64,000 nucleotides of DNA. Source: Kocuria varians (GTDB lineage: Bacteria; Actinomycetota; Actinomycetes; Actinomycetales; Micrococcaceae). Positions 1 to 64,000 of the stretch are shown piece by piece. Each line of letters opens with the position of its first letter. Within the stretch, counting starts at the first letter, position 1. The stretch lies in assembly GCF_006539885.1 (NCBI RefSeq), contig NZ_BJNW01000007.1, positions 1-64,000 on the forward strand, in the 5' to 3' direction. The notes under the pieces are model-generated. The model did not search any database. It was not told the origin of the DNA and saw only the letters and a list, made by a program, of their open reading frames with translations. A program made the translations under genes and the position numbers.

Positions 1-27
1 CCCCCCCCCCCCCGAAGGAGGTACGCT

Positions 28-960
28 GTGCTCAACGTGGAACGGCTCAGGATCCTGGCCGAGCTCAGCCGTCGCGGCACGCTGCGCGCCGTGGCCGAGG
101 CCCTGTCCTTCAGCACCTCCGCGGTCTCCCAGCAGCTGCGGCAGCTGGAGAAGGACGTGGGCGTGCCGCTCGTGGAACGCGTGGGCCGCGGCCTGGTGCT
201 GACCCCGCAGGGGGAGCTGCTGGCTGCCCGCGCGCACGTGATCCTCGCGGAGGTGGAGCGCGCCGAGGCGGACGTGGTGGCCTCCACGGGCGAGCCCCGC
301 GGAACCGTCACGGTGGCCGGGTTCCAGTCCGCTGCGATAACCCTGGTGCCCGCCACGGTGGACGACGTCGCGCGGCACCACCCGGGGGTCGACGTCGTGT
401 TCCGACTGGGCGAACCGGCCGAGACGCTGCCCGCCCTGCCCGGGGCGGAGGTCGACGTCGCCCTCGTGGAGAGCTACCCCGGGGCCACCCTCGCCCCGGT
501 GCCGGGGGTCACCACGCTGCCGCTCCTGGAGGACCCGCTGTGGCTGGCCCTCTCCCCCGGTCGGCTGGCCGCTCTGGACACCGACCAGGACCCGGTGGCG
601 CAGCTCTCCGGCGCCGGGTGGGCCGTGGAACCGGAGGGCACCGCGCCGCACGCCTGGCTCGTGGAGCTGTGCCGCCGCCGGGGGTTCGACCCGCACCCGG
701 TGTGCGTCTCGGAGGACCTCGCGGTGCAGCTGGCGTTCGTGGCGAGCGGGCACGCCGTCGCCGTGCTCCCCGGGCTGACCTTGGCCTCCGCGCCGCCGGA
801 GGTGGTGACGCTGCCCCTGGGGGATCCCGCCCCGAGTCGCACGGTCACCGCCGCGTGGCGGGAGAACGCCGGCAACCGCCGTGCCGCGCGGGCCGTCCTG
901 GAGTCGCTGCAGCGGGTCGCCCGCGATCTCGCCCCGCCGGGCCAGCTCAGCCGGCCGTGA
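28..960 (+). CDS. LysR-family transcriptional regulator
   Basis: A 310-residue LysR-type regulator. An N-terminal winged helix-turn-helix occupies about residues 1-65, with the recognition segment STSAVSQQLRQLE, followed by a periplasmic-binding-like effector domain to the C-terminus. The GTG start at 28 is supported by a strong Shine-Dalgarno sequence, GAAGGAGGT, at 14-22. The gene converges on and overlaps by 14 bp the 3' end of the SpoU methyltransferase gene. LysR proteins usually regulate a neighbouring divergent gene, but that side lies outside the window, so the target is unknown. The 13 bases before the Shine-Dalgarno sequence are all C. Family assignment is secure; the effector is not predictable. 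Confidence 0.93.
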   Translation: MLNVERLRILAELSRRGTLRAVAEALSFSTSAVSQQLRQLEKDVGVPLVERVGRGLVLTPQGELLAARAHVILAEVERAEADVVASTGEPRGTVTVAGFQSAAITLVPATVDDVARHHPGVDVVFRLGEPAETLPALPGAEVDVALVESYPGATLAPVPGVTTLPLLEDPLWLALSPGRLAALDTDQDPVAQLSGAGWAVEPEGTAPHAWLVELCRRRGFDPHPVCVSEDLAVQLAFVASGHAVAVLPGLTLASAPPEVVTLPLGDPAPSRTVTAAWRENAGNRRAARAVLESLQRVARDLAPPGQLSRP

Positions 961-1630
961 CCCGCTGACCGAAGACGTGCCGTCGGATCCAGGCGTGCAT
1001 CGTCACCGCGGCGGCGGCTCCGGCGTTGATGGAACGCGTGGAGCCGAACTGCTCGATCGCCAGCACGGCGTCCGCCTGGGCGACCAGCTCTTCCGAGACA
1101 CCCGGGCCCTCCTGCCCGAAGACCAGCACGCAGTGCTCGGGCAGGTCGAAGGTCTCGATCAGCTGCGAGCCGGGGACGTTGTCGATCGCGAGCACCGCCA
1201 GGCCCTCGCCGCGGGCCCAGTCCATGAACTCTGCGACGCCCGCGTGGTGGCGCACGTGCTGGTAGCGGTCCGTGACCATGGCCCCGCGGCGGTTCCAGCG
1301 GCGGCGTCCGATGATGTGCACCTCCCGCGCCAGGAACGCGTTCGCGGTGCGGACCACGGAGCCGATGTTGAAGTCGTGCTCCCAGTTCTCCACGGCCACG
1401 TGGAACGCGTGCCGCCGGGAGTCCAGGTCCGCGATGATCGCGTCCATGCGCCAGTAGCGGTACCGGTCCGCCACGTTGCGACGGTCGCCCTCGCGCAGCA
1501 GCTCGGGGTCCCAGTGCTCCCCGGCCGGCCAGTCACCGTGCCAGGGGCCCACGCCGACCACACGGTCCTGCGGAACAGTTGCGGCGGCGTCGTCGTCCTG
1601 CCGAGGCCCGGACGCCTCCGGCTCAGTCAA
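947..1630 (-). CDS. SpoU/TrmH-family RNA 2'-O-ribose methyltransferase
   Basis: About 227 residues with the three SPOUT signature blocks: NIGSVVRTANAF, VLVFGQEGPGVS and STRSINAGAAAAVTMHAW. These form the trefoil-knot AdoMet site of tRNA/rRNA 2'-O-methyltransferases. I place the start at a TTG (1628-1630) overlapping the pyrE stop region, because the reading frame upstream of it lies inside pyrE; this implies translational coupling with pyrE. The N-terminus carries a non-conserved Q-DDD-AAA stretch encoded by the recurring GACGACGACGCCGC motif. Substrate position (tRNA or 23S rRNA) cannot be read from sequence. The start codon is uncertain, the family is not. Confidence 0.85.
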   Translation of the reverse strand: MTEPEASGPRQDDDAAATVPQDRVVGVGPWHGDWPAGEHWDPELLREGDRRNVADRYRYWRMDAIIADLDSRRHAFHVAVENWEHDFNIGSVVRTANAFLAREVHIIGRRRWNRRGAMVTDRYQHVRHHAGVAEFMDWARGEGLAVLAIDNVPGSQLIETFDLPEHCVLVFGQEGPGVSEELVAQADAVLAIEQFGSTRSINAGAAAAVTMHAWIRRHVFGQRVTAG

Positions 1631-2204
1631 GCCCCAGCTCGTCCTTGGAGTAGGCGTACAGACATGGGATGCCCGCGGTCTCCTCGATGCGCTCCTTGGC
1701 ACCGGTGCGGCGGTCCACGATCACGGCCACGGCCACGACGTTCGCGCCCGCCTTCTGCAGCGCCTCCACGGCGGTCAGGGCGGAACCACCCGTGGTGGAG
1801 GTGTCCTCGACGACCACCACGTTGCGGCCCACCACGCTGGGGCCCTCCACCTGACGCCCCATGCCGTAGGACTTCTGAGCCTTGCGCACCACAAAGGTGT
1901 CGACGGCGCGGCCCTGGTCCCCGGCCGTGCGCATGATCGCGTTGCCCACCGGGTCCGCACCCATGGTGAGCCCACCGGCGGCGTCGAACGCGATCCCGGC
2001 CCCGTCCAGCAGACCGAGCATGACCTGACCCACGTACCGGGAGGCCTCGTGGTGCAGGGTCACGCGGCGTAGGTCCACGTAGTAGTCCGCTTCGATGCCG
2101 CTGGCCAGCGTGACCTTGCCCCGCACCACGGCGAGGTCCTTGATCAGTTCGCGCAGGCGCTCACGGGCGGTGGCCAGGTCCACGGGAGAGAAGTCGGTGC
2201 TCAT
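1623..2204 (-). CDS. pyrE: orotate phosphoribosyltransferase
   Basis: A 193-residue type I phosphoribosyltransferase that converts orotate and PRPP to orotidine 5'-phosphate in pyrimidine biosynthesis. The PRPP-binding loop is VVVVEDTSTTGGSAL (about residues 120-134), and the orotate-specific segment near the N-terminus includes KVTLASGIEADYYVDLRR. The length is typical. It starts at ATG 2204 without a Shine-Dalgarno sequence, but a -10 box TAAACT lies six bases upstream, so the mRNA is probably leaderless. It is followed by the overlapping SpoU methyltransferase gene. Confidence 0.95.
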   Translation of the reverse strand: MSTDFSPVDLATARERLRELIKDLAVVRGKVTLASGIEADYYVDLRRVTLHHEASRYVGQVMLGLLDGAGIAFDAAGGLTMGADPVGNAIMRTAGDQGRAVDTFVVRKAQKSYGMGRQVEGPSVVGRNVVVVEDTSTTGGSALTAVEALQKAGANVVAVAVIVDRRTGAKERIEETAGIPCLYAYSKDELGLD

Positions 2205-2210
2205 ACGGGC

Positions 2211-2216
2211 AGTTTA
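2211..2216 (-). promoter_or_regulatory. -10 box for leaderless pyrE transcript
   Basis: TAAACT on the minus strand, separated from the pyrE ATG by six bases (GCCCGT). This matches the actinobacterial leaderless arrangement TAnnnT, 6-7 bases, start codon. No convincing -35 is visible. The same geometry recurs at several other genes in the window. Confidence 0.55.
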
Positions 2217-2234
2217 CGTGTCGGGGCTAACCCC

Positions 2235-2858
2235 TCAGCCCAGCCTGCCGCCGGATTCTCGCAGGTAGCACGCCGCGCACAGGGACTCGTAGGTGACGGT
2301 CACGCCGTCGATGGCCACCTGGTCCCCCTCGAACACGAAGTCGTCGCCCACCTTCCGCGTGTTGAACAGGGCCTTGCGTCCGCAGCGGCAGATGGTCTTG
2401 AGCTCCTCCAAGGTGTGGGCGAGCTCCATGAGCCGCTCGGAGCCGGGGAAAGAACGGGTACGGAAGTCGGTGCGGATGCCGTAGGCCATCACGGGCACGT
2501 CCAGCAGCACGGCGATCCGTAGCAGGTCGTCCACCTGCCCGGTCTCCAGGAACTGCGCCTCGTCCACCAGCAGGCACGCCACGGGCTGGGCGTCCACGTG
2601 CTCGAGCAGGGCCTCCGGGTCATCGCCGGTGGAGTGGCGCTTGAACAGGCCCATGGCGCTCTCGCCGGGCTGGATCAGGAAGTCCACCGTGCGGGTGACA
2701 CCCAGCCGGGAGAGGATCTGGTCCTCGCCCTTGGTGTCCACGTGGGGTTTGGCGAGCAGCACGCGCTGCCCGCGTTCCTCGTAGTTGTAGGCGGCCTGGA
2801 GCAGCGCCGTGGATTTCCCGGAGTTCATCGCGCCGTAGCGGAAGTAGAGCTTGGCCAC
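2235..2858 (-). CDS. tdk: thymidine kinase (type II)
   Basis: A 207-residue thymidine kinase that phosphorylates thymidine to dTMP in pyrimidine salvage. It has the Walker A segment GAMNSGKSTAL near the N-terminus, the Walker B-like DEAQFL around residue 100, and the Cys pairs of the zinc-binding lasso domain (CRCGRKALFNTRK and LCAACY) near the C-terminus. The start is a GTG at 2858, with a possible -10 TAGACT eight bases upstream. It is codirectional with pyrE and separated by only 30 bases, so the two pyrimidine genes may be co-transcribed. Confidence 0.94.
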   Translation of the reverse strand: MAKLYFRYGAMNSGKSTALLQAAYNYEERGQRVLLAKPHVDTKGEDQILSRLGVTRTVDFLIQPGESAMGLFKRHSTGDDPEALLEHVDAQPVACLLVDEAQFLETGQVDDLLRIAVLLDVPVMAYGIRTDFRTRSFPGSERLMELAHTLEELKTICRCGRKALFNTRKVGDDFVFEGDQVAIDGVTVTYESLCAACYLRESGGRLG

Positions 2859-2864
2859 GGTCGG

Positions 2865-3662
2865 TCAGTCTATCGCCGCCCGCAGCCACGCCTTCGACGG
2901 GCGCGGCCAGCGCTGCACGCGGCCGTCCTCGGAGGTGGCCTCGACCGCGTACTCGATCTCACCCGAGGCCGGGCCCTGCGGCAGGTGGGCCGTGTACTCG
3001 CCGTTCAGCGCGGTCTCCCGCATGGGCGCGCGGCAGTGCAGCACGTTCCGGTCCCGCCAGCCGGCGGGGCCCGTGTTGCGGGGGGGGGCGCACCGCGTGG
3101 GGCTCCTTGTCGAAGGAGAACGTGTACCCCCGGATCTCCTAACCCGGCATGGCCGTGCGCCACTGCCCCAGGGCGGTCTCGTCCTCGGGGATGCCGCAGC
3201 GCGGCACGTAGACCACCTTGTTGAGCACCACCGAGTTCACGTACGGCGCCAGCCCACCGTGAGGGCTGATGCCGGTGTCCATGTGCAGGATCTCGAAGGG
3301 CCGCCCCCAGCGGGTGAGCAGCGGTTCCAGGTGCTCCGTGACGATCGCGCCGTACCGCTCCCGCAGCGGGTGGTCGGCGGGCGGGCGGGCGCAGCACCAG
3401 CAGCCGCTCCTCGTCCGAGGCCTTGAGCAGGCACCCCACAGGGTCCCGGAGACCCACGGCCACAGGACCAGGAAGACGGCCACGCCGCGCGAGTTCGCCC
3501 AGGCCACCCACGTGAGACCGCCGTGGGCGCCGTGCAGCGCGACGACGCCGATCGTCTCGACCCCCACGACCCCCGGCGGGGCGAGACGGCCTGCACCGGG
3601 TAGCCGCGGTCCGTGATCTCCTCGGGGTTGGACTGGACGCCATGTCGCACGTGCTGCGGCAT
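2865..3662 (-). pseudogene. decayed agmatine/peptidyl-arginine deiminase-like gene
   Basis: Recognisable deiminase-type segments lie in sequence but not in one frame. They include ILHMDTGISPHGGLAPYV, NSVVLNKVVYVP, CGIPEDETALGQW, AMPG and, further on, DRNVLHCRAPMRE. An in-frame TAG at 3139-3141 stands where such proteins usually have a Tyr after AMPG. A run of nine G at about 3080 shifts frame by one base. At least two more frame changes are needed between 3380 and 3600. The 5' part (to the ATG at 3662) shows no clear family match. The family assignment rests on the C-terminal half. Sequencing errors cannot explain all the lesions easily, so I call it a pseudogene. Confidence 0.55.
2867..2872 (-). 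promoter_or_regulatory. possible -10 box for tdk
   Basis: TAGACT on the minus strand eight bases before the tdk GTG, giving a leaderless or near-leaderless transcript. It overlaps the stop codon of the decayed deiminase reading frame upstream. Confidence 0.4.
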
Positions 3663-3698
3663 GGAATAAGGTCCCCGCCCTGGGCTGTTGAGACAGGC

Positions 3699-4628
3699 AT
3701 GACCACAATGAAGGCGCAGACATATCAGCAGTACGGCGACACCTCCGTGCTGGAGCTCACCGACCAGCCCATGCCCAAGGTGGGCCCCGGCGAGGTCTTG
3801 GTGAAGGTCAAGGCCGCGGGCATCAACCCGGTGGACTGGAAGGTCATGTCCGGCGGGCTGGATTCCATGATGACCGTCCAGTTCCCGGCGGCCCCCGGCT
3901 GGGACGTCGCGGGCGTCGTCGTGGGCAAGGGCTTCGACACCCCCAGCGTCTCCGAGGGCGATGAGGTGATCGCCTACGCCCGCAAGGACTGGATCCACGG
4001 CGGTACGTTTGCCCAGTACGTCTCGGTCCCGGTGCGCGCACTTGCCCCCAAACCGAAGAGTCTTTCCTGGGAACAGGCCGGAGGGCTGCCGCTCGCCGGA
4101 CTCACCGCGTACCAGGTGCTCACCCGACTTGGTGTCGCGGAGGGCAAGACCGTGCTTATCCATGCGGCCTCCGGTGGTGTGGGGAGCATGGGCGTGCAGA
4201 TTGCCAAGGCGTTCGGCGCGCGGGTAATCGGCACCGCATCGACCAAGAACCACGACTACGTGCGTGAGCTCGGCGCGGAGCCCGTGGAATACGGGGACGG
4301 CCTCGTGGAGCGCGTCAAGGAGCTCGCCCCGAACGGGGTGGACATCGTCGTGGACTTCGTGGGCGGCGTGGTGGAGGACTCCGTCGCCGTGCTCGCGGAC
4401 GGCGGCCAGCACGCCTCCATCGCGGAGCCCGAGGTGGAGGAGCACGGCGGGCACTACATGTGGGTCTCTCCGGACGCAGAGCAGCTCACCGAGCTCGGTC
4501 GCCTGGCCGACGACGGCAAGCTCACCGTCCGAGTGGACCGCACCTTCCCGCTCGCGCAGCTGCCGGACGCATTCACCGCCAGCCAGGAGGGCCACGCCGT
4601 GGGCAAGATCGTGCTCACGGTCGACTGA
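3699..4628 (+). CDS. NADP-dependent quinone oxidoreductase-like (MDR family)
   Basis: About 309 residues of the medium-chain dehydrogenase/reductase superfamily, quinone-oxidoreductase branch. A GroES-like N-terminal domain (VKAAGINPVDWKVMSGG, PGWDVAGVV) precedes a Rossmann domain with the AASGGVGSMGVQIAKAFGARVIGTAS nucleotide-binding region, here AASGGVGSMG then QIAKAFGARVIG. The zinc-binding Cys residues of alcohol dehydrogenases are absent. I prefer the ATG at 3699 (or 3708, nine bases later) over upstream codons, because family members begin with the MKAQTYQQYG-like strand. Likely an NADPH-dependent reductase of quinones or enones; substrate unknown. Confidence 0.88.
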   Translation: MTTMKAQTYQQYGDTSVLELTDQPMPKVGPGEVLVKVKAAGINPVDWKVMSGGLDSMMTVQFPAAPGWDVAGVVVGKGFDTPSVSEGDEVIAYARKDWIHGGTFAQYVSVPVRALAPKPKSLSWEQAGGLPLAGLTAYQVLTRLGVAEGKTVLIHAASGGVGSMGVQIAKAFGARVIGTASTKNHDYVRELGAEPVEYGDGLVERVKELAPNGVDIVVDFVGGVVEDSVAVLADGGQHASIAEPEVEEHGGHYMWVSPDAEQLTELGRLADDGKLTVRVDRTFPLAQLPDAFTASQEGHAVGKIVLTVD

Positions 4629-4721
4629 TCCGCGGAACGCCCCGGGGGCGTCTCGACCTCAGCGGGGCGACTCCCGGGGCCTTTCGCGCAGGCCGGGGCC
4701 ACGGAGCTCTGACCACATCAC

Positions 4722-4762
4722 GACGATGCCTCGTCACGGGTGGACCGTGACGAGGCATCGTC
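4722..4762. terminator. perfect 18-bp hairpin downstream of the oxidoreductase
   Basis: Two 18-base arms (4722-4739 and 4745-4762) pair perfectly around a five-base loop GTGGA; the arm begins GACGATGCCTCG. It sits between convergent genes (oxidoreductase and SDR) and probably serves both as a terminator, although there is no T-tract. A smaller GC-rich palindrome lies at about 4637-4650. Confidence 0.6.
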
Positions 4763-4834
4763 ATGTGCGGGGCCGTGCGGTGTCGTCGCCCGTGGCTGCG
4801 TGGCCGGGACGGGACAGGCGCGCGGCAGCGAGGA

Positions 4835-5593
4835 TCAGCGCGGCGCCATGCGCAGGGCGCCGTCCATGCGGATGGTCTCCCCGTTGAGGTAGTCGTGCTC
4901 CACGATCATCCCCGCGAGCTGGGCGTACTCGTCCGGGCGGGCCAGGCGGTGCGGGAAGGGGACGGACTCCGCCAAGGCGCTGCGGAACTCCTCGCTCACC
5001 CGACCGAGCATGGGGGTGTCCACGATCCCGGGGGCGATCGTCATCACGCGCACCCCGCGGGAGGACAGGTCACGCGCCGCGGCGATCGTCATCGAATGCA
5101 CACCGCCCTTGGACGCGGCGTACGCGGCCTGGCCGATCTGTCCCTCGAAGGCAGCCACGGAGGCGGTGTTGATGATGACGCCGCGTTGACCGGCCTCGTC
5201 CACGGGGTCCTGCGCGGTCATGACCTCCGCGGCGAGCGCGAGGACCGTGAACGTGCCCACCAGGTTGATCCGCACCACGCGCTCGAACAACGCGATGTCG
5301 TGTACGCCGTTCTTGCCCACCACGCGCGCGGAGGTCCCGATGCCCGCGCAGTTGACCACGGTGCGCAACGGCGCCACGTCCGCGGCGGTGGCCACGGCGG
5401 CCCGCACCTGCTCCTCGTCGGTGACGTCCGCGGACACGTACTGCACGCCATCGACCGGCGCGGCGGCGTGCACGACCTGCGGCAGATCCAGGCCGATCAC
5501 GCGCGCCCCACGCGCCACGAGTTCCGCGGCCGTGGCCGCCCCCAGCCCGGAGGCCGCACCCGTGACGACCGCCGTCGAGTCCCTGATGTCCAT
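4835..5593 (-). CDS. SDR-family 3-hydroxyacyl-CoA dehydrogenase-like protein
   Basis: 252 residues, a classical short-chain dehydrogenase. It has the cofactor motif TGAASGLG at about residue 12, NCAG at about 84, and the active-site Tyr and Lys in YAASKGG. The pattern of the C-terminal half (APGIVDTPML, FPHRLARPDEYAQL, NGETIRMDGALRM) resembles the HSD17B10 / 3-hydroxyacyl-CoA dehydrogenase type II group, which would fit beta-oxidation or branched-chain amino acid breakdown. An acyl-CoA synthetase is divergently encoded next to it, supporting a fatty-acyl role by inference. The exact substrate is open. Confidence 0.88.
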   Translation of the reverse strand: MDIRDSTAVVTGAASGLGAATAAELVARGARVIGLDLPQVVHAAAPVDGVQYVSADVTDEEQVRAAVATAADVAPLRTVVNCAGIGTSARVVGKNGVHDIALFERVVRINLVGTFTVLALAAEVMTAQDPVDEAGQRGVIINTASVAAFEGQIGQAAYAASKGGVHSMTIAAARDLSSRGVRVMTIAPGIVDTPMLGRVSEEFRSALAESVPFPHRLARPDEYAQLAGMIVEHDYLNGETIRMDGALRMAPR

Positions 5594-5871
5594 GTCCGCT
5601 CCGTTCCCCGCCTCGTGGGCGGTCCAGCACGCTGTTGATGACGCCGTTCGTCGCTTTCTCCGCCCGATCGTACGGCTCCGGTGCGCGCAGGTCGACGGGC
5701 CCCATGAGCCGGCAAGCCCCGGTCAGCGCGCGACCAGCGACGACGCCCCGGTGCGGTGCAGTAAATTTAAGGAACCAGCCACCCCCGGTTCGAGGCGCGA
5801 GCACCACAGGCGCGCCGGGCCGCCCTCCCGTGGACGGGCCGGGGATCCGCACACGTCGCAGCGAGGATCCC

Positions 5872-7836
5872 ATGAGCGAGACCACCGCCTCAGAACACTC
5901 CGTCACGCAGCGGTTGCGCGCCGCACGGGACCAGCTGCTGCGCCTACGCACCGACCTGGACGCCGCACACCGCGAGTTCGAGTGGCCCCGGTTCGAGTAT
6001 TTCAACTTCGCCCTGGACTGGTTCGACGTCCTGGGCAACGGCGAGGAAGCGGACCGCGAGGCCCTCGTGATCGTGGAGGAGGACGGCACCGAGACCCGCC
6101 GCACGTACGCGCAGCTGTCCCGGCGCTCGTCGCAGCTGGCCACGTGGTTGCGCTCGCGGGGCGTGCGCCGCGGTGACCGGGTCATCCTCATGCTCGGCAA
6201 CCAGGTGGAGCTGTGGGAGACCATGCTCGCGTGCACCAAGCTGGGCGCACCCATGATCCCCACGACCGTGATGCTCGGGCCCGCCGATCTGCAGGACCGC
6301 GTGGAGCGCGGCCGGGCGGCCTGGGTGGTCACGTCCCACACGAACGCCCTGAAGTTCGAGGACGTCCCCGGGGACTTCACGATCATCGAGGTTCCCGATC
6401 AGCCCGATCACCGTCCCCGTTCCGCGCCGTCGGTCTTCGCGTCCTCCGCTGGGCACGACGACGCCGCGCCGTCGCCCGCTGCTGCCGGCGACGACGCTGC
6501 GGGAGCGCCGGAAGCCGGGACTGCGGCGTCGTCGGGCGGGGGTGAAGAACCGAGCCTGCGGAAGATCGGGGAGCACCCCGTGATCGACTACCGGGACTCC
6601 TTCGCGGGTCCCGAGGAGTTCGAGGTGACCGAGCCCTCGCCCGCGGATGACCCGCTGCTGTTGTACTTCACCTCCGGGACCACGTCCCTGCCAAAACTCG
6701 TGGAGCACACCAACGTCACGTACCCCGTGGGGCATTTGTCCACGATGTACTGGATCGGGCTGGAACCCGGGGACGTGCACCTGAACGTGGCGTCGCCGGG
6801 GTGGGGCAAGCACGCGTGGTCCAACTTCTACGCACCGTTCATCGCGGGTGCCACCGTGTTCCTCTACAACTACTCGCGCTTCGACGCCGTGGCACTCATG
6901 GACCAGATGGACCGCGAGGGCGTGACGTCCTTCTGCGCACCGCCCACCGTGTGGCGCATGCTCATCCAGTCGGACCTGACCCATCTGAAGAACCCGCCGC
7001 GCAAGACGGTGTCCGCGGGTGAACCACTGAATCCGGAGATCATCGCGCGGGTCAAGGCCGCGTGGGGCACCGAGATCCGTGACGGGTACGGTCAGACCGA
7101 GTCCTCACTGCAGATCGCCAACACCCCCGGGATGCCCGTGAAACCCGGGGCCATGGGCCGTGCGCTACCCGGGTACGAGACCGTGCTGATCGACACCACG
7201 ACCGGTGAGGTGAGCGAGACCGAGGGCGAACTGTGCTTGCGTCTGGACCCGCGTCCCGTGAGCCTGACACCCGGCTACCACGGGGACGCCGCGAAGACCG
7301 ATGAGGCGTTCCGGGACGGCGTCTACCACACCGGGGACGTGGTCTCGCGGGACGAGAACGGGGTCTTCACCTACGTGGGCCGCGCGGACGACGTCTTCAA
7401 AGCCTCCGACTACCGGCTCTCTCCCTTCGAGCTGGAATCCGTGGTGATCGAACACCCCGCGGTCGTGGAGGTGGCAGTGGTGCCTTCGCCGGATCCCATC
7501 CGCCTGGCCGTTCCCAAGGCGTACGTGGTGCTCGCCGCGGGTCACGAGCCCACCGCCGAGACCGCGGAGAGCATCCTGCACCACTGCCGGGTCAACCTCG
7601 CGGCGTACAAGCGCATCCGTCGACTCGAGTTCGCGGAGCTGCCCAAGACCATCTCCGGCAAGATCCGCCGGGTCGAGCTGCGGGACCGGGAGGCGGTGCT
7701 GCATCCGGACGCAGTGGATTCCGGTTCCAGCCCTGCGGCGGGTTCCGCTTCCTCGCCCGACGACGACGCCGCGGCCCGCGCGAGTGCCTCCGTCGAGTAC
7801 GCGGACACGGACTTTCCCTCCTTGCGTCATCAATAA
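5872..7836 (+). CDS. AMP-dependent acyl-CoA synthetase
   Basis: About 654 residues. The adenylate-forming motif LLLYFTSGTTSLPK (about 260-273), DGYGQTE (about 404), HTGDVVSRDENGVFTYVGRADDVFK and the C-terminal catalytic Lys in KTISGKIRR are all present. The enzyme activates a carboxylic acid with ATP and CoA, and the layout suits medium-chain or aromatic acyl-CoA synthetases. The ATG at 5872 has CGAGGA upstream. Two low-complexity insertions are unusual: about 60 residues before the P-loop (rich in D, A, S, P), and a C-terminal tail with PDDDAAARAS. Both are encoded by copies of the GACGACGACGCCGC motif. It is divergent from the SDR gene. Confidence 0.9.
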   Translation: MSETTASEHSVTQRLRAARDQLLRLRTDLDAAHREFEWPRFEYFNFALDWFDVLGNGEEADREALVIVEEDGTETRRTYAQLSRRSSQLATWLRSRGVRRGDRVILMLGNQVELWETMLACTKLGAPMIPTTVMLGPADLQDRVERGRAAWVVTSHTNALKFEDVPGDFTIIEVPDQPDHRPRSAPSVFASSAGHDDAAPSPAAAGDDAAGAPEAGTAASSGGGEEPSLRKIGEHPVIDYRDSFAGPEEFEVTEPSPADDPLLLYFTSGTTSLPKLVEHTNVTYPVGHLSTMYWIGLEPGDVHLNVASPGWGKHAWSNFYAPFIAGATVFLYNYSRFDAVALMDQMDREGVTSFCAPPTVWRMLIQSDLTHLKNPPRKTVSAGEPLNPEIIARVKAAWGTEIRDGYGQTESSLQIANTPGMPVKPGAMGRALPGYETVLIDTTTGEVSETEGELCLRLDPRPVSLTPGYHGDAAKTDEAFRDGVYHTGDVVSRDENGVFTYVGRADDVFKASDYRLSPFELESVVIEHPAVVEVAVVPSPDPIRLAVPKAYVVLAAGHEPTAETAESILHHCRVNLAAYKRIRRLEFAELPKTISGKIRRVELRDREAVLHPDAVDSGSSPAAGSASSPDDDAAARASASVEYADTDFPSLRHQ

Positions 7837-7924
7837 TTTCTGCGGGAATAACATGGGGCCGTCAACGCTTGTGACGGGTGAACAGCTTCCGAGAGGCGCC
7901 GGCACCCATGCCGGGGTCCCCGGA

Positions 7925-7951
7925 TCCTTCGAGTCCTTCAAGTCCTTCGAG
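7925..7951 (+). repeat. three tandem 9-bp units in a 5' leader
   Basis: TCCTTCGAG, TCCTTCAAG and TCCTTCGAG stand head to tail just before the luciferase-like gene. If translation began further upstream they would encode a Ser/Pro stretch, but they lie outside the conserved protein. Confidence 0.6.
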
Positions 7952-7964
7952 AAAGAGCGGTGAC

Positions 7965-8984
7965 ATGAAGAAGATCGGCTTCCTGTCCTTCGGGCACTGG
8001 ACCCCCAGTCCGCACTCGGCCGTGCGCACCGGTTCCGACGCCCTGCTGCAGAGCATCGACCTCGCGGTCGCGGCCGAGGAGCTCGGCGCGGACGGCGCGT
8101 ACTTCCGCGTGCACCACTTCGCGAACCAGCTGGGCGCACCCTTCCCGCTGCTGTCCGCGATCGGTGCGAAGACGTCGCGGATCGAGATCGGCACCGGCGT
8201 GATCGACATGCGCTACGTCAACCCGCAGGCGTTCGTGGAGGACGCCGGGGCGGCGGACCTGATCTCCGGCGGCAGGCTGCAGCTCGGCATCTCCCGGGGA
8301 TCCCCCGAGCAGGTGATCGACGGCTGGCGGTACTTCGGCATGGAGCCCGCCGAGGGTGAGACCGAGGCGGACATGGCCCGCCGCCACACTCTCAAGACGC
8401 TGGAGCTGCTGGAGGGCACGGGCTTTGCCCAGCCGAACCCGCGCCCCATGTTCCCCAACCCTCCGGGGCTGCTGCGCCTGGAACCCCACTCCGAGGGGCT
8501 CCGGGACCGCATGTGGTGGGGAGCGGCGTCGGACGCCACCGCCCGGTGGTCCGCGGAGCTCGGGATGAACCTCATGAGCTCCACCCTGAAGACCGACGAG
8601 TCCGGCGAGCCGCTCCACGTGCAGCAGGCCAAGCAGATCCGCGTGTTCCGCGAGGCCTGGGCGCAGGCCGGGCACACGCACGAGCCGCGCGTGTCCGTGT
8701 CCCGGAGCATCTTCGCGCTCGTCAACGACACCGACCGCGCGTACTTCGGCATCAACCGGGAGAACTCGGACCAGGTGGGGGTCATCGACAACACCCGTTC
8801 CGTGTTCGGCCGCAGCTACGCGGCGGAGCCCGACCGGCTGGTGGAGGAGCTCGCGCAGGACGAGGCGATCGCGGAGGCGGACACCCTGCTCCTGACCGTC
8901 CCCAACCAGCTGGGCGTCGAGTACAACGCGCACGTCATCGAGTCGATCCTCACCCACGTGGCGCCGGAGCTGGGCTGGCGCTGA
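7965..8984 (+). CDS. LLM-class flavin-dependent oxidoreductase
   Basis: About 339 residues of the bacterial-luciferase-like monooxygenase family (TIM barrel, FMN or F420 dependent). Visible family segments are MKKIGFLSFGHWTP at the start, ADGAYFRVHHFANQLGAPFPLL, IEIGTGVIDMRYVNP and GGRLQLGISRGSPEQV. I chose the ATG at 7965 because the conserved first strand begins there; upstream codons add only a low-complexity Ser-rich stretch. It lies 128 bases after the acyl-CoA synthetase on the same strand and may be co-transcribed. The substrate cannot be inferred. Confidence 0.88.
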   Translation: MKKIGFLSFGHWTPSPHSAVRTGSDALLQSIDLAVAAEELGADGAYFRVHHFANQLGAPFPLLSAIGAKTSRIEIGTGVIDMRYVNPQAFVEDAGAADLISGGRLQLGISRGSPEQVIDGWRYFGMEPAEGETEADMARRHTLKTLELLEGTGFAQPNPRPMFPNPPGLLRLEPHSEGLRDRMWWGAASDATARWSAELGMNLMSSTLKTDESGEPLHVQQAKQIRVFREAWAQAGHTHEPRVSVSRSIFALVNDTDRAYFGINRENSDQVGVIDNTRSVFGRSYAAEPDRLVEELAQDEAIAEADTLLLTVPNQLGVEYNAHVIESILTHVAPELGWR

Positions 8985-9044
8985 CGGTCTGGCGTGCGGC
9001 GTCGGGCGCTGGTCTGGTCCGGCAGCTACGCCGACGCCCCGCGG

Positions 9045-9112
9045 TGACATCTGAGGTGTAGAAGTGCCCGCGGGACGTGCTGTCCCGCGGGCACTTCTAC
9101 GCCCAGGAGTTC
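9045..9112. repeat. palindromic repeat family A, copy 1
   Basis: Begins TGACATCTGAGG and contains a perfect 19-bp stem (9058-9076 with 9082-9100) around the loop GTGCT. It lies between convergent genes. The rest of the gap (8985-9044 and 9113-9338) shows no gene. Confidence 0.8.
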
Positions 9113-9338
9113 GGGGCTCGGCGGGAGCCGCCGGAGCTGGGCTGCCGGCCAGCCGCACCTCGCCGGGGCCGACGCCGCGGCGTCGGCCGTGCGCATGGCA
9201 CTCCTGGGCGGTAGCGCTCCCGGACGTTGACATCTCCGGGTGGCCGTGTTTCCCACCGGCAGTGTCGCCGGTCTCCGGAGGGTGCGGGCTGCGATGTTCT
9301 CAGCGTGCGGTGTTCCGAGGACCCGTTGCCGTCAGGTC

Positions 9339-9887
9339 TCAGCGCACGCGGTTCAGCTCCCGCAGCAGGGCTTCCCCGTCCGCGACGTCGAAGAAGGCCA
9401 CGGGCGAGGGCCGACCGGGCGAGAAGATCTCCATGCCGCTGTTGAGTTGGGCGGTCTGGAGGCCCGCCCCGCCGAAGACGACCTCCACGTGCACGCCGTC
9501 CCGGTTCTTCCGCACCTGCGCGGGCTCGTCCTTCACGCGGACGTCCGAGACCCTCCGGTCCCCCTCCACCACGATGGCGCGGGTGTCCGTGAGGCCGTAG
9601 ACCGTGCGCCGTTTGCGACGAGCCTTGACGATGAACCGTCCGAAGACGAGGTACAACAGGCCCATCGCCACGAAGAGCAGCCCGAAAAGAGGAGACCACC
9701 AGCGAGGGCCAGCGTCCGTGGACACCCGCCACGTCCACCACACGGCGAACGCGCACCACAGGATGCTGAAGGGCACGAAGAACGCGTCGAACGGCATGAA
9801 GTGCACGCGCGGATCGGGCTGCCCCGACCACAGAAGCTTCTCGCCGGGACGCAGATGGGGTTGCAGCCGCTGCTGGGGATTCTCCAC
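9339..9887 (-). CDS. membrane-anchored PH-domain-like protein
   Basis: About 182 residues from a GTG at 9887 (VENPQQRLQPHLRPGEKLLWSGQP). Two hydrophobic segments follow at about residues 35-50 and 65-85 (FFVPFSILWCAFAVWW and PLFGLLFVAMGLLYLVFG). A beta-rich cytoplasmic region then resembles bacterial PH (bPH) domains, with YGLTDTRAIVVEG and the closing FFDVADGEALLRELNRV. This architecture is common in actinobacteria and has no assigned function. It is bounded on both sides by family A palindromes. Confidence 0.7.
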   Translation of the reverse strand: MENPQQRLQPHLRPGEKLLWSGQPDPRVHFMPFDAFFVPFSILWCAFAVWWTWRVSTDAGPRWWSPLFGLLFVAMGLLYLVFGRFIVKARRKRRTVYGLTDTRAIVVEGDRRVSDVRVKDEPAQVRKNRDGVHVEVVFGGAGLQTAQLNSGMEIFSPGRPSPVAFFDVADGEALLRELNRVR

Positions 9888-9918
9888 AGGGGCAGTATGA
9901 CACCGGCCACACCCCCCT

Positions 9919-9983
9919 GACGTCTGAGGCGCGAAATGCCCGCCCCGAGGCGGTATTGGCGGGCATTTCACGCCTCAGATGTC
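9919..9983. repeat. palindromic repeat family A, copy 2
   Basis: 26-base arms (9919-9944 and 9958-9983) match at 24 positions around a 13-base loop. The ends are GACGTCTGAGGCG and CGCCTCAGATGTC. This copy lies between divergent genes, so it cannot be a simple terminator for both. Confidence 0.8.
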
Positions 9984-10044
9984 CGAGCTCCTGGTGTGGA
10001 ACGCCCTTGACCCTCACGCAACGTGAGGCAGGACAGTCACCGTC

Positions 10045-10584
10045 ATGAGCACTCACTTCGATTCCTTCGACATCAGCCCCGTTCCCGCTCCGGCATGGGA
10101 CGCGGCGGCGCCCGAGAACTTCCGCGGCATCTACGGCATGCCGTCCTTCGTCACCGTCACCACCTCGGACATGGCCGCATCCGTGACCTTCTGGACCGGG
10201 GTGCTCGGGTTCTTCTCACTGTTCGAGATCCCCGGGCGGCTGGTGCATCTCCGCCGCTGGGCCTTCCAGGACGTCCTCCTCGTCCCCGGCACGCCGCCGC
10301 AGGAGGGAGCGTCCTCCCCGGCGGTGAACTTCGCGTGCGTGCAGGCCCAGATCGAACAGGTCAGCGCCGCGTGTGAAGGTTTCGACGGCGTCGTCGTGTC
10401 CGGCCCGCGGGACACGCCCTGGAACAGTCGCGAGGTCGAGGTCCTCACCCCGGAAGGCATCCGGGTGGTCTTCACCGCGGCCAAGCCGTACGACCCCGCG
10501 ACCCAGGAGGCCGCCAATTTGAGGGCCGTGGGCATCACTGCCCCGGCACACGGCGTCGAGGACAATGAGGCCCATGGCCGATGA
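10045..10584 (+). CDS. VOC/glyoxalase-superfamily protein
   Basis: 179 residues of the vicinal-oxygen-chelate superfamily. A single beta-alpha-beta-beta-beta repeat is visible: FVTVTTSDMAASVTFWTGVLGF, then LRRWAFQDVLLVPG, then REVEVLTPEGIRVVFTAA near the C-terminus. Such proteins include metal-dependent lyases and dioxygenases and antibiotic-binding resistance proteins. Its end overlaps the start of a TipAS-like MerR regulator by 20 bp, so the two are co-expressed; a drug-binding role is possible by association only. Confidence 0.78.
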   Translation: MSTHFDSFDISPVPAPAWDAAAPENFRGIYGMPSFVTVTTSDMAASVTFWTGVLGFFSLFEIPGRLVHLRRWAFQDVLLVPGTPPQEGASSPAVNFACVQAQIEQVSAACEGFDGVVVSGPRDTPWNSREVEVLTPEGIRVVFTAAKPYDPATQEAANLRAVGITAPAHGVEDNEAHGR

Positions 10585-11371
10585 CCGGATGCCGTTGACC
10601 GTGGGGCAGGCAGCAGAGCGACTGGGCGTCACTGTGCGGACGCTGCACCACTGGGATGCCGAGGGCGTGGCGTGCCCCTCCGAGCGGTCCGGCACCGGGT
10701 ACCGCCTCTACACCGGCGCGGATCTGGAGCGCTTGGAGCGAGTGGTGATCTACCGCGAGCTGGGGCTGGGGCTCGACGCCGTCCGCGCCCTGCTCGACGA
10801 TCCCACCGTGGACGCCGTCGCCGCGCTGCGCGAGCAGAACGCGCAGCTGGAGGCGCGCATCCGACACTTGCGTGACCTCCACGGAAGCGTGCAGCGCATG
10901 ATCGAGGCGCACGAACGCGGGATCCTCATGCCCCCAGAGCAGCAGAAGCGCGTCTTCGGCACCGGGTGGGATCCGTCGTGGCCGGCCCAGGCGCGGGCCC
11001 GCTGGGGTGACACCCCGCAGTGGCGGCAGTACGCCGAACGAGCAGCTTCCCGAAGCCCCTCCGAGTGGTCGGGTCTCTCGCAGGAGAGCCGCGAGCTCGA
11101 CGACGCCTTGGCACGTGCCGTGCGCGAAGGCACCCTTCCCGGCAACCCCCGCGCGAACGATCTCGTGGAACGCCACCGCGCGCTGTTAAGCCAGTACTTC
11201 CCGCTCACCCGGCAGATGCAGGTCTGCCTGGGTCGTCTCTACGAGTCCGACCCCGGATTCGCCGGGCACTACGACTCGCAGCAGCCCGGACTGGCCTCAT
11301 GGTTCCACGAGTCCATCGACGCCAATGCCCGGGCCCACGGAGTCGATCCCGACACGGCGGAGTGGGAATGA
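10565..11371 (+). CDS. MerR-family regulator with TipAS-like C-terminal domain
   Basis: 268 residues. A MerR winged helix (LTVGQAAERLGVTVRTLHHWDAEGV, here split as LTVGQAAERLG and VRTLHHWDAEG) leads into a coiled-coil dimerisation helix (about 75-125). An all-helical C-terminal region follows that fits the TipAS antibiotic-recognition domain, ending in YDSQQPGLASWFHESIDANA. TipA-type proteins sense thiopeptides and other drugs and activate multidrug responses. Start codons at 10565 or 10574 are both possible. Co-expression with the preceding VOC gene is implied by the overlap. Confidence 0.83.
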   Translation: MRPMADDRMPLTVGQAAERLGVTVRTLHHWDAEGVACPSERSGTGYRLYTGADLERLERVVIYRELGLGLDAVRALLDDPTVDAVAALREQNAQLEARIRHLRDLHGSVQRMIEAHERGILMPPEQQKRVFGTGWDPSWPAQARARWGDTPQWRQYAERAASRSPSEWSGLSQESRELDDALARAVREGTLPGNPRANDLVERHRALLSQYFPLTRQMQVCLGRLYESDPGFAGHYDSQQPGLASWFHESIDANARAHGVDPDTAEWE

Positions 11372-11423
11372 GGGCACGGGCCCGCCACACGCCGCCGCTC
11401 CAAAAACCTGCCCCACCGAGCGC

Positions 11424-11491
11424 TGACATCTGAGACGCGACATGACCGTGGAGCTGCACTTTTCGCGGGCATTTCCGCGCTCAGATGTTCG
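11424..11491. repeat. palindromic repeat family A, copy 3 (degenerate)
   Basis: Begins TGACATCTGAGACGCGAC and ends CGCGCTCAGATGTTCGA; the inner arms are only partly complementary. It sits between convergent genes. The ends are better conserved than the interior. Confidence 0.65.
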
Positions 11492-11556
11492 AAGCTGCAG
11501 GCAAGACCCTGGGTCGGGGCAGCGGCCGCAACGGTAGACAGCAACCAGGATCGCGA

Positions 11557-12044
11557 TCAGGCAAGTGTCCCCACCCACCTCACCTCGCCATCCACCACAT
11601 GCTCGGTGGGGTCCATCCCCAGGCCGCACGCCACCCGCTGCGAGGCGGCGTGACCCGGATGAATGTGCGCCATGACCTGCGTGACACCACGATCACGAAG
11701 CTCCCCGGCGAGGAGGTTCGCCGCGCGACTCGCGTATCCGCCCCCCCCTGCCACGGAAGACCGATAACCCAGGCGATCTCGGTGGGTGAGCCATCCCCAG
11801 GAACGGTGGCCTGGACGTACCCCACGGGCCGCTGCTCCGGGCCGGCAAGCACAATGCCGTTGAACCACTGCTCGGTTCCATCGGCGGACCGTCCGCGCGT
11901 CTGCACGGCGTACTGCCGTTGCAGGTCCGAAACGCTCGGAGGCTCCCCGCCCGTGTACCGGTACAGCTCCGCCCCGGCCGGGACCTCCGCCATGTCATGA
12001 GCGTCATCCACGCGCAGGGGTCGCAGCGTGATCACCGTGGTCAT
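11557..12044 (-). pseudogene. GNAT acetyltransferase with one-base deletion in a G run
   Basis: The N-terminal part (MTTVITLRPLRVDDAHDM to IAWVIGLPWQGG) and the C-terminal part (GGYASRAANLLAGELRDRG to VDGEVRWVGTLA) are each typical of GNAT N-acetyltransferases, but lie in different frames. The break is at an eight-base C run on the plus strand (11741-11748). Nine bases would restore a 162-residue protein with the acetyl-CoA-binding turn QGGGYASRAAN. This is either a real frameshift, possibly phase-variable, or a sequencing miscount. The restored protein would acetylate an unknown amine. Confidence 0.7.
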
Positions 12045-12173
12045 GGACTTGAACGTACATTCCGTCGCCCGCTTCGGACAGCGTCTGCGCACAGCCGAAA
12101 GCCAACGGTCGCCCCCGGCACTGGATCGGCCGTTGAGCTGCACGAGTGGGTCGACCTCACGACCCCTTGGGGA

Positions 12174-12179
12174 TACCGT
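12174..12179 (+). promoter_or_regulatory. -10 box for leaderless sdpI-like gene
   Basis: TACCGT seven bases before the ATG at 12187, with no Shine-Dalgarno sequence between. This fits the leaderless pattern. Confidence 0.4.
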
Positions 12180-12186
12180 TCACAGC

Positions 12187-12552
12187 ATGGACGAATCCAG
12201 CATCGGCGCTCTTATCGGCATCGTGTCGTCGCTCATGGTGGTCGCCATCCTGTACGGGGTCACCCGGGCGGGGGCCACCGGCGGGATGGGTCGCAACGGC
12301 GCCGTCGGCATCCGCACCCGGGCCACGAAGCGCAGCGACGACGCCTGGCAGGCCGGGCACGCCGCCGCCCTTCCGGTGGTCAGGGTCCTGTGCCTGGCCC
12401 TGCTCGTCCTCGACCTGGTGTGCCTGGCGCTGGTCTTCCTGGGGCCGAGTGCCCTCCGACCGTGGCTCGGGCTGATCCCCGCGGCGGGAATCGTCGTGGC
12501 GGCGGTCGTCACGAGCCGCGCGGCGGCAAAGGGCGCCGACGCCGCCCAGTGA
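12187..12552 (+). CDS. SdpI-family membrane protein
   Basis: 121 residues with three hydrophobic segments (about 8-24, 60-78 and 85-103). The diagnostic cytoplasmic motif GIRTRATKRSDDAWQAGHAAA, read as GIRTRATKRS and DDAWQAGH, matches the SdpI family (consensus GxRTxxTxxSxxAWxxAH). SdpI in Bacillus confers immunity to the SdpC toxin, but most actinobacterial members have no known role. No toxin gene is adjacent. A family A palindrome begins at its stop codon. Confidence 0.8.
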   Translation: MDESSIGALIGIVSSLMVVAILYGVTRAGATGGMGRNGAVGIRTRATKRSDDAWQAGHAAALPVVRVLCLALLVLDLVCLALVFLGPSALRPWLGLIPAAGIVVAAVVTSRAAAKGADAAQ

Positions 12553-12617
12553 CATCTGGGGCGCACAATGACTGCCCGGCAGCACTTTTCGTGGGCATTT
12601 CTGGGCTCAGACGTCAG
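12550..12617. repeat. palindromic repeat family A, copy 4, starting at a stop codon
   Basis: TGACATCTGGGGCGC begins with the TGA stop of the SdpI-like gene and closes with GGGCTCAGACGTCAGT. The interior is degenerate relative to copies 1 and 5. Confidence 0.65.
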
Positions 12618-12660
12618 TGGAGCGGAGCCACACGGCCGCACAGGGTGCTGACGCCGCACG

Positions 12661-12726
12661 CTGACATCTGAGGTGTAGAAGTGCCCGCCCCGCGGCACGT
12701 CTGGCGGGCACTTCTACACCTCAGAG
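12661..12726. repeat. palindromic repeat family A, copy 5
   Basis: A perfect 23-bp stem runs TCTGAGGTGTAGAAGTGC plus CCGCC on the left and its complement on the right, with a short GC-rich loop. It lies about 45 bases from copy 4, so two copies share one convergent gap. Confidence 0.85.
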
Positions 12727-12825
12727 TGCGGAGAGGCCAGGAGGCGCAGGCGAGGCGGGGCAGACGAGGGCGGGGCGGCGTCGTCGTGACCCCGTGACCC
12801 CGGACGGCGCCGGGGCGCCGCACCC

Positions 12826-13479
12826 TCAGCCCGCGATCAGCGCGTAGATGCCGCCCAGGAAGAACACCCCGTACCCGGACCCCGCCACCAGCTGCGGCCA
12901 CGTGTGGGCGCGCAGCACGTGGCGGCTCACGCACACCGCCACCGCGACCGGCACGAACAGCAGACCCCACGGCCCCCACGCCACGGGCAGGATCACCGCG
13001 GTGCCGCCCATCATCATCCCGTGCACCGAGATCTTCCACCACGGGCTCACGAGGGCGACGACGGCGCTCGCCGCCAGCGTCGCGGTGAGCAGGCCGGTGA
13101 TCTCCACGGGGCCGTCGAAGGCGAGGGTCACCGCGAGGAACGCCGCGACCAGCAGGAACGTTCCGACCATGACCGGGCGGCGGTGCTCCTTGACGCTCAC
13201 GTGGTGGTCGGTGAGAACCCCGCGGCGGGAGAGGACGGTGACCGTGGCGAGCGAGACCCCGCACACGGACAGCGCCGCCGCGACGCCCCACAGCAACGCG
13301 GTGGATGTGCCGTGCGCCGTCCACGGGATCACGACCAGCAGCACCGCCAGGACCACGGGCGCCTGGAAGACCTCGCTGAGGAGGACCGCCCACGCGGGAG
13401 ACGGGCGCGCCGTCGAGGCGCTCTCCCCCGTCGTGGGCGGCGCGTCAGAAGTCGAGGGTCTCGTACGTCTCGTGCTCAT
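12826..13479 (-). CDS. PAP2-like integral membrane protein
   Basis: About 217 residues from the ATG at 13479, preceded by GGAG inside the upstream gene. It overlaps the ABM gene by 35 bp, which indicates translational coupling. Six hydrophobic segments are visible. The segments VSVKEHRRPVM, WWKISVHGMMMGG and VLRAHTWPQLVAGSG place the residue pattern of the PAP2 / phosphatidic acid phosphatase superfamily (K-R, S-H-G, R-H). The spacing is that of the shorter actinobacterial relatives. Possible roles are lipid or polyprenyl phosphate phosphatase. The DD motif of oxidases is absent. Confidence 0.7.
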   Translation of the reverse strand: MSTRRTRPSTSDAPPTTGESASTARPSPAWAVLLSEVFQAPVVLAVLLVVIPWTAHGTSTALLWGVAAALSVCGVSLATVTVLSRRGVLTDHHVSVKEHRRPVMVGTFLLVAAFLAVTLAFDGPVEITGLLTATLAASAVVALVSPWWKISVHGMMMGGTAVILPVAWGPWGLLFVPVAVAVCVSRHVLRAHTWPQLVAGSGYGVFFLGGIYALIAG

Positions 13480-13738
13480 TGCTCTCCAGCGCGGGGATCG
13501 CCTGGCCCACGCCCCAGCGGGTGAAGTGCTCGGAGCCCACGTGGGCCTTGAAGGCGTCCTTGTCCGTGTAGACCTCGAAGATCCGGAACACGGCGGGCTC
13601 GTCCGGGCTCTGGTACGCCTGGTAGTAGAGGTTCCCGGGCTCCTGGCGGGCCTCCGGGGAGAGCTTCGCGAGCGCGTCGCGCACCGTCCCCTCCTCGCCG
13701 GGCTTCGCGGTCCAGGTGGCGCTGCAGACGAAGGCCAT
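13445..13738 (-). CDS. antibiotic biosynthesis monooxygenase (ABM) domain protein
   Basis: 97 residues forming a single ferredoxin-like ABM domain. It has the opening strand FVCSATWTAKPGEEG, the helix VRDALAKLSPEAR, the pattern PGNLYYQAYQSPDEPAVFRIFEVY, and the DKDAFKAHVGSEHF segment. Such small dimeric proteins act as monooxygenases on quinones or haem, or have no known activity. It is the first gene of a two-gene unit with the overlapping PAP2-like membrane protein. Confidence 0.85.
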   Translation of the reverse strand: MAFVCSATWTAKPGEEGTVRDALAKLSPEARQEPGNLYYQAYQSPDEPAVFRIFEVYTDKDAFKAHVGSEHFTRWGVGQAIPALESNEHETYETLDF

Positions 13739-13902
13739 GGAGTGTCCTCTCTCGACGTCGACGCCGGACGGTCACCGGCCCGGCTCATGCTACCGATTCG
13801 GGGTGGGTGGGCATCTCCGGCCAGCGCCACCGGCACCCGCGGGACGCGCCCGCATCCGCCACCTCCGCCGCCCCGCTCCCTCCACCCCGCAGGATGGAGG
13901 GC

Positions 13903-14880
13903 ATGATTCGGATCGAGCACCTGACCAAGCGCTACGGCGGGTTCACCGCGGTGGACGACATCTCCTTCGTGGCGCAGCCCGGGCGGGTCACCGGGTTCCT
14001 GGGTCCCAACGGGGCGGGGAAGTCCACCGCGTTGCGGATGCTCACCCACCTCACACCCGCCACGTCCGGGAGCGCACTGGTGCTGGGGCGCCGCTACGAG
14101 GACCTCCCCAATCCGAGCCGCCACGTGGGCGTGATGCTCGACGCCGCCGCGCAGCACCCCGGGCGCACCGGCCGGGAGGTGCTGCAGCTGGCGGCCATGG
14201 TCACCGGGATGGGCCGGTCCCGCGTGGACGAGATGCTGGACCTCGTGGGCCTCGAACGCTCCGAGGCCTCCCGCCGTGTGAAGAACTACTCGCTGGGCAT
14301 GCGTCAGCGTCTCGGACTGGCGGGTGCGCTCATGGGCCGCCCGCAGATCCTGATCCTGGACGAGCCCGCCAACGGCCTGGACCCCGCGGGCATCCGCTGG
14401 ATGCGGGGGCTGCTGCGGGACTTCGCGGACCAGGGCGGCACCGTGCTGCTGAGCTCGCACCTGCTGCACGAGGTGGAACTCGTCGCGGACGACCTCGTGA
14501 TGATCGGCCACGGCCGCATCGTCGCGCAGGGACGCCTGGCGGACCTGCTCACCACGCGCCCGGGATGCGTGGCCGACGCCGAGGACCGGACGGCGTTCGC
14601 GGACGCGCTGCGCGCCGTCGGCATCGCCTTCACCGGGCGAGCGGACGGCGCCGCGGAGATCGAGGCCGACGCCGCCCGCGTGGGTCGCGTGGCGCTCGAC
14701 GCCGGTGTGCCGCTCACCCTGCTGCGCCCCGCGGACGGCACCCGCCTGGAGGACATGTTCCTGCAGCTCACCGCGGACACCGCCCGCGGCGGGCCCGGTG
14801 AGAACGCCCTAGGCCAGAACGCCCCCGAGCAGGATGCGACCGCCCGGACGGCACCCGCCCGAGAGGAGACCCGCGCATGA
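13903..14880 (+). CDS. ABC exporter ATP-binding protein
   Basis: About 325 residues. Walker A is GPNGAGKST (about residue 35), the signature motif is YSLGMRQRLGLAGALMG, Walker B is ILILDEPANGLDP, and the switch histidine lies in LLSSHLLHEVE. The C-terminal extension ends in a low-complexity E/A/T-rich tail. The start may be ATG 13894 or 13903; GGAGGG overlaps this area. The stop overlaps the permease start as ATGA, so the two form one exporter. This is the DrrA/CcmA-like class used for drug, lantibiotic or lipid export; substrate unknown. Confidence 0.9.
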   Translation: MIRIEHLTKRYGGFTAVDDISFVAQPGRVTGFLGPNGAGKSTALRMLTHLTPATSGSALVLGRRYEDLPNPSRHVGVMLDAAAQHPGRTGREVLQLAAMVTGMGRSRVDEMLDLVGLERSEASRRVKNYSLGMRQRLGLAGALMGRPQILILDEPANGLDPAGIRWMRGLLRDFADQGGTVLLSSHLLHEVELVADDLVMIGHGRIVAQGRLADLLTTRPGCVADAEDRTAFADALRAVGIAFTGRADGAAEIEADAARVGRVALDAGVPLTLLRPADGTRLEDMFLQLTADTARGGPGENALGQNAPEQDATARTAPAREETRA

Positions 14881-15686
14881 GCACCACGTCGAACGTCACC
14901 GCCCCGAACACCGCAGCGCCCTGGCAGGAACCCGAGCCGGACGGCCGTGGTCTTCCTTTCCTGACCCTGCTGCGCGTGGAGCTGCGCAAGCAGGTGGACA
15001 CCCGCGCCGGCCGCGGGATACTGGTCGCCATTGGCGTGCTCACGGCGCTCGTGCTGGGGCTTACCACGTGGATGACCCGTGAAGAGGGCGCCGAGCTCCC
15101 CGGGCTCTTCGTCCTGACGATGACGCCGCAGGGGTTGCTGCTGCCCGTGCTGGGGATCATCACGGCCTGCAACGAGTGGAGTCAGCGCACCGCGCTGATC
15201 ACGTTCACGCAGGAACCCCGCCGACTCCGTGTAGTGCTCGCCAAAATCATCGCGGCGCTGGTCCTGGGAACGGTTGCCTTCGCGGCGGCGTGGGTCCTGG
15301 CACTGCTCGCGCATCTGATCTCTGCCGGCCTCTCCGGCAACCCCGTGAGCATCGATCTCAATCCCGGGCAGCTGGCAGGCCAGTGGCTCACCCAGATGCT
15401 CGCGCTCCTGCAAGGTGTGGCGTTCGGGCTGGCGCTGCTGTCCGTGCCCCTGGCAATCGTCGGCTACTTCGTCCTGCCCACCCTGTACTCGGCAGTCGCT
15501 CTGGTGGTGCCTGCCCTGCGCGATCTCGGCGCGTGGGGGAACATGGCCGCGGCCTCCTCCCCTCTCATGGAGGGCGTGGACCTCACCGCCACCCAGTGGG
15601 CCCAGCTGGGGACGTCCTCGCTGCTGTGGATAGGTGTGCCCCTGCTCATCGGCGTCTGGCGGGTGCTCACCCGCGAGGTGAAGTAG
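14877..15686 (+). CDS. ABC-2-type transporter permease
   Basis: 269 residues with about six membrane segments. The N-terminal cytoplasmic stretch is LTLLRVELRKQVDTRAGRG. Hydrophobic helices follow at about residues 45-62, 75-95, 125-150, 175-205 and 238-258. It is translationally coupled to the ATPase gene (ATGA). The pattern EWSQRTALITFTQEPRR is typical of ABC-2 permeases. Its 3' end overlaps the convergent Abi gene by 20 bp. Confidence 0.88.
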   Translation: MSTTSNVTAPNTAAPWQEPEPDGRGLPFLTLLRVELRKQVDTRAGRGILVAIGVLTALVLGLTTWMTREEGAELPGLFVLTMTPQGLLLPVLGIITACNEWSQRTALITFTQEPRRLRVVLAKIIAALVLGTVAFAAAWVLALLAHLISAGLSGNPVSIDLNPGQLAGQWLTQMLALLQGVAFGLALLSVPLAIVGYFVLPTLYSAVALVVPALRDLGAWGNMAAASSPLMEGVDLTATQWAQLGTSSLLWIGVPLLIGVWRVLTREVK

Positions 15687-16614
15687 CCTCTCCGAGCTTC
15701 CATCCCGGTGACCAGAGCACGTGCTGCTCCCACGAGACCGGCATCTTCATCATGGCCGGGCTCACCGTACGCATCTGCGGAAAGTCCAGGAGCACAGACC
15801 GGAGCTCCATCAGACGGTCATGGGTGCCACGTGCGCGCAGGAGGTACGCCATGACGGCCAGGACACCATAGATCCGGTCCACTGTTCCCCGGGCGTGATC
15901 AAGCAGAGGGTCACTTCTGCGATGACTCAGCTGAGGCTTCATCCCGATGGACCGGTTCCACAGTCGGCCGTGATGAGCCACGACGTTGCGAATGATGTTC
16001 AATGACTTTAACCATGAGTGGAATTCGTCGGCCCGTGCCCCGTAGCGCTCCGCGATGTCACGCCGGACCGCAAACGGTGCAAGTTCGAAGAGAGTCACTA
16101 GCTGACCCATCTGCATGATCTCGGTGGCCACCCACACGGGCATGAGCCCGTCATAACGTTGCAGGAAGTGTTGGACGACATCTTCCTTCGAGCGCACTTG
16201 CAAACTCTCCAGAGATCTGCGGAACTGATCGAATTTTCGTGCCACAACTCGCTGGTCCAGCACATCAGGATTCACATGGGCGAAGGGATCCAACCGGCCG
16301 AGCTCATGCCCCACAGAGACACGGAGCTGAATCTCGAGTGCGCTCAGGCATGCCCACACCGACTCCCGAAGTCTCGTGTCGAAGTTGTAGAGGGCGAGGA
16401 CATCGCGGAAAGTCGTGCCCTCGAAGAAGTGATCGCCCCGCGACACCCCGTTTGGGCCGATCTGCCGGAAGGGATACCAGTAGCCACTGAGCCCGTAGTA
16501 GCCGAGCTGCGCCAGATCGTCCAGATGCTCGTCGACATCCGGCATTCCCCGGGCGCGGAGGAGTTCTGCTTGTTCGGGGAAAGACAGCCAGGGCTTGGCA
16601 TCCGCAGCGGGCAT
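15667..16614 (-). CDS. Abi-family (AbiD/AbiF-like) abortive infection protein
   Basis: 315 residues. The opening PWLSFPEQAELLRARGM, the pattern LGYYGLSGYWYPFR, the block VLALYNFDTRLRESVWACLSALEIQLRV, and the later IIRNVVAHHGRLWNRSI match the Abi_2 family. That family includes AbiD/AbiF of lactococci, which stop phage growth by killing or arresting the infected cell. The R-N-x3-H-H motif resembles the catalytic R-x4-6-H of HEPN RNases. The base composition is visibly lower in G+C than the neighbours, suggesting transfer. It stands alone, without an antitoxin. Phage target unknown. Confidence 0.82.
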   Translation of the reverse strand: MPAADAKPWLSFPEQAELLRARGMPDVDEHLDDLAQLGYYGLSGYWYPFRQIGPNGVSRGDHFFEGTTFRDVLALYNFDTRLRESVWACLSALEIQLRVSVGHELGRLDPFAHVNPDVLDQRVVARKFDQFRRSLESLQVRSKEDVVQHFLQRYDGLMPVWVATEIMQMGQLVTLFELAPFAVRRDIAERYGARADEFHSWLKSLNIIRNVVAHHGRLWNRSIGMKPQLSHRRSDPLLDHARGTVDRIYGVLAVMAYLLRARGTHDRLMELRSVLLDFPQMRTVSPAMMKMPVSWEQHVLWSPGWKLGEATSPRG

Positions 16615-16637
16615 CGCTGTCCTCCGTAGATACGAGG

Positions 16638-16672
16638 ACCGGCCCTGACCTGTAGAACAGGCGGGCCGGTCA
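16638..16672 (-). terminator. hairpin between the molybdate operon and the Abi gene
   Basis: GACCGGCCC (16638-16646) pairs with GGGCCGGTC (16664-16672), with an inner CCTGT/ACAGG stem. It lies just past the stop of the fused ModBC gene and before the Abi start, so it probably ends the molybdate transcript. Confidence 0.6.
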
Positions 16673-16680
16673 TGGTGATG

Positions 16681-18327
16681 TCAGTCTACCTCGGCGTGCT
16701 GAGTCCTGCCATGGGTCCGATGTCCTGCCCGCTCCAGCCGCACCACCTGGTCCGCCAACTCCGTGACGTCGTCGGGATCGTGGGTGATGAGCACCGCGGT
16801 CCTGCCGACCAGGACCCGGCGGAGCACCTCGCGCATCCGCGGGCGCGCGGCCACGTCCAGCGCACTCATGGGCTCATCCAGCAGGACCACCCGGGGGTCC
16901 GCGGCGAGGACGCGGGCGATCGCCACGCGCTGCGCCTGCCCGCCCGAGAGCTGCTCCGGGGTCCGATGCGCGAACTCCTGCGCGTCCACCTCGCGCAGCC
17001 ACGCCATGGCCCGACGCCGCGCCGTCGCCCTGCGCACGCCCGCCGCCCGCGGGCCGAACGCCACGTTCTCCAGGATGCTCAGGTGCGGGAACAGCAGCGG
17101 CTCCTGCGCCATCAGGGCCACGCCGCGACGGTGCGCGGGAACCCACACGGAGCGCTCCCCCGGCTCGGCGCGGACCACGCAGCGCTCCCCGACGACCACC
17201 GTTCCGCGGTCCGGCGCGAGCAGCCCCGCGACCATGGCGAGCACGGTGGACTTCCCCACCCCGTTCGCCCCGAGCAGCGCCGCAGTCGCCCCCGGTGCCA
17301 CGGTGAACTCGGCGGCCACGCGACGCTGCTCCTGCGCCACCGCCACACGCAGCCCGGTGGCCTCGTGCGCGTCACCTGCAGGGACCCCGTCGGAGATCGG
17401 GGACGACGGCGCGGCGTCGGGTTCTCCCGGAACCTCGCCTTCGCGGGGCGTTCCGGCGTCGCGGCTCTCGCCGGGTTCATGAGTCTCCGGAGCGCCGCGA
17501 TCCCGGCCGAACCACCCGGTGAGGTTGGCGCGGAAGCCGGCGCCGCGGCGTCGTCGTGACGGGGCGCTGAGGCCCACGACGAGCACGGCGACCAGCACGA
17601 GGAGGAGCGAGAGGGCGACCGCTGCGTCCGGGTCCGTCTCGCGCTGGAGGTAGATCTCGAGCGGCAGCGTGCGCGTGACGCCCTGCAGGCTGCCGGCGAA
17701 GGTCAGGGTGGCGCCGAACTCGCCCAGGCAGCGCGCGAACGAGAGCGCCGCGCCGGAGAGCACCGCGGGGAGCGCGAGCGGCAGCGTCACGCGGAAGAGC
17801 GTGCGGGTGGGAGAGGCCCCCAGACCCGCCGCGACCTGCTCGTACCGCGTGCCGGTGGTGCGCAGCGCACCCTCCAGCGAGACCACGAGGAACGGCAGGG
17901 CCACGAACGTCTGCGCGAGCACCACGGCCACGGCGGAGAAGGCGACGTCGATCCCCAGGAATGCGAGCGGACGCCCCAGCAGGCCCATGCGCCCGAACGT
18001 GGACAGCAGCGCGATGCCACCCACCACGGGAGGCAGCACGAGCGGCAGCAGCACGAGCGAGCGCAGCAGGGTGAGCCCACGCGCCGTGGAGCGGGCGAGC
18101 ACCAGGGCCAGCGGGCAGCCGAGCACCAGGCACAACCCGGTGGAGAGCACCGCCGTGCGCAGGCTCAGGGACAGGGCCGCAACCGAGGAGTCGCTCGTGA
18201 GCAGCTCACCCAGGTGCGCCCAGTCGATGCGGAACATCATGCCGACCACGGGGAGGAGCACGAGAAGCGCCCCCACCGCAGCTGGTACGAGGACCCACCG
18301 AGGGGTCGCGGAGAAAGCCCGGGTCAC
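16681..18327 (-). CDS. modBC: fused molybdate ABC transporter permease and ATPase (ModB-ModC)
   Basis: 548 residues combining two proteins. The N-terminal half (about 1-255) is a ModB-type permease with five or six membrane helices and the EAA-like loop [23 protein letters not shown] charged, disordered linker (about 256-325) holds RRRRG, encoded by a GACGACGACGCCGC copy. The C-terminal half is a ModC ATPase with [22 protein letters not shown] and [12 protein letters not shown]. The molybdate-binding TOBE domain usual at the ModC C-terminus is missing; the protein ends soon after the H-loop. Its start overlaps the modA stop by 4 bp. Confidence 0.92.
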
Positions 18328-19139
18328 GGGGTGCCGAAGCCCGCGTCCTTCAGGACCTTCTGGCCGCGCTCCCCCTTCACCAGCTCCACGAACTCGTCCG
18401 CGAGCTGCGCCTGCGGGGCGTCCTTCAGCGCGACGATCGGGTACTTGTTAATGGCCTCGTCGGTCTTGGGGATCTCGACGGACGAGACCTTGTCCCCGGC
18501 GGACTTGGCGTCCGTGACGTAGACGATCCCGGCGTCGGCCTGCCCGGAGGTGACCTTGCCCAGCACGTCCGTCACGGCGTTCTCCTGGCTCACGGGCTTG
18601 AGCGTGACGCCGTTGGCCTTCTCAACCTTTTCGGTCGCGGAACCGCACGGCACCTCCGGCGCGCACGTGACCAGCTTGACGTCCTTGTCCACCACGTCCT
18701 GAAAGCTCGTGATCCCGGCGGGGTTGTCTTTGGGCACCACCAGGGTCAGCACGTTGGTCGCGAAGACCGCTGGCTCCCCCTTGGCGAGGTCCTTGTCCGT
18801 GAGCTTCTTCATGTTCTTCTGGTCCGCTGAGGCGAAGACGTCCGCCGGCGCACCCTCGATCAGCTGCTGCACCAGGCCCGAGGACCCGCCGTAGTTCACA
18901 GCCACGTCCACCCCCGGGTGGTCCGCCTCGAAGTCCTTGGCCAGCTCGTCGAACGAGCCCGTCAGCGACGCCGCCGCGGAGACCGTGAGCGTCTTGTGCC
19001 CCGCGGCGGACGACGACGCCGATGCGTCACCGCCGCTGCCCGAGCCACCCCCGCAGCCGCTGAGCACCAGCAGACCCGCGGCGGACACCGCGGTGACCGC
19101 ACTGATCTTCCGCACTGACCCGTTCGTGAAGCGTCCCAT
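18324..19139 (-). CDS. modA: molybdate-binding lipoprotein
   Basis: 271 residues from ATG 19139. The signal sequence ends in the lipobox LVLSGC at about residue 27, and is followed by a Gly/Ser-rich tether. The periplasmic-binding fold carries the ModA pattern [48 protein letters not shown] and [14 protein letters not shown]. It binds molybdate or tungstate outside the membrane and delivers it to the fused ModBC. The start overlaps the regulator stop as TGATG, and the end overlaps ModBC, giving a tightly coupled three-gene operon. Confidence 0.93.
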
Positions 19140-19540
19140 CACTTCGTCCCCTCCGTCTCGACGATGACCGCGGTGGACTTCACCACGGCCGTGGCCACGG
19201 ATCCCGGTTCCAGCCCGAGATCCCGCACCGCCTCCGTGCTCATGAGGGACACGATCCGGTGCGGACCGCACTGCAGCTCCACCTGGGACATCACCGGGTC
19301 CGACGTCACCGCCGTCACCAGTCCCACCAGTCGGTTGCGTGCAGAGCTCCTCACGTTCGCCGGGTCCTGGGGGCTCACCGCGTTGCGACGCGCGAGCTGC
19401 GCGAGGTCCACCCCGTCCACCACGGTGTGCCCGGCGTCGTCCTTGGTCCCGACGAGCGAGCCCTGCGCGATCCACCGCCTCACGGTGTCGTCGCTGACAC
19501 CCATGAACGTGGCGGCCTGAGAGACACGGAGGAACGTCAT
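19139..19540 (-). CDS. HTH-TOBE molybdate-responsive regulator
   Basis: 133 residues. The N-terminal MerR/excisionase-like helix-turn-helix (SQAATFMGVSDDTVRRWIAQG, here SQAATFMGVSDD and VRRWIAQG) occupies about residues 7-30. The C-terminal TOBE/Mop domain (ARNRLVGLVTAV, VELQCGPHRIVSLMS, SVATAVVKSTAVIVE) occupies about 65-130. Mop domains bind molybdate oxyanion, so the protein probably senses molybdate and regulates its own operon. It is first in the operon, and a -10 box lies six bases before its ATG. It may supply the TOBE domain that ModBC lacks. Confidence 0.87.
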   Translation of the reverse strand: MTFLRVSQAATFMGVSDDTVRRWIAQGSLVGTKDDAGHTVVDGVDLAQLARRNAVSPQDPANVRSSARNRLVGLVTAVTSDPVMSQVELQCGPHRIVSLMSTEAVRDLGLEPGSVATAVVKSTAVIVETEGTK

Positions 19541-19546
19541 GCCCTC

Positions 19547-19552
19547 ACCCTA
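19547..19552 (-). promoter_or_regulatory. -10 box of the molybdate operon
   Basis: TAGGGT on the minus strand, six bases before the regulator ATG, consistent with a leaderless transcript for the operon. Confidence 0.45.
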
Positions 19553-19654
19553 TCCGCAGGTGCGTGCCGAACGGGGGAACACAACCGCAGATGCGGGCGG
19601 GCCGGGTGCGTTCGCGGGCAGGCGTCGTCGACAGGGCACCCCTCACGTGCTGCT

Positions 19655-19712
19655 CAGCGGAGTAAAGGCACGCAACGGCCCGAATTTCTGCGTTTGCTCC
19701 GTTAGTGCACGC
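19655..19712. repeat. intergenic repeat family C, copy 1
   Basis: GCGGAGTAAAGGCACG, then CAACGGCCCGAATTTC, then TGCGTTTGCTCCGTTAGTGCA. It is about 85% identical to copy 2, which lies 210 bases further on in the same orientation. The whole gap 19553-19970 contains only the two repeats and GC-rich sequence with a GACGGCGCC hairpin; no gene is seen. Confidence 0.75.
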
Positions 19713-19864
19713 TGCGCGCACCGCACCCTGCCCGCTGCACGGGGCGCGCACCTCCCTCGCCCGCACAGCACGACGGCGCCGCTCCGGGTTTCCCCCGAGC
19801 GACGCCGTCGGCGCGCGACGCCGGGCGAGGAGTGCCCCGCCCGGCGTCCCTCTCGTGCTGCCTG

Positions 19865-19919
19865 GCGGAGTAAACGCACGCAACGGCCCGAATTTCTGCG
19901 TTTACTCCGCTAATGCACG
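19865..19919. repeat. intergenic repeat family C, copy 2
   Basis: A perfect 14-bp stem GCGGAGTAAACGCA (19866-19879) with its complement at 19898-19911. Between them is CGCAACGGCCCGAATTTC, shared exactly with copy 1. It is followed by GCTAATGCA. Confidence 0.8.
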
Positions 19920-19970
19920 CCGCGCGGTACACGCCTCACGCGGCCCGCCACGCCGCACCCCGCCCGCCGC

Positions 19971-20753
19971 TCACTCGTGCGAGAAGTTCGCCTTCCGCTT
20001 CTCCGCGAAGGCGGCCATGCCCTCTTTCTGGTCCGCGGTGGAGAACAGCCCGTGGAACACCCGGCGCTCGTACTGCAGCCCGGCGGCCAGGGTGGTCTCG
20101 TACGCGGTGTTGACCGTCTCCACGGCGTGCTGGGCCACGGGCTTGGACATGCCCGCGATCGTGCCCGCAACCTCCAGCGCGGTGTCCAGGAGGGAGTCCG
20201 AGGGGACCACGCGGGAGACGAGTCCGGAACGTTCGGCCTCCTCCGCGTCCATCTGCCGACCGGTGAGGATGAGGTCCATGGCCTTCGCCTTGCCCACCGC
20301 GCGGGTGAGGCGCTGGGTGCCGCCCATGCCCGGGATCACGCCCAGGGTGATCTCCGGCTGCCCGAACTTCGCGGTGTCCGCGGCGATGATCATGTCGCAC
20401 ATCATCGCCACCTCGCAGCCGCCGCCGAGCGCGTAGCCCGCCACCGCGGCGATCTTGGGGGTGCGCAACCGCGCGAAGCCGTCCCATGCGGCGAAGAAGT
20501 CCTCGCGGTACATGTCCGAGCCGCTCTTGGAGCTCATCTCCTTGATGTCCGCGCCGGCGGCGAACGCCTTCTCGGAGCCGGTCAGCACGATCGCCCCGAT
20601 CTCGGCGTCGCGGTCGAGCTCGGTGGCCGCGGCGACCACGTCCCGCATGGTCTGTTCGTTCAGCGCGTTGAGAGCCTTGGGGCGGTTCAGCGTGATCACT
20701 CCCACGCGTCCCTCGCGGCGGACCAGGATGGTGTCGTAGGTGTTTTCGCTCAT
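19971..20753 (-). CDS. enoyl-CoA hydratase
   Basis: 260 residues of the crotonase family, hydrating 2-trans-enoyl-CoA in beta-oxidation. The oxyanion-hole segments [10 protein letters not shown] (about 64) and [10 protein letters not shown] (about 105-114) are visible. So are the two catalytic glutamates: the one at the end of GGGCE and the one in [20 protein letters not shown]. Length and motifs match the short-chain, mitochondrial-type EchA proteins. It is a stand-alone gene on the minus strand. Confidence 0.9.
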
Positions 20754-21021
20754 GCGGTCAGCATCTCACGACGACGCCGTGCCCCACCTCACACGCGCGG
20801 GTGCCGGGCGGCGGGGCGCCGCCTCGACACCGACCGTCCCGCGCGGACAAACGGCCACCCCGTGCCACCCTGGCGGCAGCAGCACCGGGAACATGGCGGC
20901 TCGCCGTGAGAGCTGGCGAGGCCCCGCTACCCGGTCAGTCCGCGGAACCGGCGGGGCCCTCACCACCCCACCGGGCGGCGTCGTCCCCGGGCCCCGTCAC
21001 ACCCCGGAAACACCCGGCCGC

Positions 21022-21027
21022 TAGCAT
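21022..21027 (+). promoter_or_regulatory. -10 box for leaderless nadE
   Basis: TAGCAT, then six bases GGCGGC, then the nadE ATG. There is no Shine-Dalgarno sequence, so translation probably starts on a leaderless mRNA. Confidence 0.5.
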
Positions 21028-21033
21028 GGCGGC

Positions 21034-21861
21034 ATGCGTGAATTGCAGGCTCAGATCATCGCCGAGCTCGGCGTCTCCCCGCGGATCGACCCGGCGCAGG
21101 AGGTGGCGCGGCGCGTGGACTTCCTCGCGGACTACCTCCGGGCCACACACACCAAGGGCTTCGTGCTGGGCATCAGCGGCGGCGTGGACTCGACCCTGGC
21201 GGGGCGGCTCGCCCAGCTGGCCGTGGAGAAGCTGCGCGAGGACGGTGTGACCGCGGAGTTCGTGGCCATGCGCCTGCCCTACCGCACGCAGCAGGACGAG
21301 GACGACGCCCAGGCCGCGCTCGCGTTCATCGCGCCGGACCGGGCGCTCACGTACGACGTCGCCCCGGCGGTGGACGGGTTCGAGGCCGCCTACACCGCGG
21401 CCACCGGGGACACGCTCACCGACTTCACGCGCGGTAACACCAAGGCGCGCGTGCGGATGACCGCGCAGTACGCGGTGGGCGGGGACCACGGCCTGCTGGT
21501 GATCGGCACGGACCACGCGGCGGAGTCCGTCACCGGGTTCTTCACGAAGTTCGGCGACGGCGGCGCGGACCTGCTCCCCCTGGCCGGGCTGGACAAGCGC
21601 CAGAACCGGCAGCTGCTGGAGCACCTGGGAGCGTCGGAGCGGCTCGTCGGGAAGGTCCCCACCGCGGACCTGCTCAACGACAACCCCGGCCGCGCGGACG
21701 AGGACGAGCTGGGCCTCACCTACGAGGACATCGACGACTACCTCGAGGGCAAGGACATCCCCGTGGAGGTCGCGGAGAAGCTGGAGCAGATCTTCCTCCG
21801 TTCCCGCCACAAGCGCACCGTCCCGGTCACCCCCGCGGACGACTGGTGGCGGCAGGGCTGA
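21034..21861 (+). CDS. nadE: ammonia-dependent NAD synthetase
   Basis: 275 residues, the typical length of the NH3-dependent form with no glutaminase domain. The PP-loop motif [15 protein letters not shown] (about residues 47-61) binds ATP. The segments [31 protein letters not shown] and [22 protein letters not shown] (here [12 protein letters not shown]) are those of E. coli and Bacillus NadE. It amidates deamido-NAD to NAD. The 3' end overlaps the convergent nhaA by 35 bp. Confidence 0.95.
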
Positions 21862-23077
21862 CGACCCGGTAGTGGCGGTTGCGCCACGCCAGCAGCCCGC
21901 CGGCCAGCACAGCCGCCAGGACGGACGCGGTCAGGATCGCCACCTTCGCCTGGTCGTCGGCGGCCGCGGCCGGGTCGAAGCTGAGCTCCGCGATCAGCAG
22001 GGACACCGTGAACCCGATGCCCGCGAGCAGCGCGATCCCGGCCAGGTCGATCCACCGGTACGAGGAGTCCAGCCGACTGCCCGTGATCCTGGTGGTGAGC
22101 CACGTGGCGCCGATGATGCCCAGCGGCTTGCCCACCACGAGCCCCGCGACGATGCCGAGCGTGACCGGGGCCGCGAGCGCCGTCGTCAACCCGTCCCAGC
22201 CGCCCACGGCCACGCCTGCGGAGAAGAAGGCGAAGACGGGCACCGCGAACCCGGCGGACAGGGGCCGGACCCGGTGCTCCAGGTGCTCGGCAAGCTGCAC
22301 CGGCTCCCCGGTTCCCTTGCCGCCGTGGACGGGCACCGCGAAGCCGAGCAGGACGCCCGCGACGGTGGCGTGGATGCCGGCGTCGTGCACGAGCGCCCAG
22401 GTGACCACGGCGAGCGGCACCAGGATGACCCAGGCAACCCACGTCCGGTCCGCGAAGAAGCGCGGGAAGCGGTGGGTCAGGAACGCGAAGGCACCCAGCG
22501 GCAGCAGTGCGAGCAGCAGCGGCGCCACGCTCACGTGCTCGGTGTAGAAGACGGCGATGATGGTGATCGCCAGGAGGTCGTCCACCACCGCGAGCGTGAG
22601 CAGGAACAGCCGCAGCGCCGGTGGCAGACGCGAACCCACGATCGCGAGCACGGCCACCGCGAAGGCGATGTCCGTGGCGGTGGGGATGGCCCAGCCGCCC
22701 AGGGTCTCGGGGCTCGCGAGGTTGGCCGCCGTGTAGATCAGGGCGGGGACGACGACGCCGCCCACCGCCGCCGCGATCGGCACCACGGCGGTCCGCAGGT
22801 CCCGCAGATCCCCCGCGACGAACTCGCGCTTGAGCTCCAGGCCCACGAGGAAGAAGAACACCGCGAGCAGACCGTCCGCGGCCCACGCGCCGAGGCTCAG
22901 CTTCAGGTGCCACGGCTCGTAGCCGACCTCGAGGTCCCGCAGCTGGAAGTAGGAGTCGGCGGCGGGTGAGTTGGCCCAGAGAATGGCCAGCGCGGCGGCC
23001 GCGACCAGCAGGATCCCTGCAACGGTCTCCCGCCGCAGGACGGACTGGGCACGGGCAAGGGGGTGGTGAGAGGGCAT
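21827..23077 (-). CDS. nhaA: Na+/H+ antiporter NhaA
   Basis: About 416 residues with about 12 membrane helices. The essential aspartate pair is in [10 protein letters not shown], and the third helix-IV region reads [17 protein letters not shown]. The ATG at 23077 is chosen because GGAG lies six bases upstream; the GTG twelve bases earlier lacks such a site. NhaA exchanges cytoplasmic Na+ for protons in pH and salt homeostasis. A GACGACGACGCCGC copy here encodes GGVVVP within a helix boundary. Confidence 0.95.
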
Positions 23078-23306
23078 GGGAGTCTCCACTGTCGACGGGC
23101 ATCACAAGTACTTCCGCCGACCAGACTTCCCGGCACACCAGCCCACGAGGGTAGCAGGCCGCCCGGGGAGCGCTCCGACCGGGTGGGCTCCGCGAGAGCA
23201 CTTCGGCACGGCGCCCATCCGCCGTCTCCGGTGCCGCAACGTGCCCCGCCAACCGGTCCGCCGACATCCGTTTCTTCACCGCAGCCCCCTGGCTACACTG
23301 GCCCCA

Positions 23307-23431
23307 GTGACACGGGGTGCCGTTGCCCGTTCCCCCGCTCCCGCGCCCGGTGTGGCGCACCGTGGGGGACCGCAGCGGCTGAGATGACACCCGTCGAACC
23401 TGTCCAGTTAGTACTGGCGAAGGGATGTCAC
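23307..23431 (+). promoter_or_regulatory. TPP riboswitch (THI element)
   Basis: The P1 arms GTGACA (23307-23312) and TGTCAC (23426-23431) enclose GGGGTGCC, an extended GC-rich P3 arm, and the diagnostic CTGAGATGACACCC (from 23379) and GAACCTGTCCAGTTAGTACTGGCGAAGGGA, seen as GAACCTG then CTGGCGAAGGGA. A -10-like TACACT is at 23294-23299. CTCC at 23437-23440 could pair with the GGAG Shine-Dalgarno at 23481-23484, suggesting translational control of the SDR gene that follows. The aptamer call is strong; the switch mechanism is inference. Confidence 0.93.
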
Positions 23432-23489
23432 GGTCGCTCCACGCAGCTGGCGCACCGCTTTCTTCGCCGTGAGCCACGCAGGAGTGAGC

Positions 23490-24254
23490 ATGCGGATCGA
23501 GAACACCATCGTCCTGGTCACCGGGGGCGCCCGCGGTCTGGGGGAGCACCTGAGCCGGGCGTTCGCGCGGGAGGGTGCGCGCGTCGTCGTGAACTACCAC
23601 TCGAGCGAGGAGCGGGCCGCCGCGCTCGTGGCCGAGTTCGGGAAGCACCGGGCGCTGGCCGTCCGCGCGGACGTGACGGACGCGCAGCAGGTCCGGGACA
23701 TGGTCGCTCGGGCGCGGGAGCACTTCGGTGCGCCGATCACCGTGGCCGTGAACAACGCGCTCGTGGAGTTCAGCTTCAACGGGGACGCCCGGCCCACGCT
23801 CGAGACCCTGACCGCGCAGAACCTCACGCAGCAGTTCGAGGGTGCCGTGGTGGGTGCGCTCAACGTGATGCAGGCGGTCGCACCGGGCATGGCGGAGGTC
23901 GGTAAGGGCCGGATCATCAACATCGGCACCAACCTGTTCCAGAACCCCGTGGTCCCCTACCACGACTACACCGCCGCCAAGGCCGCCCTGCTCTCCCTCA
24001 CGCGCACCGCCGCGAAGGACCTCGGCCCGCAGGGCATCACCGTGAACATGATCTCCGGCGGCCTGCTGCGCACCACGGACGCGAGCGCCGCGACCCCGGA
24101 CGAGGTCTTCGACGTCATCGCCGCCGGCACTCCCCTGGGCCGCGTCACGACCCCCGAGGAGTTCGCGGACACCACCCTGTTCTTCGCCTCCGACTGGTCG
24201 CGCGGGGTCACGGGGCAGAACCTCGTCGTCGACGGCGGACTGGTGGTCGACTGA
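23490..24254 (+). CDS. SDR oxidoreductase under TPP riboswitch control
   Basis: 254 residues; ATG 23490 with GGAG five bases upstream. It is a short-chain dehydrogenase with TGGARGLG (about residue 12), an altered NNAG motif (NNAL), and the catalytic YTAAKAA. The C-terminal segment GVTGQNLVVDGG is typical of FabG-like members. It is the first gene after a thiamine pyrophosphate riboswitch and is one base from the next gene, a two-gene operon. Regulation by TPP implies a role in thiamine acquisition, salvage or turnover, but it is not one of the standard thi genes. Substrate unknown. Confidence 0.88.
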   Translation: MRIENTIVLVTGGARGLGEHLSRAFAREGARVVVNYHSSEERAAALVAEFGKHRALAVRADVTDAQQVRDMVARAREHFGAPITVAVNNALVEFSFNGDARPTLETLTAQNLTQQFEGAVVGALNVMQAVAPGMAEVGKGRIINIGTNLFQNPVVPYHDYTAAKAALLSLTRTAAKDLGPQGITVNMISGGLLRTTDASAATPDEVFDVIAAGTPLGRVTTPEEFADTTLFFASDWSRGVTGQNLVVDGGLVVD

Positions 24255-24255
24255 C

Positions 24256-25596
24256 GTGGCGGCACCCTCCGAGCACGACGACGCCGCCGCGCCGGGTCCC
24301 GCGGCCCGGTCCGGCCGCCGGCTGCACCTCAACGCGTTCCTCTTCGGGACCGGTCACCACCAGGCGTCCTGGCGCGCCCCGGACTCCGCGGTGGACCGGC
24401 TCACGGACATCACGTACTACGAGGAACTCGCGCAGCTCGCCGAGCGCGGCCTGTTCGACGCCGTGTTCTTCGCGGACGGGCACAGCGTGGGCAACGTGGC
24501 GGGCGGGCCGGCGTGGTCCCTCGAACCGCTGACCACGTTGTCCGCGATGGCGCGGGCCACGGAGCGGATCGGCCTGGTGTGCACGGTGTCCTCCACCTTC
24601 TTCACCCCCTTCCACGCCGCCAGGATGCTCGCGTCCCTGGACCACATCTCCGGTGGCCGGGCCGGGTGGAACGTGGTGACCTCCATGTGGGACGCGGAGG
24701 CCCGCAACCACGGCTACACCGCCATGCCTCCCAAGGAGGAGCGCTACGAGCGGGCCCGGGAGTTCGTGGACGTGGCCCGTGCCCTGTGGGCGAGCTGGGA
24801 CGAGGACGCCGTGCTCGCGGACCGCGCCGGGCAGTGGGGCGACCCGGAGAAGGTGCACCCCGTGGACCACGAGGGCCGGTACTTCCTGGTGGACGGCCCC
24901 CTCACCGTTCCGCGCTGCCCGCAGGGCGAACCCGTGCTGTTCCAGGCGGGTGCATCCGGGCCGGGGAAGGCGCTGGCGGGGGAGGTCGCCGAGGGGATCT
25001 ACGCCGTGGCCTACGACCTCCCTGCCGCACAGGAGTACTACCGGGCGGTGAAGGCGGAGGTGGCGCGCGCGGGCAGGGACCCGGACGGCGTCGTCGTGAT
25101 GCCCGGGCTCGTGACCTACGTGGGGCGCACCCACGAGGAGGCGCTCGAGAAGCAGGCGGGCGTGGACCGGCTGCTGCCCGTGGAACAGTCGCTGGCGCAG
25201 CTGTCCACGTTCGTGCAGCAGGACTGCTCGCAGTGGGACCTCGACGCACCCGTCCCCGAGCTGCCACCCCTCGAGGAGTTCACCGGGCCGCAGGGGCGCT
25301 ACGGCACCATCCTGCGCATCATCGAGGCCGAGAACCCCACCGTGCGCCAGCTGCTCGCACGCCTGGCCGCGGGCGGTGGGCACTGCACCATGGTGGGCAC
25401 GCCGGAGAGCATCGCGGACCAGATCCAGGAGTGGTTCGAGAACGAGGGCGCGGACGGCTTCAACCTCATGCCACCCGTGCAGCCGGACTCGCTGCAGGAC
25501 GTCGTGGACCTCGTGGTCCCCGAGCTGCAGCGCCGCGGGCTCTTCCGCACCGAGTACACCGCCACCACCCTGCGCGGGCACCTCGCGGAGGCCTGA
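24256..25596 (+). CDS. NtaA/SnaA/DszA-type FMN-dependent monooxygenase
   Basis: 446 residues. It belongs to the luciferase-like family branch that includes nitrilotriacetate monooxygenase A and dibenzothiophene-sulfone monooxygenase. Visible family signatures are RLHLNAFLFGTGHHQASWR, RGLFDAVFFADGHS, SLEPLTTLSAMARATERIGL, FFTPFHAARMLASLDHISGGRAGWNVVTS (partly quoted), GQWGDPEKVHPVDHEGRYF and DGFNLMPP. A reduced-flavin partner is needed but not encoded nearby. It starts at a GTG one base after the SDR stop, so it shares the TPP riboswitch. The N-terminal tail EHDDAAAPG comes from a GACGACGACGCCGC copy and precedes the conserved fold. Confidence 0.9.
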   Translation: MAAPSEHDDAAAPGPAARSGRRLHLNAFLFGTGHHQASWRAPDSAVDRLTDITYYEELAQLAERGLFDAVFFADGHSVGNVAGGPAWSLEPLTTLSAMARATERIGLVCTVSSTFFTPFHAARMLASLDHISGGRAGWNVVTSMWDAEARNHGYTAMPPKEERYERAREFVDVARALWASWDEDAVLADRAGQWGDPEKVHPVDHEGRYFLVDGPLTVPRCPQGEPVLFQAGASGPGKALAGEVAEGIYAVAYDLPAAQEYYRAVKAEVARAGRDPDGVVVMPGLVTYVGRTHEEALEKQAGVDRLLPVEQSLAQLSTFVQQDCSQWDLDAPVPELPPLEEFTGPQGRYGTILRIIEAENPTVRQLLARLAAGGGHCTMVGTPESIADQIQEWFENEGADGFNLMPPVQPDSLQDVVDLVVPELQRRGLFRTEYTATTLRGHLAEA

Positions 25597-25636
25597 GGCG
25601 GGGGTCTGAGACAGGGGTCCAAGAACCTGCCCGCAG

Positions 25637-25680
25637 GACGACGGCGCCGCGCCCGGTTTCCGGGACGCGGCGCCGTCGTC
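25637..25680 (+). terminator. terminator after the riboswitch operon
   Basis: 20 base pairs (25637-25656 with 25660-25680, one bulged A) around the loop TTT. The stem begins GACGACGGCGCCGCGC. It lies between convergent genes, and the rest of 25597-25823 contains no gene. Confidence 0.75.
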
Positions 25681-25823
25681 GTCAACTCTGGGGACCGCGG
25701 CAGTGGTGCCCCGCAGAGGAACGTGCCCGGCGCGAGTCCTGCCCGCTCACAGGTGGCCCGGGCCTCCGTTGCGCTGAGAAGCCCACCCGCTGCCGACCCC
25801 CGGAACTCACCTGCCGCGAGCGC

Positions 25824-27074
25824 TCAGAGGAACAGGCGCAGGGGCACCAGCACCGTCTCCGCGATGCGCGCCATCGGGTGCCGTTCCCGCCACTCCGGGG
25901 AGGTCAGCGTCTCGCAGTGCTCCATGTCCGAGCGGAAGATCTTCTCCATCTGGGACGCGAAGCCGTGGTCGATGATCTCCACGTTGGTCTCGTAGTTGAA
26001 GGACAGGGACAGCCGGTCCAGGTTGGCGGTGCCCACCGTGGACCACACGCCGTCCACCGTGGCCGTCTTCGCGTGGATCATGGACGCCGAGTACAGCAGG
26101 ATCGTCACGCCCGCCTCCAGCAGCTCGCCGTAGAACCCGCGGGAGACCCAGTCCGCCAGGATGTGGTTGGAGTCCTTGGGCACCATGACCCGCACGTCCA
26201 CGCCGCGGCGCGCCGCGTTCAGCAGAGCGCCGATGACCTGCTGGTCCGGGATGAAGTACGGGGTGTTGATCCAGATGTGGGACTGCGCGCGCTCGATCGC
26301 GTTGAGGTACATCCCGCGGATCGGGTACACGATCTGGATGGGGATGTTCGCCGCCACCCGGATCTCGGGATCCCACTTCTGCGGCGCGACCCACGGGATG
26401 TTCTCGTGCGCCTCGCGGACCTCGTTCCACGCGGAGGCAATCGCGTTGCGCAGCCCCCACACCGCCGAACCCTCCTCGCGGATGTGCGTGTCCCGCCACT
26501 GGTTCGAGTACATGGACCCGATGTTGTAGCCGCCCACGAAGCCCACGCGGTCGTCCACCACCAGGATCTTGGAGTGCATGTACCCGGAGTAGCGCAGCGG
26601 CCCCCGCCAGAACGAGCGGCGCATGATGGGCATGCGGAAGACCGTGATCTTCTCCGAGAACCGGTAGAAGGAGTTGGGGATCACCGTGTTCGCGAACCCG
26701 TCGTAGACCACGTAGACCGCCACACCGCGGTCCGCGGCCCGGTTCAGGGCGTCCAGGAACTGCTGGCCCACCTCGTCGTTCTTCCAGATGAACGTCTGCA
26801 GCAGCACAGAGTCCTGGGCGTCGTCGATCGCCGAGAGCATGTCCTTGTAGACCGAGTTCCCGTCCGTGTAGACGGTCACGGGGTTGCCCTCGACCTCCGC
26901 GGTGAAGGTCCCGGGACGGGGGGCGTCACGGGCCTTCCGGTTGCGGTGCTTCCACCAGTCCACTCCGGCGAGTCCCGCGATCACCACACCCTGCGCGGCG
27001 AACAGGGTGCCCAGGCCCGTCGCAGCCGTCCTGAACAGGATCCTGCTGGGCTTGATCCGCTTGACGACCGCCAT
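25824..27074 (-). CDS. cls: cardiolipin synthase (phospholipase D family)
   Basis: About 416 residues from ATG 27074, with GGAG five bases upstream. A short N-terminal hydrophobic segment is at about residues 10-35 (FRTAATGLGTLFAAQGVVIAG). Two HKD catalytic motifs follow: HSKILVVDDRVGFVGGYN near residue 166 and HAKTATVDGVWSTVGTANLD near 332. The enzyme joins phosphatidylglycerol units to cardiolipin in the membrane. The length is shorter than E. coli ClsA, which has two clear helices. A role as another phosphatidyltransferase is less likely. Confidence 0.9.
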   Translation of the reverse strand: MAVVKRIKPSRILFRTAATGLGTLFAAQGVVIAGLAGVDWWKHRNRKARDAPRPGTFTAEVEGNPVTVYTDGNSVYKDMLSAIDDAQDSVLLQTFIWKNDEVGQQFLDALNRAADRGVAVYVVYDGFANTVIPNSFYRFSEKITVFRMPIMRRSFWRGPLRYSGYMHSKILVVDDRVGFVGGYNIGSMYSNQWRDTHIREEGSAVWGLRNAIASAWNEVREAHENIPWVAPQKWDPEIRVAANIPIQIVYPIRGMYLNAIERAQSHIWINTPYFIPDQQVIGALLNAARRGVDVRVMVPKDSNHILADWVSRGFYGELLEAGVTILLYSASMIHAKTATVDGVWSTVGTANLDRLSLSFNYETNVEIIDHGFASQMEKIFRSDMEHCETLTSPEWRERHPMARIAETVLVPLRLFL

Positions 27075-27223
27075 GATCTCTCCACCGCTCACAATCAGGT
27101 TTCCGCTCATTCCTCCACCCTACTGGGCGATCAACGTGGCTGTCCCGATGGCAAACCCGACAGATCCCGGGGAAGACCCGCCGCCGTTTCTCCCGCGGTG
27201 CACGGGTCGCTACGGTGGAGTCC

Positions 27224-28030
27224 ATGAGAATCGCCACGTGGAACGTGAACTCCATCCGCGCCCGGGCCGACCGCATCGAGGCGTGGCTCGACCGTTCGGA
27301 CGTGGACGTCCTGGCCATCCAGGAGACCAAGGCCAAGGACGAGAACTTCCCGTGGGAGCTCTTCGAGTTCGCGGGCTACGAGGTGGCGCACTTCGGCGTG
27401 AACCAGTGGAACGGCGTCGCCATCGCCTCCCGCGTGGGCCTGAAGGACGTGGAGCGCACGTTCCCCGGCCAGCCCACGTTCGGCAAGCCCGGCCAGGAGC
27501 CCGCGCAGGAGGCCCGCGCGATCGGTGCCACGTGCAACGGCGTGCGCGTGTGGTCCCTCTACGTGCCCAACGGCCGCGGCCTGGACGACCCCCACATGCC
27601 GTACAAGCTCGAGTGGCTGCGCGTGCTCGAGGGCCACGCCAAGGACTGGCTGAGGGAGGACCCGCAGGCGCAGATCGCCCTGGTCGGTGACTGGAACGTG
27701 GCACCGCAGGACGACGACGTCTGGGACATCGACTTCTTCCGCGACGGCGGCTACACCCACGTGAGCGAGCCGGAGCGCGCCGCGTTCAACGCGTTCATCG
27801 AGGACGCCGGCTACCAGGACGTGGTCCGCCCCCGCCACCCCGGGCCCGGCGTCTACACGTACTGGGACTACACGCAGCTGCGCTTCCCCAAGAAAGAGGG
27901 CATGCGCATCGACTTCCAGCTGTGCTCCCCCGCCCTCGCCGAGCGCGTCACGGACGCGTGGATCGACCGCGACGAGCGCAAGGGCAAGGGTGCTTCGGAC
28001 CACGCCCCCGTCGTGATCGAGATCGACTGA
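27224..28030 (+). CDS. xth: exodeoxyribonuclease III
   Basis: 268 residues with the complete exonuclease III/AP-endonuclease motif set: ATWNVNSIRAR at the start, AIQETK (metal-binding Glu), GDWNVAPQDDDVWD, MRIDFQL and the catalytic SDHAPVVIEID at the end. It repairs abasic sites and 3' damage. I choose ATG 27224; GGAG is only three bases upstream, but a TACGGT -10-like box seven bases upstream would also fit a leaderless start. The next gene begins three bases after the stop. Confidence 0.93.
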   Translation: MRIATWNVNSIRARADRIEAWLDRSDVDVLAIQETKAKDENFPWELFEFAGYEVAHFGVNQWNGVAIASRVGLKDVERTFPGQPTFGKPGQEPAQEARAIGATCNGVRVWSLYVPNGRGLDDPHMPYKLEWLRVLEGHAKDWLREDPQAQIALVGDWNVAPQDDDVWDIDFFRDGGYTHVSEPERAAFNAFIEDAGYQDVVRPRHPGPGVYTYWDYTQLRFPKKEGMRIDFQLCSPALAERVTDAWIDRDERKGKGASDHAPVVIEID

Positions 28031-28033
28031 GCC

Positions 28034-29176
28034 GTGCCCCTCCTCAACGTGGGCAGCGCCTACCGGAGCATCACGGGCTCCCCCATCCGCTTCGCCCTGC
28101 GCGTCTACGTCCCCCAGCAGGACCTCGACGCCGCCTACGCCCCGGGCATCCCCCGCGCCATGGACCCGTTCACGGCCGGGGTGCACGAGTTCTCGGAGCA
28201 GCTCGCGCGCCTGACGGACACTTCGCAGCCCTTGCTGCCTCCCGCGGGGGACCCCCTGTGGGCCATGCCGTTCTCTACCGCGCCCGCCGGCTCGCGGAGG
28301 CTGGCCGACGCCGCAGGGAGCGGTTCTGCGGGGGCCAGTGCGGCGAGCGGCGGTCCCGCGTCTGGTGGGTCTGCAGATGCCAGTTCGTGGCGCGGTGAGA
28401 CAGCGGCTGGTGGGTTCGCCGCCGACGGGTCACCGGGTGGCGGGGCAGCGGGCGGCGAGTCGCAGACGGGCGGGGTGCCCGGCGGCCGCCTGCCGGGTGG
28501 GGCCGTCGGACGCGTCCCCGGCGCCTCGCCGGACGTCGCGGGCGACTTCCCCGTCTTCCACCCCACCCAGCGGCTGCGCCGTTCCCTGCGGCTGTTCACC
28601 GCCGCGGAGAATGAGGACAGCGCCCAGCTGCTCCCGCTGCTCGTGCCCGAGAACCAGGTGGACGACGCCGCCCAGGCCACCTCCCGGGAAGCCTTCCAGC
28701 CCGTCTACACCCGGGAGTCCTCCTATGTGGTGCCGCTCGCATGGTTCGCCGCGTTCACGCCCGAGGACCGCGTGACGTCGCAGCACTCCGGCCACGAGGT
28801 GCACCGCCTGATCGCCCCGGCGGACGTCGCGGCGGCCCGGGTGAAGCAGGCGGCGAAGACCGTCGAGGACGCCGCCCGCTCCGTCACCGGGGACACCACC
28901 GACCCGGGCGACCTCCCGGAGGAGGCGCAGCAGGCCACCGCGTTCGCCGAGGACCTCACCCGGCTCGCCCGCTGGCTGGACGCGTTCAGCCCCGCATCGC
29001 TCGTGAGCCTGGACTACGGCTCGGTGGCGGACCGGCTCCAGCCGGACGAGAGCCCGCAGGACATGGCGGACGCCGTGGAACTGCTGCGCGAGGGAGACTT
29101 CGGCTCCGCGACGGCCGCGCTGCGCCGCATCTTCGTGCGCTGGGCCCCGCTGGCCCACCTGCAGCAGGCGAACTGA
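28034..29176 (+). CDS. conserved actinobacterial protein of unknown function
   Basis: 380 residues beginning at GTG 28034 in an apparent operon with exonuclease III. The N-terminal block (MPLLNVGSAYRSITGSPIRFALRVYVP) and the C-terminal half (from FPVFHPTQRLRRSLRLF to the end) look folded and conserved. Between them is a Gly/Ala/Ser-rich low-complexity segment of about 85 residues (about 85-170). No catalytic motif, signal peptide or membrane helix is seen. The co-transcription hints at a nucleic-acid link, but that is only context. I do not assign a function. Confidence 0.7.
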   Translation: MPLLNVGSAYRSITGSPIRFALRVYVPQQDLDAAYAPGIPRAMDPFTAGVHEFSEQLARLTDTSQPLLPPAGDPLWAMPFSTAPAGSRRLADAAGSGSAGASAASGGPASGGSADASSWRGETAAGGFAADGSPGGGAAGGESQTGGVPGGRLPGGAVGRVPGASPDVAGDFPVFHPTQRLRRSLRLFTAAENEDSAQLLPLLVPENQVDDAAQATSREAFQPVYTRESSYVVPLAWFAAFTPEDRVTSQHSGHEVHRLIAPADVAAARVKQAAKTVEDAARSVTGDTTDPGDLPEEAQQATAFAEDLTRLARWLDAFSPASLVSLDYGSVADRLQPDESPQDMADAVELLREGDFGSATAALRRIFVRWAPLAHLQQAN

Positions 29177-29283
29177 CCCGAAAACCGGCCGCCCCGCCGT
29201 CGTCGTCCCCTACTCCGCCCCATCCTCACCCCGCCCCACCCGGCGCCGTCGCCGCCCCTGCCGCCCCGCGCCATCACCCCGCC

Positions 29284-29338
29284 GCATTTACTCCGTTAGT
29301 GCAGATTTCCGCGCCCAAAACTGCATTTACTCCACTAG
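29284..29338. repeat. intergenic repeat family C, copy 3
   Basis: GCATTTACTCCGTTAGTGCA, then GATTTCCGCGCCCAAAACTG, then CATTTACTCCACTAG. It is about 90% identical, in inverted orientation, to copy 4 on the other side of the DUF559-like gene. It follows a C-rich stretch 29195-29280 with no gene. Confidence 0.8.
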
Positions 29339-29360
29339 ACAGCCGCCGCGGGCACCAAAA

Positions 29361-30371
29361 TCAGCCCAGAGCCCTGCGCAGGCGAGCCAGCCATGCCTCT
29401 CGCCGGACCGGTGATCGCAGGTCGTCCCAGGTGAGGACCGTGACATCCCATCCGGCGTCCCTCAGCAGCGACAGGCGGTGCATCTCGTCCCGGTACTGCC
29501 CGACCTCCTGGGCATGGACGGCACCGTTGTACTCGAGAGCGATCCGAGCACCCGGCCATGCCAGGTCCAGCAGATAGCTGCGGCCCGCCACCGTCACACG
29601 GTGGTTGAGCATGGGCTCAGGCAGCCCGGCCCGCACCACGATCAGACGGGTGAGCGTCTCGGCCGGGGACCAGCAGGGCGCCCGCGCGTCCTGCCACGCA
29701 CGTCGCAGCCGGATGACACCTCGGGCGGCAGGAGGGAGCATGCCCAGGTTCTCCTCCGCCTGCTCGCGGGTGAACACCACCGGAGTCCATGTGCCGGTGA
29801 CGACGAAACGCGTGGAGATCAGAGCATCCAAGCACGCCGTGATTCGCCACGGGGGAAGGGTCAGCGCCAACCGCGCCATGGACTCCAACGGGTGTGCGAT
29901 CCGGCTTCCCCACGGCCCCTCCAGGGGAGCCAATCCATGGGACTTGGCGATCCTCATACCGTCCTGCTGAGACTGTGCCCGGTCCCCGCTCCACAGCAGG
30001 TCCACGCGTTCCCCGGCCGCCGTGAGCTCTTGATTGGCCGGTTCCGCGATCCCTCGCCCACGCGACCGAGCTGCGGGTGAGAGCACACCCTGCACCCACG
30101 CCTCCGTACCGCCCACGGGTAACCGCAGCAGCTCCAGCCCTCGTACACCGCTCAGCAGCAGCCCCGCGTCCGGACCGCAGAGATGCTTCTGCAGCAGAAC
30201 GCCTCGTTGGACGGGCGTGAGCGGCGCGTCCTGGAGCGCCCACAATCCTCGGGCCAGCCGTTGAACCCCCGGGGCTTTGAGCAGCTGGGACGCTCGCCGG
30301 CCCGTCTCCGCGGTGGTCACCACGGAGGGCTCCGGAGGGAAGGGCACGGGTTGCTGCAGATACATCTCCAT
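29361..30371 (-). CDS. DUF559-type protein with AbiEi-like N-terminal half
   Basis: 336 residues. The C-terminal part (about 265-336) has the restriction-endonuclease-like pattern LDLAWPGARIALEYNGAVH and WDVTVLTWDDL, typical of DUF559 / very-short-patch-repair nuclease relatives (PD-(D/E)XK fold). The N-terminal half contains ASQLLKAPGVQRLARGLWAL and resembles the winged-helix part of AbiEi-like antitoxin proteins common in actinobacteria. Function is unknown; nuclease activity is inference. The gene is bracketed by inverted copies of repeat family C and has a slightly different base composition, suggesting that it moved as a unit. Confidence 0.65.
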   Translation of the reverse strand: MEMYLQQPVPFPPEPSVVTTAETGRRASQLLKAPGVQRLARGLWALQDAPLTPVQRGVLLQKHLCGPDAGLLLSGVRGLELLRLPVGGTEAWVQGVLSPAARSRGRGIAEPANQELTAAGERVDLLWSGDRAQSQQDGMRIAKSHGLAPLEGPWGSRIAHPLESMARLALTLPPWRITACLDALISTRFVVTGTWTPVVFTREQAEENLGMLPPAARGVIRLRRAWQDARAPCWSPAETLTRLIVVRAGLPEPMLNHRVTVAGRSYLLDLAWPGARIALEYNGAVHAQEVGQYRDEMHRLSLLRDAGWDVTVLTWDDLRSPVRREAWLARLRRALG

Positions 30372-30540
30372 GTGCGGACTCTAGGGAGAAACGTGGCGCC
30401 GTGAACGACGTTGTCCACAGCCTGCGGCACTGCGCCGACGTCGCGCCGACGCCGCCGGGGCAAGCTCGTGCCGCAGACGGGCCGGTCCAGAGCACCGCCA
30501 ACCGCTCCGAGGCCGCTCTCGAGTGGAGTGAGGTGCTGCC

Positions 30541-30596
30541 TAGTGGAGTAAATGCATATTTGGGCCCTGGAATCTGCACTAACGGAGTAAATGCAG
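30541..30596. repeat. intergenic repeat family C, copy 4 (inverted relative to copy 3)
   Basis: TAGTGGAGTAAATGCATATT, then TGGGCCCTGGAATC, then TGCACTAACGGAGTAAATGCAG. Outside the core, similarity with the flank of copy 3 continues in the motif CCATCACCCC. The gap 30372-30730 holds this repeat, a G-rich tandem repeat and the promoter of the alpha-glucosidase gene. Confidence 0.8.
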
Positions 30597-30639
30597 CGGG
30601 GTGATGGTGGCAGGGCGGCGGGACGACGGCGCGCGGCAG

Positions 30640-30680
30640 GGTGGGGTGGGTGGGGTGGGTGGGGTGGGTGGGGTGGGGTG
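30640..30680 (+). repeat. G-rich tandem repeat (GGGGTGGGT units)
   Basis: Four to five units of about nine bases, GGGGTGGGT, with G runs of three and four separated by single T. Such a sequence can form a G-quadruplex on the plus strand. It ends 50 bases before the alpha-glucosidase start. Confidence 0.85.
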
Positions 30681-30718
30681 CCACGGTGACGGCATGTGGG
30701 CGCGCGGGACCAGCGGCG

Positions 30719-30724
30719 TAGCCT
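30719..30724 (+). promoter_or_regulatory. -10 box for leaderless alpha-glucosidase
   Basis: TAGCCT followed by six bases GGGCGC and the GTG start, the leaderless geometry seen elsewhere in the window. Confidence 0.5.
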
Positions 30725-30730
30725 GGGCGC

Positions 30731-32470
30731 GTGACTTCTTCCCGTACAGACTTCCCTGCCCCGTCCGGTTCCGAGTGGTGGCGCGACGCCGTCATCTATC
30801 AGGTCTATCCGCGTTCCTTCAAGGACTCCAACGGGGACGGCATGGGTGACCTGGGCGGTGTCACCGAGAAGCTGCCGTACCTGAAGCAGCTGGGTGTGGA
30901 CGCCGTGTGGCTCTCCCCGTTCTACCTCTCCCCGCAGCACGACGCCGGCTACGACGTCGCGGATTACCGCACCGTGGACCCCCGCTTCGGCTCGCTCGAG
31001 GACTTCGACCGCATGCGCGAGGAGGCCCACCGGCTGGGCCTGAAGATCATCGTGGACCTCGTCCCGAACCACACCTCCGAGGACCACGAGTGGTTCCGGG
31101 CCGCGCTGGCCGCCGGTCCGGGCTCCCCGGAGCGCGAGCGCTACATGTTCCGCGAGGGCACCGGCGAGAACGGCGAGCTGCCGCCCAACAACTGGAAGTC
31201 GCTGTTCGGCGGGCGGGCGTGGACCCGTGTGCCGGACGGCCAGTGGTACCTGCACCTCTTCGACTCCACGCAGCCGGACCTGAACTGGGAGAACCCGGAG
31301 GTGTGGGAGGAGTTCCGCGCCATCCTGCGCTTCTGGCTGGACCGCGGCGCGGACGGCTTCCGCGTGGACGTGGCCCACGGGATGATCAAGGCGGACGGCC
31401 TGCCGGACTGGGACGAGCAGGTGCACATGGTGGAGGGCACGGACTCCGCCGACGACGCCGCTGCCGCCACCCACCCGACGCCCGGCGAGGACCCCGAGGG
31501 GCCCGGCAAGACCATGGACACCGGCCCCTACTTCGACCAGGACGGTGTGCACGAGATCTACCGGGACTGGAACCGCGTGCTGCGGGAGTACCCCGGTGAA
31601 CGCATGCTGGTGGTCGAGGCATGGGTGGGCCCCGCCCCGCGGCTGGCCCGCTACGTGCGCGAGGACGAGGCCCAGCAGGCGTTCAACTTCGACTTCCTGG
31701 TGGCCGGCTGGCACCGCGACCGGATGCGGGACACGATCGAGACCTCCCTGCGCGCGAACTCCGAGGTCGGCGCGCCGTGCACGTGGGTGCTCTCCAACCA
31801 CGACACCGTCCGGCACTCCTCGCGCTACGGCTTGAGCTCGCGCACGGCGTACCCGAACGGCATCGGCGCGCAGGACGAGCAGCCGCACCCCGGCCAGGGT
31901 CTGCGTCGCGCCCGGGCCGCCGCGCTCGTGGAGCTCTCGCTGCCGGGCTCGGCGTACGTCTACCAGGGCGACGAGCTGGGCCTGCCCGAGCACACGGAGC
32001 TTCCCGACGCCGCCCGCCAGGACCCCACGTTCCACCGCACCGCGGGCGCGGAGCTGGGGCGCGACGGCGCTCGCGTGCCGCTGCCGTGGTCCCCCGTGGG
32101 CGAGGGGCTGGGTTTCGGTCCGGCGCCGTGGCTGCCCCAGCCGGAGTCCTTCCACGAGATCACCGTGGACCACCAGCTGGGCGACCCGCAGTCCACGCTG
32201 AGCCTCTACCGCCGTGCCCTGCGGCTGCGCCACGAGCTGGGCCTCGGGGCCACGGGCTTCGCGTGGCACCCCCTGAGCGACGAGGACCAAGGCGTGCTCG
32301 CCTACGTGCTGCCGCGGGAGGACGGTGACGTGATGGTCGCCGCCAACCTGGGCGACGCCCCCGCCACCGTCGCGGAGCTCTCGACCGGTGAGCTGCTGCT
32401 GGCCAGCGGGCAGGATGCCGTGGTCGGAGACACGCTGAGCGTGGACAGCGCGGTGTGGCTCAAGCTCTGA
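30731..32470 (+). CDS. alpha-glucosidase (glycoside hydrolase family 13)
   Basis: 579 residues. The GH13 regions are all present: WWRDAVIYQVYPRSFKDSNGDGMGDL (partly quoted) at the start, VDLVPNHTSEDHEWF, GFRVDVAHG with the nucleophile Asp near residue 212, VVEAWVG with the acid/base Glu near 294, and SNHDTVRHSSRYG with the stabilising Asp near 356. It hydrolyses terminal alpha-1,4 (or trehalose/sucrose) bonds of oligosaccharides in the cytoplasm; there is no signal peptide. An insertion DSADDAAAATHPTPGEDPEG after region II is encoded by the recurring GACGACGCCGC motif. A maltase-type function is most likely. Confidence 0.92.
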   Translation: MTSSRTDFPAPSGSEWWRDAVIYQVYPRSFKDSNGDGMGDLGGVTEKLPYLKQLGVDAVWLSPFYLSPQHDAGYDVADYRTVDPRFGSLEDFDRMREEAHRLGLKIIVDLVPNHTSEDHEWFRAALAAGPGSPERERYMFREGTGENGELPPNNWKSLFGGRAWTRVPDGQWYLHLFDSTQPDLNWENPEVWEEFRAILRFWLDRGADGFRVDVAHGMIKADGLPDWDEQVHMVEGTDSADDAAAATHPTPGEDPEGPGKTMDTGPYFDQDGVHEIYRDWNRVLREYPGERMLVVEAWVGPAPRLARYVREDEAQQAFNFDFLVAGWHRDRMRDTIETSLRANSEVGAPCTWVLSNHDTVRHSSRYGLSSRTAYPNGIGAQDEQPHPGQGLRRARAAALVELSLPGSAYVYQGDELGLPEHTELPDAARQDPTFHRTAGAELGRDGARVPLPWSPVGEGLGFGPAPWLPQPESFHEITVDHQLGDPQSTLSLYRRALRLRHELGLGATGFAWHPLSDEDQGVLAYVLPREDGDVMVAANLGDAPATVAELSTGELLLASGQDAVVGDTLSVDSAVWLKL

Positions 32471-32491
32471 GCCTCCCGCCCGTCGGCGCAC

Positions 32492-32535
32492 GAGCCGCGC
32501 ACGGTGACCCCCGCCGGGGCGACCGCGCGCGGCTC
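32492..32535 (+). terminator. hairpin after alpha-glucosidase
   Basis: GAGCCGCGC (32492-32500) pairs with GCGCGGCTC (32527-32535), with a GC-rich inner stem. It lies 21 bases past the stop codon. The remaining 32536-32678 shows no gene. Confidence 0.6.
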
Positions 32536-32678
32536 AGCCATGTGTGGGGCAGAACGTACCGGATGTGACCACTGGCCACACCCGCCACGGGACGGCACGC
32601 TCACGAGGCCGGCACCGGAGCGGCAGAGCCCGCCGAAGGTGACCACCTCGGCGGCACATCACCACCGGGGGCCGAGCT

Positions 32679-33149
32679 TCAGCCCGTGGGCGTGCTCGCG
32701 CAGTTCGCCTGCAGCCAGGACTCGGCGGGTTCCAGTGCCTTGTGCACGCGCACGGCCTCGCGGGACTGGAGGGTCTCCCCGGCGTCGTCCAGGACCTCGC
32801 GGACGTCCTCGAACGCGGGCTGCACGGCCTCCGGGAGGCGCTCGCGCAGGGAGGCGAGGGACGCGCGGGCCTGGGCGACGGCGTCGTCGTCCCCCTTGTC
32901 CTCGTCCTCGTCCTGCTCGGTGAGGGGCAGCAGCTCGAGGCCGCTGTAGGCCTCGGCCACGTCGAAGCAGGTGGCGGTGTCCGCCGTGCCGCGCGAGGAC
33001 GCGGCGGCTGCGGAGGGGGGCGGGGACGACGTCGCGGGGACCAGGTCCACGGTCGTGGCCTGGGTTTTCTGCACGCCGCACCCCGTGACCACGGCGACGA
33101 CGGCGAGCGCCCCGGCTCCCGCGCACAGCACACGTGCCCGCTCGTGCAT
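32679..33149 (-). CDS. putative lipoprotein
   Basis: 156 residues from ATG 33149, with GGAGAGGA upstream. The signal peptide ARVLCAGAGALAVVAVVTGC ends in the lipobox VVTGC (Cys about 24). The mature part has a Ser/Pro/Ala tether, one pair of further cysteines (TCFDV and QANCAS) that could form a disulphide, and a helical acidic region including EQDEDEDKGDDDA. No enzyme motif is seen. Membrane-anchored outside the cytoplasm; function unknown. Confidence 0.75.
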   Translation of the reverse strand: MHERARVLCAGAGALAVVAVVTGCGVQKTQATTVDLVPATSSPPPSAAAASSRGTADTATCFDVAEAYSGLELLPLTEQDEDEDKGDDDAVAQARASLASLRERLPEAVQPAFEDVREVLDDAGETLQSREAVRVHKALEPAESWLQANCASTPTG

Positions 33150-33322
33150 GGCTGGTCCTCTCCCGCGATCCCCCGCACGGCCCGTGGGTCCGGCGTGCCG
33201 GGCGTCGTGAGGCTCCGGCGCGTCCCACGCTAGGCCGCGAACCTCGGGGCAGGCTGGAACGGTCCGGGGCGGACAGCCAGGAGACGGAACGGCCATGAGA
33301 TGAAAAAGTCCGGGAATGAGAA

Positions 33323-33355
33323 GAACCCCCGCGTGTAGAAGCCACGCGAGGGTTC
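33323..33355 (-). terminator. terminator of the tRNA cluster
   Basis: On the minus strand GAACCCTCGCGTGGC pairs with CACGCGGGGGTTC around a short loop and is followed by TTCTTCTC. It lies immediately downstream of tRNA-Phe. Confidence 0.75.
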
Positions 33356-33357
33356 AG

Positions 33358-33430
33358 TGGCTCCGACCGGCGTCGATCCGGTGACCTTACGATTTTCAGT
33401 CGTACGCTCTACCAACTGAGCTACAGAGCC
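33358..33430 (-). tRNA. tRNA-Phe (GAA)
   Basis: Cloverleaf starting GGCTCTGTAGCTCAGTTGG, with the anticodon loop CTGAAAA (anticodon GAA), the T-arm GGATCGACGCC region and acceptor end CGGAGCC plus A. CCA is not encoded. Third gene of a minus-strand Glu-Asp-Phe cluster. Confidence 0.96.
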
Positions 33431-33505
33431 AGGCACACGCCGGGGTGAAACCCACGGTGATATGCCGCGACGGCGCGAAAAGTTTCCTTTTCATCGCCGC
33501 CTGAG

Positions 33506-33579
33506 CGACCCTGACGGGACTTGAACCCGCGACCTCCGCCGTGACAGGGCGGCGCGCTAACCAACTGCGCTACAGGGCC
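33506..33579 (-). tRNA. tRNA-Asp (GTC)
   Basis: Starts GGCCCTGTAGCGCAGTTGG. The anticodon stem-loop is CCGCC-CTGTCAC-GGCGG, giving GTC. The T-loop GGTTCAAGTCC and acceptor CAGGGTC are present. CCA is not encoded. Confidence 0.96.
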
Positions 33580-33678
33580 TTGATTGTTTCCAACGAGTGA
33601 AGATCTTACCAGTACAACCGGCTCGCTGTGCAAATCGTCAGCCAGCTCGTCGTCCAGCGGGATCCCCGGGGGAAAACG

Positions 33679-33751
33679 TACCCCCAACGGGATTCGAACC
33701 CGTGCCGCCGCCGTGAAAGGGCGGTGTCCTAGGCCGCTAGACGATGGGGGC
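33679..33751 (-). tRNA. tRNA-Glu (TTC)
   Basis: Starts GCCCCCATCGTCTAGCGG. The anticodon stem-loop is CCGCC-CTTTCAC-GGCGG, giving TTC. The T-loop GGTTCGAATCC and the acceptor TGGGGGT plus A are present. First gene of the cluster. Confidence 0.95.
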
Positions 33752-33852
33752 CAGAACCTCGTCCGCAGCACGGCAGAGCGCACGGCGGACGATGGACCGT
33801 GTGTAGCTTAGAGGGAAAGTGCCCCCTTTCACAAACGTGCCGCGGCGTCGCA

Positions 33853-33888
33853 GGCCCCGGGGGCACGGGCCTCGAGACCCCCGGGGCC
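33853..33888 (-). terminator. hairpin after the universal stress protein gene
   Basis: GGCCCCGGGGG (33853-33863) and CCCCCGGGGCC (33878-33888) form a perfect 11-bp stem with a 14-base loop, starting 15 bases past the gene end on the minus strand. Confidence 0.6.
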
Positions 33889-33902
33889 ACGGGCTCCGCG
33901 GG

Positions 33903-34850
33903 TCAGATGCCCAGGTCCGGGCGGTCCGCGAGTCGCGGGTCCTCGAAGCGCGGGATGATCATGGCCGGCCCCACGCAGTTGTGCAGCACGCCCTGGGACG
34001 TGGAGCCCAGCAGCATGCCCGCGAAGCCGCCGTGGCCGCGGGTGCCGGTGACCACGAGCTGGTTCTGCCCGGAGCGCTCCACGAGCACGTGGATGGGTGA
34101 GCCGTCCACGACCTCGCCGGTGAGATCCACGCCGGGGAAGTGCCCGCGCAGCCAGGCCACGCTGGCATCCGTCGCGGCACGGACCTGGCCGCGGAGGTCG
34201 TCGAAGTCCACCGGGGAGGGCAGCCACACGGAGGAGGCGGTGTCGGAGGGGGCCGCGCACACCACGTGCAGCGGCACCCCGAGCTGCTCGGCCTCCTCGG
34301 CGGCCCAGAGCATCGCGGCGCTGGCCTGCTCGGAGCCGTCCGAGCCCACCGTGACGCCGTCCACGAACGCCCCGTGACGGCCGACGTTCTCGTTCAGCCG
34401 GTACTCGGTGCCCCACTGCAGGGGGATGATCCCCACAGGGCAGTGCGCGTGGGCGGGAACGGCCGTGGAGACCGAGCCCAGCAGCCGCCCGATCAGTCCA
34501 CCGCGGCCGCGCGAGCCCAGCACTAGCAGCTGGGCGTCCCGGCTCAGCTCCACGAGCACCCCGGAGGGGTCCCCGGCCTCGACCGTGGAGCGGACGTCCA
34601 CGTCCAGCTCGGCCACGCGGCGTCGTGCGTCCGCCACGAGCTCCGCGACGGCGCGGTTCATGGCGGCGTCGTCGAACCCGGCGTAGCCCACGTCGAAAGT
34701 GGAGCCGCCGATCATGGGCACCGAGTAGGCCGTGACCACGTGCAGCGGCGCGACCCGGCGGCGCGCCTCCCGGGCCGCCCAGTGCAGGGCCGCATAGCTC
34801 TGGTCGGAGCCGTCCACTCCCACGACGATCTCGCGCTCACGTGCGTCCAC
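33903..34850 (-). CDS. universal stress protein with two UspA domains
   Basis: 315 residues made of two tandem UspA domains (about 1-145 and 155-310). Each has the opening strand with an Asp (VVGVDGSDQSY and VTVGSDGSEQAS). Each also has the ATP-binding G-2x-G-9x-G-S/T pattern: LGSRGRGGLIGRLLGSVS in domain 1 and TGTRGHGGFAGMLLGSTS in domain 2. Two-domain ATP-binding Usp proteins are common in actinobacteria and linked to hypoxia and stationary-phase survival. ATG start at 34850. Confidence 0.93.
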   Translation of the reverse strand: MDAREREIVVGVDGSDQSYAALHWAAREARRRVAPLHVVTAYSVPMIGGSTFDVGYAGFDDAAMNRAVAELVADARRRVAELDVDVRSTVEAGDPSGVLVELSRDAQLLVLGSRGRGGLIGRLLGSVSTAVPAHAHCPVGIIPLQWGTEYRLNENVGRHGAFVDGVTVGSDGSEQASAAMLWAAEEAEQLGVPLHVVCAAPSDTASSVWLPSPVDFDDLRGQVRAATDASVAWLRGHFPGVDLTGEVVDGSPIHVLVERSGQNQLVVTGTRGHGGFAGMLLGSTSQGVLHNCVGPAMIIPRFEDPRLADRPDLGI

Positions 34851-35010
34851 GATCTTCCCTCCGTTGGGCAGGATGTCCTGGTTCCAGCCTAGTCACGCGG
34901 TCCCCGGACGCCGGGAGGCGGTGAGATGATGGGCGCACCCGGGGCGTGCTCCACCCACCGCGCACCGGGCGTGGACTGCAAGGGGCCAGACCCCCGGAAC
35001 GGAGACGACC

Positions 35011-36378
35011 GTGAGCACACGCGCACAAGGCGAGCGCCCCTCCCTGACGGCCGAGGTCAGGTCGGGCACGTGGCGGTCCTGGGGCGGCAACGTCTCGGCC
35101 GAACCCGCCGTGACCGTGCGGCCGGAGGACTCGGACCAGGTGCTGCAGGTCCTGGCGGAGGCCGCCGCGGCCGGTCTCACGGTGCGCCCGGCGGGCTCCG
35201 GGCACAGCTGGAGCCCGGTGGTCCCCACAGAGGACGTCCTGCTGGACACCTCCGCCCTGTCCGGGCTGGTCTCCGTGGACACCGAGCGCCAGCTGGTCAC
35301 GGTCTTCGCGGGCACCACGCTGCACGAGCTGAGCCGGCTGCTGGAGGAGCACGGCCTGGCCGTCGCGAACCTGCCGGACAGCGGCCACATGACGGTGGCC
35401 GGGGCCGTCGCCACCGGCATGCACGGCACGGGCCTGGGGCAGCCGTCCATGGCCGAGCAGGTGACGGCGATGAGCATCGCCACGCCCTCCGGCGAGCTGG
35501 TCTCGTGCTCCGAGACCCACCGGCCGGACCTGCTGCGCGCGGCTCGGGTGCACCTGGGCGTGCTGGGGGTCGTCGTCTCGGTCACCCTGCAGTGCGTGAG
35601 CTCCTTCCGCCTGCACTGCGCCGAGTTCCGCGAACCCCTGGCCGGGCTCGTGGACGGGATGCAGGAGCGGATGTCCGGCGCGGACCACTTCGAGTTCTCC
35701 TGGATGCCGGGCACCTCCATGGCCCACACCCGCATCCTCAGCCGGCTGCACCGTCTGCCCCAGGACTACACACGCCCGGCCTCCCCGATCTCGCGGGCAC
35801 TGCGCCGCGCGGACGACGCCGTCCTGCGCACCTCCCTGACGGCGGGCCTCGGCCGGGTGGGCTCCCTCCTGCCCCGCACGGTGAACGGGCTCAACAGGCT
35901 CGAGTCCATGGCCCTGAGCTCCCGCCGCTACACGGACGTCTCCTACCGCGCGTTCACCACCGCCCGGCCGGTGCGCTACGTGTGCAGCGAGTACGCGTTG
36001 CCGCTCGAGAGCACCGCGGACGCCTTCCGGGAGCTGCGCGACCTGGTGGACCGCAAGGGCTACGACCTCTCCTTCCCCGTGACCGTGCGCTGCTCCCCGC
36101 CGGACCGGGGACTGCTCTCACCGGCCGCGGGCCGATACACCGGGTGGATCGCCCTGCGGCAGTACGGTAGGCGTCCCCACGAGGGGTTCTTCCGCGCCGC
36201 GGAGGAGATCTTCGCGGCCCACGGGGGGCGCCCCCACTGGGGCACCGTGCACACCCGCACCGCCGCGGACCTCGCCCCGCAGTACCCCGGCTGGGACGAG
36301 TTCCTGGCGCTGCGCACCGAGCTCGACCCGCAGGGGCTGCTGCTCAACGCGCACACCCGGGAGCTGCTGGGGGTGTGA
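35011..36378 (+). CDS. FAD-linked aldonolactone oxidase (ALO/GULO family)
   Basis: 455 residues; GTG 35011 with GGAG upstream. An FAD_binding_4 domain comprises the N-terminal half, with RPAGSGHSWSPVVPTEDVLLD and the TVAGAVATGMHGTG pattern. The C-terminal ALO domain contains WGTVHTRTAADLAPQYP (HWGTVHT is typical of the L-gulonolactone/D-arabinono-lactone oxidase group) and ends in the family-specific LDPQGLLLNAHTRELLGV. The expected His for covalent flavin attachment is not obvious: the GSGHSW His could serve. Probable substrate is an aldonolactone or alditol. Confidence 0.87.
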   Translation: MSTRAQGERPSLTAEVRSGTWRSWGGNVSAEPAVTVRPEDSDQVLQVLAEAAAAGLTVRPAGSGHSWSPVVPTEDVLLDTSALSGLVSVDTERQLVTVFAGTTLHELSRLLEEHGLAVANLPDSGHMTVAGAVATGMHGTGLGQPSMAEQVTAMSIATPSGELVSCSETHRPDLLRAARVHLGVLGVVVSVTLQCVSSFRLHCAEFREPLAGLVDGMQERMSGADHFEFSWMPGTSMAHTRILSRLHRLPQDYTRPASPISRALRRADDAVLRTSLTAGLGRVGSLLPRTVNGLNRLESMALSSRRYTDVSYRAFTTARPVRYVCSEYALPLESTADAFRELRDLVDRKGYDLSFPVTVRCSPPDRGLLSPAAGRYTGWIALRQYGRRPHEGFFRAAEEIFAAHGGRPHWGTVHTRTAADLAPQYPGWDEFLALRTELDPQGLLLNAHTRELLGV

Positions 36379-36443
36379 GAGGACCGGGCGGGGCCGGCGC
36401 CGTTCCCGGATCGCTCCGGAGGCACCCGCCCCGCCCGGTCCTC
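36379..36443. terminator. bidirectional terminator hairpin
   Basis: 15-bp perfect stem GAGGACCGGGCGGGG (36379-36393) with 36429-36443 and a 35-base loop. It fills the gap between convergent genes. Confidence 0.7.
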
Positions 36444-36463
36444 GGGTGGTGCGGTCGGGCGGA

Positions 36464-37888
36464 CTACTCCGCCGAGTTCCCGGTCTCGCCGCGGGAGACC
36501 GAGACCATGTGCTCGCGCTCCACGACCTTCACGCGCTCGCGCGGGTTGCCCTCGGCGTCCTGCGAGGCCTGGCCCAGCGACTGCTCATGCTCGTCCAGGG
36601 CCAGCCAGCCCTCCCACGTGGTGAAGGGGACGCCCTTCTCCTCGAGCAGCTCCACCACGGCCTCCGGCTCGGGGCGGTCCGGGTCCGCGAGGGACGCGTG
36701 GTCCTCGATGAGGTGGTTCACGGTCTCCAGCGCGTCCGACTTGGTCGCACCGATCAGGCCCACGGGGCCGCGCTTGATCCAGCCGGTCGCGTACACGCCC
36801 GGGATGGGGGCGCCGTCGGCGTCGACCACGCGGCCCTCCTCGTTGAGGATCACGCCGCGCTCGGGGTCGAAGGGCAGCTCCGGCAGCGGGGAGCCCAGGT
36901 AGCCGATCGCGTGGTAGACGGCCTGCACGGGGTACTCCGTGTACTCGCCGGTGCCCGTGACGGAGGCGTCGCCGTTCAGGCGCGTGCGCTCCATGCGGAT
37001 CGCGCGGACCTTGCCGTTCTCGTCCCCCAGGATCTCGTCCGGGGTCTGGAGGAAGTGCAGGTGCAGCCGGCGGGACGCCGTCTTGGGGGTGTCGTCCTCG
37101 CGCCACTTCTGCAGCGTCTTCATCATGACCTTGGTCTGGTTGTTCTCGACCATGGCCTGCTCGGAGGCCTCGTCGAACTGGAAGTCCTCGTCGTAGACCA
37201 CGATGTCCACGTCCCGGGACTTGGCCAGCTCGCGCAGCTCCAACGGGGTGAACTTGATCTGCGCCGGGCCGCGGCGGCCGAAGATGTGCACGTCCGTGAC
37301 GGGGGACTTCTTCAGGCCCTCGTACACGTTCTCCGGGATCTCGGTCACGAGCATGTCCTCGGCGTGCTTGGACAGCACGCGCGCCACGTCCAGGGCCACG
37401 TTGCCGTTGCCGATGACCGCGATCTCCTTGGCCTCCAGGGGCCACGTGCGGGGGTAGTCCGGGTGGCCGTCGTACCAGGCCACGAAGCGGGCCGCACCGT
37501 AGGAGCCGTCCAGGTCCGCGCCGGGGATGTCCAGCGGGGCATCGTTGACGGCGCCGGTGGCGAAGATGACGGCGTCGTAGTGGGTCAGGAACTCGCCCAG
37601 CGTGATGTCCTTGCCGTACTCCACGTTGCCGAAGAACCGGATGTCCCCGCGGCCCAGGATGGAACGCAGCGCCGTGATGATGCCCTTGATGCGGGGGTGA
37701 TCCGGGGCCACGCCGTAGCGGATGAGACCGAACGGGGTGGGGTAGCGGTCGAAGAGGTCCACGCTCACCTCGAGCTCGCCCTCGCGCACCGCCTCGGTCT
37801 TGGTGATCATGTCCGCCGCGTAGATGCCGGCGGGGCCTGCACCGATCACGGCCACGCGGAGCGGGCGGCGGGTTGTGGGGGTAGTCAC
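36464..37888 (-). CDS. fprA: ferredoxin/adrenodoxin-type NADP+ reductase (FprA)
   Basis: 474 residues similar in layout to mycobacterial FprA and adrenodoxin reductase. The FAD motif VAVIGAGPAGIYAADM is near the N-terminus, YPTPFGLIRYGVAPDHP follows it, and the NADP motif IAVIGNGNVALDVARVL lies near residue 155. HIFGRRGPAQIKFTPLELREL and, near the end, GWIKRGPVGLIGATKSDA complete the family pattern. It transfers electrons between NADPH and ferredoxins for P450s and other redox enzymes. No ferredoxin gene is adjacent. Confidence 0.93.
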   Translation of the reverse strand: MTTPTTRRPLRVAVIGAGPAGIYAADMITKTEAVREGELEVSVDLFDRYPTPFGLIRYGVAPDHPRIKGIITALRSILGRGDIRFFGNVEYGKDITLGEFLTHYDAVIFATGAVNDAPLDIPGADLDGSYGAARFVAWYDGHPDYPRTWPLEAKEIAVIGNGNVALDVARVLSKHAEDMLVTEIPENVYEGLKKSPVTDVHIFGRRGPAQIKFTPLELRELAKSRDVDIVVYDEDFQFDEASEQAMVENNQTKVMMKTLQKWREDDTPKTASRRLHLHFLQTPDEILGDENGKVRAIRMERTRLNGDASVTGTGEYTEYPVQAVYHAIGYLGSPLPELPFDPERGVILNEEGRVVDADGAPIPGVYATGWIKRGPVGLIGATKSDALETVNHLIEDHASLADPDRPEPEAVVELLEEKGVPFTTWEGWLALDEHEQSLGQASQDAEGNPRERVKVVEREHMVSVSRGETGNSAE

Positions 37889-38112
37889 GGTGGCGCTGTC
37901 CTTTCGACACGCACGCGGGTCCCGCGTGCTTGCTGGGGTTGTCGTCCACGGTAGTGAATCGTGGTGAGTGTTGCCTAACGTCCTGCGCCGGCAGCACCGC
38001 CCTGACGCCGATCCGCGCGGTCGGGGAAAGGGCCCGGCGTAGTATTTCTACACAAAAACCCCCACCGTTTCCGTACGGTGCGTCACGTACGCGCCCGCCC
38101 GTGAGGATTGCC

Positions 38113-39573
38113 ATGTCGTCATCCACCCCGCCCGCCGCCGCACGCGAACCACGCGGCGGACTGGACCGCTTCTTCTCGATCACCAGGCGCGGGTCCACCG
38201 TGGGCCGGGAGGTGCGCGGCGGCGTCGCCACCTTCATCGCCATGAGCTACATCGTGGTGCTCAACCCGCTGGTGCTGGGCTACGGCCAGGACGCCGCGGG
38301 CAACGCCCTGGGCGGCTCGCGGGTGGCCGCGGTGACGGCCCTGGTGGCCGGTGTGCTCACGATCCTGATGGGCGTGTGGGCCCGCTCCCCGTTCGGCGTG
38401 GCCGCGGGGCTGGGCGTGAATGCGTTCCTGGCCGTGACCATCGCGACCAACCCCGGGCTCACGTGGCCCGAGGTGATGGGCCTGGTGATCTGGGCCGGCG
38501 TGATCATGGTGGTGCTCGTGCTGACCGGGTTCCGCACCGCGGTGTTCAACGCCGTGCCGGCCTCGCTCAAGACGGCCATCGTGGTGGGCATCGGGCTGTT
38601 CATCGCCCTGATCGGACTGGTCAACGCCGGCTTCGTGCGCCGCATGCCGGACGCCGCCGGGACCACCGTGCCGGTGCAGCTGGGCGTGGGCGGTCAGCTG
38701 GTCGGCTGGCCCACCCTGACCTTCGTGGTGGGGCTGCTGCTGACGCTCGCCCTGATGGTGCGCAACGTGCGCGGCGGGATCCTGATCTCCGTGGTGCTGA
38801 CCACCGTGCTGGCCCACGTGCTCGAGGCCGTGGCACCCTCCGGCTCCTCCGTGGAGAACCCCCGCGGCTGGTCCCTGGTGGTGCCCTCCACCCCGAACGG
38901 CTTCTTCAGCCTGCCGGACCTCTCCCTGCTCGGTGCCGCCGCTCCCCTGGACGCGTTCCGTCAACTGGGTGTGATCTCGTGCGCGCTGCTGATCTTCACC
39001 ATCCTGCTCTCGGTCTTCTTCGACGCCATGGGCACCACGGTGGGGCTCTCGCAGCAGGCCGGGCTCGTGGCCGAGGACGGCCAGATCGAGAACCTGGACC
39101 GCGTGCTGCTCGTGGACGCGCTCGGCGCGGTGGCCGGCGGCGCGGGCTCGGCGTCCTCCAACCAGATCTTTGTGGAGTCCTCCACGGGCATCGCCGACGG
39201 CGCCCGCACGGGTCTCGCGAACGTGGTCACCGGCGTGCTGTTCCTCGCCGCCATGTTCCTCACGCCGCTCGTGAGCATGGTCCCGTTCGAGGCCGTTGCT
39301 CCCGCCATGGTGGTGGTGGGCTTCCTGATGGCCAAGAACGCCGTGGACATCGACTGGCAGGACTGGGGGGTCGCCATCCCCTCGTTCCTGACCTTCGCGA
39401 TCATGCCGTTCACGTACTCGATCGCGGACGGCATCGGCGCGGGCTTCGTCTCCTACGCCTTCATCCGCGTGGTGCAGGGCCGCGGCAAGGAGGTCCACCC
39501 GCTGATGTACGTGGTGGCCGCCGCGTTCGTCCTGTTCTACGGCGTGGGCGTGATCAAGGGCTGGATGAGCTGA
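38113..39573 (+). CDS. AzgA-type purine (adenine/guanine/hypoxanthine) permease
   Basis: 486 residues from ATG 38113, with GAGGA upstream. The AzgA-branch NCS2 signature is visible: LDRFFSITRRGSTVGREVRGGVATFIAMSYI (partly quoted), then NPLVLGYGQDAAGN, LGVNAFLAV, the helix-8 segment FFDAMGTTVGLSQQAGL and the SSTGIADGARTGLANVVTGVLF region. About 12 to 14 membrane helices. It imports purine bases by proton symport. The upstream gap has a TAGTAT -10-like box in an A/T-rich stretch at about 38039; no purine riboswitch is seen. Confidence 0.9.
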   Translation: MSSSTPPAAAREPRGGLDRFFSITRRGSTVGREVRGGVATFIAMSYIVVLNPLVLGYGQDAAGNALGGSRVAAVTALVAGVLTILMGVWARSPFGVAAGLGVNAFLAVTIATNPGLTWPEVMGLVIWAGVIMVVLVLTGFRTAVFNAVPASLKTAIVVGIGLFIALIGLVNAGFVRRMPDAAGTTVPVQLGVGGQLVGWPTLTFVVGLLLTLALMVRNVRGGILISVVLTTVLAHVLEAVAPSGSSVENPRGWSLVVPSTPNGFFSLPDLSLLGAAAPLDAFRQLGVISCALLIFTILLSVFFDAMGTTVGLSQQAGLVAEDGQIENLDRVLLVDALGAVAGGAGSASSNQIFVESSTGIADGARTGLANVVTGVLFLAAMFLTPLVSMVPFEAVAPAMVVVGFLMAKNAVDIDWQDWGVAIPSFLTFAIMPFTYSIADGIGAGFVSYAFIRVVQGRGKEVHPLMYVVAAAFVLFYGVGVIKGWMS

Positions 39574-39591
39574 TCCCGCTCCTCTTCTGAC

Positions 39592-39648
39592 GACGACGCC
39601 GCTCGCCGCCTTCCACGGGTCCCTCCCGTGGGGCGCGGGCGGCGTTGT
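39592..39648 (+). terminator. terminator after the purine permease
   Basis: Inverted repeat with the inner perfect stem CCACGGG/CCCGTGG and an outer GCCGC/GCGGC region, followed by GTTGTTCGT. A GACGACGACGCCGC copy forms its left shoulder. Confidence 0.65.
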
Positions 39649-39711
39649 TCGTGCCGGCCCGCGGGTGCTGACCGATGCCGTGCAGCCACCCGGCTCCACC
39701 GCCCCCGCGCG

Positions 39712-40692
39712 TCAGGCCGAGCCGTTGCCCTGCGCCCCGGGCGCCTCAGCGTGCGGGGTCCCTGCTTCCGGACCCTCGGGGACCGGGTCCGCCGGCTTGT
39801 CGTGCCACGGGTGCGCGTCCGCGGCCAGCTCACGGCACCACGCGGTGTCCTTGTACTGGGCCGGCAGGGAGCCGCCGAGCAGCTCGCGGCCCAGCGCGGC
39901 GGCGTCGGCGGAACCGGCCGCGGGAAGTGGGGCGTGGGAGGCCGCGAGCACCACGTTGCCGTAGCGGCGGCCCTTGAGCATCGCGGGATCCGCGACCGCC
40001 GCCACGTGCTCGAAGACCTCCAGCAGCGCGGCGACCTCCGCGCGCGTGCCCTTGAGGTTGCGGGTGTCCCCCACGTTCAGCAGGTACAGCCCGTCCGGCG
40101 CCATCACGCGGTCCACGCACCGGGCGAACTCCACCGTGCGCAGGTGCCCCGGAGTCTGCTCCCCCGCGAAGACGTCCCGGATCACGACGTCCCGCGAGCC
40201 CTCCGTGAGCGACCCGGTGACCGCGCGGGCCTCCCCGGGGCGGATCCGCAGCAGGGGCGCGCGGGGCAGGTCCAGCCACTCGCGCACCAGGGTGGCCAGG
40301 GCGGCGTCGAGCTCCACGACCACCTGCCGGGCCTGCGGGTAGCGCCAGCCGAGGTAGCGGGCCATCGTGCACGCGCCGCCGCCCAGGTGCAGGACGCGCA
40401 GCGCGGTGGGGTCCAGGTGGGCGGAGACGTGCTCCTCCAGCACCGTGGAGAACCAGCGCATGTACTCGAACTCCAGCTGGTCCGGGCGCTCCGGGACGAT
40501 GTGCGAGGACGGCACCCCGTTCACGCGCAGCAGCCACGCACCGGGCACGTACGGGTCCCGCTGCAGCTCCACGGTGCCGGTGTCCGTGACCCAGGTGCGC
40601 TCCACGAGCCCGGGAGCGTCCGACGACGCCGCGGCGCCGGCTTCCCCGCGCCCGTCACGCCTGGTGCTCTTCCCGCGGTTCTTCCGGCTCAC
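39712..40692 (-). CDS. spermidine-synthase-like methyltransferase-fold protein
   Basis: 326 residues. The core (about 40-270) is the spermidine/spermine synthase fold. It has LRVLHLGGGACTMARYLGWRYP (GGGxx motif for the nucleoside ligand), VVVELDAALATLVREWL, and VVIRDVFAGEQTPGHLRTVEF in place of the catalytic D-x-x-D of true synthases. Single-domain actinobacterial homologues of this type have no proven substrate. Low-complexity tails are present at both ends; the N-terminal one (AAASSDAPG) is encoded by the recurring motif. It may be an aminopropyltransferase or another AdoMet-family enzyme. Confidence 0.75.
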   Translation of the reverse strand: MSRKNRGKSTRRDGRGEAGAAASSDAPGLVERTWVTDTGTVELQRDPYVPGAWLLRVNGVPSSHIVPERPDQLEFEYMRWFSTVLEEHVSAHLDPTALRVLHLGGGACTMARYLGWRYPQARQVVVELDAALATLVREWLDLPRAPLLRIRPGEARAVTGSLTEGSRDVVIRDVFAGEQTPGHLRTVEFARCVDRVMAPDGLYLLNVGDTRNLKGTRAEVAALLEVFEHVAAVADPAMLKGRRYGNVVLAASHAPLPAAGSADAAALGRELLGGSLPAQYKDTAWCRELAADAHPWHDKPADPVPEGPEAGTPHAEAPGAQGNGSA

Positions 40693-40720
40693 GAGCTCGC
40701 GGGGATGGTCGGGTCCTGCC

Positions 40721-41134
40721 TCACGCGCGATCCGGGGCGGCCGCGCCCGGGGTGGTGCCCGCGGCGTCGTCCGCGGAGCCGTCCGGGCGGCCCGCCGCGA
40801 TGCCGCGGCGCTCCTGCGAGCGGCCGAGCTCGTGGCTGTGCAGCGCGGACTCCAGGCGTTCCACCTTGCCGGTGAGCTCCCCCGTGTGGCCGGGGCGGAT
40901 GTCCGCCTTCAGCACGAGCGAGACGCGCGGGCCGTACTCGGCCACGGCGGCGGTGGCCTCCTTGACCACGGCCATGCACTCGTCCCACTCGCCCTCGATG
41001 GTGGTGAACATGGAGTCGGTGCGGTTGGGCAGCCCGGACTCGCGCACCACGTGGACGGCCGCGGCGACGGCGTCGTGCACGGAGGCGTCCGGGTTGTCGC
41101 CGCCACTGGGTGAGACTGAGAAGGCAATCAACAT
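40721..41134 (-). CDS. thiamine-binding protein (MTH1187/YkoF-like, DUF77)
   Basis: 137 residues from ATG 41134. The MTH1187-family domain covers about residues 1-95: MLIAFSVSPSG, VHDAVAAAVHVVRESGLP, the FTTIEGEWDECMAVVKEAT block and RVSLVLKADIRPG. Members of the YkoF/MTH1187 group bind thiamine or its pyrimidine. The tail (about 100-137) is disordered and contains ADDAAGTTPG from a motif copy. It sits 28 bases after the spermidine-synthase-like gene's start side, but on the same strand and upstream of it, so the pair may be co-transcribed. Confidence 0.82.
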   Translation of the reverse strand: MLIAFSVSPSGGDNPDASVHDAVAAAVHVVRESGLPNRTDSMFTTIEGEWDECMAVVKEATAAVAEYGPRVSLVLKADIRPGHTGELTGKVERLESALHSHELGRSQERRGIAAGRPDGSADDAAGTTPGAAAPDRA

Positions 41135-41238
41135 GTGACCAGTGTGGCACCGGCACCCCAAAAGCGCGAGCCCCTGCGGAGCGTGTGGAGTTCATAGACT
41201 GGAGGCACCATCGGTCGACGACGCAGGGAGCATCTTCC

Positions 41239-43332
41239 ATGACGCAGGGCATCTACATTTCCGCCATGACACCGCTGAGCGGCAAGACCCTGGTGGCGTT
41301 GGGCCTCGCCGACACCATGTTCAAGCGCACGGACGCGCTCGGGTTCTTCCGGCCGGTCTTCGACGGCGCGACCCCGGAGGACGACTCCGTCCTGCAGCTC
41401 ATGAAGCGCACGTTCGACCTGCCGGACTCCCGCTGCCGGGGTGCGGTGTCCCTGGAGCGCACGCGCGAGATCCTCGCCTCCGGGGACCACGACGAGCTCG
41501 ACTCCGCCGCCATGGCCGTCTACTCCGAGATGGCCCGCGAGTGCGATGTGATCCTCGTGGACGGCACGGACCTCGTGGCGCACAACGCGGCCACCGCGGA
41601 GTTCGACCTCAACGCCCGGCTCGCCAACAACATGGGCTGCTCCGTGGCCGCGGTCATCAGCGCGCACGACTCCGAGCGGGTCAAGGACGTCCTCAACGCG
41701 ATCGACGTGACCCGCACCGAGCTGCGCCAGGCCGGCTGCGACATCTACGCCGTGATCGTGAACCGCGCGGACCCCGCCCACGTGGAGGAGATCCGCCGGG
41801 ACGCCAAACCCGGGGACCACAACCTCCCGGCGTACGTCATCCCGGAGCTCCCCGCGATCTCCAACCCCACCGTCGCCGAGCTCGTGGACGCGCAGGGCTA
41901 CGGCACGGACTTCAACTCCAGCTCCGTGGACCGCGACATCAAGGCCGTGAAGGTGGCGGCCATGACGGCGGGCAACTTCCTGGACCAGATGGCGGACGGG
42001 GACCTGGTGATCACCCCCGGGGACCGGACGGACGTGGTCTCCGCGACCCTGGCGTCGTCGTTGGCGCCCACCCTCCCCACGCCCGCGGGGATGCTGCTCA
42101 CGGGCGGTTTCCGCCCCTCCGGCGCCGTGGGCTCCCTGCTGGGTGCCGCGCCATTCCCCGTGCTCGTGACCGAGGGGGACACGTTCTCCACGGCGCAGGC
42201 CGTGGCCGGCACCCGCGGCACGCTGGCCGGCGCGCACTCCCGCAAGATCGCCGCCGCGCGCGGTGCGTGGGCCGAGTACATCGACAGCGACGAGCTCTCC
42301 GGGCGGCTGACCCTGCCCCGCCCGGTCAAGCGCACCCCGCTGCGGTTCCTGCACGAGCTCGTGGAGTCCGCGCGCGCGGACCGCAAGCACGTGGTGCTCC
42401 CGGAGGGCGACGACCCCCGGATCCTGCGCGCCGCGGAGATGATCCACCGCCGCAACTTCTGCGACCTCACCGTGCTGGGCGAGCCGGAGGCCGTGCGCGC
42501 GCTCGCGCAGTCCGAGGGCATCGAGCTCGACTTCGACGCCGAGGGCCTGAACCTCGTGGACTTCCAGCACGACGACGCCCTGCGCGAGAAGTACGCGGAC
42601 GAGTACGTGCGGCTGCGCTCCCACAAGGGGGTGAGCAAGGAGCAGGCGCTGGAGCGCATGGCGGACGGCTCGTACTTCGGCACGATGATGGTGCAGCTGG
42701 GGGACGTGGACGGCATGGTCTCCGGTGCCGCCCACACCACCGCGAACACCATCCGTCCCGCCCTGGAGTTCGTGAAGACCCGCGAGGGCGTGAACATCGT
42801 CTCCTCCGTGTTCTTCATGCTGCTCGCGGACCGGGTGCTCGTCTACGGCGACTGCGCCGTGAACCCCAACCCGGACGAGCAGCAGCTCGCGGACATCGCC
42901 CTCGCCTCCGCCCAGACGGCGCGCGAGTTCGGCGTGGACCCCCGCGTGGCCATGCTCTCCTACTCCACCGGCGGCTCCGGCTCCGGCGAGGACGTGGAGC
43001 GCGTGCGCGCGGCCACGGAGATCGTGCGCGAGCAGCACCCGGACTTCGAGGTCGAGGGCCCCATCCAGTACGACGCCGCCGTGGACGCCTCGATCGCCAA
43101 GTCCAAGCTCCCGGGATCGCACGTGGCGGGGCAGGCCACCGTGTTCGTGTTCCCGGACCTGAACACCGGCAACAACACCTACAAGGCCGTGCAGCAGTCC
43201 GCCGGCGCCGTGGCGGTGGGCCCCGTGCTGCAGGGTCTGCGCAAGCCCGTGAACGACCTCTCCCGCGGGTGCACGGTGGACGACATCGTGAACACCGTCG
43301 CCATCACGGCGATCCAGGCGCAGACGCTCTGA
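41239..43332 (+). CDS. pta: phosphate acetyltransferase (long form)
   Basis: 697 residues. Three domains: an N-terminal P-loop dethiobiotin-synthase-like region (MTQGIYISAMTPLSGKTLVALGL), a central DRTGG domain (about 220-330), and the C-terminal catalytic PTA_PTB domain (about 370-697). The last has HVVLPEGDDPRILRAAEM, YSTGGSGSGEDVERV and the VFPDLNTGNNTYKAVQ signature. It converts acetyl-CoA and phosphate to acetyl phosphate. The ATG at 41239 has AGGGAG upstream, and a TAGACT -10-like box is at 41196-41201. ackA follows in the same direction. Confidence 0.96.
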   Translation: MTQGIYISAMTPLSGKTLVALGLADTMFKRTDALGFFRPVFDGATPEDDSVLQLMKRTFDLPDSRCRGAVSLERTREILASGDHDELDSAAMAVYSEMARECDVILVDGTDLVAHNAATAEFDLNARLANNMGCSVAAVISAHDSERVKDVLNAIDVTRTELRQAGCDIYAVIVNRADPAHVEEIRRDAKPGDHNLPAYVIPELPAISNPTVAELVDAQGYGTDFNSSSVDRDIKAVKVAAMTAGNFLDQMADGDLVITPGDRTDVVSATLASSLAPTLPTPAGMLLTGGFRPSGAVGSLLGAAPFPVLVTEGDTFSTAQAVAGTRGTLAGAHSRKIAAARGAWAEYIDSDELSGRLTLPRPVKRTPLRFLHELVESARADRKHVVLPEGDDPRILRAAEMIHRRNFCDLTVLGEPEAVRALAQSEGIELDFDAEGLNLVDFQHDDALREKYADEYVRLRSHKGVSKEQALERMADGSYFGTMMVQLGDVDGMVSGAAHTTANTIRPALEFVKTREGVNIVSSVFFMLLADRVLVYGDCAVNPNPDEQQLADIALASAQTAREFGVDPRVAMLSYSTGGSGSGEDVERVRAATEIVREQHPDFEVEGPIQYDAAVDASIAKSKLPGSHVAGQATVFVFPDLNTGNNTYKAVQQSAGAVAVGPVLQGLRKPVNDLSRGCTVDDIVNTVAITAIQAQTL

Positions 43333-43444
43333 CGCGAAGCGGCCAGGGCAGGATCCGCGGCGCTTCTGGACGAGGTCCGGCAGCCGCGGCGGCGGTGTCC
43401 GACCTCACCGGCCTCGAGCGGGATCCGTCGTCTGCTCCGCCCGC

Positions 43445-43474
43445 CCCGGGCCCTGCTGCGCAGCAGGGCCCGGG
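43445..43474. repeat. 30-bp perfect palindrome between pta and ackA
   Basis: CCCGGGCCCTGCTGC followed directly by its reverse complement, with no loop. It could attenuate readthrough from pta or stabilise RNA ends. The remaining intergenic sequence, 43333-43576, shows no other gene. Confidence 0.85.
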
Positions 43475-43576
43475 CACCCTGCGACAGGCGACGGAGCGCC
43501 GTCGTGCCCGGCCCGGGCACAGCCCGCGTGAGATCATGGAGGAGCCATTTCGCCCGCCGATCCCAAGGACCACGCC

Positions 43577-44809
43577 ATGCTCGTGCTAGTCGTCAACTGC
43601 GGTTCATCCTCCATCAAGTACCAGGTGCGGGAGGTCGCCCCGGCGGGCGAGGAGCCGGAGGCCTACACGTCCTCGATGCCCGCCATCAACGAGAACGTGA
43701 ACCTCGCGCGCGCGACCGCCGGTGTGGAGAGCGGCGAGGTCATCACCCAGGGACTGATCGAGAACATCGGCACGTCCGAGGTGCAGAACCACACCCAGGC
43801 CCTCGAGATCCTGGCGCGCCGCCTGGAGGAGGAGCTCGGCGGGCGCACGATCGACGCCGCCGGGCACCGCGTGGTCCACGGCGGCGAGCGCTTCTCCGCG
43901 CCCGTGCTGGTGAACAACGAGATCATCCGCGCGATCGAGCGCCTCGCACCGCTCGCACCGCTGCACAACCCCGCCCACGCCCTGGGCCTGCGCGCCATCC
44001 AGAAGACCTGGCCCGGCATGCCGCAGGTGTGCGTGTTCGACACCGCGTTCCACCGCACCATGCCGGAGAAGGCGTGGCGCTACGCCATCCCGGACGACTG
44101 GTACGAGATGCACGGCATGCGCCGCTACGGCTTCCACGGCACCTCCCACGACTACGTGACCGGCAAGGCCTGCGAGTTCCTGGGCATCCCGCGCGAGCAG
44201 TTCAACGCCGTGGTGGCCCACCTGGGCAACGGCGCCTCCGCGACCGCGATCCGCCAGGGCCGTTCCTACGACACCTCCATGGGCTACACCCCGCTCGCGG
44301 GCCTGGTCATGGGGACCCGCAGCGGTGACCTGGACCCGTCCGTGGTCACCGCCATGCTCGAGCGCAACCCCGGCATGAGCGCCAACGACCTCAACCGCGT
44401 GCTCAACAACGAGTCCGGCCTGCGGGGCATCTGCGGCGACTCGGACATGCGCGCCGTGGAGCAGCGTGCGGAGAACGGCCACGAGCGTGCTCAGCGCGCC
44501 CTGGAGATGGCCGCCTACCGCCTGGCCAAGTACATCGGCGGGTACCACGTGGCGGTAGGGGGTGCACAGGCCCTCATCTTCACCGCGGGGATCGGCGAGC
44601 ACTCCCCGATGTTCCGCGCCATGGTCTGCGACCAGCTCGGTGCGCTCGGGATCGACCTGGACCCCGCCCTCAACGAGCACCCCCAGGGGGACGTGGCCCG
44701 CATCAGCTCCGAGAACTCCGCGATCGAGGTGCTCGTGGTGAGCACGGACGAGGAACGCGCCATCGCGGAGGCCACCGCCGCACTGGTTTGGGAGCGCGTC
44801 AAGAACTAG
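43577..44809 (+). CDS. ackA: acetate kinase
   Basis: 410 residues with both family signatures: LVVNCGSSSIKYQV at the N-terminus and GHRVVHGGERFS near residue 95. Active-site segments are VFDTAFHRTMP, GFHGTSHDYV and VAHLGNGASATAI. It interconverts acetyl phosphate and ADP with acetate and ATP, completing the Pta-AckA pathway with the upstream gene 244 bases away. ATG at 43577. Confidence 0.96.
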   Translation: MLVLVVNCGSSSIKYQVREVAPAGEEPEAYTSSMPAINENVNLARATAGVESGEVITQGLIENIGTSEVQNHTQALEILARRLEEELGGRTIDAAGHRVVHGGERFSAPVLVNNEIIRAIERLAPLAPLHNPAHALGLRAIQKTWPGMPQVCVFDTAFHRTMPEKAWRYAIPDDWYEMHGMRRYGFHGTSHDYVTGKACEFLGIPREQFNAVVAHLGNGASATAIRQGRSYDTSMGYTPLAGLVMGTRSGDLDPSVVTAMLERNPGMSANDLNRVLNNESGLRGICGDSDMRAVEQRAENGHERAQRALEMAAYRLAKYIGGYHVAVGGAQALIFTAGIGEHSPMFRAMVCDQLGALGIDLDPALNEHPQGDVARISSENSAIEVLVVSTDEERAIAEATAALVWERVKN

Positions 44810-44831
44810 GGGTCGGAACGCGAGTGCGGCG

Positions 44832-44971
44832 TGCGGCCAGGGGGCCGGCGTCGTCGTCACCCTCACGGCGGCGGGTGCCCCGGGGGAACGGGCCCAAGCA
44901 AGGATTAAGTGCAGCTAACGCCACCTACCGGACGGTAGGTGGCGTTAGCTGCACTCAAAAGTCTCGGAGAC
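44832..44971. repeat. direct repeat with family B palindrome (left copy)
   Basis: Shares GCGGCCAGGGGGCCGGC, GTCGTCGTCACCCTCACGG, GGTGCCCC and the 23-bp perfect hairpin 44908-44930/44933-44955 with the copy at 45444-45599. The arm begins AGTGCAGCTAACGCCACC. The shared tail reads GTCTCGGAGA. It flanks the small secreted-protein gene. Confidence 0.85.
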
Positions 44972-44979
44972 AGGCGGCC

Positions 44980-45267
44980 TCACATCACGTCTCCTCGATC
45001 CCGGTACGTCATGATGCCTTTCGCCCCGAAAAATCCATCCTTGAACGGATGCCATTCATTGCAGTGCTGCCTGGTGCTGGTCAGATAGCCCTTGCCCTGG
45101 TAGTAACCGATCTTGTAAGCCAGCTGCCGTTCGCAGGCCTGGATGGAGTCCGCCTTGACGGTGACGGTGTGCTCGGTCGCGGAGGCCGCCGGAATCACTC
45201 CCGCCAGCAGTGCCCCTGCGGCCAGAACCGTAGCCACTGCACGTCGTGCGCCGCTGTACTTCGCCAT
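44980..45267 (-). CDS. small secreted protein of unknown function
   Basis: 95 residues from ATG 45267 with GGAGAG upstream. A clear signal peptide (GARRAVATVLAAGALLAGVIPAASA, partly quoted) has a likely cleavage after ASA near residue 30. The mature part of about 65 residues contains two cysteines (QACERQ and QHCNEW), several aromatic residues and GYYQGKGYLTS. A TGCATAAT -10-like box lies upstream at about 45293-45300. Base composition is clearly lower in G+C than the neighbours, and ~150-bp direct repeats flank the gene. No family recognised; a bacteriocin-like or adhesion role cannot be judged. Confidence 0.7.
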   Translation of the reverse strand: MAKYSGARRAVATVLAAGALLAGVIPAASATEHTVTVKADSIQACERQLAYKIGYYQGKGYLTSTRQHCNEWHPFKDGFFGAKGIMTYRDRGDVM

Positions 45268-45443
45268 GAGTCTCTCCTGCCGATTTTCATGATTATGCAA
45301 GATGGTCTTTCAGGATATGGCGTACGCCACAGCATGTTCAAGACCCCCACGCTCTCGGCGCGCTCTTTCCACCAGCCCACCTCAGTCCCCGCCTGCGGAA
45401 CAGAAGGAAGGCCGTGGGGCGACGACGGCGCCTGGGCGCGGCG

Positions 45444-45599
45444 CGCGGCCAGGGGGCCGGCGGCGTCGTCGTCACCCTCACGGCGGTGGCAGGTGCCCCG
45501 GGGAACGGGTCCACCCGAGCCCGAGCAAGAATTAAGTGCAGCTAACGCCACCTACCGCACGGGAGGTGGCGTTAGCTGCACTTAATAGTCTCGGAGGAG
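45444..45599. repeat. direct repeat with family B palindrome (right copy)
   Basis: Second copy of the ~150-bp unit; its hairpin is 45531-45587 (TTAAGTGCAGCTAACGCC and its complement, with one mismatch near the loop). Sequence between the secreted-protein gene and this copy (45268-45443) shows only that gene's promoter region. Confidence 0.85.
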
Positions 45600-45642
45600 G
45601 CGCGCAGGCCGGTCGTGACGACGACGCCGCGGCGCCCGCGGG

Positions 45643-46146
45643 TCAGCCCCGCTTGGTGACCGGCTCCTGCGCGGACCACGGAAAGACGATCCACTCGTCC
45701 GTGGACTTCCAGGAGAAGTCGGGGCGGACCTCCGAACGCGGCTTCTCGTAGATCACCGCGGAACGGCACTCGGCGCCGTAGCCGCGCAGCAGCTCCAGGA
45801 CGAGGGCGAGGGTGCGGCCGGAGTCGACGACGTCGTCCACGACCAGCACCTTCTTGTCGCTGATGGACTCCGTGTCCAGCATGGGCGCCAGCAGCACGGG
45901 GTCCGGGAGGGTCTCGTGGACGTCCGTGTAGAACTCCACGTTGACCGCGTCCGAGAGTTTCACGCCCATCGCGTAGGACAGGGCGCCCGCCGGCAGCAAC
46001 CCGCCGCGGGCCACCGCGATGATGATGTCCGGCTCGAAGTCCGAGTCCACGATCTGCTGGGCGAGCTCACGGCTGGCGGCACCGAAGCCCTCCCAGGTCA
46101 GGATTTCTTTGCTGTTCAGTTCGGCGGAGTCCGCGTGAAAGGCCAT
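45643..46146 (-). CDS. xanthine/guanine-type phosphoribosyltransferase
   Basis: 167 residues of the type I phosphoribosyltransferase fold. It has IIAVARGGLLPAGALSYAMG near residue 43 and the PRPP loop VLVVDDVVDSGRTLALV near residue 98. The C-terminal WIVFPWSAQEP resembles Gpt-like and archaeal-type xanthine/hypoxanthine transferases. It salvages purine bases to nucleotides. Divergent to an NCS2 purine/pyrimidine permease with only 97 bases between, so uptake and salvage are probably co-regulated. Confidence 0.87.
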   Translation of the reverse strand: MAFHADSAELNSKEILTWEGFGAASRELAQQIVDSDFEPDIIIAVARGGLLPAGALSYAMGVKLSDAVNVEFYTDVHETLPDPVLLAPMLDTESISDKKVLVVDDVVDSGRTLALVLELLRGYGAECRSAVIYEKPRSEVRPDFSWKSTDEWIVFPWSAQEPVTKRG

Positions 46147-46243
46147 TCCCGTAGGTTAGTCGGTTTTCAGGGCACTCAAATGCACGTGGGACGCGCCTAC
46201 ACTTTCTGTGTTCCCCACCTGCCCGTCCCGAACGAGGATCTCC

Positions 46244-47806
<1,563 letters not shown>

Positions 47807-47866
47807 CGGACGACGACGCCGCCGCGCCCCTGAGCGCGCGCGTTCCTGCCGCCCCCTACCCCCGGT

Positions 47867-47926
47867 GCAATTACTCCGTTAGTGCAGATTTCGAGCCCAA
47901 AATCGGCAACTACTCAGTAATTGCAG
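47867..47926. repeat. intergenic repeat family C, copy 5
   Basis: TGCAATTACTCCGTTAGTGC, then AGATTTCGAGCCCAAAATCG, then a degenerate TACTCAGTAATTGCA. Between the convergent permease and ABC-ATPase genes; the rest of 47807-48064 has a GACGACGACGCCGC copy and no gene. Confidence 0.75.
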
Positions 47927-48064
47927 GGGTGGCGGCGAGGGTAATGGGTGCGGAGCAGGTCTGGTCGGGACTGCGCGCGCCATCAGCGGGGGTGCGTCAG
48001 GCCGAGGCTGTCCCCGGGGCGGGGGTGCGTCGGGTCGGGGGTGCCCCCGCCCAGCGGGGATCCG

Positions 48065-49825
48065 TCAGCGGCGGACCCGGTGGTAGGCCGCCGCCACGTC
48101 CTGCGCGCGCGGAAGCGCCAGGTGGCCGGGGTGGCCCCGGTGGTGGGCGAGGGCGTCCAGACCGTCGCGGGCGACACGGTCCAGGGCGTCGTCGACGAGC
48201 CGCGTCAGAGGGGTCTGCCCGTCTGCGGCGCGCTGGACCTCTTCGAGCAGCCGCGCGACCGCCTCCGTCTGGGAGGGGTCCACGAGCTGGGCGAGTGCGG
48301 AGACGTCCACGTCCTCCCGGCCCAGCTGGATGGTGTCCAGGCCCCTGCCGCGTGCCGGCTTCTCGCGGTCTCCGCGTCGGTCGGAACCGTGCGTGGAATC
48401 CGGGCCGCGACCGGAACCCGAGCGGGCGGCGTCGTTCACGGACCCACCGGTCGGCACGTGCACCCGCAGCTCCCCGAAGGACTCCGCCGGGCGCATGTCA
48501 CCGGGCCGGGGGAACTCGCGCACCACCTCGCGGGCACGGTCGGTGACGTCCAGGGCGCGGTAGGCGTCCATCGCGATCACCAGGTCCGCGACGTCCAGGA
48601 ACGCCCCGGACCCGCCCGTGACCAGGATGGACGAGACCCCGCGCTCGGTGTGCAGCGCCCCCACGCGGTCCACGAACGGGGTGATGGGCTCGCGCTCGCC
48701 GGGCACCATGGCGCGCATGCGCTCGTCGCGGACCATGAGGTTGGTGGCGCACGTGTCCTCGTCGAGCAGCAGCACCGCGGCCTCCGCCTCGACGGCCTCC
48801 ACGGTGGCGGCGGCCTGGGACGTGGACCCGGACGCGTTGGACGTGCTGAAGTCGCGGGTGTCCGCGCCGGTGGGGAGGTTGGTGATGAACGGGGAGACGT
48901 CCGTGTGGCTCACTGACCGGCCGTCCTCCGCACGCACGGACATCGCGCTCGGCAGGGCGACCACGCGCTCGCGCCCGTCCCCGGGAACGTGGCTGTAGAC
49001 GCCGCGCTCCAGCGCCTGCAGCAGCGTGGACTTGCCGTGGTAGCCACCCCCTACGATCACGGTGACACCCTCGGGGATCCCCATGCCGCTCACTCTGGAG
49101 CCGTCCTCGAGCTCGAGCTCCACACGCAGCTCGGGCGGCGTCACGAACGGGACGGCACCGTGGGCGAGCGGCTCCTCTCGATGGCCGGAGGCACGGGGCA
49201 GCACGGCGCCGTCCGCGACGAACGCCACGAGTCCGCGCTGGGGCAGCTGCTCCCGCAGGTGCTGGGCGTCCAGGTGGGCGGTCACGTGGGCCTCGAGGGC
49301 GCGGGCGTCCAGGTTCGCGTACCGCAGGGCACGGTCGACGACGCCGGGCAGCACCTCCATGAGCAGCCGCTGCGCCGCGTGCCCCTTGATGCGGCGGCCC
49401 GCGGCGGGCAGGGCGATCTCGCAGCGCACCTCCACGTGCGCGTCCGGGGCGGAGGGGTCGGGGACGAGCACGGACGAACGTTCGAGGATCTCCTGCCCGG
49501 TGCGCTGGATGGAGATCCCGCCGGTGTCTTTGCCGCCGCGCGGTCCGAGGTCCCTGGCGACCCGGGAGAACTGCCGCGTGAGGAAGTCCCCCGCCGCCAC
49601 GCGCCGGTCCTTCGTGGCGATCAGGGCCTGCGGGAAGCCCGCCGTGGCCAGCGGCAACCGCACACGGGCGAGGGACGGCGGCGCGTACGGGTCCGACTGC
49701 ACCCGGTCCAGGAGCAGCTGCGCGTCGCCGATCCGCCACGAGCCCTTGAGCTGCTTGTACGCGCCGTAGCTGTTGCCGTCCAGGCGGCGGAGAGTCTGGG
49801 AGAGGTCCGTGCGAGGTGTGTTCAT
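48065..49825 (-). CDS. predicted ABC-class ATPase (DUF/PF09818 type)
   Basis: 586 residues from ATG 49825. The N-terminal region MNTPRTDLSQTLRRLDGNSYGAYKQLKG (partly quoted) is characteristic of the predicted ABC-class ATPase family. The nucleotide site is GVTVIVGGGYHGKSTLLQALERGVY, an unusual P-loop GGGYHGKST, and Walker B is AAVLLLDEDTCATNLMVRD. ILVTGGSGAFLDVADLVIAMD follows. There is no membrane domain, so it is not a transporter. The function of this family is not established; RNA or DNA processing has been suggested from structure only. A disordered charged segment is at about 480-530. Confidence 0.85.
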   Translation of the reverse strand: MNTPRTDLSQTLRRLDGNSYGAYKQLKGSWRIGDAQLLLDRVQSDPYAPPSLARVRLPLATAGFPQALIATKDRRVAAGDFLTRQFSRVARDLGPRGGKDTGGISIQRTGQEILERSSVLVPDPSAPDAHVEVRCEIALPAAGRRIKGHAAQRLLMEVLPGVVDRALRYANLDARALEAHVTAHLDAQHLREQLPQRGLVAFVADGAVLPRASGHREEPLAHGAVPFVTPPELRVELELEDGSRVSGMGIPEGVTVIVGGGYHGKSTLLQALERGVYSHVPGDGRERVVALPSAMSVRAEDGRSVSHTDVSPFITNLPTGADTRDFSTSNASGSTSQAAATVEAVEAEAAVLLLDEDTCATNLMVRDERMRAMVPGEREPITPFVDRVGALHTERGVSSILVTGGSGAFLDVADLVIAMDAYRALDVTDRAREVVREFPRPGDMRPAESFGELRVHVPTGGSVNDAARSGSGRGPDSTHGSDRRGDREKPARGRGLDTIQLGREDVDVSALAQLVDPSQTEAVARLLEEVQRAADGQTPLTRLVDDALDRVARDGLDALAHHRGHPGHLALPRAQDVAAAYHRVRR

Positions 49826-49871
49826 GGGTCCATCGCACCACACGAGCCGGGGTGGAGTCACGGCCCCGGAC

Positions 49872-50207
49872 TCAGCCGACCGGTTGCGGTGCGCTGCGCC
49901 GCTGCACCCGCCCCGGCACCACGGCGGCCGCGAAGCACAGGACGTAGGCGGCGGCCACACGCCCCCAGCCGATCCGGCTCAGGATGCCGACCCCCATGAC
50001 CCCCATCAGCAGCTCGGCCACGGTGGTCGAGTAGCCCATCGCCCGCACGGCGAACAGGGACGCGTAGACGTTCCCGCCCTGCGTCCCCACCGCGTTGAGG
50101 AAGGACGCGAGCGTGAACAGCCGCACCGCGGCGGGCAGTTTCGGTCTTCCCGACGACGACGCCGCGGAAGGGGCGCGCGGGGCGGGGTCGGGCGTGACGT
50201 GGGTCAT
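49872..50207 (-). pseudogene. truncated MFS transporter remnant
   Basis: 111 residues that begin like an MFS transporter (AVRLFTLASFLNAVGTQGGNVYASLF, partly quoted, a typical first helix) and include AVRAMGYSTTVAELLMGVMG. A second helix-like segment (VAAAYVLCFAAAVVPG) follows, and then a charged end. A full transporter has about 400 residues, so most of it is gone, apparently by an internal deletion. The N-terminal SAASSSGRP comes from a GACGACGACGCCGC copy. First of three adjoining broken genes. Confidence 0.6.
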
Positions 50208-50292
50208 GGCGGCTCACCCCATCCCCGGGACCGTCCTGGAGGCAGCCGCCCACGAATCGGCGGCGACCACCCCGGTCGGTACTGCTCGGCGA

Positions 50293-50969
50293 CTACTCCG
50301 CGGACATCACCGGGTGCTGCGGCAGGTCCGCGACCGAGTCCAGGACGATGTCCGCGCCCAGGCGGTCGAAGTCCTCGCGCGTGAGGTGCCCGGTCAGCAC
50401 GCCCACGGAGGTGACGCCCGCGCGCTTGGCGGACTCGACGTCCGCGGCGGTGTCACCGCAGCTGATCACCACGGAGGTGTCCGTGATGTCCATCTCCTCC
50501 ATGAGCCGCTGGATCATGAACGGCTCGGGACGCCCCGCGGGAACCTGGTCCCCGGCCACGGAGATGTCCACGACGTCGCCGTCGCTCCAGCCCATCGCGT
50601 CCAGGATGAGGTCCTTGATCTCGCGGGAAAACCCGGTGGTCATCCCCACGGTGACGCCCCGCGAGCGCAGCTCCCGCAGCGCGTCCTCCACACCCGGCAG
50701 GGGCGTGGGAGGGTTCTCGGTGTAGGTGCGGTTGAGCTCCTCACGGAACCAGTTCCACGCCTTCTCGACGGTCTCCTCGCTGGTGTCCGCACCGCCGATG
50801 CGCAGCAGGTTCTCGATGGCCCAGTGCTTCTCGGTGCCCATCCACTCCTGGAACTGCTCGTCCGTGTAGTCGGCCCCGAACCGCTCCGTGGCCTCGCGCA
50901 GCACGCGGTAGACCTCGTCCGGTCGTCGATGGTGGTGCCTGCCATGTCGAAGACTGCGAGCTAAATCAT
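50293..50969 (-). pseudogene. HAD hydrolase (phosphonatase-like) with nonsense and frameshift
   Basis: The C-terminal 220 residues are intact and typical of the phosphonoacetaldehyde hydrolase-like HAD group (GVEDALRELRSRGVTVGMTTGFSREI, SPVAGDQVPAGRPEPFMI-like, CGDTAADVESAKRAGV). The N-terminus is broken. The start reads M-I-stop(TAG at 50961-50963)-L-A-V-F-D-M-A-G-T-T, so the nucleophile motif FDMAGTTIDD is still legible. A one-base shift near 50920 then separates it from the rest. Both lesions remove the catalytic Asp from any long product. Confidence 0.75.
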
Positions 50970-51236
50970 GTGGGTGACTCTCTTTCGTGGGGTCTTCGGA
51001 TGCTCGTCCGTTCAGAAGCGTTCTGAACATCCCTCCGTCATCATCGAACCACGTTGCGCAGCCACATGGACAGGCTTTCCGCAGTGAGAACCTCTGTGAC
51101 CGGGACGAGCAGGACGGTGGCGACCGCCCCGAGCCGGTTCGCGCGGGGCGCGTTGAGCGGCAGGATCCCCACCCCGCCGGCCCTCACCGGAGCCGCCTCG
51201 GCCGCCGGGACCGGGGGTGCCGTCGTCCTCCCCCGG

Positions 51237-52138
51237 TCAGCCCCGCGACACGTGCTGCATGACGAACAGGGCGGCGCGGTCGAGGGCCTGCCCGGCCTCG
51301 TCCAGCTGGTCCACGAACGCCTGGAACACGTGCGGCACCCCGGCGGTGACGTCCAGGACCACGTCCACGTCCGCCTCCCGGGCACGCTCGGCGAGGAGTA
51401 CGGAGTCGTCCAGGAGGATCTCGTCCCCGCCCACCTGGACGAGCAGCGGCGGGAAGCCCGTCAGGTCCGCCCGGGAGATGGGCGAGGCTAACTCTTCGTG
51501 AGGATCCGCGCCCTGCAGGTAGCGCTCGCCGGAGGCCTTCAGCGCCTCCTCGGTGAAGAACGGGTCCTTGTCCCGGCGACTGTCCAGGCTCCCACCGGAG
51601 CGCAGTGCATTGCCGCCCGGGGAGAAGCACACCACGCAGGCAGGTACGGGTACGCCGTGCTTCCGGGCACTCACCGCCGTCGTCACGCTCATGGCGCCGC
51701 CGGCAGAGTCGCCCACCACCGTGATGGACTCCGGCGCCTCACCCTGCTCCACCAGCTCCCGGTACGCCGCGGCGCAGTCCTCCACGCCCGCCGGGAAGGG
51801 GTGCTCGGGGCCAGCCGGTAGTCGAAGGAGATCGCGCGCATGCCGGTGCGCAGCACCAGGTGGGCCGTGAGGCTCATGGCCGTCCCCGGGGAGCCCAGGG
51901 CGAAGGAGCCGCCGTGGAGGTAAAGGATCGTTCCCGGCCGCGCCTCCCCCTTCGGCTCCACGAGAACGGCCCGGCGACCGGCGAGCTCGACGTCCGTGAG
52001 GGTCACGCTGTCAGGCACCGCGAACGCCGCCATCATGGCGGCGAAGCCCGCACGCTGCTCCTCGATCGTCTTGGGCTACTCCCCCGCGGGGGTGCGGGTC
52101 AGCATGTGGCGGATGATCTGCTTCTGCTCTGCGCTCAT
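51237..52138 (-). pseudogene. HSL-family esterase with nonsense and frameshift
   Basis: The HGG oxyanion motif (ILYLHGGSFALGSP), DYRLAP, GDSAGG with the catalytic Ser, GGDEILLDDS and the late His (AGVPHVFQAF) of hormone-sensitive-lipase-type alpha/beta hydrolases are all legible. They are interrupted by an in-frame TAG at 52076-52078 (after TPAGE) and by one missing base after DYRLAP near 51806. Restored length would be about 300 residues. A short open stretch at 51040-51236 (ILPLNAPRANRLGAVATVLL) may be another remnant, of unknown origin. Confidence 0.8.
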
Positions 52139-52194
52139 CGCCTCACCTTAACCACCTCCCGTAGGCTTTCCCCAGGACTATGGAAGGCGGCCCC

Positions 52195-53277
52195 ATGAGT
52201 GAACCACTGGACCCGGAACTCGCCCGTGCGCTGCGGGAGCCCGCGCGGCTCGTGCGCGCCGATCCCGCGCTGCTGGACGTGGTGCGCGACGGCGGACCTG
52301 CCGCCCAGGCGGAGCTGCTCGCCGTGAGCGGGCGGGCTGAGACCCCCGAGGACCGCTACGCCGCCGCGGCCATGCTTGCCGCGCTGTTCGGTGACCGCGG
52401 GCCGCTGGACCAGGCGGCGCGCAGCTACGGCAGCACCCCGCCGAGCGAACTCGTGGCGCTGGCCGACGTCCCCGCCCTGCGCCCGGCACTGCGCCGGTCC
52501 CTCTCCTCCCCGGTGCTCACCGGCCTGCTCGAGTGGGCCACTACACCGGACGCCGCCCGCCCGCCACTCGAGCTCGCGATGGCCGCCCGGGACCTGCAGC
52601 TCACGGACGGCTCCGTGCTGCTCTCGGTCGCGCGCCGCGCGGACCAGGTGGCGCAGGGCGCCAAGCGGTCCCAGCAGGATCCGCTCGCGCGGTTCTCGGA
52701 GGTGCTGCGCACCGCGGCGGAGGCGGCGGGCGAAGGCGGGGCCACGCCGTCGTCGTCCCCGGGGCCCGAGTCGCGGCCCACCCCGCAGGACCCGACCACC
52801 ACCGGCCCGCGGGTGACCACCACGGGCATCCCGGCGTCGGAGATGCTGACCGAGGAGGAGACGCGCGGCGCCGATCCTGACGCCGGCCGCCCGGGTGCCG
52901 ACTTCCCCGGCACCGGCGTGCCCGTGCGGGACTCCATCGCGGGCCCGCGGGACACCACCGCGCAGCCGCCCGCGGAGAAGGGAAAGTTCTTCGACGCGGA
53001 CCGGTTCTGGCCCATGGGCCCGCCCCGCACGGACCGTGCGGGCGGCGACCGCGGCGGGGACGACGACGTCGCACCCCAGCCGCCTGCCGACGGCCCCCTC
53101 CCGCCGCGCGAACCCTCGACGAACGACCTCTACCACGGTGCGGGCAGCAAGCGCTGGGCGGACCGCGACCCGAACAGCGAGAAGACCCGCGCGGAGGACC
53201 GCAACGCGGCCCGCAACTGGGCGATCACGTTCGGGGTGATCGTGCTGATCATCGTGATCCTGGTGGTGCTGCTGTAG
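52195..53277 (+). CDS. tail-anchored protein of unknown function
   Basis: 360 residues; ATG 52195 preceded by GGAAGG (another ATG at 52180 is in frame). The N-terminal half is alpha-helical, Ala/Leu-rich (about 1-170). The middle (about 175-325) is disordered, with Pro, Thr, Asp and Gly and two motif-derived patches (TPSSSP and DDDVAPQ). The C-terminus ends in one membrane helix (WAITFGVIVLIIVILVVLL), so it is a tail-anchored type protein facing the cytoplasm. No enzymatic motif is seen. Confidence 0.65.
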   Translation: MSEPLDPELARALREPARLVRADPALLDVVRDGGPAAQAELLAVSGRAETPEDRYAAAAMLAALFGDRGPLDQAARSYGSTPPSELVALADVPALRPALRRSLSSPVLTGLLEWATTPDAARPPLELAMAARDLQLTDGSVLLSVARRADQVAQGAKRSQQDPLARFSEVLRTAAEAAGEGGATPSSSPGPESRPTPQDPTTTGPRVTTTGIPASEMLTEEETRGADPDAGRPGADFPGTGVPVRDSIAGPRDTTAQPPAEKGKFFDADRFWPMGPPRTDRAGGDRGGDDDVAPQPPADGPLPPREPSTNDLYHGAGSKRWADRDPNSEKTRAEDRNAARNWAITFGVIVLIIVILVVLL

Positions 53278-53308
53278 CGGACCCCGCCGCGGCGTCGTCG
53301 CCTGCGGG

Positions 53309-53314
53309 TAGCGT
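53309..53314 (+). promoter_or_regulatory. -10 box for leaderless UvrA-like gene
   Basis: TAGCGT followed by seven bases and GTG 53322. This supports the start at 53322 rather than the GTG nine bases earlier. Confidence 0.45.
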
Positions 53315-53321
53315 GACCGGC

Positions 53322-55985
53322 GTGAGTATCGAGCAGAAAGAAACCGGTTCCTGGCAGAGCGGCGTGGTGGTGCGCGGTGCCCGCCAGAACAACCTCAAGG
53401 ACGTGGCGCTGGACCTGCCGCGGGACGCGATCGTGGTGTTCACGGGGGTGTCCGGCTCGGGGAAGTCCTCGCTGGCGTTCGGCACGCTGTTCGCGGAGTC
53501 GCAGCGGCGCTACCTGGAGTCCGTGGCGCCGTACGCGCGGCGGCTCATCGACCAGGCGGGCGTCCCGGACGTGGACGTGGTGGAGGGGCTGCCGCCCGCC
53601 GTCGCCCTGCAGCAGCAGCGCGGCGGAGGTGGCGCGCGCTCGGACGTGGCCACGATGACCACCCTGTCCAGCCTGGTGCGGATGCTCTACTCGCGCGCCG
53701 GCTGGTACCCGCCGGGCCAGGCGATGCTCTACGCAGAGGACTTCTCCGCGAACACCGTGCAGGGTGCGTGCCCCACGTGCCACGGGATCGGGCGGGTGTA
53801 CGAGGTCACCGAGGACACCATGGTCCCGGACCCGTCCCTGACCATCCGCGAGCGCGCCGTGGCCTCCTGGCCGGTGGCGTGGGCGGGGCAGAACCAGCGG
53901 GACATCCTGGTCTCCCTGGGCTACGACGTGGACACCCCCTGGAAGGACCTCCCGAAGAAGGACCGGGACTGGATCCTGTACACGGAGGACCGGCCCACCG
54001 TGGGCGTGTACCGGGGGCTGAGCCCCAACGAGACGCGCCGGGCGCAGAAGGACGGTGTGCCGGCCACGTACCAGGGCACGTTCATCGGTGCGCGCCGCTA
54101 CGTGTTGGACACGTTCGCCAACGCCAAGAGCGCGAGCACCAAGAAGCGCGCGGCGCAGTACCTCTCCAGCGAGCTGTGCCCGGAGTGCCACGGCAAGCGG
54201 ATCAAGCGGGAGGCCCTGTCGGTCACGTTCGAGGGCCTGGACATCGCGGAGTTCTCGCACCTGCCGCTGGCGCGCCTCGCGGAGATCGCGCGCTCCGTGA
54301 CCGAGGAGGGCTGGCGCCCCAGCGAGGCGGAGCACCTGGCGGACCACGTGCTCGACGCCGAGGCCCGCGAGGCCTCCACCGCGGCACGGGTCTCGGAGGG
54401 CGGAGCCTTGCACGACGCCGCCCCGGACGTCCGGCGCACACCGAACCTCTCGGTCGAGAAGCGTGCCGCCGCGCAGCGCCTGGCGGCGGACCTCGTGGCG
54501 CGGCTGCGCCCCATGATCGACCTGGGGCTGGGCTACCTCTCTCTGGACCGCACGACCCCCACGCTCTCCGGCGGGGAGCGGCAGCGGCTGCGACTGGCCA
54601 CGCAGCTGTCCTCGCAGCTCTTCGGCGTGGTCTACGTGCTGGACGAGCCCTCCGCGGGACTGCACCCCCGTGACCTGGACGCGCTGATCGGGATCCTGCA
54701 CGGGCTCAAGGACCGCGGCAACAGCGTGTTCGTGGTGGAGCACTCCCTGACAGTGATCCAGCAGGCGGACTGGCTCGTGGACATCGGCCCCGAGGCCGGC
54801 GAGCGCGGCGGCCACGTGCTCTACAGCGGCGCCCCCGAGGGTCTGGCGGACGTGGCCGAGTCCGCCACGCGCCGCTACCTCTTCCCCGAGCACGCCCCGG
54901 CGGCCGGGACGCGCGAGCTGCGCGAGGCCCGCGGCCACCTGGAGCTGCGCGGGGTCACCCGCAACAACCTCCGTGACCTGGACGTGAGCTTCCCGGGCGG
55001 GTGCCTCACGGCGGTCACCGGCATCTCGGGATCCGGCAAGTCCAGCCTGGTCAGCCAGGCCCTGCCGGTCCTCGTGCGCGAGCGGCTGGGCCACCGGGCC
55101 CCGGAGGGCACGGAGATCACGGGGGACCCGGAGGCGGACCTCCTCACCGCCGACGACGCCGCGGACGACGTGCGCGGCACGGTCGCCGCCCTGCCCGCGG
55201 GCGTGCGCCGCGTCATCGTCATCGACCAGAAGCCCATCGGCCGCACGCCGCGCTCGAACGTGGCCACCTACACGGGCCTGTTCGACGCCGTGCGCAAGCT
55301 CTACGCCGCCACGGACGAGGCGAAGCGGCGCGGGTACAAGGCCGGCCGGTTCTCGTTCAACGTGACCGGCGGGCGGTGCCCCACGTGCGAGGGCGAGGGC
55401 AGCGTGATGGTCGAGCTGCTGTTCCTGCCGAGCATCTACGCGCCGTGCCCCGACTGCCACGGCACCCGCTACAAGGCGGAGACGCTCGAGGTGCTGTGGC
55501 GCGGGCGCTCCGTGGCGGACGTCCTGGCCCTGAGCGTGGACGAGGCGCACGAGTTCTTCGAGGGCGAGGACGCCATCCACCACACCCTGGGCGTGCTGCG
55601 GGACGTGGGCCTGGGCTACCTGCGGCTCGGCCAGCCCGCCACGGAGCTCTCCGGCGGGGAGGCCCAGCGCGTCAAGCTCGCCTCCGAGCTGCAGCGCGCC
55701 TCCCGCGGGGACACCCTCTACGTCCTGGACGAGCCCACCGCCGGACTGCACCCCGCGGACAGCGACCGCCTGCTCTCCCACCTGCAGGGCCTCGCGGACG
55801 CCGGCAACACCGTGATCATGGCGGAGCTGGACATGCGCATGGTCGCGCAGGCGGACCACGTGGTGGACATGGGCCCCGGCGCGGGCACGGACGGCGGGCG
55901 GGTGGTCACCGCGGGCACCCCGCACGACGTCGCCGCGCACCCGGACAGCGCCACCGCGCCGTACCTGCGGGCGGTCCTCGGCTGA
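53322..55985 (+). CDS. UvrA-like excinuclease ATPase (class II / UvrA2 type)
   Basis: About 887 residues with two ABC ATPase halves. The first Walker A is GVSGSGKSSLAFGTL, and the second is GISGSGKSSLVSQAL. Zinc-finger pairs are CPTCHGIG...CPECHGK and CPTCEGEG...CPDCHGT. Signature motifs are LSGGERQRL and LSGGEAQRV. The insert after the first Walker A is shorter than in the main UvrA (about 950 residues), and it is likely to lack the UvrB-binding domain. That is typical of UvrA2 and drug-resistance relatives such as DrrC of Streptomyces peucetius. Role in DNA damage or drug tolerance is inferred. The region ADDAADDV is motif-derived. Confidence 0.88.
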   Translation: MSIEQKETGSWQSGVVVRGARQNNLKDVALDLPRDAIVVFTGVSGSGKSSLAFGTLFAESQRRYLESVAPYARRLIDQAGVPDVDVVEGLPPAVALQQQRGGGGARSDVATMTTLSSLVRMLYSRAGWYPPGQAMLYAEDFSANTVQGACPTCHGIGRVYEVTEDTMVPDPSLTIRERAVASWPVAWAGQNQRDILVSLGYDVDTPWKDLPKKDRDWILYTEDRPTVGVYRGLSPNETRRAQKDGVPATYQGTFIGARRYVLDTFANAKSASTKKRAAQYLSSELCPECHGKRIKREALSVTFEGLDIAEFSHLPLARLAEIARSVTEEGWRPSEAEHLADHVLDAEAREASTAARVSEGGALHDAAPDVRRTPNLSVEKRAAAQRLAADLVARLRPMIDLGLGYLSLDRTTPTLSGGERQRLRLATQLSSQLFGVVYVLDEPSAGLHPRDLDALIGILHGLKDRGNSVFVVEHSLTVIQQADWLVDIGPEAGERGGHVLYSGAPEGLADVAESATRRYLFPEHAPAAGTRELREARGHLELRGVTRNNLRDLDVSFPGGCLTAVTGISGSGKSSLVSQALPVLVRERLGHRAPEGTEITGDPEADLLTADDAADDVRGTVAALPAGVRRVIVIDQKPIGRTPRSNVATYTGLFDAVRKLYAATDEAKRRGYKAGRFSFNVTGGRCPTCEGEGSVMVELLFLPSIYAPCPDCHGTRYKAETLEVLWRGRSVADVLALSVDEAHEFFEGEDAIHHTLGVLRDVGLGYLRLGQPATELSGGEAQRVKLASELQRASRGDTLYVLDEPTAGLHPADSDRLLSHLQGLADAGNTVIMAELDMRMVAQADHVVDMGPGAGTDGGRVVTAGTPHDVAAHPDSATAPYLRAVLG

Positions 55986-56193
55986 TCCGGCCCCGGCATG
56001 CGGGCCGTGTGCGGGGCAAGAAACCGGGTGACCGGCCGCGGCGTCATCCGCGGTGCCCCGGCGGCGTCGTCCCGCGCGGACCCCGTACTCTTGTCCCTGG
56101 GGAAGACGTCACGCGGGTCACACTGCGGTGGCGAGGGGAACACGTGAGCGTCGCCGTCCGTTGGGGACCGGGCGCTCCGGAGGGGACACCGAG

Positions 56194-57534
56194 ATGACCG
56201 AGCCTGAGACGCACCGGGACCGCGGAGCGCACCGCGCCGAACGCCGCGGCCCGAGCGGGACCGTGCTGGTGTGGATCGCCCTGGCGGTCGTGGCCGTGCT
56301 GCTGCTGCTCGCGGCGGTCTTCCTGATCCCGCGGGGTGACGACGACGCCGCTGGCAACAAGCCGTCGGACGCCGGTTCCACGAGTGCCGCCGCAGCCCCC
56401 TCCGGGGCAGGAACCGCGAAAGGTGACGAGCCCGTCGTCGTCGGCCGCGGCGAGACCCGCGCGAAGACCTGGTCCGCGCTGCTGCAGGACAGCGGCGTGG
56501 CTCTCGGTCGGCCCCAGGACGACGCCGGCACGCGCGGGCTGGTCTCCCGCGCACTCGGTGAGGCGGCGGGCGGCACCGCGGACCGCACCGCCACGGACGA
56601 GGCCCTGAAGTTCCGCGCCCGCACGGAGGGCGACGCCGCCCCGGTGCGCAGCGCGGCCGAGCGCCTCGACCAGCTCGCCGGCAACCCCACCGCCTCCGCC
56701 TCCGCGGAACCGACCCCGCTGAGCCCCGCACTGGCGGCGGGTGCGGCCTCCGGCGGACCGCAGCCGAACACCACCGTGGTCTCCCGCGCGGACTGGGACG
56801 ACTACCACTCCAAGCACTCGGACACGGACCTCGTGGCGAGCACCCCCGCGGACACGGACGCCCCCACCGCGGACGACGCCACCCTGCAGAAGGCCCTCGA
56901 CCAGTGGGCGCACCTCGCCGAGGCGTTCCACGCGCTCGTGGCGATCGACGCCTCCGGGTCCATGGCCGCGAAGGTCTCCGAGGACGGCTCCACCCGCATG
57001 GACCTCACCAAAGCGGCCGCCCAGACCGCGGTGAAGCTCTTCCCGGACCACGACGAGCTGGGTCTGTGGAAGTTCGGGCGCGAGCTCGACGGCACCAAGG
57101 ACTACAGGGAGCTCGCCCCCGTGCGGGAGCTCAGCGAGACCGTTGACGGCACCACCCAGCGGGACGCCCTCGCCAAGGACGTGGACGGGCTGACCTACTA
57201 CCCCAAGGGCTACACCGGCCTCTACGACACCACGCTCGCCGCCTACCGGCAGGTCCTCAAGGACGACGCCCCGGACCACCTCAAGACGGTCATCGTCCTC
57301 ACGGACGGCATCAACCAGGACGCCGGGTCCATCGGCCTGGACGAGCTGCTGACGAAGCTCAAGGACGAGCAGGACCCGGACAACCCGGTACGCATCATCA
57401 CCGTGGGCATCTCCCAGGACGCGGACGAGACCGTGCTGCAGAAGATCGCGGCGGCCACCGGAGGCTCCTCGCACATGGCCCGTGCGCCGGAGGACATCCA
57501 GGACGTGTTCGTGAAGGCGCTGACGAGCGAGTAA
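56194..57534 (+). CDS. membrane-anchored VWA-domain protein
   Basis: 446 residues from ATG 56194 (GGAGGGG upstream). One membrane helix near the N-terminus (about 28-52, VLVWIALAVVAVLLLLAAVF) puts the rest outside the cell. The helix is followed by GDDDAAG, from a GACGACGACGCCGC copy, and an Ala/Ser/Thr-rich linker. A von Willebrand factor A domain takes the C-terminal 190 residues, with MIDAS motif AIDASGSM, a conserved Thr in TGLYDTTLAAYR, and Asp in VLTDGINQD. Bacterial VWA proteins bind ligands or assemble complexes; the partner is unknown. Confidence 0.82.
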   Translation: MTEPETHRDRGAHRAERRGPSGTVLVWIALAVVAVLLLLAAVFLIPRGDDDAAGNKPSDAGSTSAAAAPSGAGTAKGDEPVVVGRGETRAKTWSALLQDSGVALGRPQDDAGTRGLVSRALGEAAGGTADRTATDEALKFRARTEGDAAPVRSAAERLDQLAGNPTASASAEPTPLSPALAAGAASGGPQPNTTVVSRADWDDYHSKHSDTDLVASTPADTDAPTADDATLQKALDQWAHLAEAFHALVAIDASGSMAAKVSEDGSTRMDLTKAAAQTAVKLFPDHDELGLWKFGRELDGTKDYRELAPVRELSETVDGTTQRDALAKDVDGLTYYPKGYTGLYDTTLAAYRQVLKDDAPDHLKTVIVLTDGINQDAGSIGLDELLTKLKDEQDPDNPVRIITVGISQDADETVLQKIAAATGGSSHMARAPEDIQDVFVKALTSE

Positions 57535-57573
57535 CCCGGCGACGCCCCGCCGCGCGCTTCCGCGGGATCGGTT

Positions 57574-57638
57574 CACTCTGAGGTGTAGTTCTGACAGAAA
57601 AACCCGCCGCCCGGGAGTCAGAACTACACCTCAGAGTG
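57574..57638. repeat. palindromic repeat family A, copy 6
   Basis: 22-bp perfect stem CACTCTGAGGTGTAGTTCTG (57574-57595) with 57617-57638. Its outer part equals that of copies 1 and 5, while the inner arm differs in a compensated way. Confidence 0.85.
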
Positions 57639-57667
57639 CTTCCGGTCGGGGCTCGCGCCGGGGCGAA

Positions 57668-57730
57668 ACATCTGGGGCACGATCTGCCCACAGAATCGCC
57701 CGTTCCGTGGGCAGGTTGCGCCTCAGATGT
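57668..57730. repeat. palindromic repeat family A, copy 7
   Basis: ACATCTGGGGCACGATCTGC (57668 on) pairs with 57707-57730 (GTGGGCAGGTTGCGCCTCAG plus ATGT). It stands 30 bases from copy 6. The gap 57731-57889 shows no gene. Confidence 0.75.
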
Positions 57731-57889
57731 CGCGCCGCGGCCCCCGCCCCGAGCGTGCAGGTCCTATGGCGCTCAGGCGGTCATCGGCACCCGGGCCGCC
57801 CGCCGTCGCCACCACCCAGGGACGACGACGGCGGGCCGCCACCCCGGTCTCCCGGAGGCGCGGCCCGCCGCACGTGCACGGTGCGTGGA

Positions 57890-60800
57890 TCAGCGCACCA
57901 GCTCGTCCACCACCCGCTGCATGGACTGACTGTGGTTGCCGAAGCGGTGCATCGTGATGGACACGGCCTGTTCGGCGAGCATGTACATCATCTCCATGCG
58001 CCCGGCGCCCACCACGTCGTCCGTGATGAGGGCGATGTCCGGGTGCTCCGCGCGCACCGCGTAGAGGCTCGCGAGGTCCTCGTCGGTGCCGTCCCACGGG
58101 GAGATCACGCGAACGCGAGCTCCGTGGCGGACGTCCAGGGCGTCGTCGTCGAGGGCACGCAGGTCCGCGAGCTGGCCGAGCGCGCCCAGGGAACCGGTGT
58201 CCAGGGCGTGTGCGAACTCCTCGTCCGTGGCGGGGTTCAGCACGGTGGCGAACAGGCCGTTGACCGCCGCGGGCAGCGAATCGGCGGCGCTGAGCACCAC
58301 CTGCGAGCCCGAGCGAACGGCCGCGAGACCCACGCGCAGAACGTCCGTGAGCGAGGCACCCTCACGGGCACGGACGATCACGGTGCGGGGACGGTAGCGG
58401 AACAGGTTGGCCTCGCTGCGCAGGGCAGTGGGGTCCTTCACCTGGCCGAACTCGCGCTGCCACTCGGACTGGTCCGACTGCGCGGCTCGGCGCAGCCACA
58501 CGAGGTCCTCGTCCGAGAGCAGCGGGGTGACGCTGTCCAGCGCCCGGTGCACCCGCGGGTCCAGGACCCAGGCGCCGGCCGCACCGCGGTCCGTGCTCGA
58601 GGATGAGAACGGGGCCCGGGTCCACCGGCCGAGCGAGGCCAGGTAGTTGGGACCGCCGGCCTTGGCGCCGAGGCCCACGGAGGAGCGCTTCCAGCCGCCG
58701 AACGGCTGGCGCTGCACGATCGCCCCGGTGATGCCGCGGTTCACGTAGAGGTTGCCGGCCTGAACGGTGTCGATCCAGCGCAGGATCTCGTCCGCGTCCA
58801 GCGAGTGGATGCCCGCCGTGAGCCCGTAGTCCGTGGCGTTCTGCAGCTCCACGGCCTCGTCCAGGCTGTCCGCGGACATGAGCCCCAGGACGGGCCCGAA
58901 GCACTCGGTGAGGTGGAAGAAGGACCCGGGCTTCACACCCGTGCGGATTCCGGGGCGCCACAGGCGGCCGGAGTCGTCCAGCTGCTTGGGCTCGATCAGC
59001 CACTCCTCGCCCGGTTCGAGCTCGGTGAGGGCCTTGAGGAGCTTGCCCGCGGGCTGTTCCACGGTGGGGCCCACGGTGGCCTGCAGATTCACGGGCCAGT
59101 CCACGACCATCGACGACGCGGCGTCCACGAGCTGGCGGCGGAACCGCTCGGACTTCGCGACGGAGCCCACCAGGATGCCGAGCGACGCCGCGGAGCACTT
59201 CTGTCCCGCGTGGCCGAAGGCGCTGGAGACGAGGTCCCACACGGCCTGGTCGCGGTCGGCACTGGGGGTGATGACCAGGGCGTTCTTGCCGGAGGTCTCC
59301 GCGGACAGCGGGCGCTGCGGGTCCCAGGAGGCGAAGAGCTGCGCGGTCTCGTACGCGCCCGTGAGGATCACGCGCTCCACGTCCGCGTGGGAGATGAGGG
59401 TCTTGCCGGCCTCACCCTCCACGGCGTCCACGAGCTGCAGCACGTCGCGCGGCACACCGGCCTCCCACAGCGCCTCGCACACCGCGGTGGAGCAGCGGCG
59501 GGACTCGGGGGACGGCTTGTGGATCACGGCGGAGCCGGTGGCCAGGGGTGCTACGGTGGTGCCCGTGGGGATGGCCAGCGGGAAGTTCCACGGCGGGGTC
59601 ACCACGGTCACGTGGTGGGGCACGAAGGTGCCGCCGTCCACGAACTCCAGCTCCAGGGCACGGCGCGCGTAGTAGCGGCAGAAGTCCACGGCCTCGGAGA
59701 CCTCGGGGTCACCCTGTTCCAAGACCTTGCCGGTCTCCGCACCGGCCACGGCCATCAGGTGCCCGCGCCGCGCGGCGAGGATGTCCGCGGCGCGGTTGAG
59801 GATCTCCGCGCGCTCACGGGCGGGGGTCTCGGCCCAGCGCTTGCCGGCCTCCTTGGCGGTGGCCACGATGTCGTTGACCGCCGCGACGGCCTCGTCCGAG
59901 TCCTGGTCCATGTCCTTGAGCAGCTCGGGGGTTGCCACGGAAGCGTACCACTCGGCACTGCCGATCTTCTCCGCCAGGGTCTCCGCCCAGCGCTGGTTCG
60001 CGGAGACGGAGACGTCCGTGTCCGGTTCGTTGCGGAACGGCTCGTCCAGCGGGAGCGTGGCGCTCTCGCCCACGGTCTCCGCGGTACGGTCCTGGTTGCG
60101 ACGCGGCGCGGGGGCCTGCGGGTCCGTCTCCAGCGCGGCCAGGGCGGCACGGAAGCGGCCCTCCTCGCGGCGGAAGACCCAGTTGTCCGGGCCGAGCTCG
60201 AAGATCCCCGACATGAAGTTCTCGTTCGCGGAGTTCTCCTCGAGCCGGCGCACCAGGTAGGACACGGCGACGTCGAACTCCGCGGGCTTCACGGCCGGCA
60301 CGTAGAGCAGCAGCTGGCCCACGTCCGTGGACACGGCCTCGCTCTGGCTCGTGGCCATGCCCTGCAGCATCTCGAACTCGATGCGGTCGGTCACTCCCCT
60401 CTCGTCCGCGAGCAGGTGCGCGAAGGCGATGTCGAAGAGGTTGTGCCCGGCCACGCCCAGGCGCATGCCCGTCATGCGCTCGGGGTGGAAGAGCCAGGAG
60501 AGCACGCGCTTGTAGTTGGTGTCCGTGGCCTGCTTGGACTCCATGGTGGCCAGCGGCCAGCCGTGCATCTCCGCGTCCACGTTCTCCATGGCGAGGTTGG
60601 CGCCCTTGACCAGGCGAACCTTGATCTGGGCGCCGCCGTCCGCCACGCGCTGTGCGGACCACTCGGACAGCCGCTGAATCGCGCCGAGGGCGTCCGGGAG
60701 GTAGGCCTGCACCACGATGCCGGCCTCGAGGTTCTTCAGCTGCGGCTTGTCCAGCAGGCGCTGGAAGACCTCGATGGTGAGCTCCAGGTCCGAGTAGACC

Positions 60801-61498
60801 TCCATGTCCAGGTTGATGAACATGGTGCCGGTGCCCTTGGTGGCGGCGGTCTCGTACAGCGGCAGCAGCCGCTCGACCACACGCTCGGCGGTGCGCTCGA
60901 AGCCCCAGTGGGACAGCTGCGGGACCACGGAGGAGACCTTCAGGGAGACGTAGTCCACGTCCTCGCGGCGCAGCAGCCCCTCGGCGTCAGCGAGGTGCTT
61001 CTTGGCCTCGTCCTCACCGAGCACCTCCTCGCCCAGGAGGTTGATGTTCAACCGGTGACCGTGCTGCTTGAGGCCCTTCACGGACTTGCCGAAGGGCCCG
61101 GGGCGGGCGTCCACGACCATGTGGCCGACCATCTGGCGCAGCCGCGTGCGCGCGGCGGGGACCACCACGGAGGGCAGCGCGCCGGCGAGCACGGTGCCCG
61201 CCTGGATCTGCGCCCGGTCCGCGGCGGGCATGGACTGCGGCGCCAGCTTGGCGATGTCCTGCAGCGCCTTCGCGGCCGCCCTGGTGTCCTCCGTGCGGAT
61301 CACACGGTCCACGAAGCCCACCGTGAACTCCAGCCCGTTGGGGTCCTGGAGCACGGCCGCGAGGCGGTCCTCGGCGGGGTTCTTCTGCTTGTTCTTGCGC
61401 TGGTTCTCCTGCGCCCTCTGCAGCCACGTGCGCACGAGGTCCACGGCGGGATCGGCCAGAGCGTGAGGGTCGGTTCCGGTATTGACGGTGCGTGCCAT
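57890..61498 (-). CDS. putA: bifunctional proline dehydrogenase / P5C dehydrogenase
   Basis: 1202 residues. The N-terminal half holds the FAD-dependent proline dehydrogenase (about 60-450): VSLKVSSVVPQL, FINLDMEVYSDLELT, VQAYLPDA, KGANLAMEN and the YLVRRLEENSANENF end. The C-terminal half is an aldehyde dehydrogenase (about 530-1000): TPPWNFPLAIP, the catalytic Cys near residue 766 in GHAGQKCSAAS, and the upstream LTGAYETAQ and ETSGKNALVI. There is no ribbon-helix-helix regulator domain. It oxidises proline to glutamate, for carbon or osmolyte turnover. Confidence 0.96.
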   Translation of the reverse strand: MARTVNTGTDPHALADPAVDLVRTWLQRAQENQRKNKQKNPAEDRLAAVLQDPNGLEFTVGFVDRVIRTEDTRAAAKALQDIAKLAPQSMPAADRAQIQAGTVLAGALPSVVVPAARTRLRQMVGHMVVDARPGPFGKSVKGLKQHGHRLNINLLGEEVLGEDEAKKHLADAEGLLRREDVDYVSLKVSSVVPQLSHWGFERTAERVVERLLPLYETAATKGTGTMFINLDMEVYSDLELTIEVFQRLLDKPQLKNLEAGIVVQAYLPDALGAIQRLSEWSAQRVADGGAQIKVRLVKGANLAMENVDAEMHGWPLATMESKQATDTNYKRVLSWLFHPERMTGMRLGVAGHNLFDIAFAHLLADERGVTDRIEFEMLQGMATSQSEAVSTDVGQLLLYVPAVKPAEFDVAVSYLVRRLEENSANENFMSGIFELGPDNWVFRREEGRFRAALAALETDPQAPAPRRNQDRTAETVGESATLPLDEPFRNEPDTDVSVSANQRWAETLAEKIGSAEWYASVATPELLKDMDQDSDEAVAAVNDIVATAKEAGKRWAETPARERAEILNRAADILAARRGHLMAVAGAETGKVLEQGDPEVSEAVDFCRYYARRALELEFVDGGTFVPHHVTVVTPPWNFPLAIPTGTTVAPLATGSAVIHKPSPESRRCSTAVCEALWEAGVPRDVLQLVDAVEGEAGKTLISHADVERVILTGAYETAQLFASWDPQRPLSAETSGKNALVITPSADRDQAVWDLVSSAFGHAGQKCSAASLGILVGSVAKSERFRRQLVDAASSMVVDWPVNLQATVGPTVEQPAGKLLKALTELEPGEEWLIEPKQLDDSGRLWRPGIRTGVKPGSFFHLTECFGPVLGLMSADSLDEAVELQNATDYGLTAGIHSLDADEILRWIDTVQAGNLYVNRGITGAIVQRQPFGGWKRSSVGLGAKAGGPNYLASLGRWTRAPFSSSSTDRGAAGAWVLDPRVHRALDSVTPLLSDEDLVWLRRAAQSDQSEWQREFGQVKDPTALRSEANLFRYRPRTVIVRAREGASLTDVLRVGLAAVRSGSQVVLSAADSLPAAVNGLFATVLNPATDEEFAHALDTGSLGALGQLADLRALDDDALDVRHGARVRVISPWDGTDEDLASLYAVRAEHPDIALITDDVVGAGRMEMMYMLAEQAVSITMHRFGNHSQSMQRVVDELVR

Positions 61499-61550
61499 TG
61501 CAGCGCCTCCAAAGTCTCGGCCCGGGAAAGGTGCCGAGGCACTCCCTCGG

Positions 61551-61589
61551 CCACCAGCCGAATCCCTCCGGGCCAGGCGTGGCTGGTGG
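61551..61589. other. hairpin in the putA leader
   Basis: CCACCAGCC and GGCTGGTGG arms (61551-61559, 61581-61589), with a second small stem GCCGA/TCGGC just downstream (about 61533-61551) on the minus strand. It may be part of the putA 5' leader; regulatory role is speculative. No gene is seen in 61499-61726. Confidence 0.4.
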
Positions 61590-61726
61590 CATCACGCTAC
61601 CGCGCGGGCGCCGTGCGCGAGTAGTCGGCCTCACAGCAGCCTGCAACACACCTCACGCGGGGCTCTGCCACGCCGACGACGCCGCCCGCTCGCCCGCTTC
61701 TCGCGGCGTCGCGCCCGGGCCCGCGC

Positions 61727-63811
61727 TCAGGAGAGCTCGGCCTGCAGGATGTCGAGCACCCGGATCAGGTGCAGGTGCGCCCCGGTCTGCGGGAAGTTCC
61801 CGGTGGCCCGGTGCTGGGAGGGGGAGTAGGTGGCGGCGAGCAGCCCCAGTTCGTTGGCGGTGCCGAGCACGAGGTCCGTGAGCCGCACGGCCTCCCGGGT
61901 GTGCCCGCACATGGCCAGCTGCTCGGCGAGCTGCAGCGTCGCGGAGGTGGACGGCGCGGACTGGCCGGTGAAGCCGTCCTGGCCGATCGAGGAGGCGAAG
62001 GCCTCGGCGTCGTCCAGGTCCGTGAGCTGCGGCAGGTTGCGGTAGCGGTGCAGCAGCCCGGAGCGGTCCGTGAGCTCCGTGCGGATGCGCTTCACGGTGC
62101 CGAGCATGCGCTCGTCGTCGTAGGCCACGAAGCCCACCGTGGGCAGCTGCAGCAGGGAGGCGTCCACGTCCGTGGAGCCGTAGTACTGCACGAACGAGCC
62201 GACCTGCGGGTCGTAGCCGCTGGTCCAGATCTCGTGCGCGAGCTGGTCCCGGTGCTCCTCCCAGGTCTCCACGTCCCCGGGCAGGCCGTGGATGCGCACG
62301 GCGTCCACGCCGGCCTGCATGGCGGCCCACATCATCACGCGCGAGTGCGTGTAGTACTGGGGCTCACCGCGCATCTCCCAGATGCCCTGGTCCTTCTCTT
62401 CGTAGTTGGCGACGACGGCGCGCAGCAGCGCCTGCTGCAGCGGCCAGGACAGGTGGTCCTCCTGCACCCCGCGCCGGCGCAGCATCTCGAAGACCCGCAG
62501 CACGTGCCCGGCCACGTCCGACTGGTAGTGCAGACCGGAGGAGTTGCCGTCGCGCACCGGCCGCGAGCGCTCGTAGCCGGGCAGGTCCACGAGCCGCTCC
62601 CGGATCTGCCCGGAGCCGTCCAGGGTGTAGACGTTCGAGGGGTTGTTGACGTCCCCGGCGACCGCACGCAGCAGCCAGTTGCGCAGCTGGGCGGCCTCGC
62701 GGTCGTGCCCGTGGTCGAGCATGACCTCCAGCCCCAGGGCGGCGTCCCGGGGCCACGCGTGACGGTGGTCCCAGGTGCGGTCCCCGCCGAGCACCTCCGG
62801 CAGCGAGGTGGTGTCCGCGGCGATCAGACCGCCCGTGGCCTGGTGCATCAGCCCCCGGACCACGAGCAGGCTGCGGCGGATGATCTCCGCGGGGGTGTCC
62901 TGGGTCGCGGAGAAGGTGAGCTCGCGCGCGGAGGCGGTGCCCGGCGTCGTCGGCTCCCCCTGCCCGCCGGCCACGGCGTCCAGGCGGCCGGTGGCGACGC
63001 CGCCCGCGGCGCCTCCCACGGGCACCGCGCCGGTCCCGGTGAGGTCCGTGCTCTCCGCGGAAGTGGGATCCGTGAGGGGGTCGTACGGCTCGTAGAGGTC
63101 CGTCCACTCCTGCCAGACGTTCAGGGTGGTGGTCAGCGTCTCGTTGACGTCCACCGCCTCCGGGGGAACCCCGTGGGAGGGGAACCACGTGAGGGTGAAG
63201 TCCCGGGTCTGGCCCGCGGCCACCTTGAACGAGCCCGCGTGACGGCGCTTCGCGGGGTCCGGGTCCGCCTCCGGGAGGGGGTCGCCGTGGAAGACCACCG
63301 AGTCCGGCCCGGCCATGCCCACCAGCACGGACTCTGCGGCGGCACCGGACTCCTCGGCGTCCTCCTCGAGCATCTCGAAGCGGGTCAGCCACGGCACCGA
63401 CGAGCCGTAGTTGAAGCGCAGGCGCAGGTCCTGGAACATCTCCACCTCGCCGGTGAGACCCTCCACCCGGCGGATCAGCTCCGTGCGGGAGGTCAGCGGC
63501 ATGAAGTCGGTGACACGCACCGTGCCGGTGTCCGTGATCCACACCGTGTGCAGCACGAAGGTGCTCTCCGCGTAGAACCGTTCCACGGTGGTGACCCCGG
63601 GCAGGGACATGTCCACCTGGGCGTCGTCGTCCACCGCGCAGGCCGGCGCCAGCAGCCACCGGCCGTGGTCCGGGGAACCCAGCAGGGCCGCGAACAGCGC
63701 CGGGGAGTCGAAGCGCGGGACGCACCACCAGTCCACGGAGCCGTAGCGCGAGACCAGCGGCCCGCTGCGCATGTTCGACAGCAGGGCGTAGTCCTCGATC
63801 TTGGAAGCCAT
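61727..63811 (-). CDS. glycoside hydrolase family 15 (glucoamylase/trehalase-like)
   Basis: 694 residues from ATG 63811. Family layout is SKIEDYALLSNMRSGPLVSRYGSVDWWCVPRFDSPALFAALLG (partly quoted), typical of the cytoplasmic actinobacterial GH15 trehalases and glucoamylases. An N-terminal beta-sandwich comes before the (alpha/alpha)6 barrel. The barrel holds DRTWDHRHAWPRDAAL, WEMRGEPQYYTHSRVMMWAAM and, near the C-terminus, FVAYDDERM. It releases glucose from alpha-glucan ends or from trehalose. A GGVATGRLDAV-rich insertion before the barrel is low-complexity. Confidence 0.9.
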   Translation of the reverse strand: MASKIEDYALLSNMRSGPLVSRYGSVDWWCVPRFDSPALFAALLGSPDHGRWLLAPACAVDDDAQVDMSLPGVTTVERFYAESTFVLHTVWITDTGTVRVTDFMPLTSRTELIRRVEGLTGEVEMFQDLRLRFNYGSSVPWLTRFEMLEEDAEESGAAAESVLVGMAGPDSVVFHGDPLPEADPDPAKRRHAGSFKVAAGQTRDFTLTWFPSHGVPPEAVDVNETLTTTLNVWQEWTDLYEPYDPLTDPTSAESTDLTGTGAVPVGGAAGGVATGRLDAVAGGQGEPTTPGTASARELTFSATQDTPAEIIRRSLLVVRGLMHQATGGLIAADTTSLPEVLGGDRTWDHRHAWPRDAALGLEVMLDHGHDREAAQLRNWLLRAVAGDVNNPSNVYTLDGSGQIRERLVDLPGYERSRPVRDGNSSGLHYQSDVAGHVLRVFEMLRRRGVQEDHLSWPLQQALLRAVVANYEEKDQGIWEMRGEPQYYTHSRVMMWAAMQAGVDAVRIHGLPGDVETWEEHRDQLAHEIWTSGYDPQVGSFVQYYGSTDVDASLLQLPTVGFVAYDDERMLGTVKRIRTELTDRSGLLHRYRNLPQLTDLDDAEAFASSIGQDGFTGQSAPSTSATLQLAEQLAMCGHTREAVRLTDLVLGTANELGLLAATYSPSQHRATGNFPQTGAHLHLIRVLDILQAELS

Positions 63812-63972
63812 GCCCCCAGAATTCCACAAACGCCGCAGCGCCTCACCCCGCGCAGACCCCTCGCCGGGAACTGCTGGCCGTTCGGCCAGGACACCGCCCG
63901 CGCGCCATCGATAGCCTGGGCAGGACCTGGGCGTCCCTCCGGACCCTCGACCACCCCACGAGAAAGGCACCC

Positions 63973-64000
63973 ATGAGCATCCCCCAGCAGTACGAGCCCC
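63973..64000 (+). CDS. start of a gene cut by the window end
   Basis: ATG 63973 with GAAAGG upstream opens MSIPQQYEP and runs off the window. A TAGCCT -10-like box is at 63909-63914. It is divergent to the GH15 gene. The product cannot be named from nine residues. Confidence 0.5.

Follow-up and report, generated by a model that had tools for sequence, protein, structure and literature searches.

In actinobacteria, nuclease-like genes of the DUF559/MTES_1575 type and the repeats on either side of them appear to form a two-part system of class-wide occurrence. One part is a resident, usually single-copy nuclease gene; the other is its own family of ~60-bp repeats, palindromic or built as double half-sites. 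The arrangement is REPtron-like with an unrelated enzyme. This reading is given a probability of roughly 0.6, and the link between gene and repeat is itself held with high confidence. The focal locus lies in a 64,000-nucleotide stretch, referred to as the window, of a genome of the genus Kocuria (G000, 2.84 Mb). In a preliminary description, a gene between inverted repeats at this locus had been interpreted as a non-autonomous mobile cassette with defence or toxin cargo.

The focal locus and its protein

The sole gene between the two repeat arms is an ORF on the minus strand (29361..30371, 336 aa); the neighbours are genes for exonuclease III and an alpha-amylase and an unassigned 380-aa ORF. 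The 5′ (upstream) cognate repeat copy is located at 30535..30602 and carries two half-sites in direct orientation, 39 bp apart. The 3′ (downstream) copy, at 29276..29343, is inverted relative to the upstream copy and 90% identical to it (BLAST, E 1.5e-18), and ends 17 bp past the stop codon. Inverted copies of ~55 bases with ~90% identity had been reported around the gene, and these were confirmed by the sequence, a repeat finder and BLAST. Arm similarity extends outward, giving 97-nt arms (29247-29343 and 30535-30631) at 81% with the repeat finder and 84% over ~100 bp (~97-101 bp, E 1.2e-23) with BLAST. The shared outward flank mentioned earlier, CCATCACCCC, was recovered as part of this extended similarity, which is an inverted continuation of the arms and no direct repeat. 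A target-site duplication, proposed as a check on mobility, was not seen beside 29284 or 30596 upon inspection of the sequence. A short tandem GGTGGGGTGGGT tract is present at 30640-30680, between the upstream repeat and the amylase gene.

Each focal arm contains two half-sites TGCATTTACTCCRYTAG, the starts of which are 39 bp apart, and this half-site has 9 matches in the window versus 0.04 expected. The half-sites of the focal repeat are direct, not inverted, so a simple hairpin model fails for some families. The repeat family earlier labelled family C is genuine and recurs at a distance from the gene (19654-19705, 19862-19913 and from 47866 on), with three solo repeats between other genes of the window. 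The first solo copy is intergenic (19650..19709), its half-sites being divergent and 39 bp apart; the second (19858..19917) is located 208 bp from the first and has the same geometry. The third, at 47860..47926, is intergenic and palindromic (TGCAATTACT...AGTAATTGCA). No gene is evident between the two solo copies in the region 19640-19920, and the two may mark where a gene was lost, or may simply be a tandem arrangement.

The focal protein is predicted to consist of an AbiEi-like DNA-binding/antitoxin-fold module (about residues 12-230) followed by a Vsr/EDxHD homing-endonuclease-like nuclease domain (about residues 235-336). An AlphaFold2 model (pLDDT 91) was compared with known structures using VIA-align. 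Residues 235-336 aligned with the catalytic domain of I-Bth0305I (Z 11.4, rmsd 2.6, 95 residues) and the nuclease domain with Vsr (Z 9.3); residues 12-230 aligned with AbiEi 6y8q (Z 8.0, rmsd 5.7, 163 residues) and the N-terminal part with Rv2827c of M. tuberculosis (1zel, Z 7.0). The nuclease-like C-terminus and AbiEi-like N-terminus proposed from the sequence were borne out by these alignments. In a family alignment, E238, D269, E280, N282, H286 and E296 form invariant columns. A plain Foldseek search of the model gave no match at E <= 0.001, so the fold assignment rests on VIA-align and the conserved residues; a sequence search against solved structures returned nothing.

Pfam analysis of the focal protein and its family pointed to DUF559/MTES_1575 and to no Y1 or HUH domain; the fold is Vsr-like. 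For the focal protein both matches were below the cut-off (DUF559, E 0.17; MTES_1575, E 0.022); in the wider family, MTES_1575 was detected in 16 of 22 members and DUF559 in 8 of 22. The DUF559 label is weak in Pfam for the focal protein, yet it is supported by the modelled structure. PADLOC AbiEi profiles matched 13 of the 22 family members, the focal protein not being among them. Since defence profiles matched only the AbiEi DNA-binding part, or matched weakly, the notion of defence or toxin cargo was not supported. At the focal locus, no AbiEii (DUF1814) toxin gene was noted beside the gene.

The locus was compared in close relatives; among the names of relatives of this genome are K. rhizophila, K. 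marina, K. tytonis, K. coralli and K. soli. The gene occupies the equivalent place, between exonuclease III/the 380-aa ORF and the amylase gene, in six genomes (G012, G013, G025, G026, G009 and G017), in two of which (G012, G025) a contig end leaves one side of the locus only; a more distant version is found there in G007 and G019. In several genomes the gene is broken: it is split in two frames in G009, interrupted in G017 and G019, and contains an internal TGA in G025. Within each of G000, G013, G025 and G009, one arm matches the other, and the arms vary between species; those of G009 are nearly identical despite the broken gene. G007 and G019 carry a different repeat at this locus. The comparison proposed earlier, a search for an empty site, yielded three genomes (G008, G001, G002) without gene and repeats, in which junctions were imprecise and neither a clean junction nor a duplication was found. 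In K. tytonis (G026; L101:2200-6040), an insertion of ~4 kb separates the nuclease gene from the left repeat; judged by eye, it carries an HxlR-like regulator as well as a transposase-like ORF, which includes an integrase-type DDE region.

Repeats bracketing the gene family across actinobacteria

DUF559/MTES_1575-type genes are present in 164 of 198 genomes and 82 of 91 genera sampled, with up to ten or so per actinobacterial genome. Matching repeats on both sides were found for 104 of 136 near-full-length family genes (76%), in a set that spans Kocuria to distant actinobacteria and includes orthologues, so that the effective n is lower. For 91 genes, the own other flank was the best match out of 136. 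Among mismatched flank pairs, 384 of 18,360 (2.1%) had a match, and 7 of 138 neighbouring ORFs (5%) were bracketed (Fisher p 2.7e-37 versus the family genes). For the 46 family genes of Kocuria, flank-to-flank matches (score >= 35 within 300 bp) were obtained in 65%, versus 3% of mismatched pairs and 2% of random window positions. Class-wide, 52 of 70 genes, the focal gene being one of the 70, were bracketed; most of these class-wide genes represent separate genera or distant paralogues. Bracketing was also found in other Micrococcaceae, Brachybacterium and Intrasporangiaceae, and about a quarter of the family genes have no detectable bracketing repeats. Chance bracketing, tested with mismatched flanks, random window positions, neighbouring ORFs and shuffled repeats, was rejected.

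The repeats are gene-specific. A single repeat family around all DUF559 genes was therefore rejected: of the expectation that other DUF559 genes would be bracketed by the same repeats, the architecture stood and the identity of the repeats did not. Most repeats are palindromes with a median span of 63 bp (IQR 55-70), and 165 of 208 copies passed a self-palindrome score versus 44 of 272 outer-flank control segments. In several genes, the loop sequences of the two flanking copies agree as well. The ratio of inverted to direct orientation of the two copies was 51:53, which fits palindromes and not terminal inverted repeats. The downstream copy follows the stop codon at a median of ~10 bp, and the distance from the end of the upstream copy to the start codon is typically ~89 bp.

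Bracketing depends on the nuclease domain. Among AbiEi-like genes, 1 of 14 without this domain was bracketed versus 8 of 12 with it (p 0.003), in a small sample for which the score allowed late start codons. The AbiEi part alone as the source of the repeats was rejected on this comparison.

Dispersed palindromes and their co-variation with the gene

Twenty gene-specific repeats and 20 dinucleotide shuffles were searched against nine genomes; the matches listed included more than 100 for true repeats and not one for a shuffle. The L139 family of Kocuria G021 gave 55 half-site matches, versus 0 for a reversed-pattern control. Nearly all of these matches form elements with half-site starts 40 bp apart, and the solo copies number ~25; the loop varies, and palindromic pairing persists, in places through paired changes. 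The solo copies that were checked lie near 3′ ends of genes, their intergenic position being judged from flanking sequence, and one is followed by GGGGGTTTT. About half of the L139-family solo palindromes are located on one 200-kb contig (C13), an uneven distribution. A toxin-antitoxin-like pair of Gp49/DUF891-like and HTH_3 genes (L202:578-1323; G021:C1:213.6-214.3k) lies between two L139-family solo palindromes; most of a corresponding stretch is found in G023, and G010, G011, G018 and G020 lack it.

The genes themselves appear stationary. Paralogues within a genome are 31-54% identical among the members compared, which indicates that the gene, unlike the dispersed palindromes, does not copy itself. 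With one family member as tblastn query, matches were obtained in 5 of 72,556 plasmid and 1 of 50,697 phage records. These figures argue against the proposed mobile cassette, as do the position of the gene at one place in most close Kocuria and the difference in repeats from gene to gene. Most solo copies are common to G002 and G019. Clean empty sites for solo copies were sought: G020 has an empty site where G021 carries a copy, and G023 lacks one of the G021 elements, with junctions blurred by divergence. One genome per species was used, a sampling too coarse to date insertions.

Gene and palindrome vary together between species. The genes L131, L137, L139 and L255 are syntenic, with neighbours 91-98% identical, and have four different palindromes; the nucleases of the first three are ~46% identical. 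At one intergenic site (L200), the palindromes of G021, G023 and G018 belong to three families, each matching the gene of its own genome. At this site, G020 has a 35-bp spacer without palindrome, and G010 and G011 have plain hairpins; plain hairpins are also found at other conserved sites in some species. At a further site (L201), the G018 palindrome is of the G021 type, in disagreement with the local gene; the palindromes of G023 at both L198 and L201 resemble that of the K. soli gene. These mismatches indicate that palindrome turnover is not perfectly concerted, and strict concerted evolution of all solo sites, broken by L201, was not upheld.

Proposed system and rival explanations

A more specific reading, to which we give an even chance, is that of an undescribed, class-wide actinobacterial system: a Vsr-like nuclease fused to an AbiEi-like module would keep up its own family of ~60-bp palindromes, spread them through the chromosome and rewrite them. 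Such a system would be a REP/RAYT analogue that evolved independently from a homing-type nuclease, specificity and sites changing together. We infer that the protein recognises and mobilises the palindromes, and that the focal protein binds and cuts its repeats and thereby spreads them. In the most probable mechanism, the protein, perhaps best pictured as a dimer, would recognise two half-sites via its AbiEi-like module, and the nuclease domain would nick or cut at or near the palindrome. Repair or strand transfer could then place new copies of the palindrome elsewhere between genes, in many cases where a 3′-end hairpin already exists; alternatively, a resident palindrome could be converted to the current sequence, while the gene itself would stay put. 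Confidence in any particular cutting chemistry is low. Unregulated double-strand cutting at every site is hard to reconcile with the tens of sites that stand intact in a single chromosome.

A search of the open-access literature found no description of DUF559 with palindromes, nor of what DUF559/MTES_1575-type genes do. If the system is REPtron-like, RAYTs are not the sole route to enzyme-linked palindrome families in bacteria, and such systems would have produced many actinobacterial hairpins between genes, some of which have been taken for terminators. As each gene has its putative recognition site printed twice beside it, ~100 enzyme-site pairs are directly testable. They would provide a natural series in which a DNA-binding nuclease and dozens of chromosomal sites shift specificity together.

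It is unlikely that the palindromes are simply AbiEi-type operators, bound by the protein upstream to repress its own gene and at the other copies, downstream or solo, to regulate or insulate further genes, with the nuclease acting elsewhere and no mobilisation. The typical upstream position before the start codon would suit such a role, and the N-terminal part aligns with AbiEi and Rv2827c, which repress their own promoters via pairs of 23-bp inverted repeats (PMC7319586). However, downstream copies closely follow the stop codon, the checked solo copies lie near 3′ ends and not at promoters, AbiEi-like genes without the nuclease lack two-sided repeats, and copies multiply and switch sequence between species. 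Quite improbable, too, is a terminator model, in which ordinary recombination homogenises palindromes that end transcription in both directions, and the nuclease gene tolerates or borrows them. Solo copies do lie near 3′ ends, where they replace plain GC-rich hairpins at conserved sites, one continuing into GGGGGTTTT, and some dispersed palindromes may serve as terminators. The nuclease-fusion-specific bracketing, the separate family of each gene and the upstream copy are nevertheless left unexplained, and loop sequences, too, agree between flanking copies in several genes.

The cassette originally proposed, with terminal inverted repeats around a defence or toxin gene, the two moving together through the nuclease in cis or in trans, is improbable. 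It draws on the inverted bracketing at the focal locus, the relation of the nuclease fold to a homing endonuclease and the joint lack of gene and both repeats in G008, G001 and G002. Against it stand the single location in most close relatives without duplication, the lack of near-identical gene copies within a genome, repeats that differ per gene, the rarity on plasmids and phages, and the balance of inverted and direct copies. Very improbable is a self/non-self guard of a restriction-like or addiction type, whose nuclease would be inactive or positioned at genomic palindromes and attack DNA lacking or carrying them. Very fast divergence is typical of conflict systems, and it is seen here (~46% between syntenic orthologues versus 91-98% for neighbours), in a nuclease fused to an AbiEi antitoxin-like module; yet defence-system profiles gave only AbiEi-type and weak matches, there is nothing unusual about the focal neighbours (exonuclease III, the 380-aa ORF, amylase), and mobile elements seldom carry the family.

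The REPtron-like reading was compared with known systems. A homing endonuclease gene breaks its own recognition site, whereas here, if the palindrome is the recognition site, two intact copies flank the gene, and tens more are found in the G021 chromosome; the likeness to I-Bth0305I and other Vsr-type (EDxHD) homing endonucleases lies in the C-terminal fold, in which the family has conserved acidic and His residues. IS200/IS605 elements likewise have a nuclease gene between two hairpin-like ends, but here no HUH nuclease is present, no gene mobility was seen and the ends vary per gene. RAYT/REP hallmarks are a single-copy gene, its own flanking palindromes, dispersed copies and enzyme-repeat co-evolution (PMC3116915, PMC8266576). 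The present family shares with them the non-mobile, single-copy chromosomal gene flanked by its own palindromes (in 104 of 136 cases), an intergenic scatter of cognate palindromes, the possible presence of several distinct gene-repeat pairs in one genome, and the joint evolution of enzyme and repeat. It differs in having a Vsr/EDxHD-type nuclease with an AbiEi-like module instead of an HUH/Y1 transposase, repeats of ~63 bp versus REPs of 20-50 nt and not built on GTAG, counted copies in the tens versus hundreds, and an actinobacterial setting. RAYTs were sought as alternative mobilisers, and no Y1_Tnp domain was found in 10 Kocuria genomes; because of this and the unrelated enzyme, the system is a RAYT analogue and not a member.

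The type IV toxin-antitoxin proteins AbiEi and Rv2827c resemble the focal protein in the N-terminal fold. With its two 23-bp inverted repeats separated by 13 bp, the operator of Rv2827c measures ~59 bp in all (PMC7319586), close to the median repeat span found here; the present family differs in its added nuclease domain and in repeats that occur on both sides and dispersed. Some nuclease-fusion proteins (L225, L431, L440 and other class-wide members) match Pfam AbiEi_1 or PADLOC AbiEi, and fusions of this kind may be annotated as type IV antitoxins.
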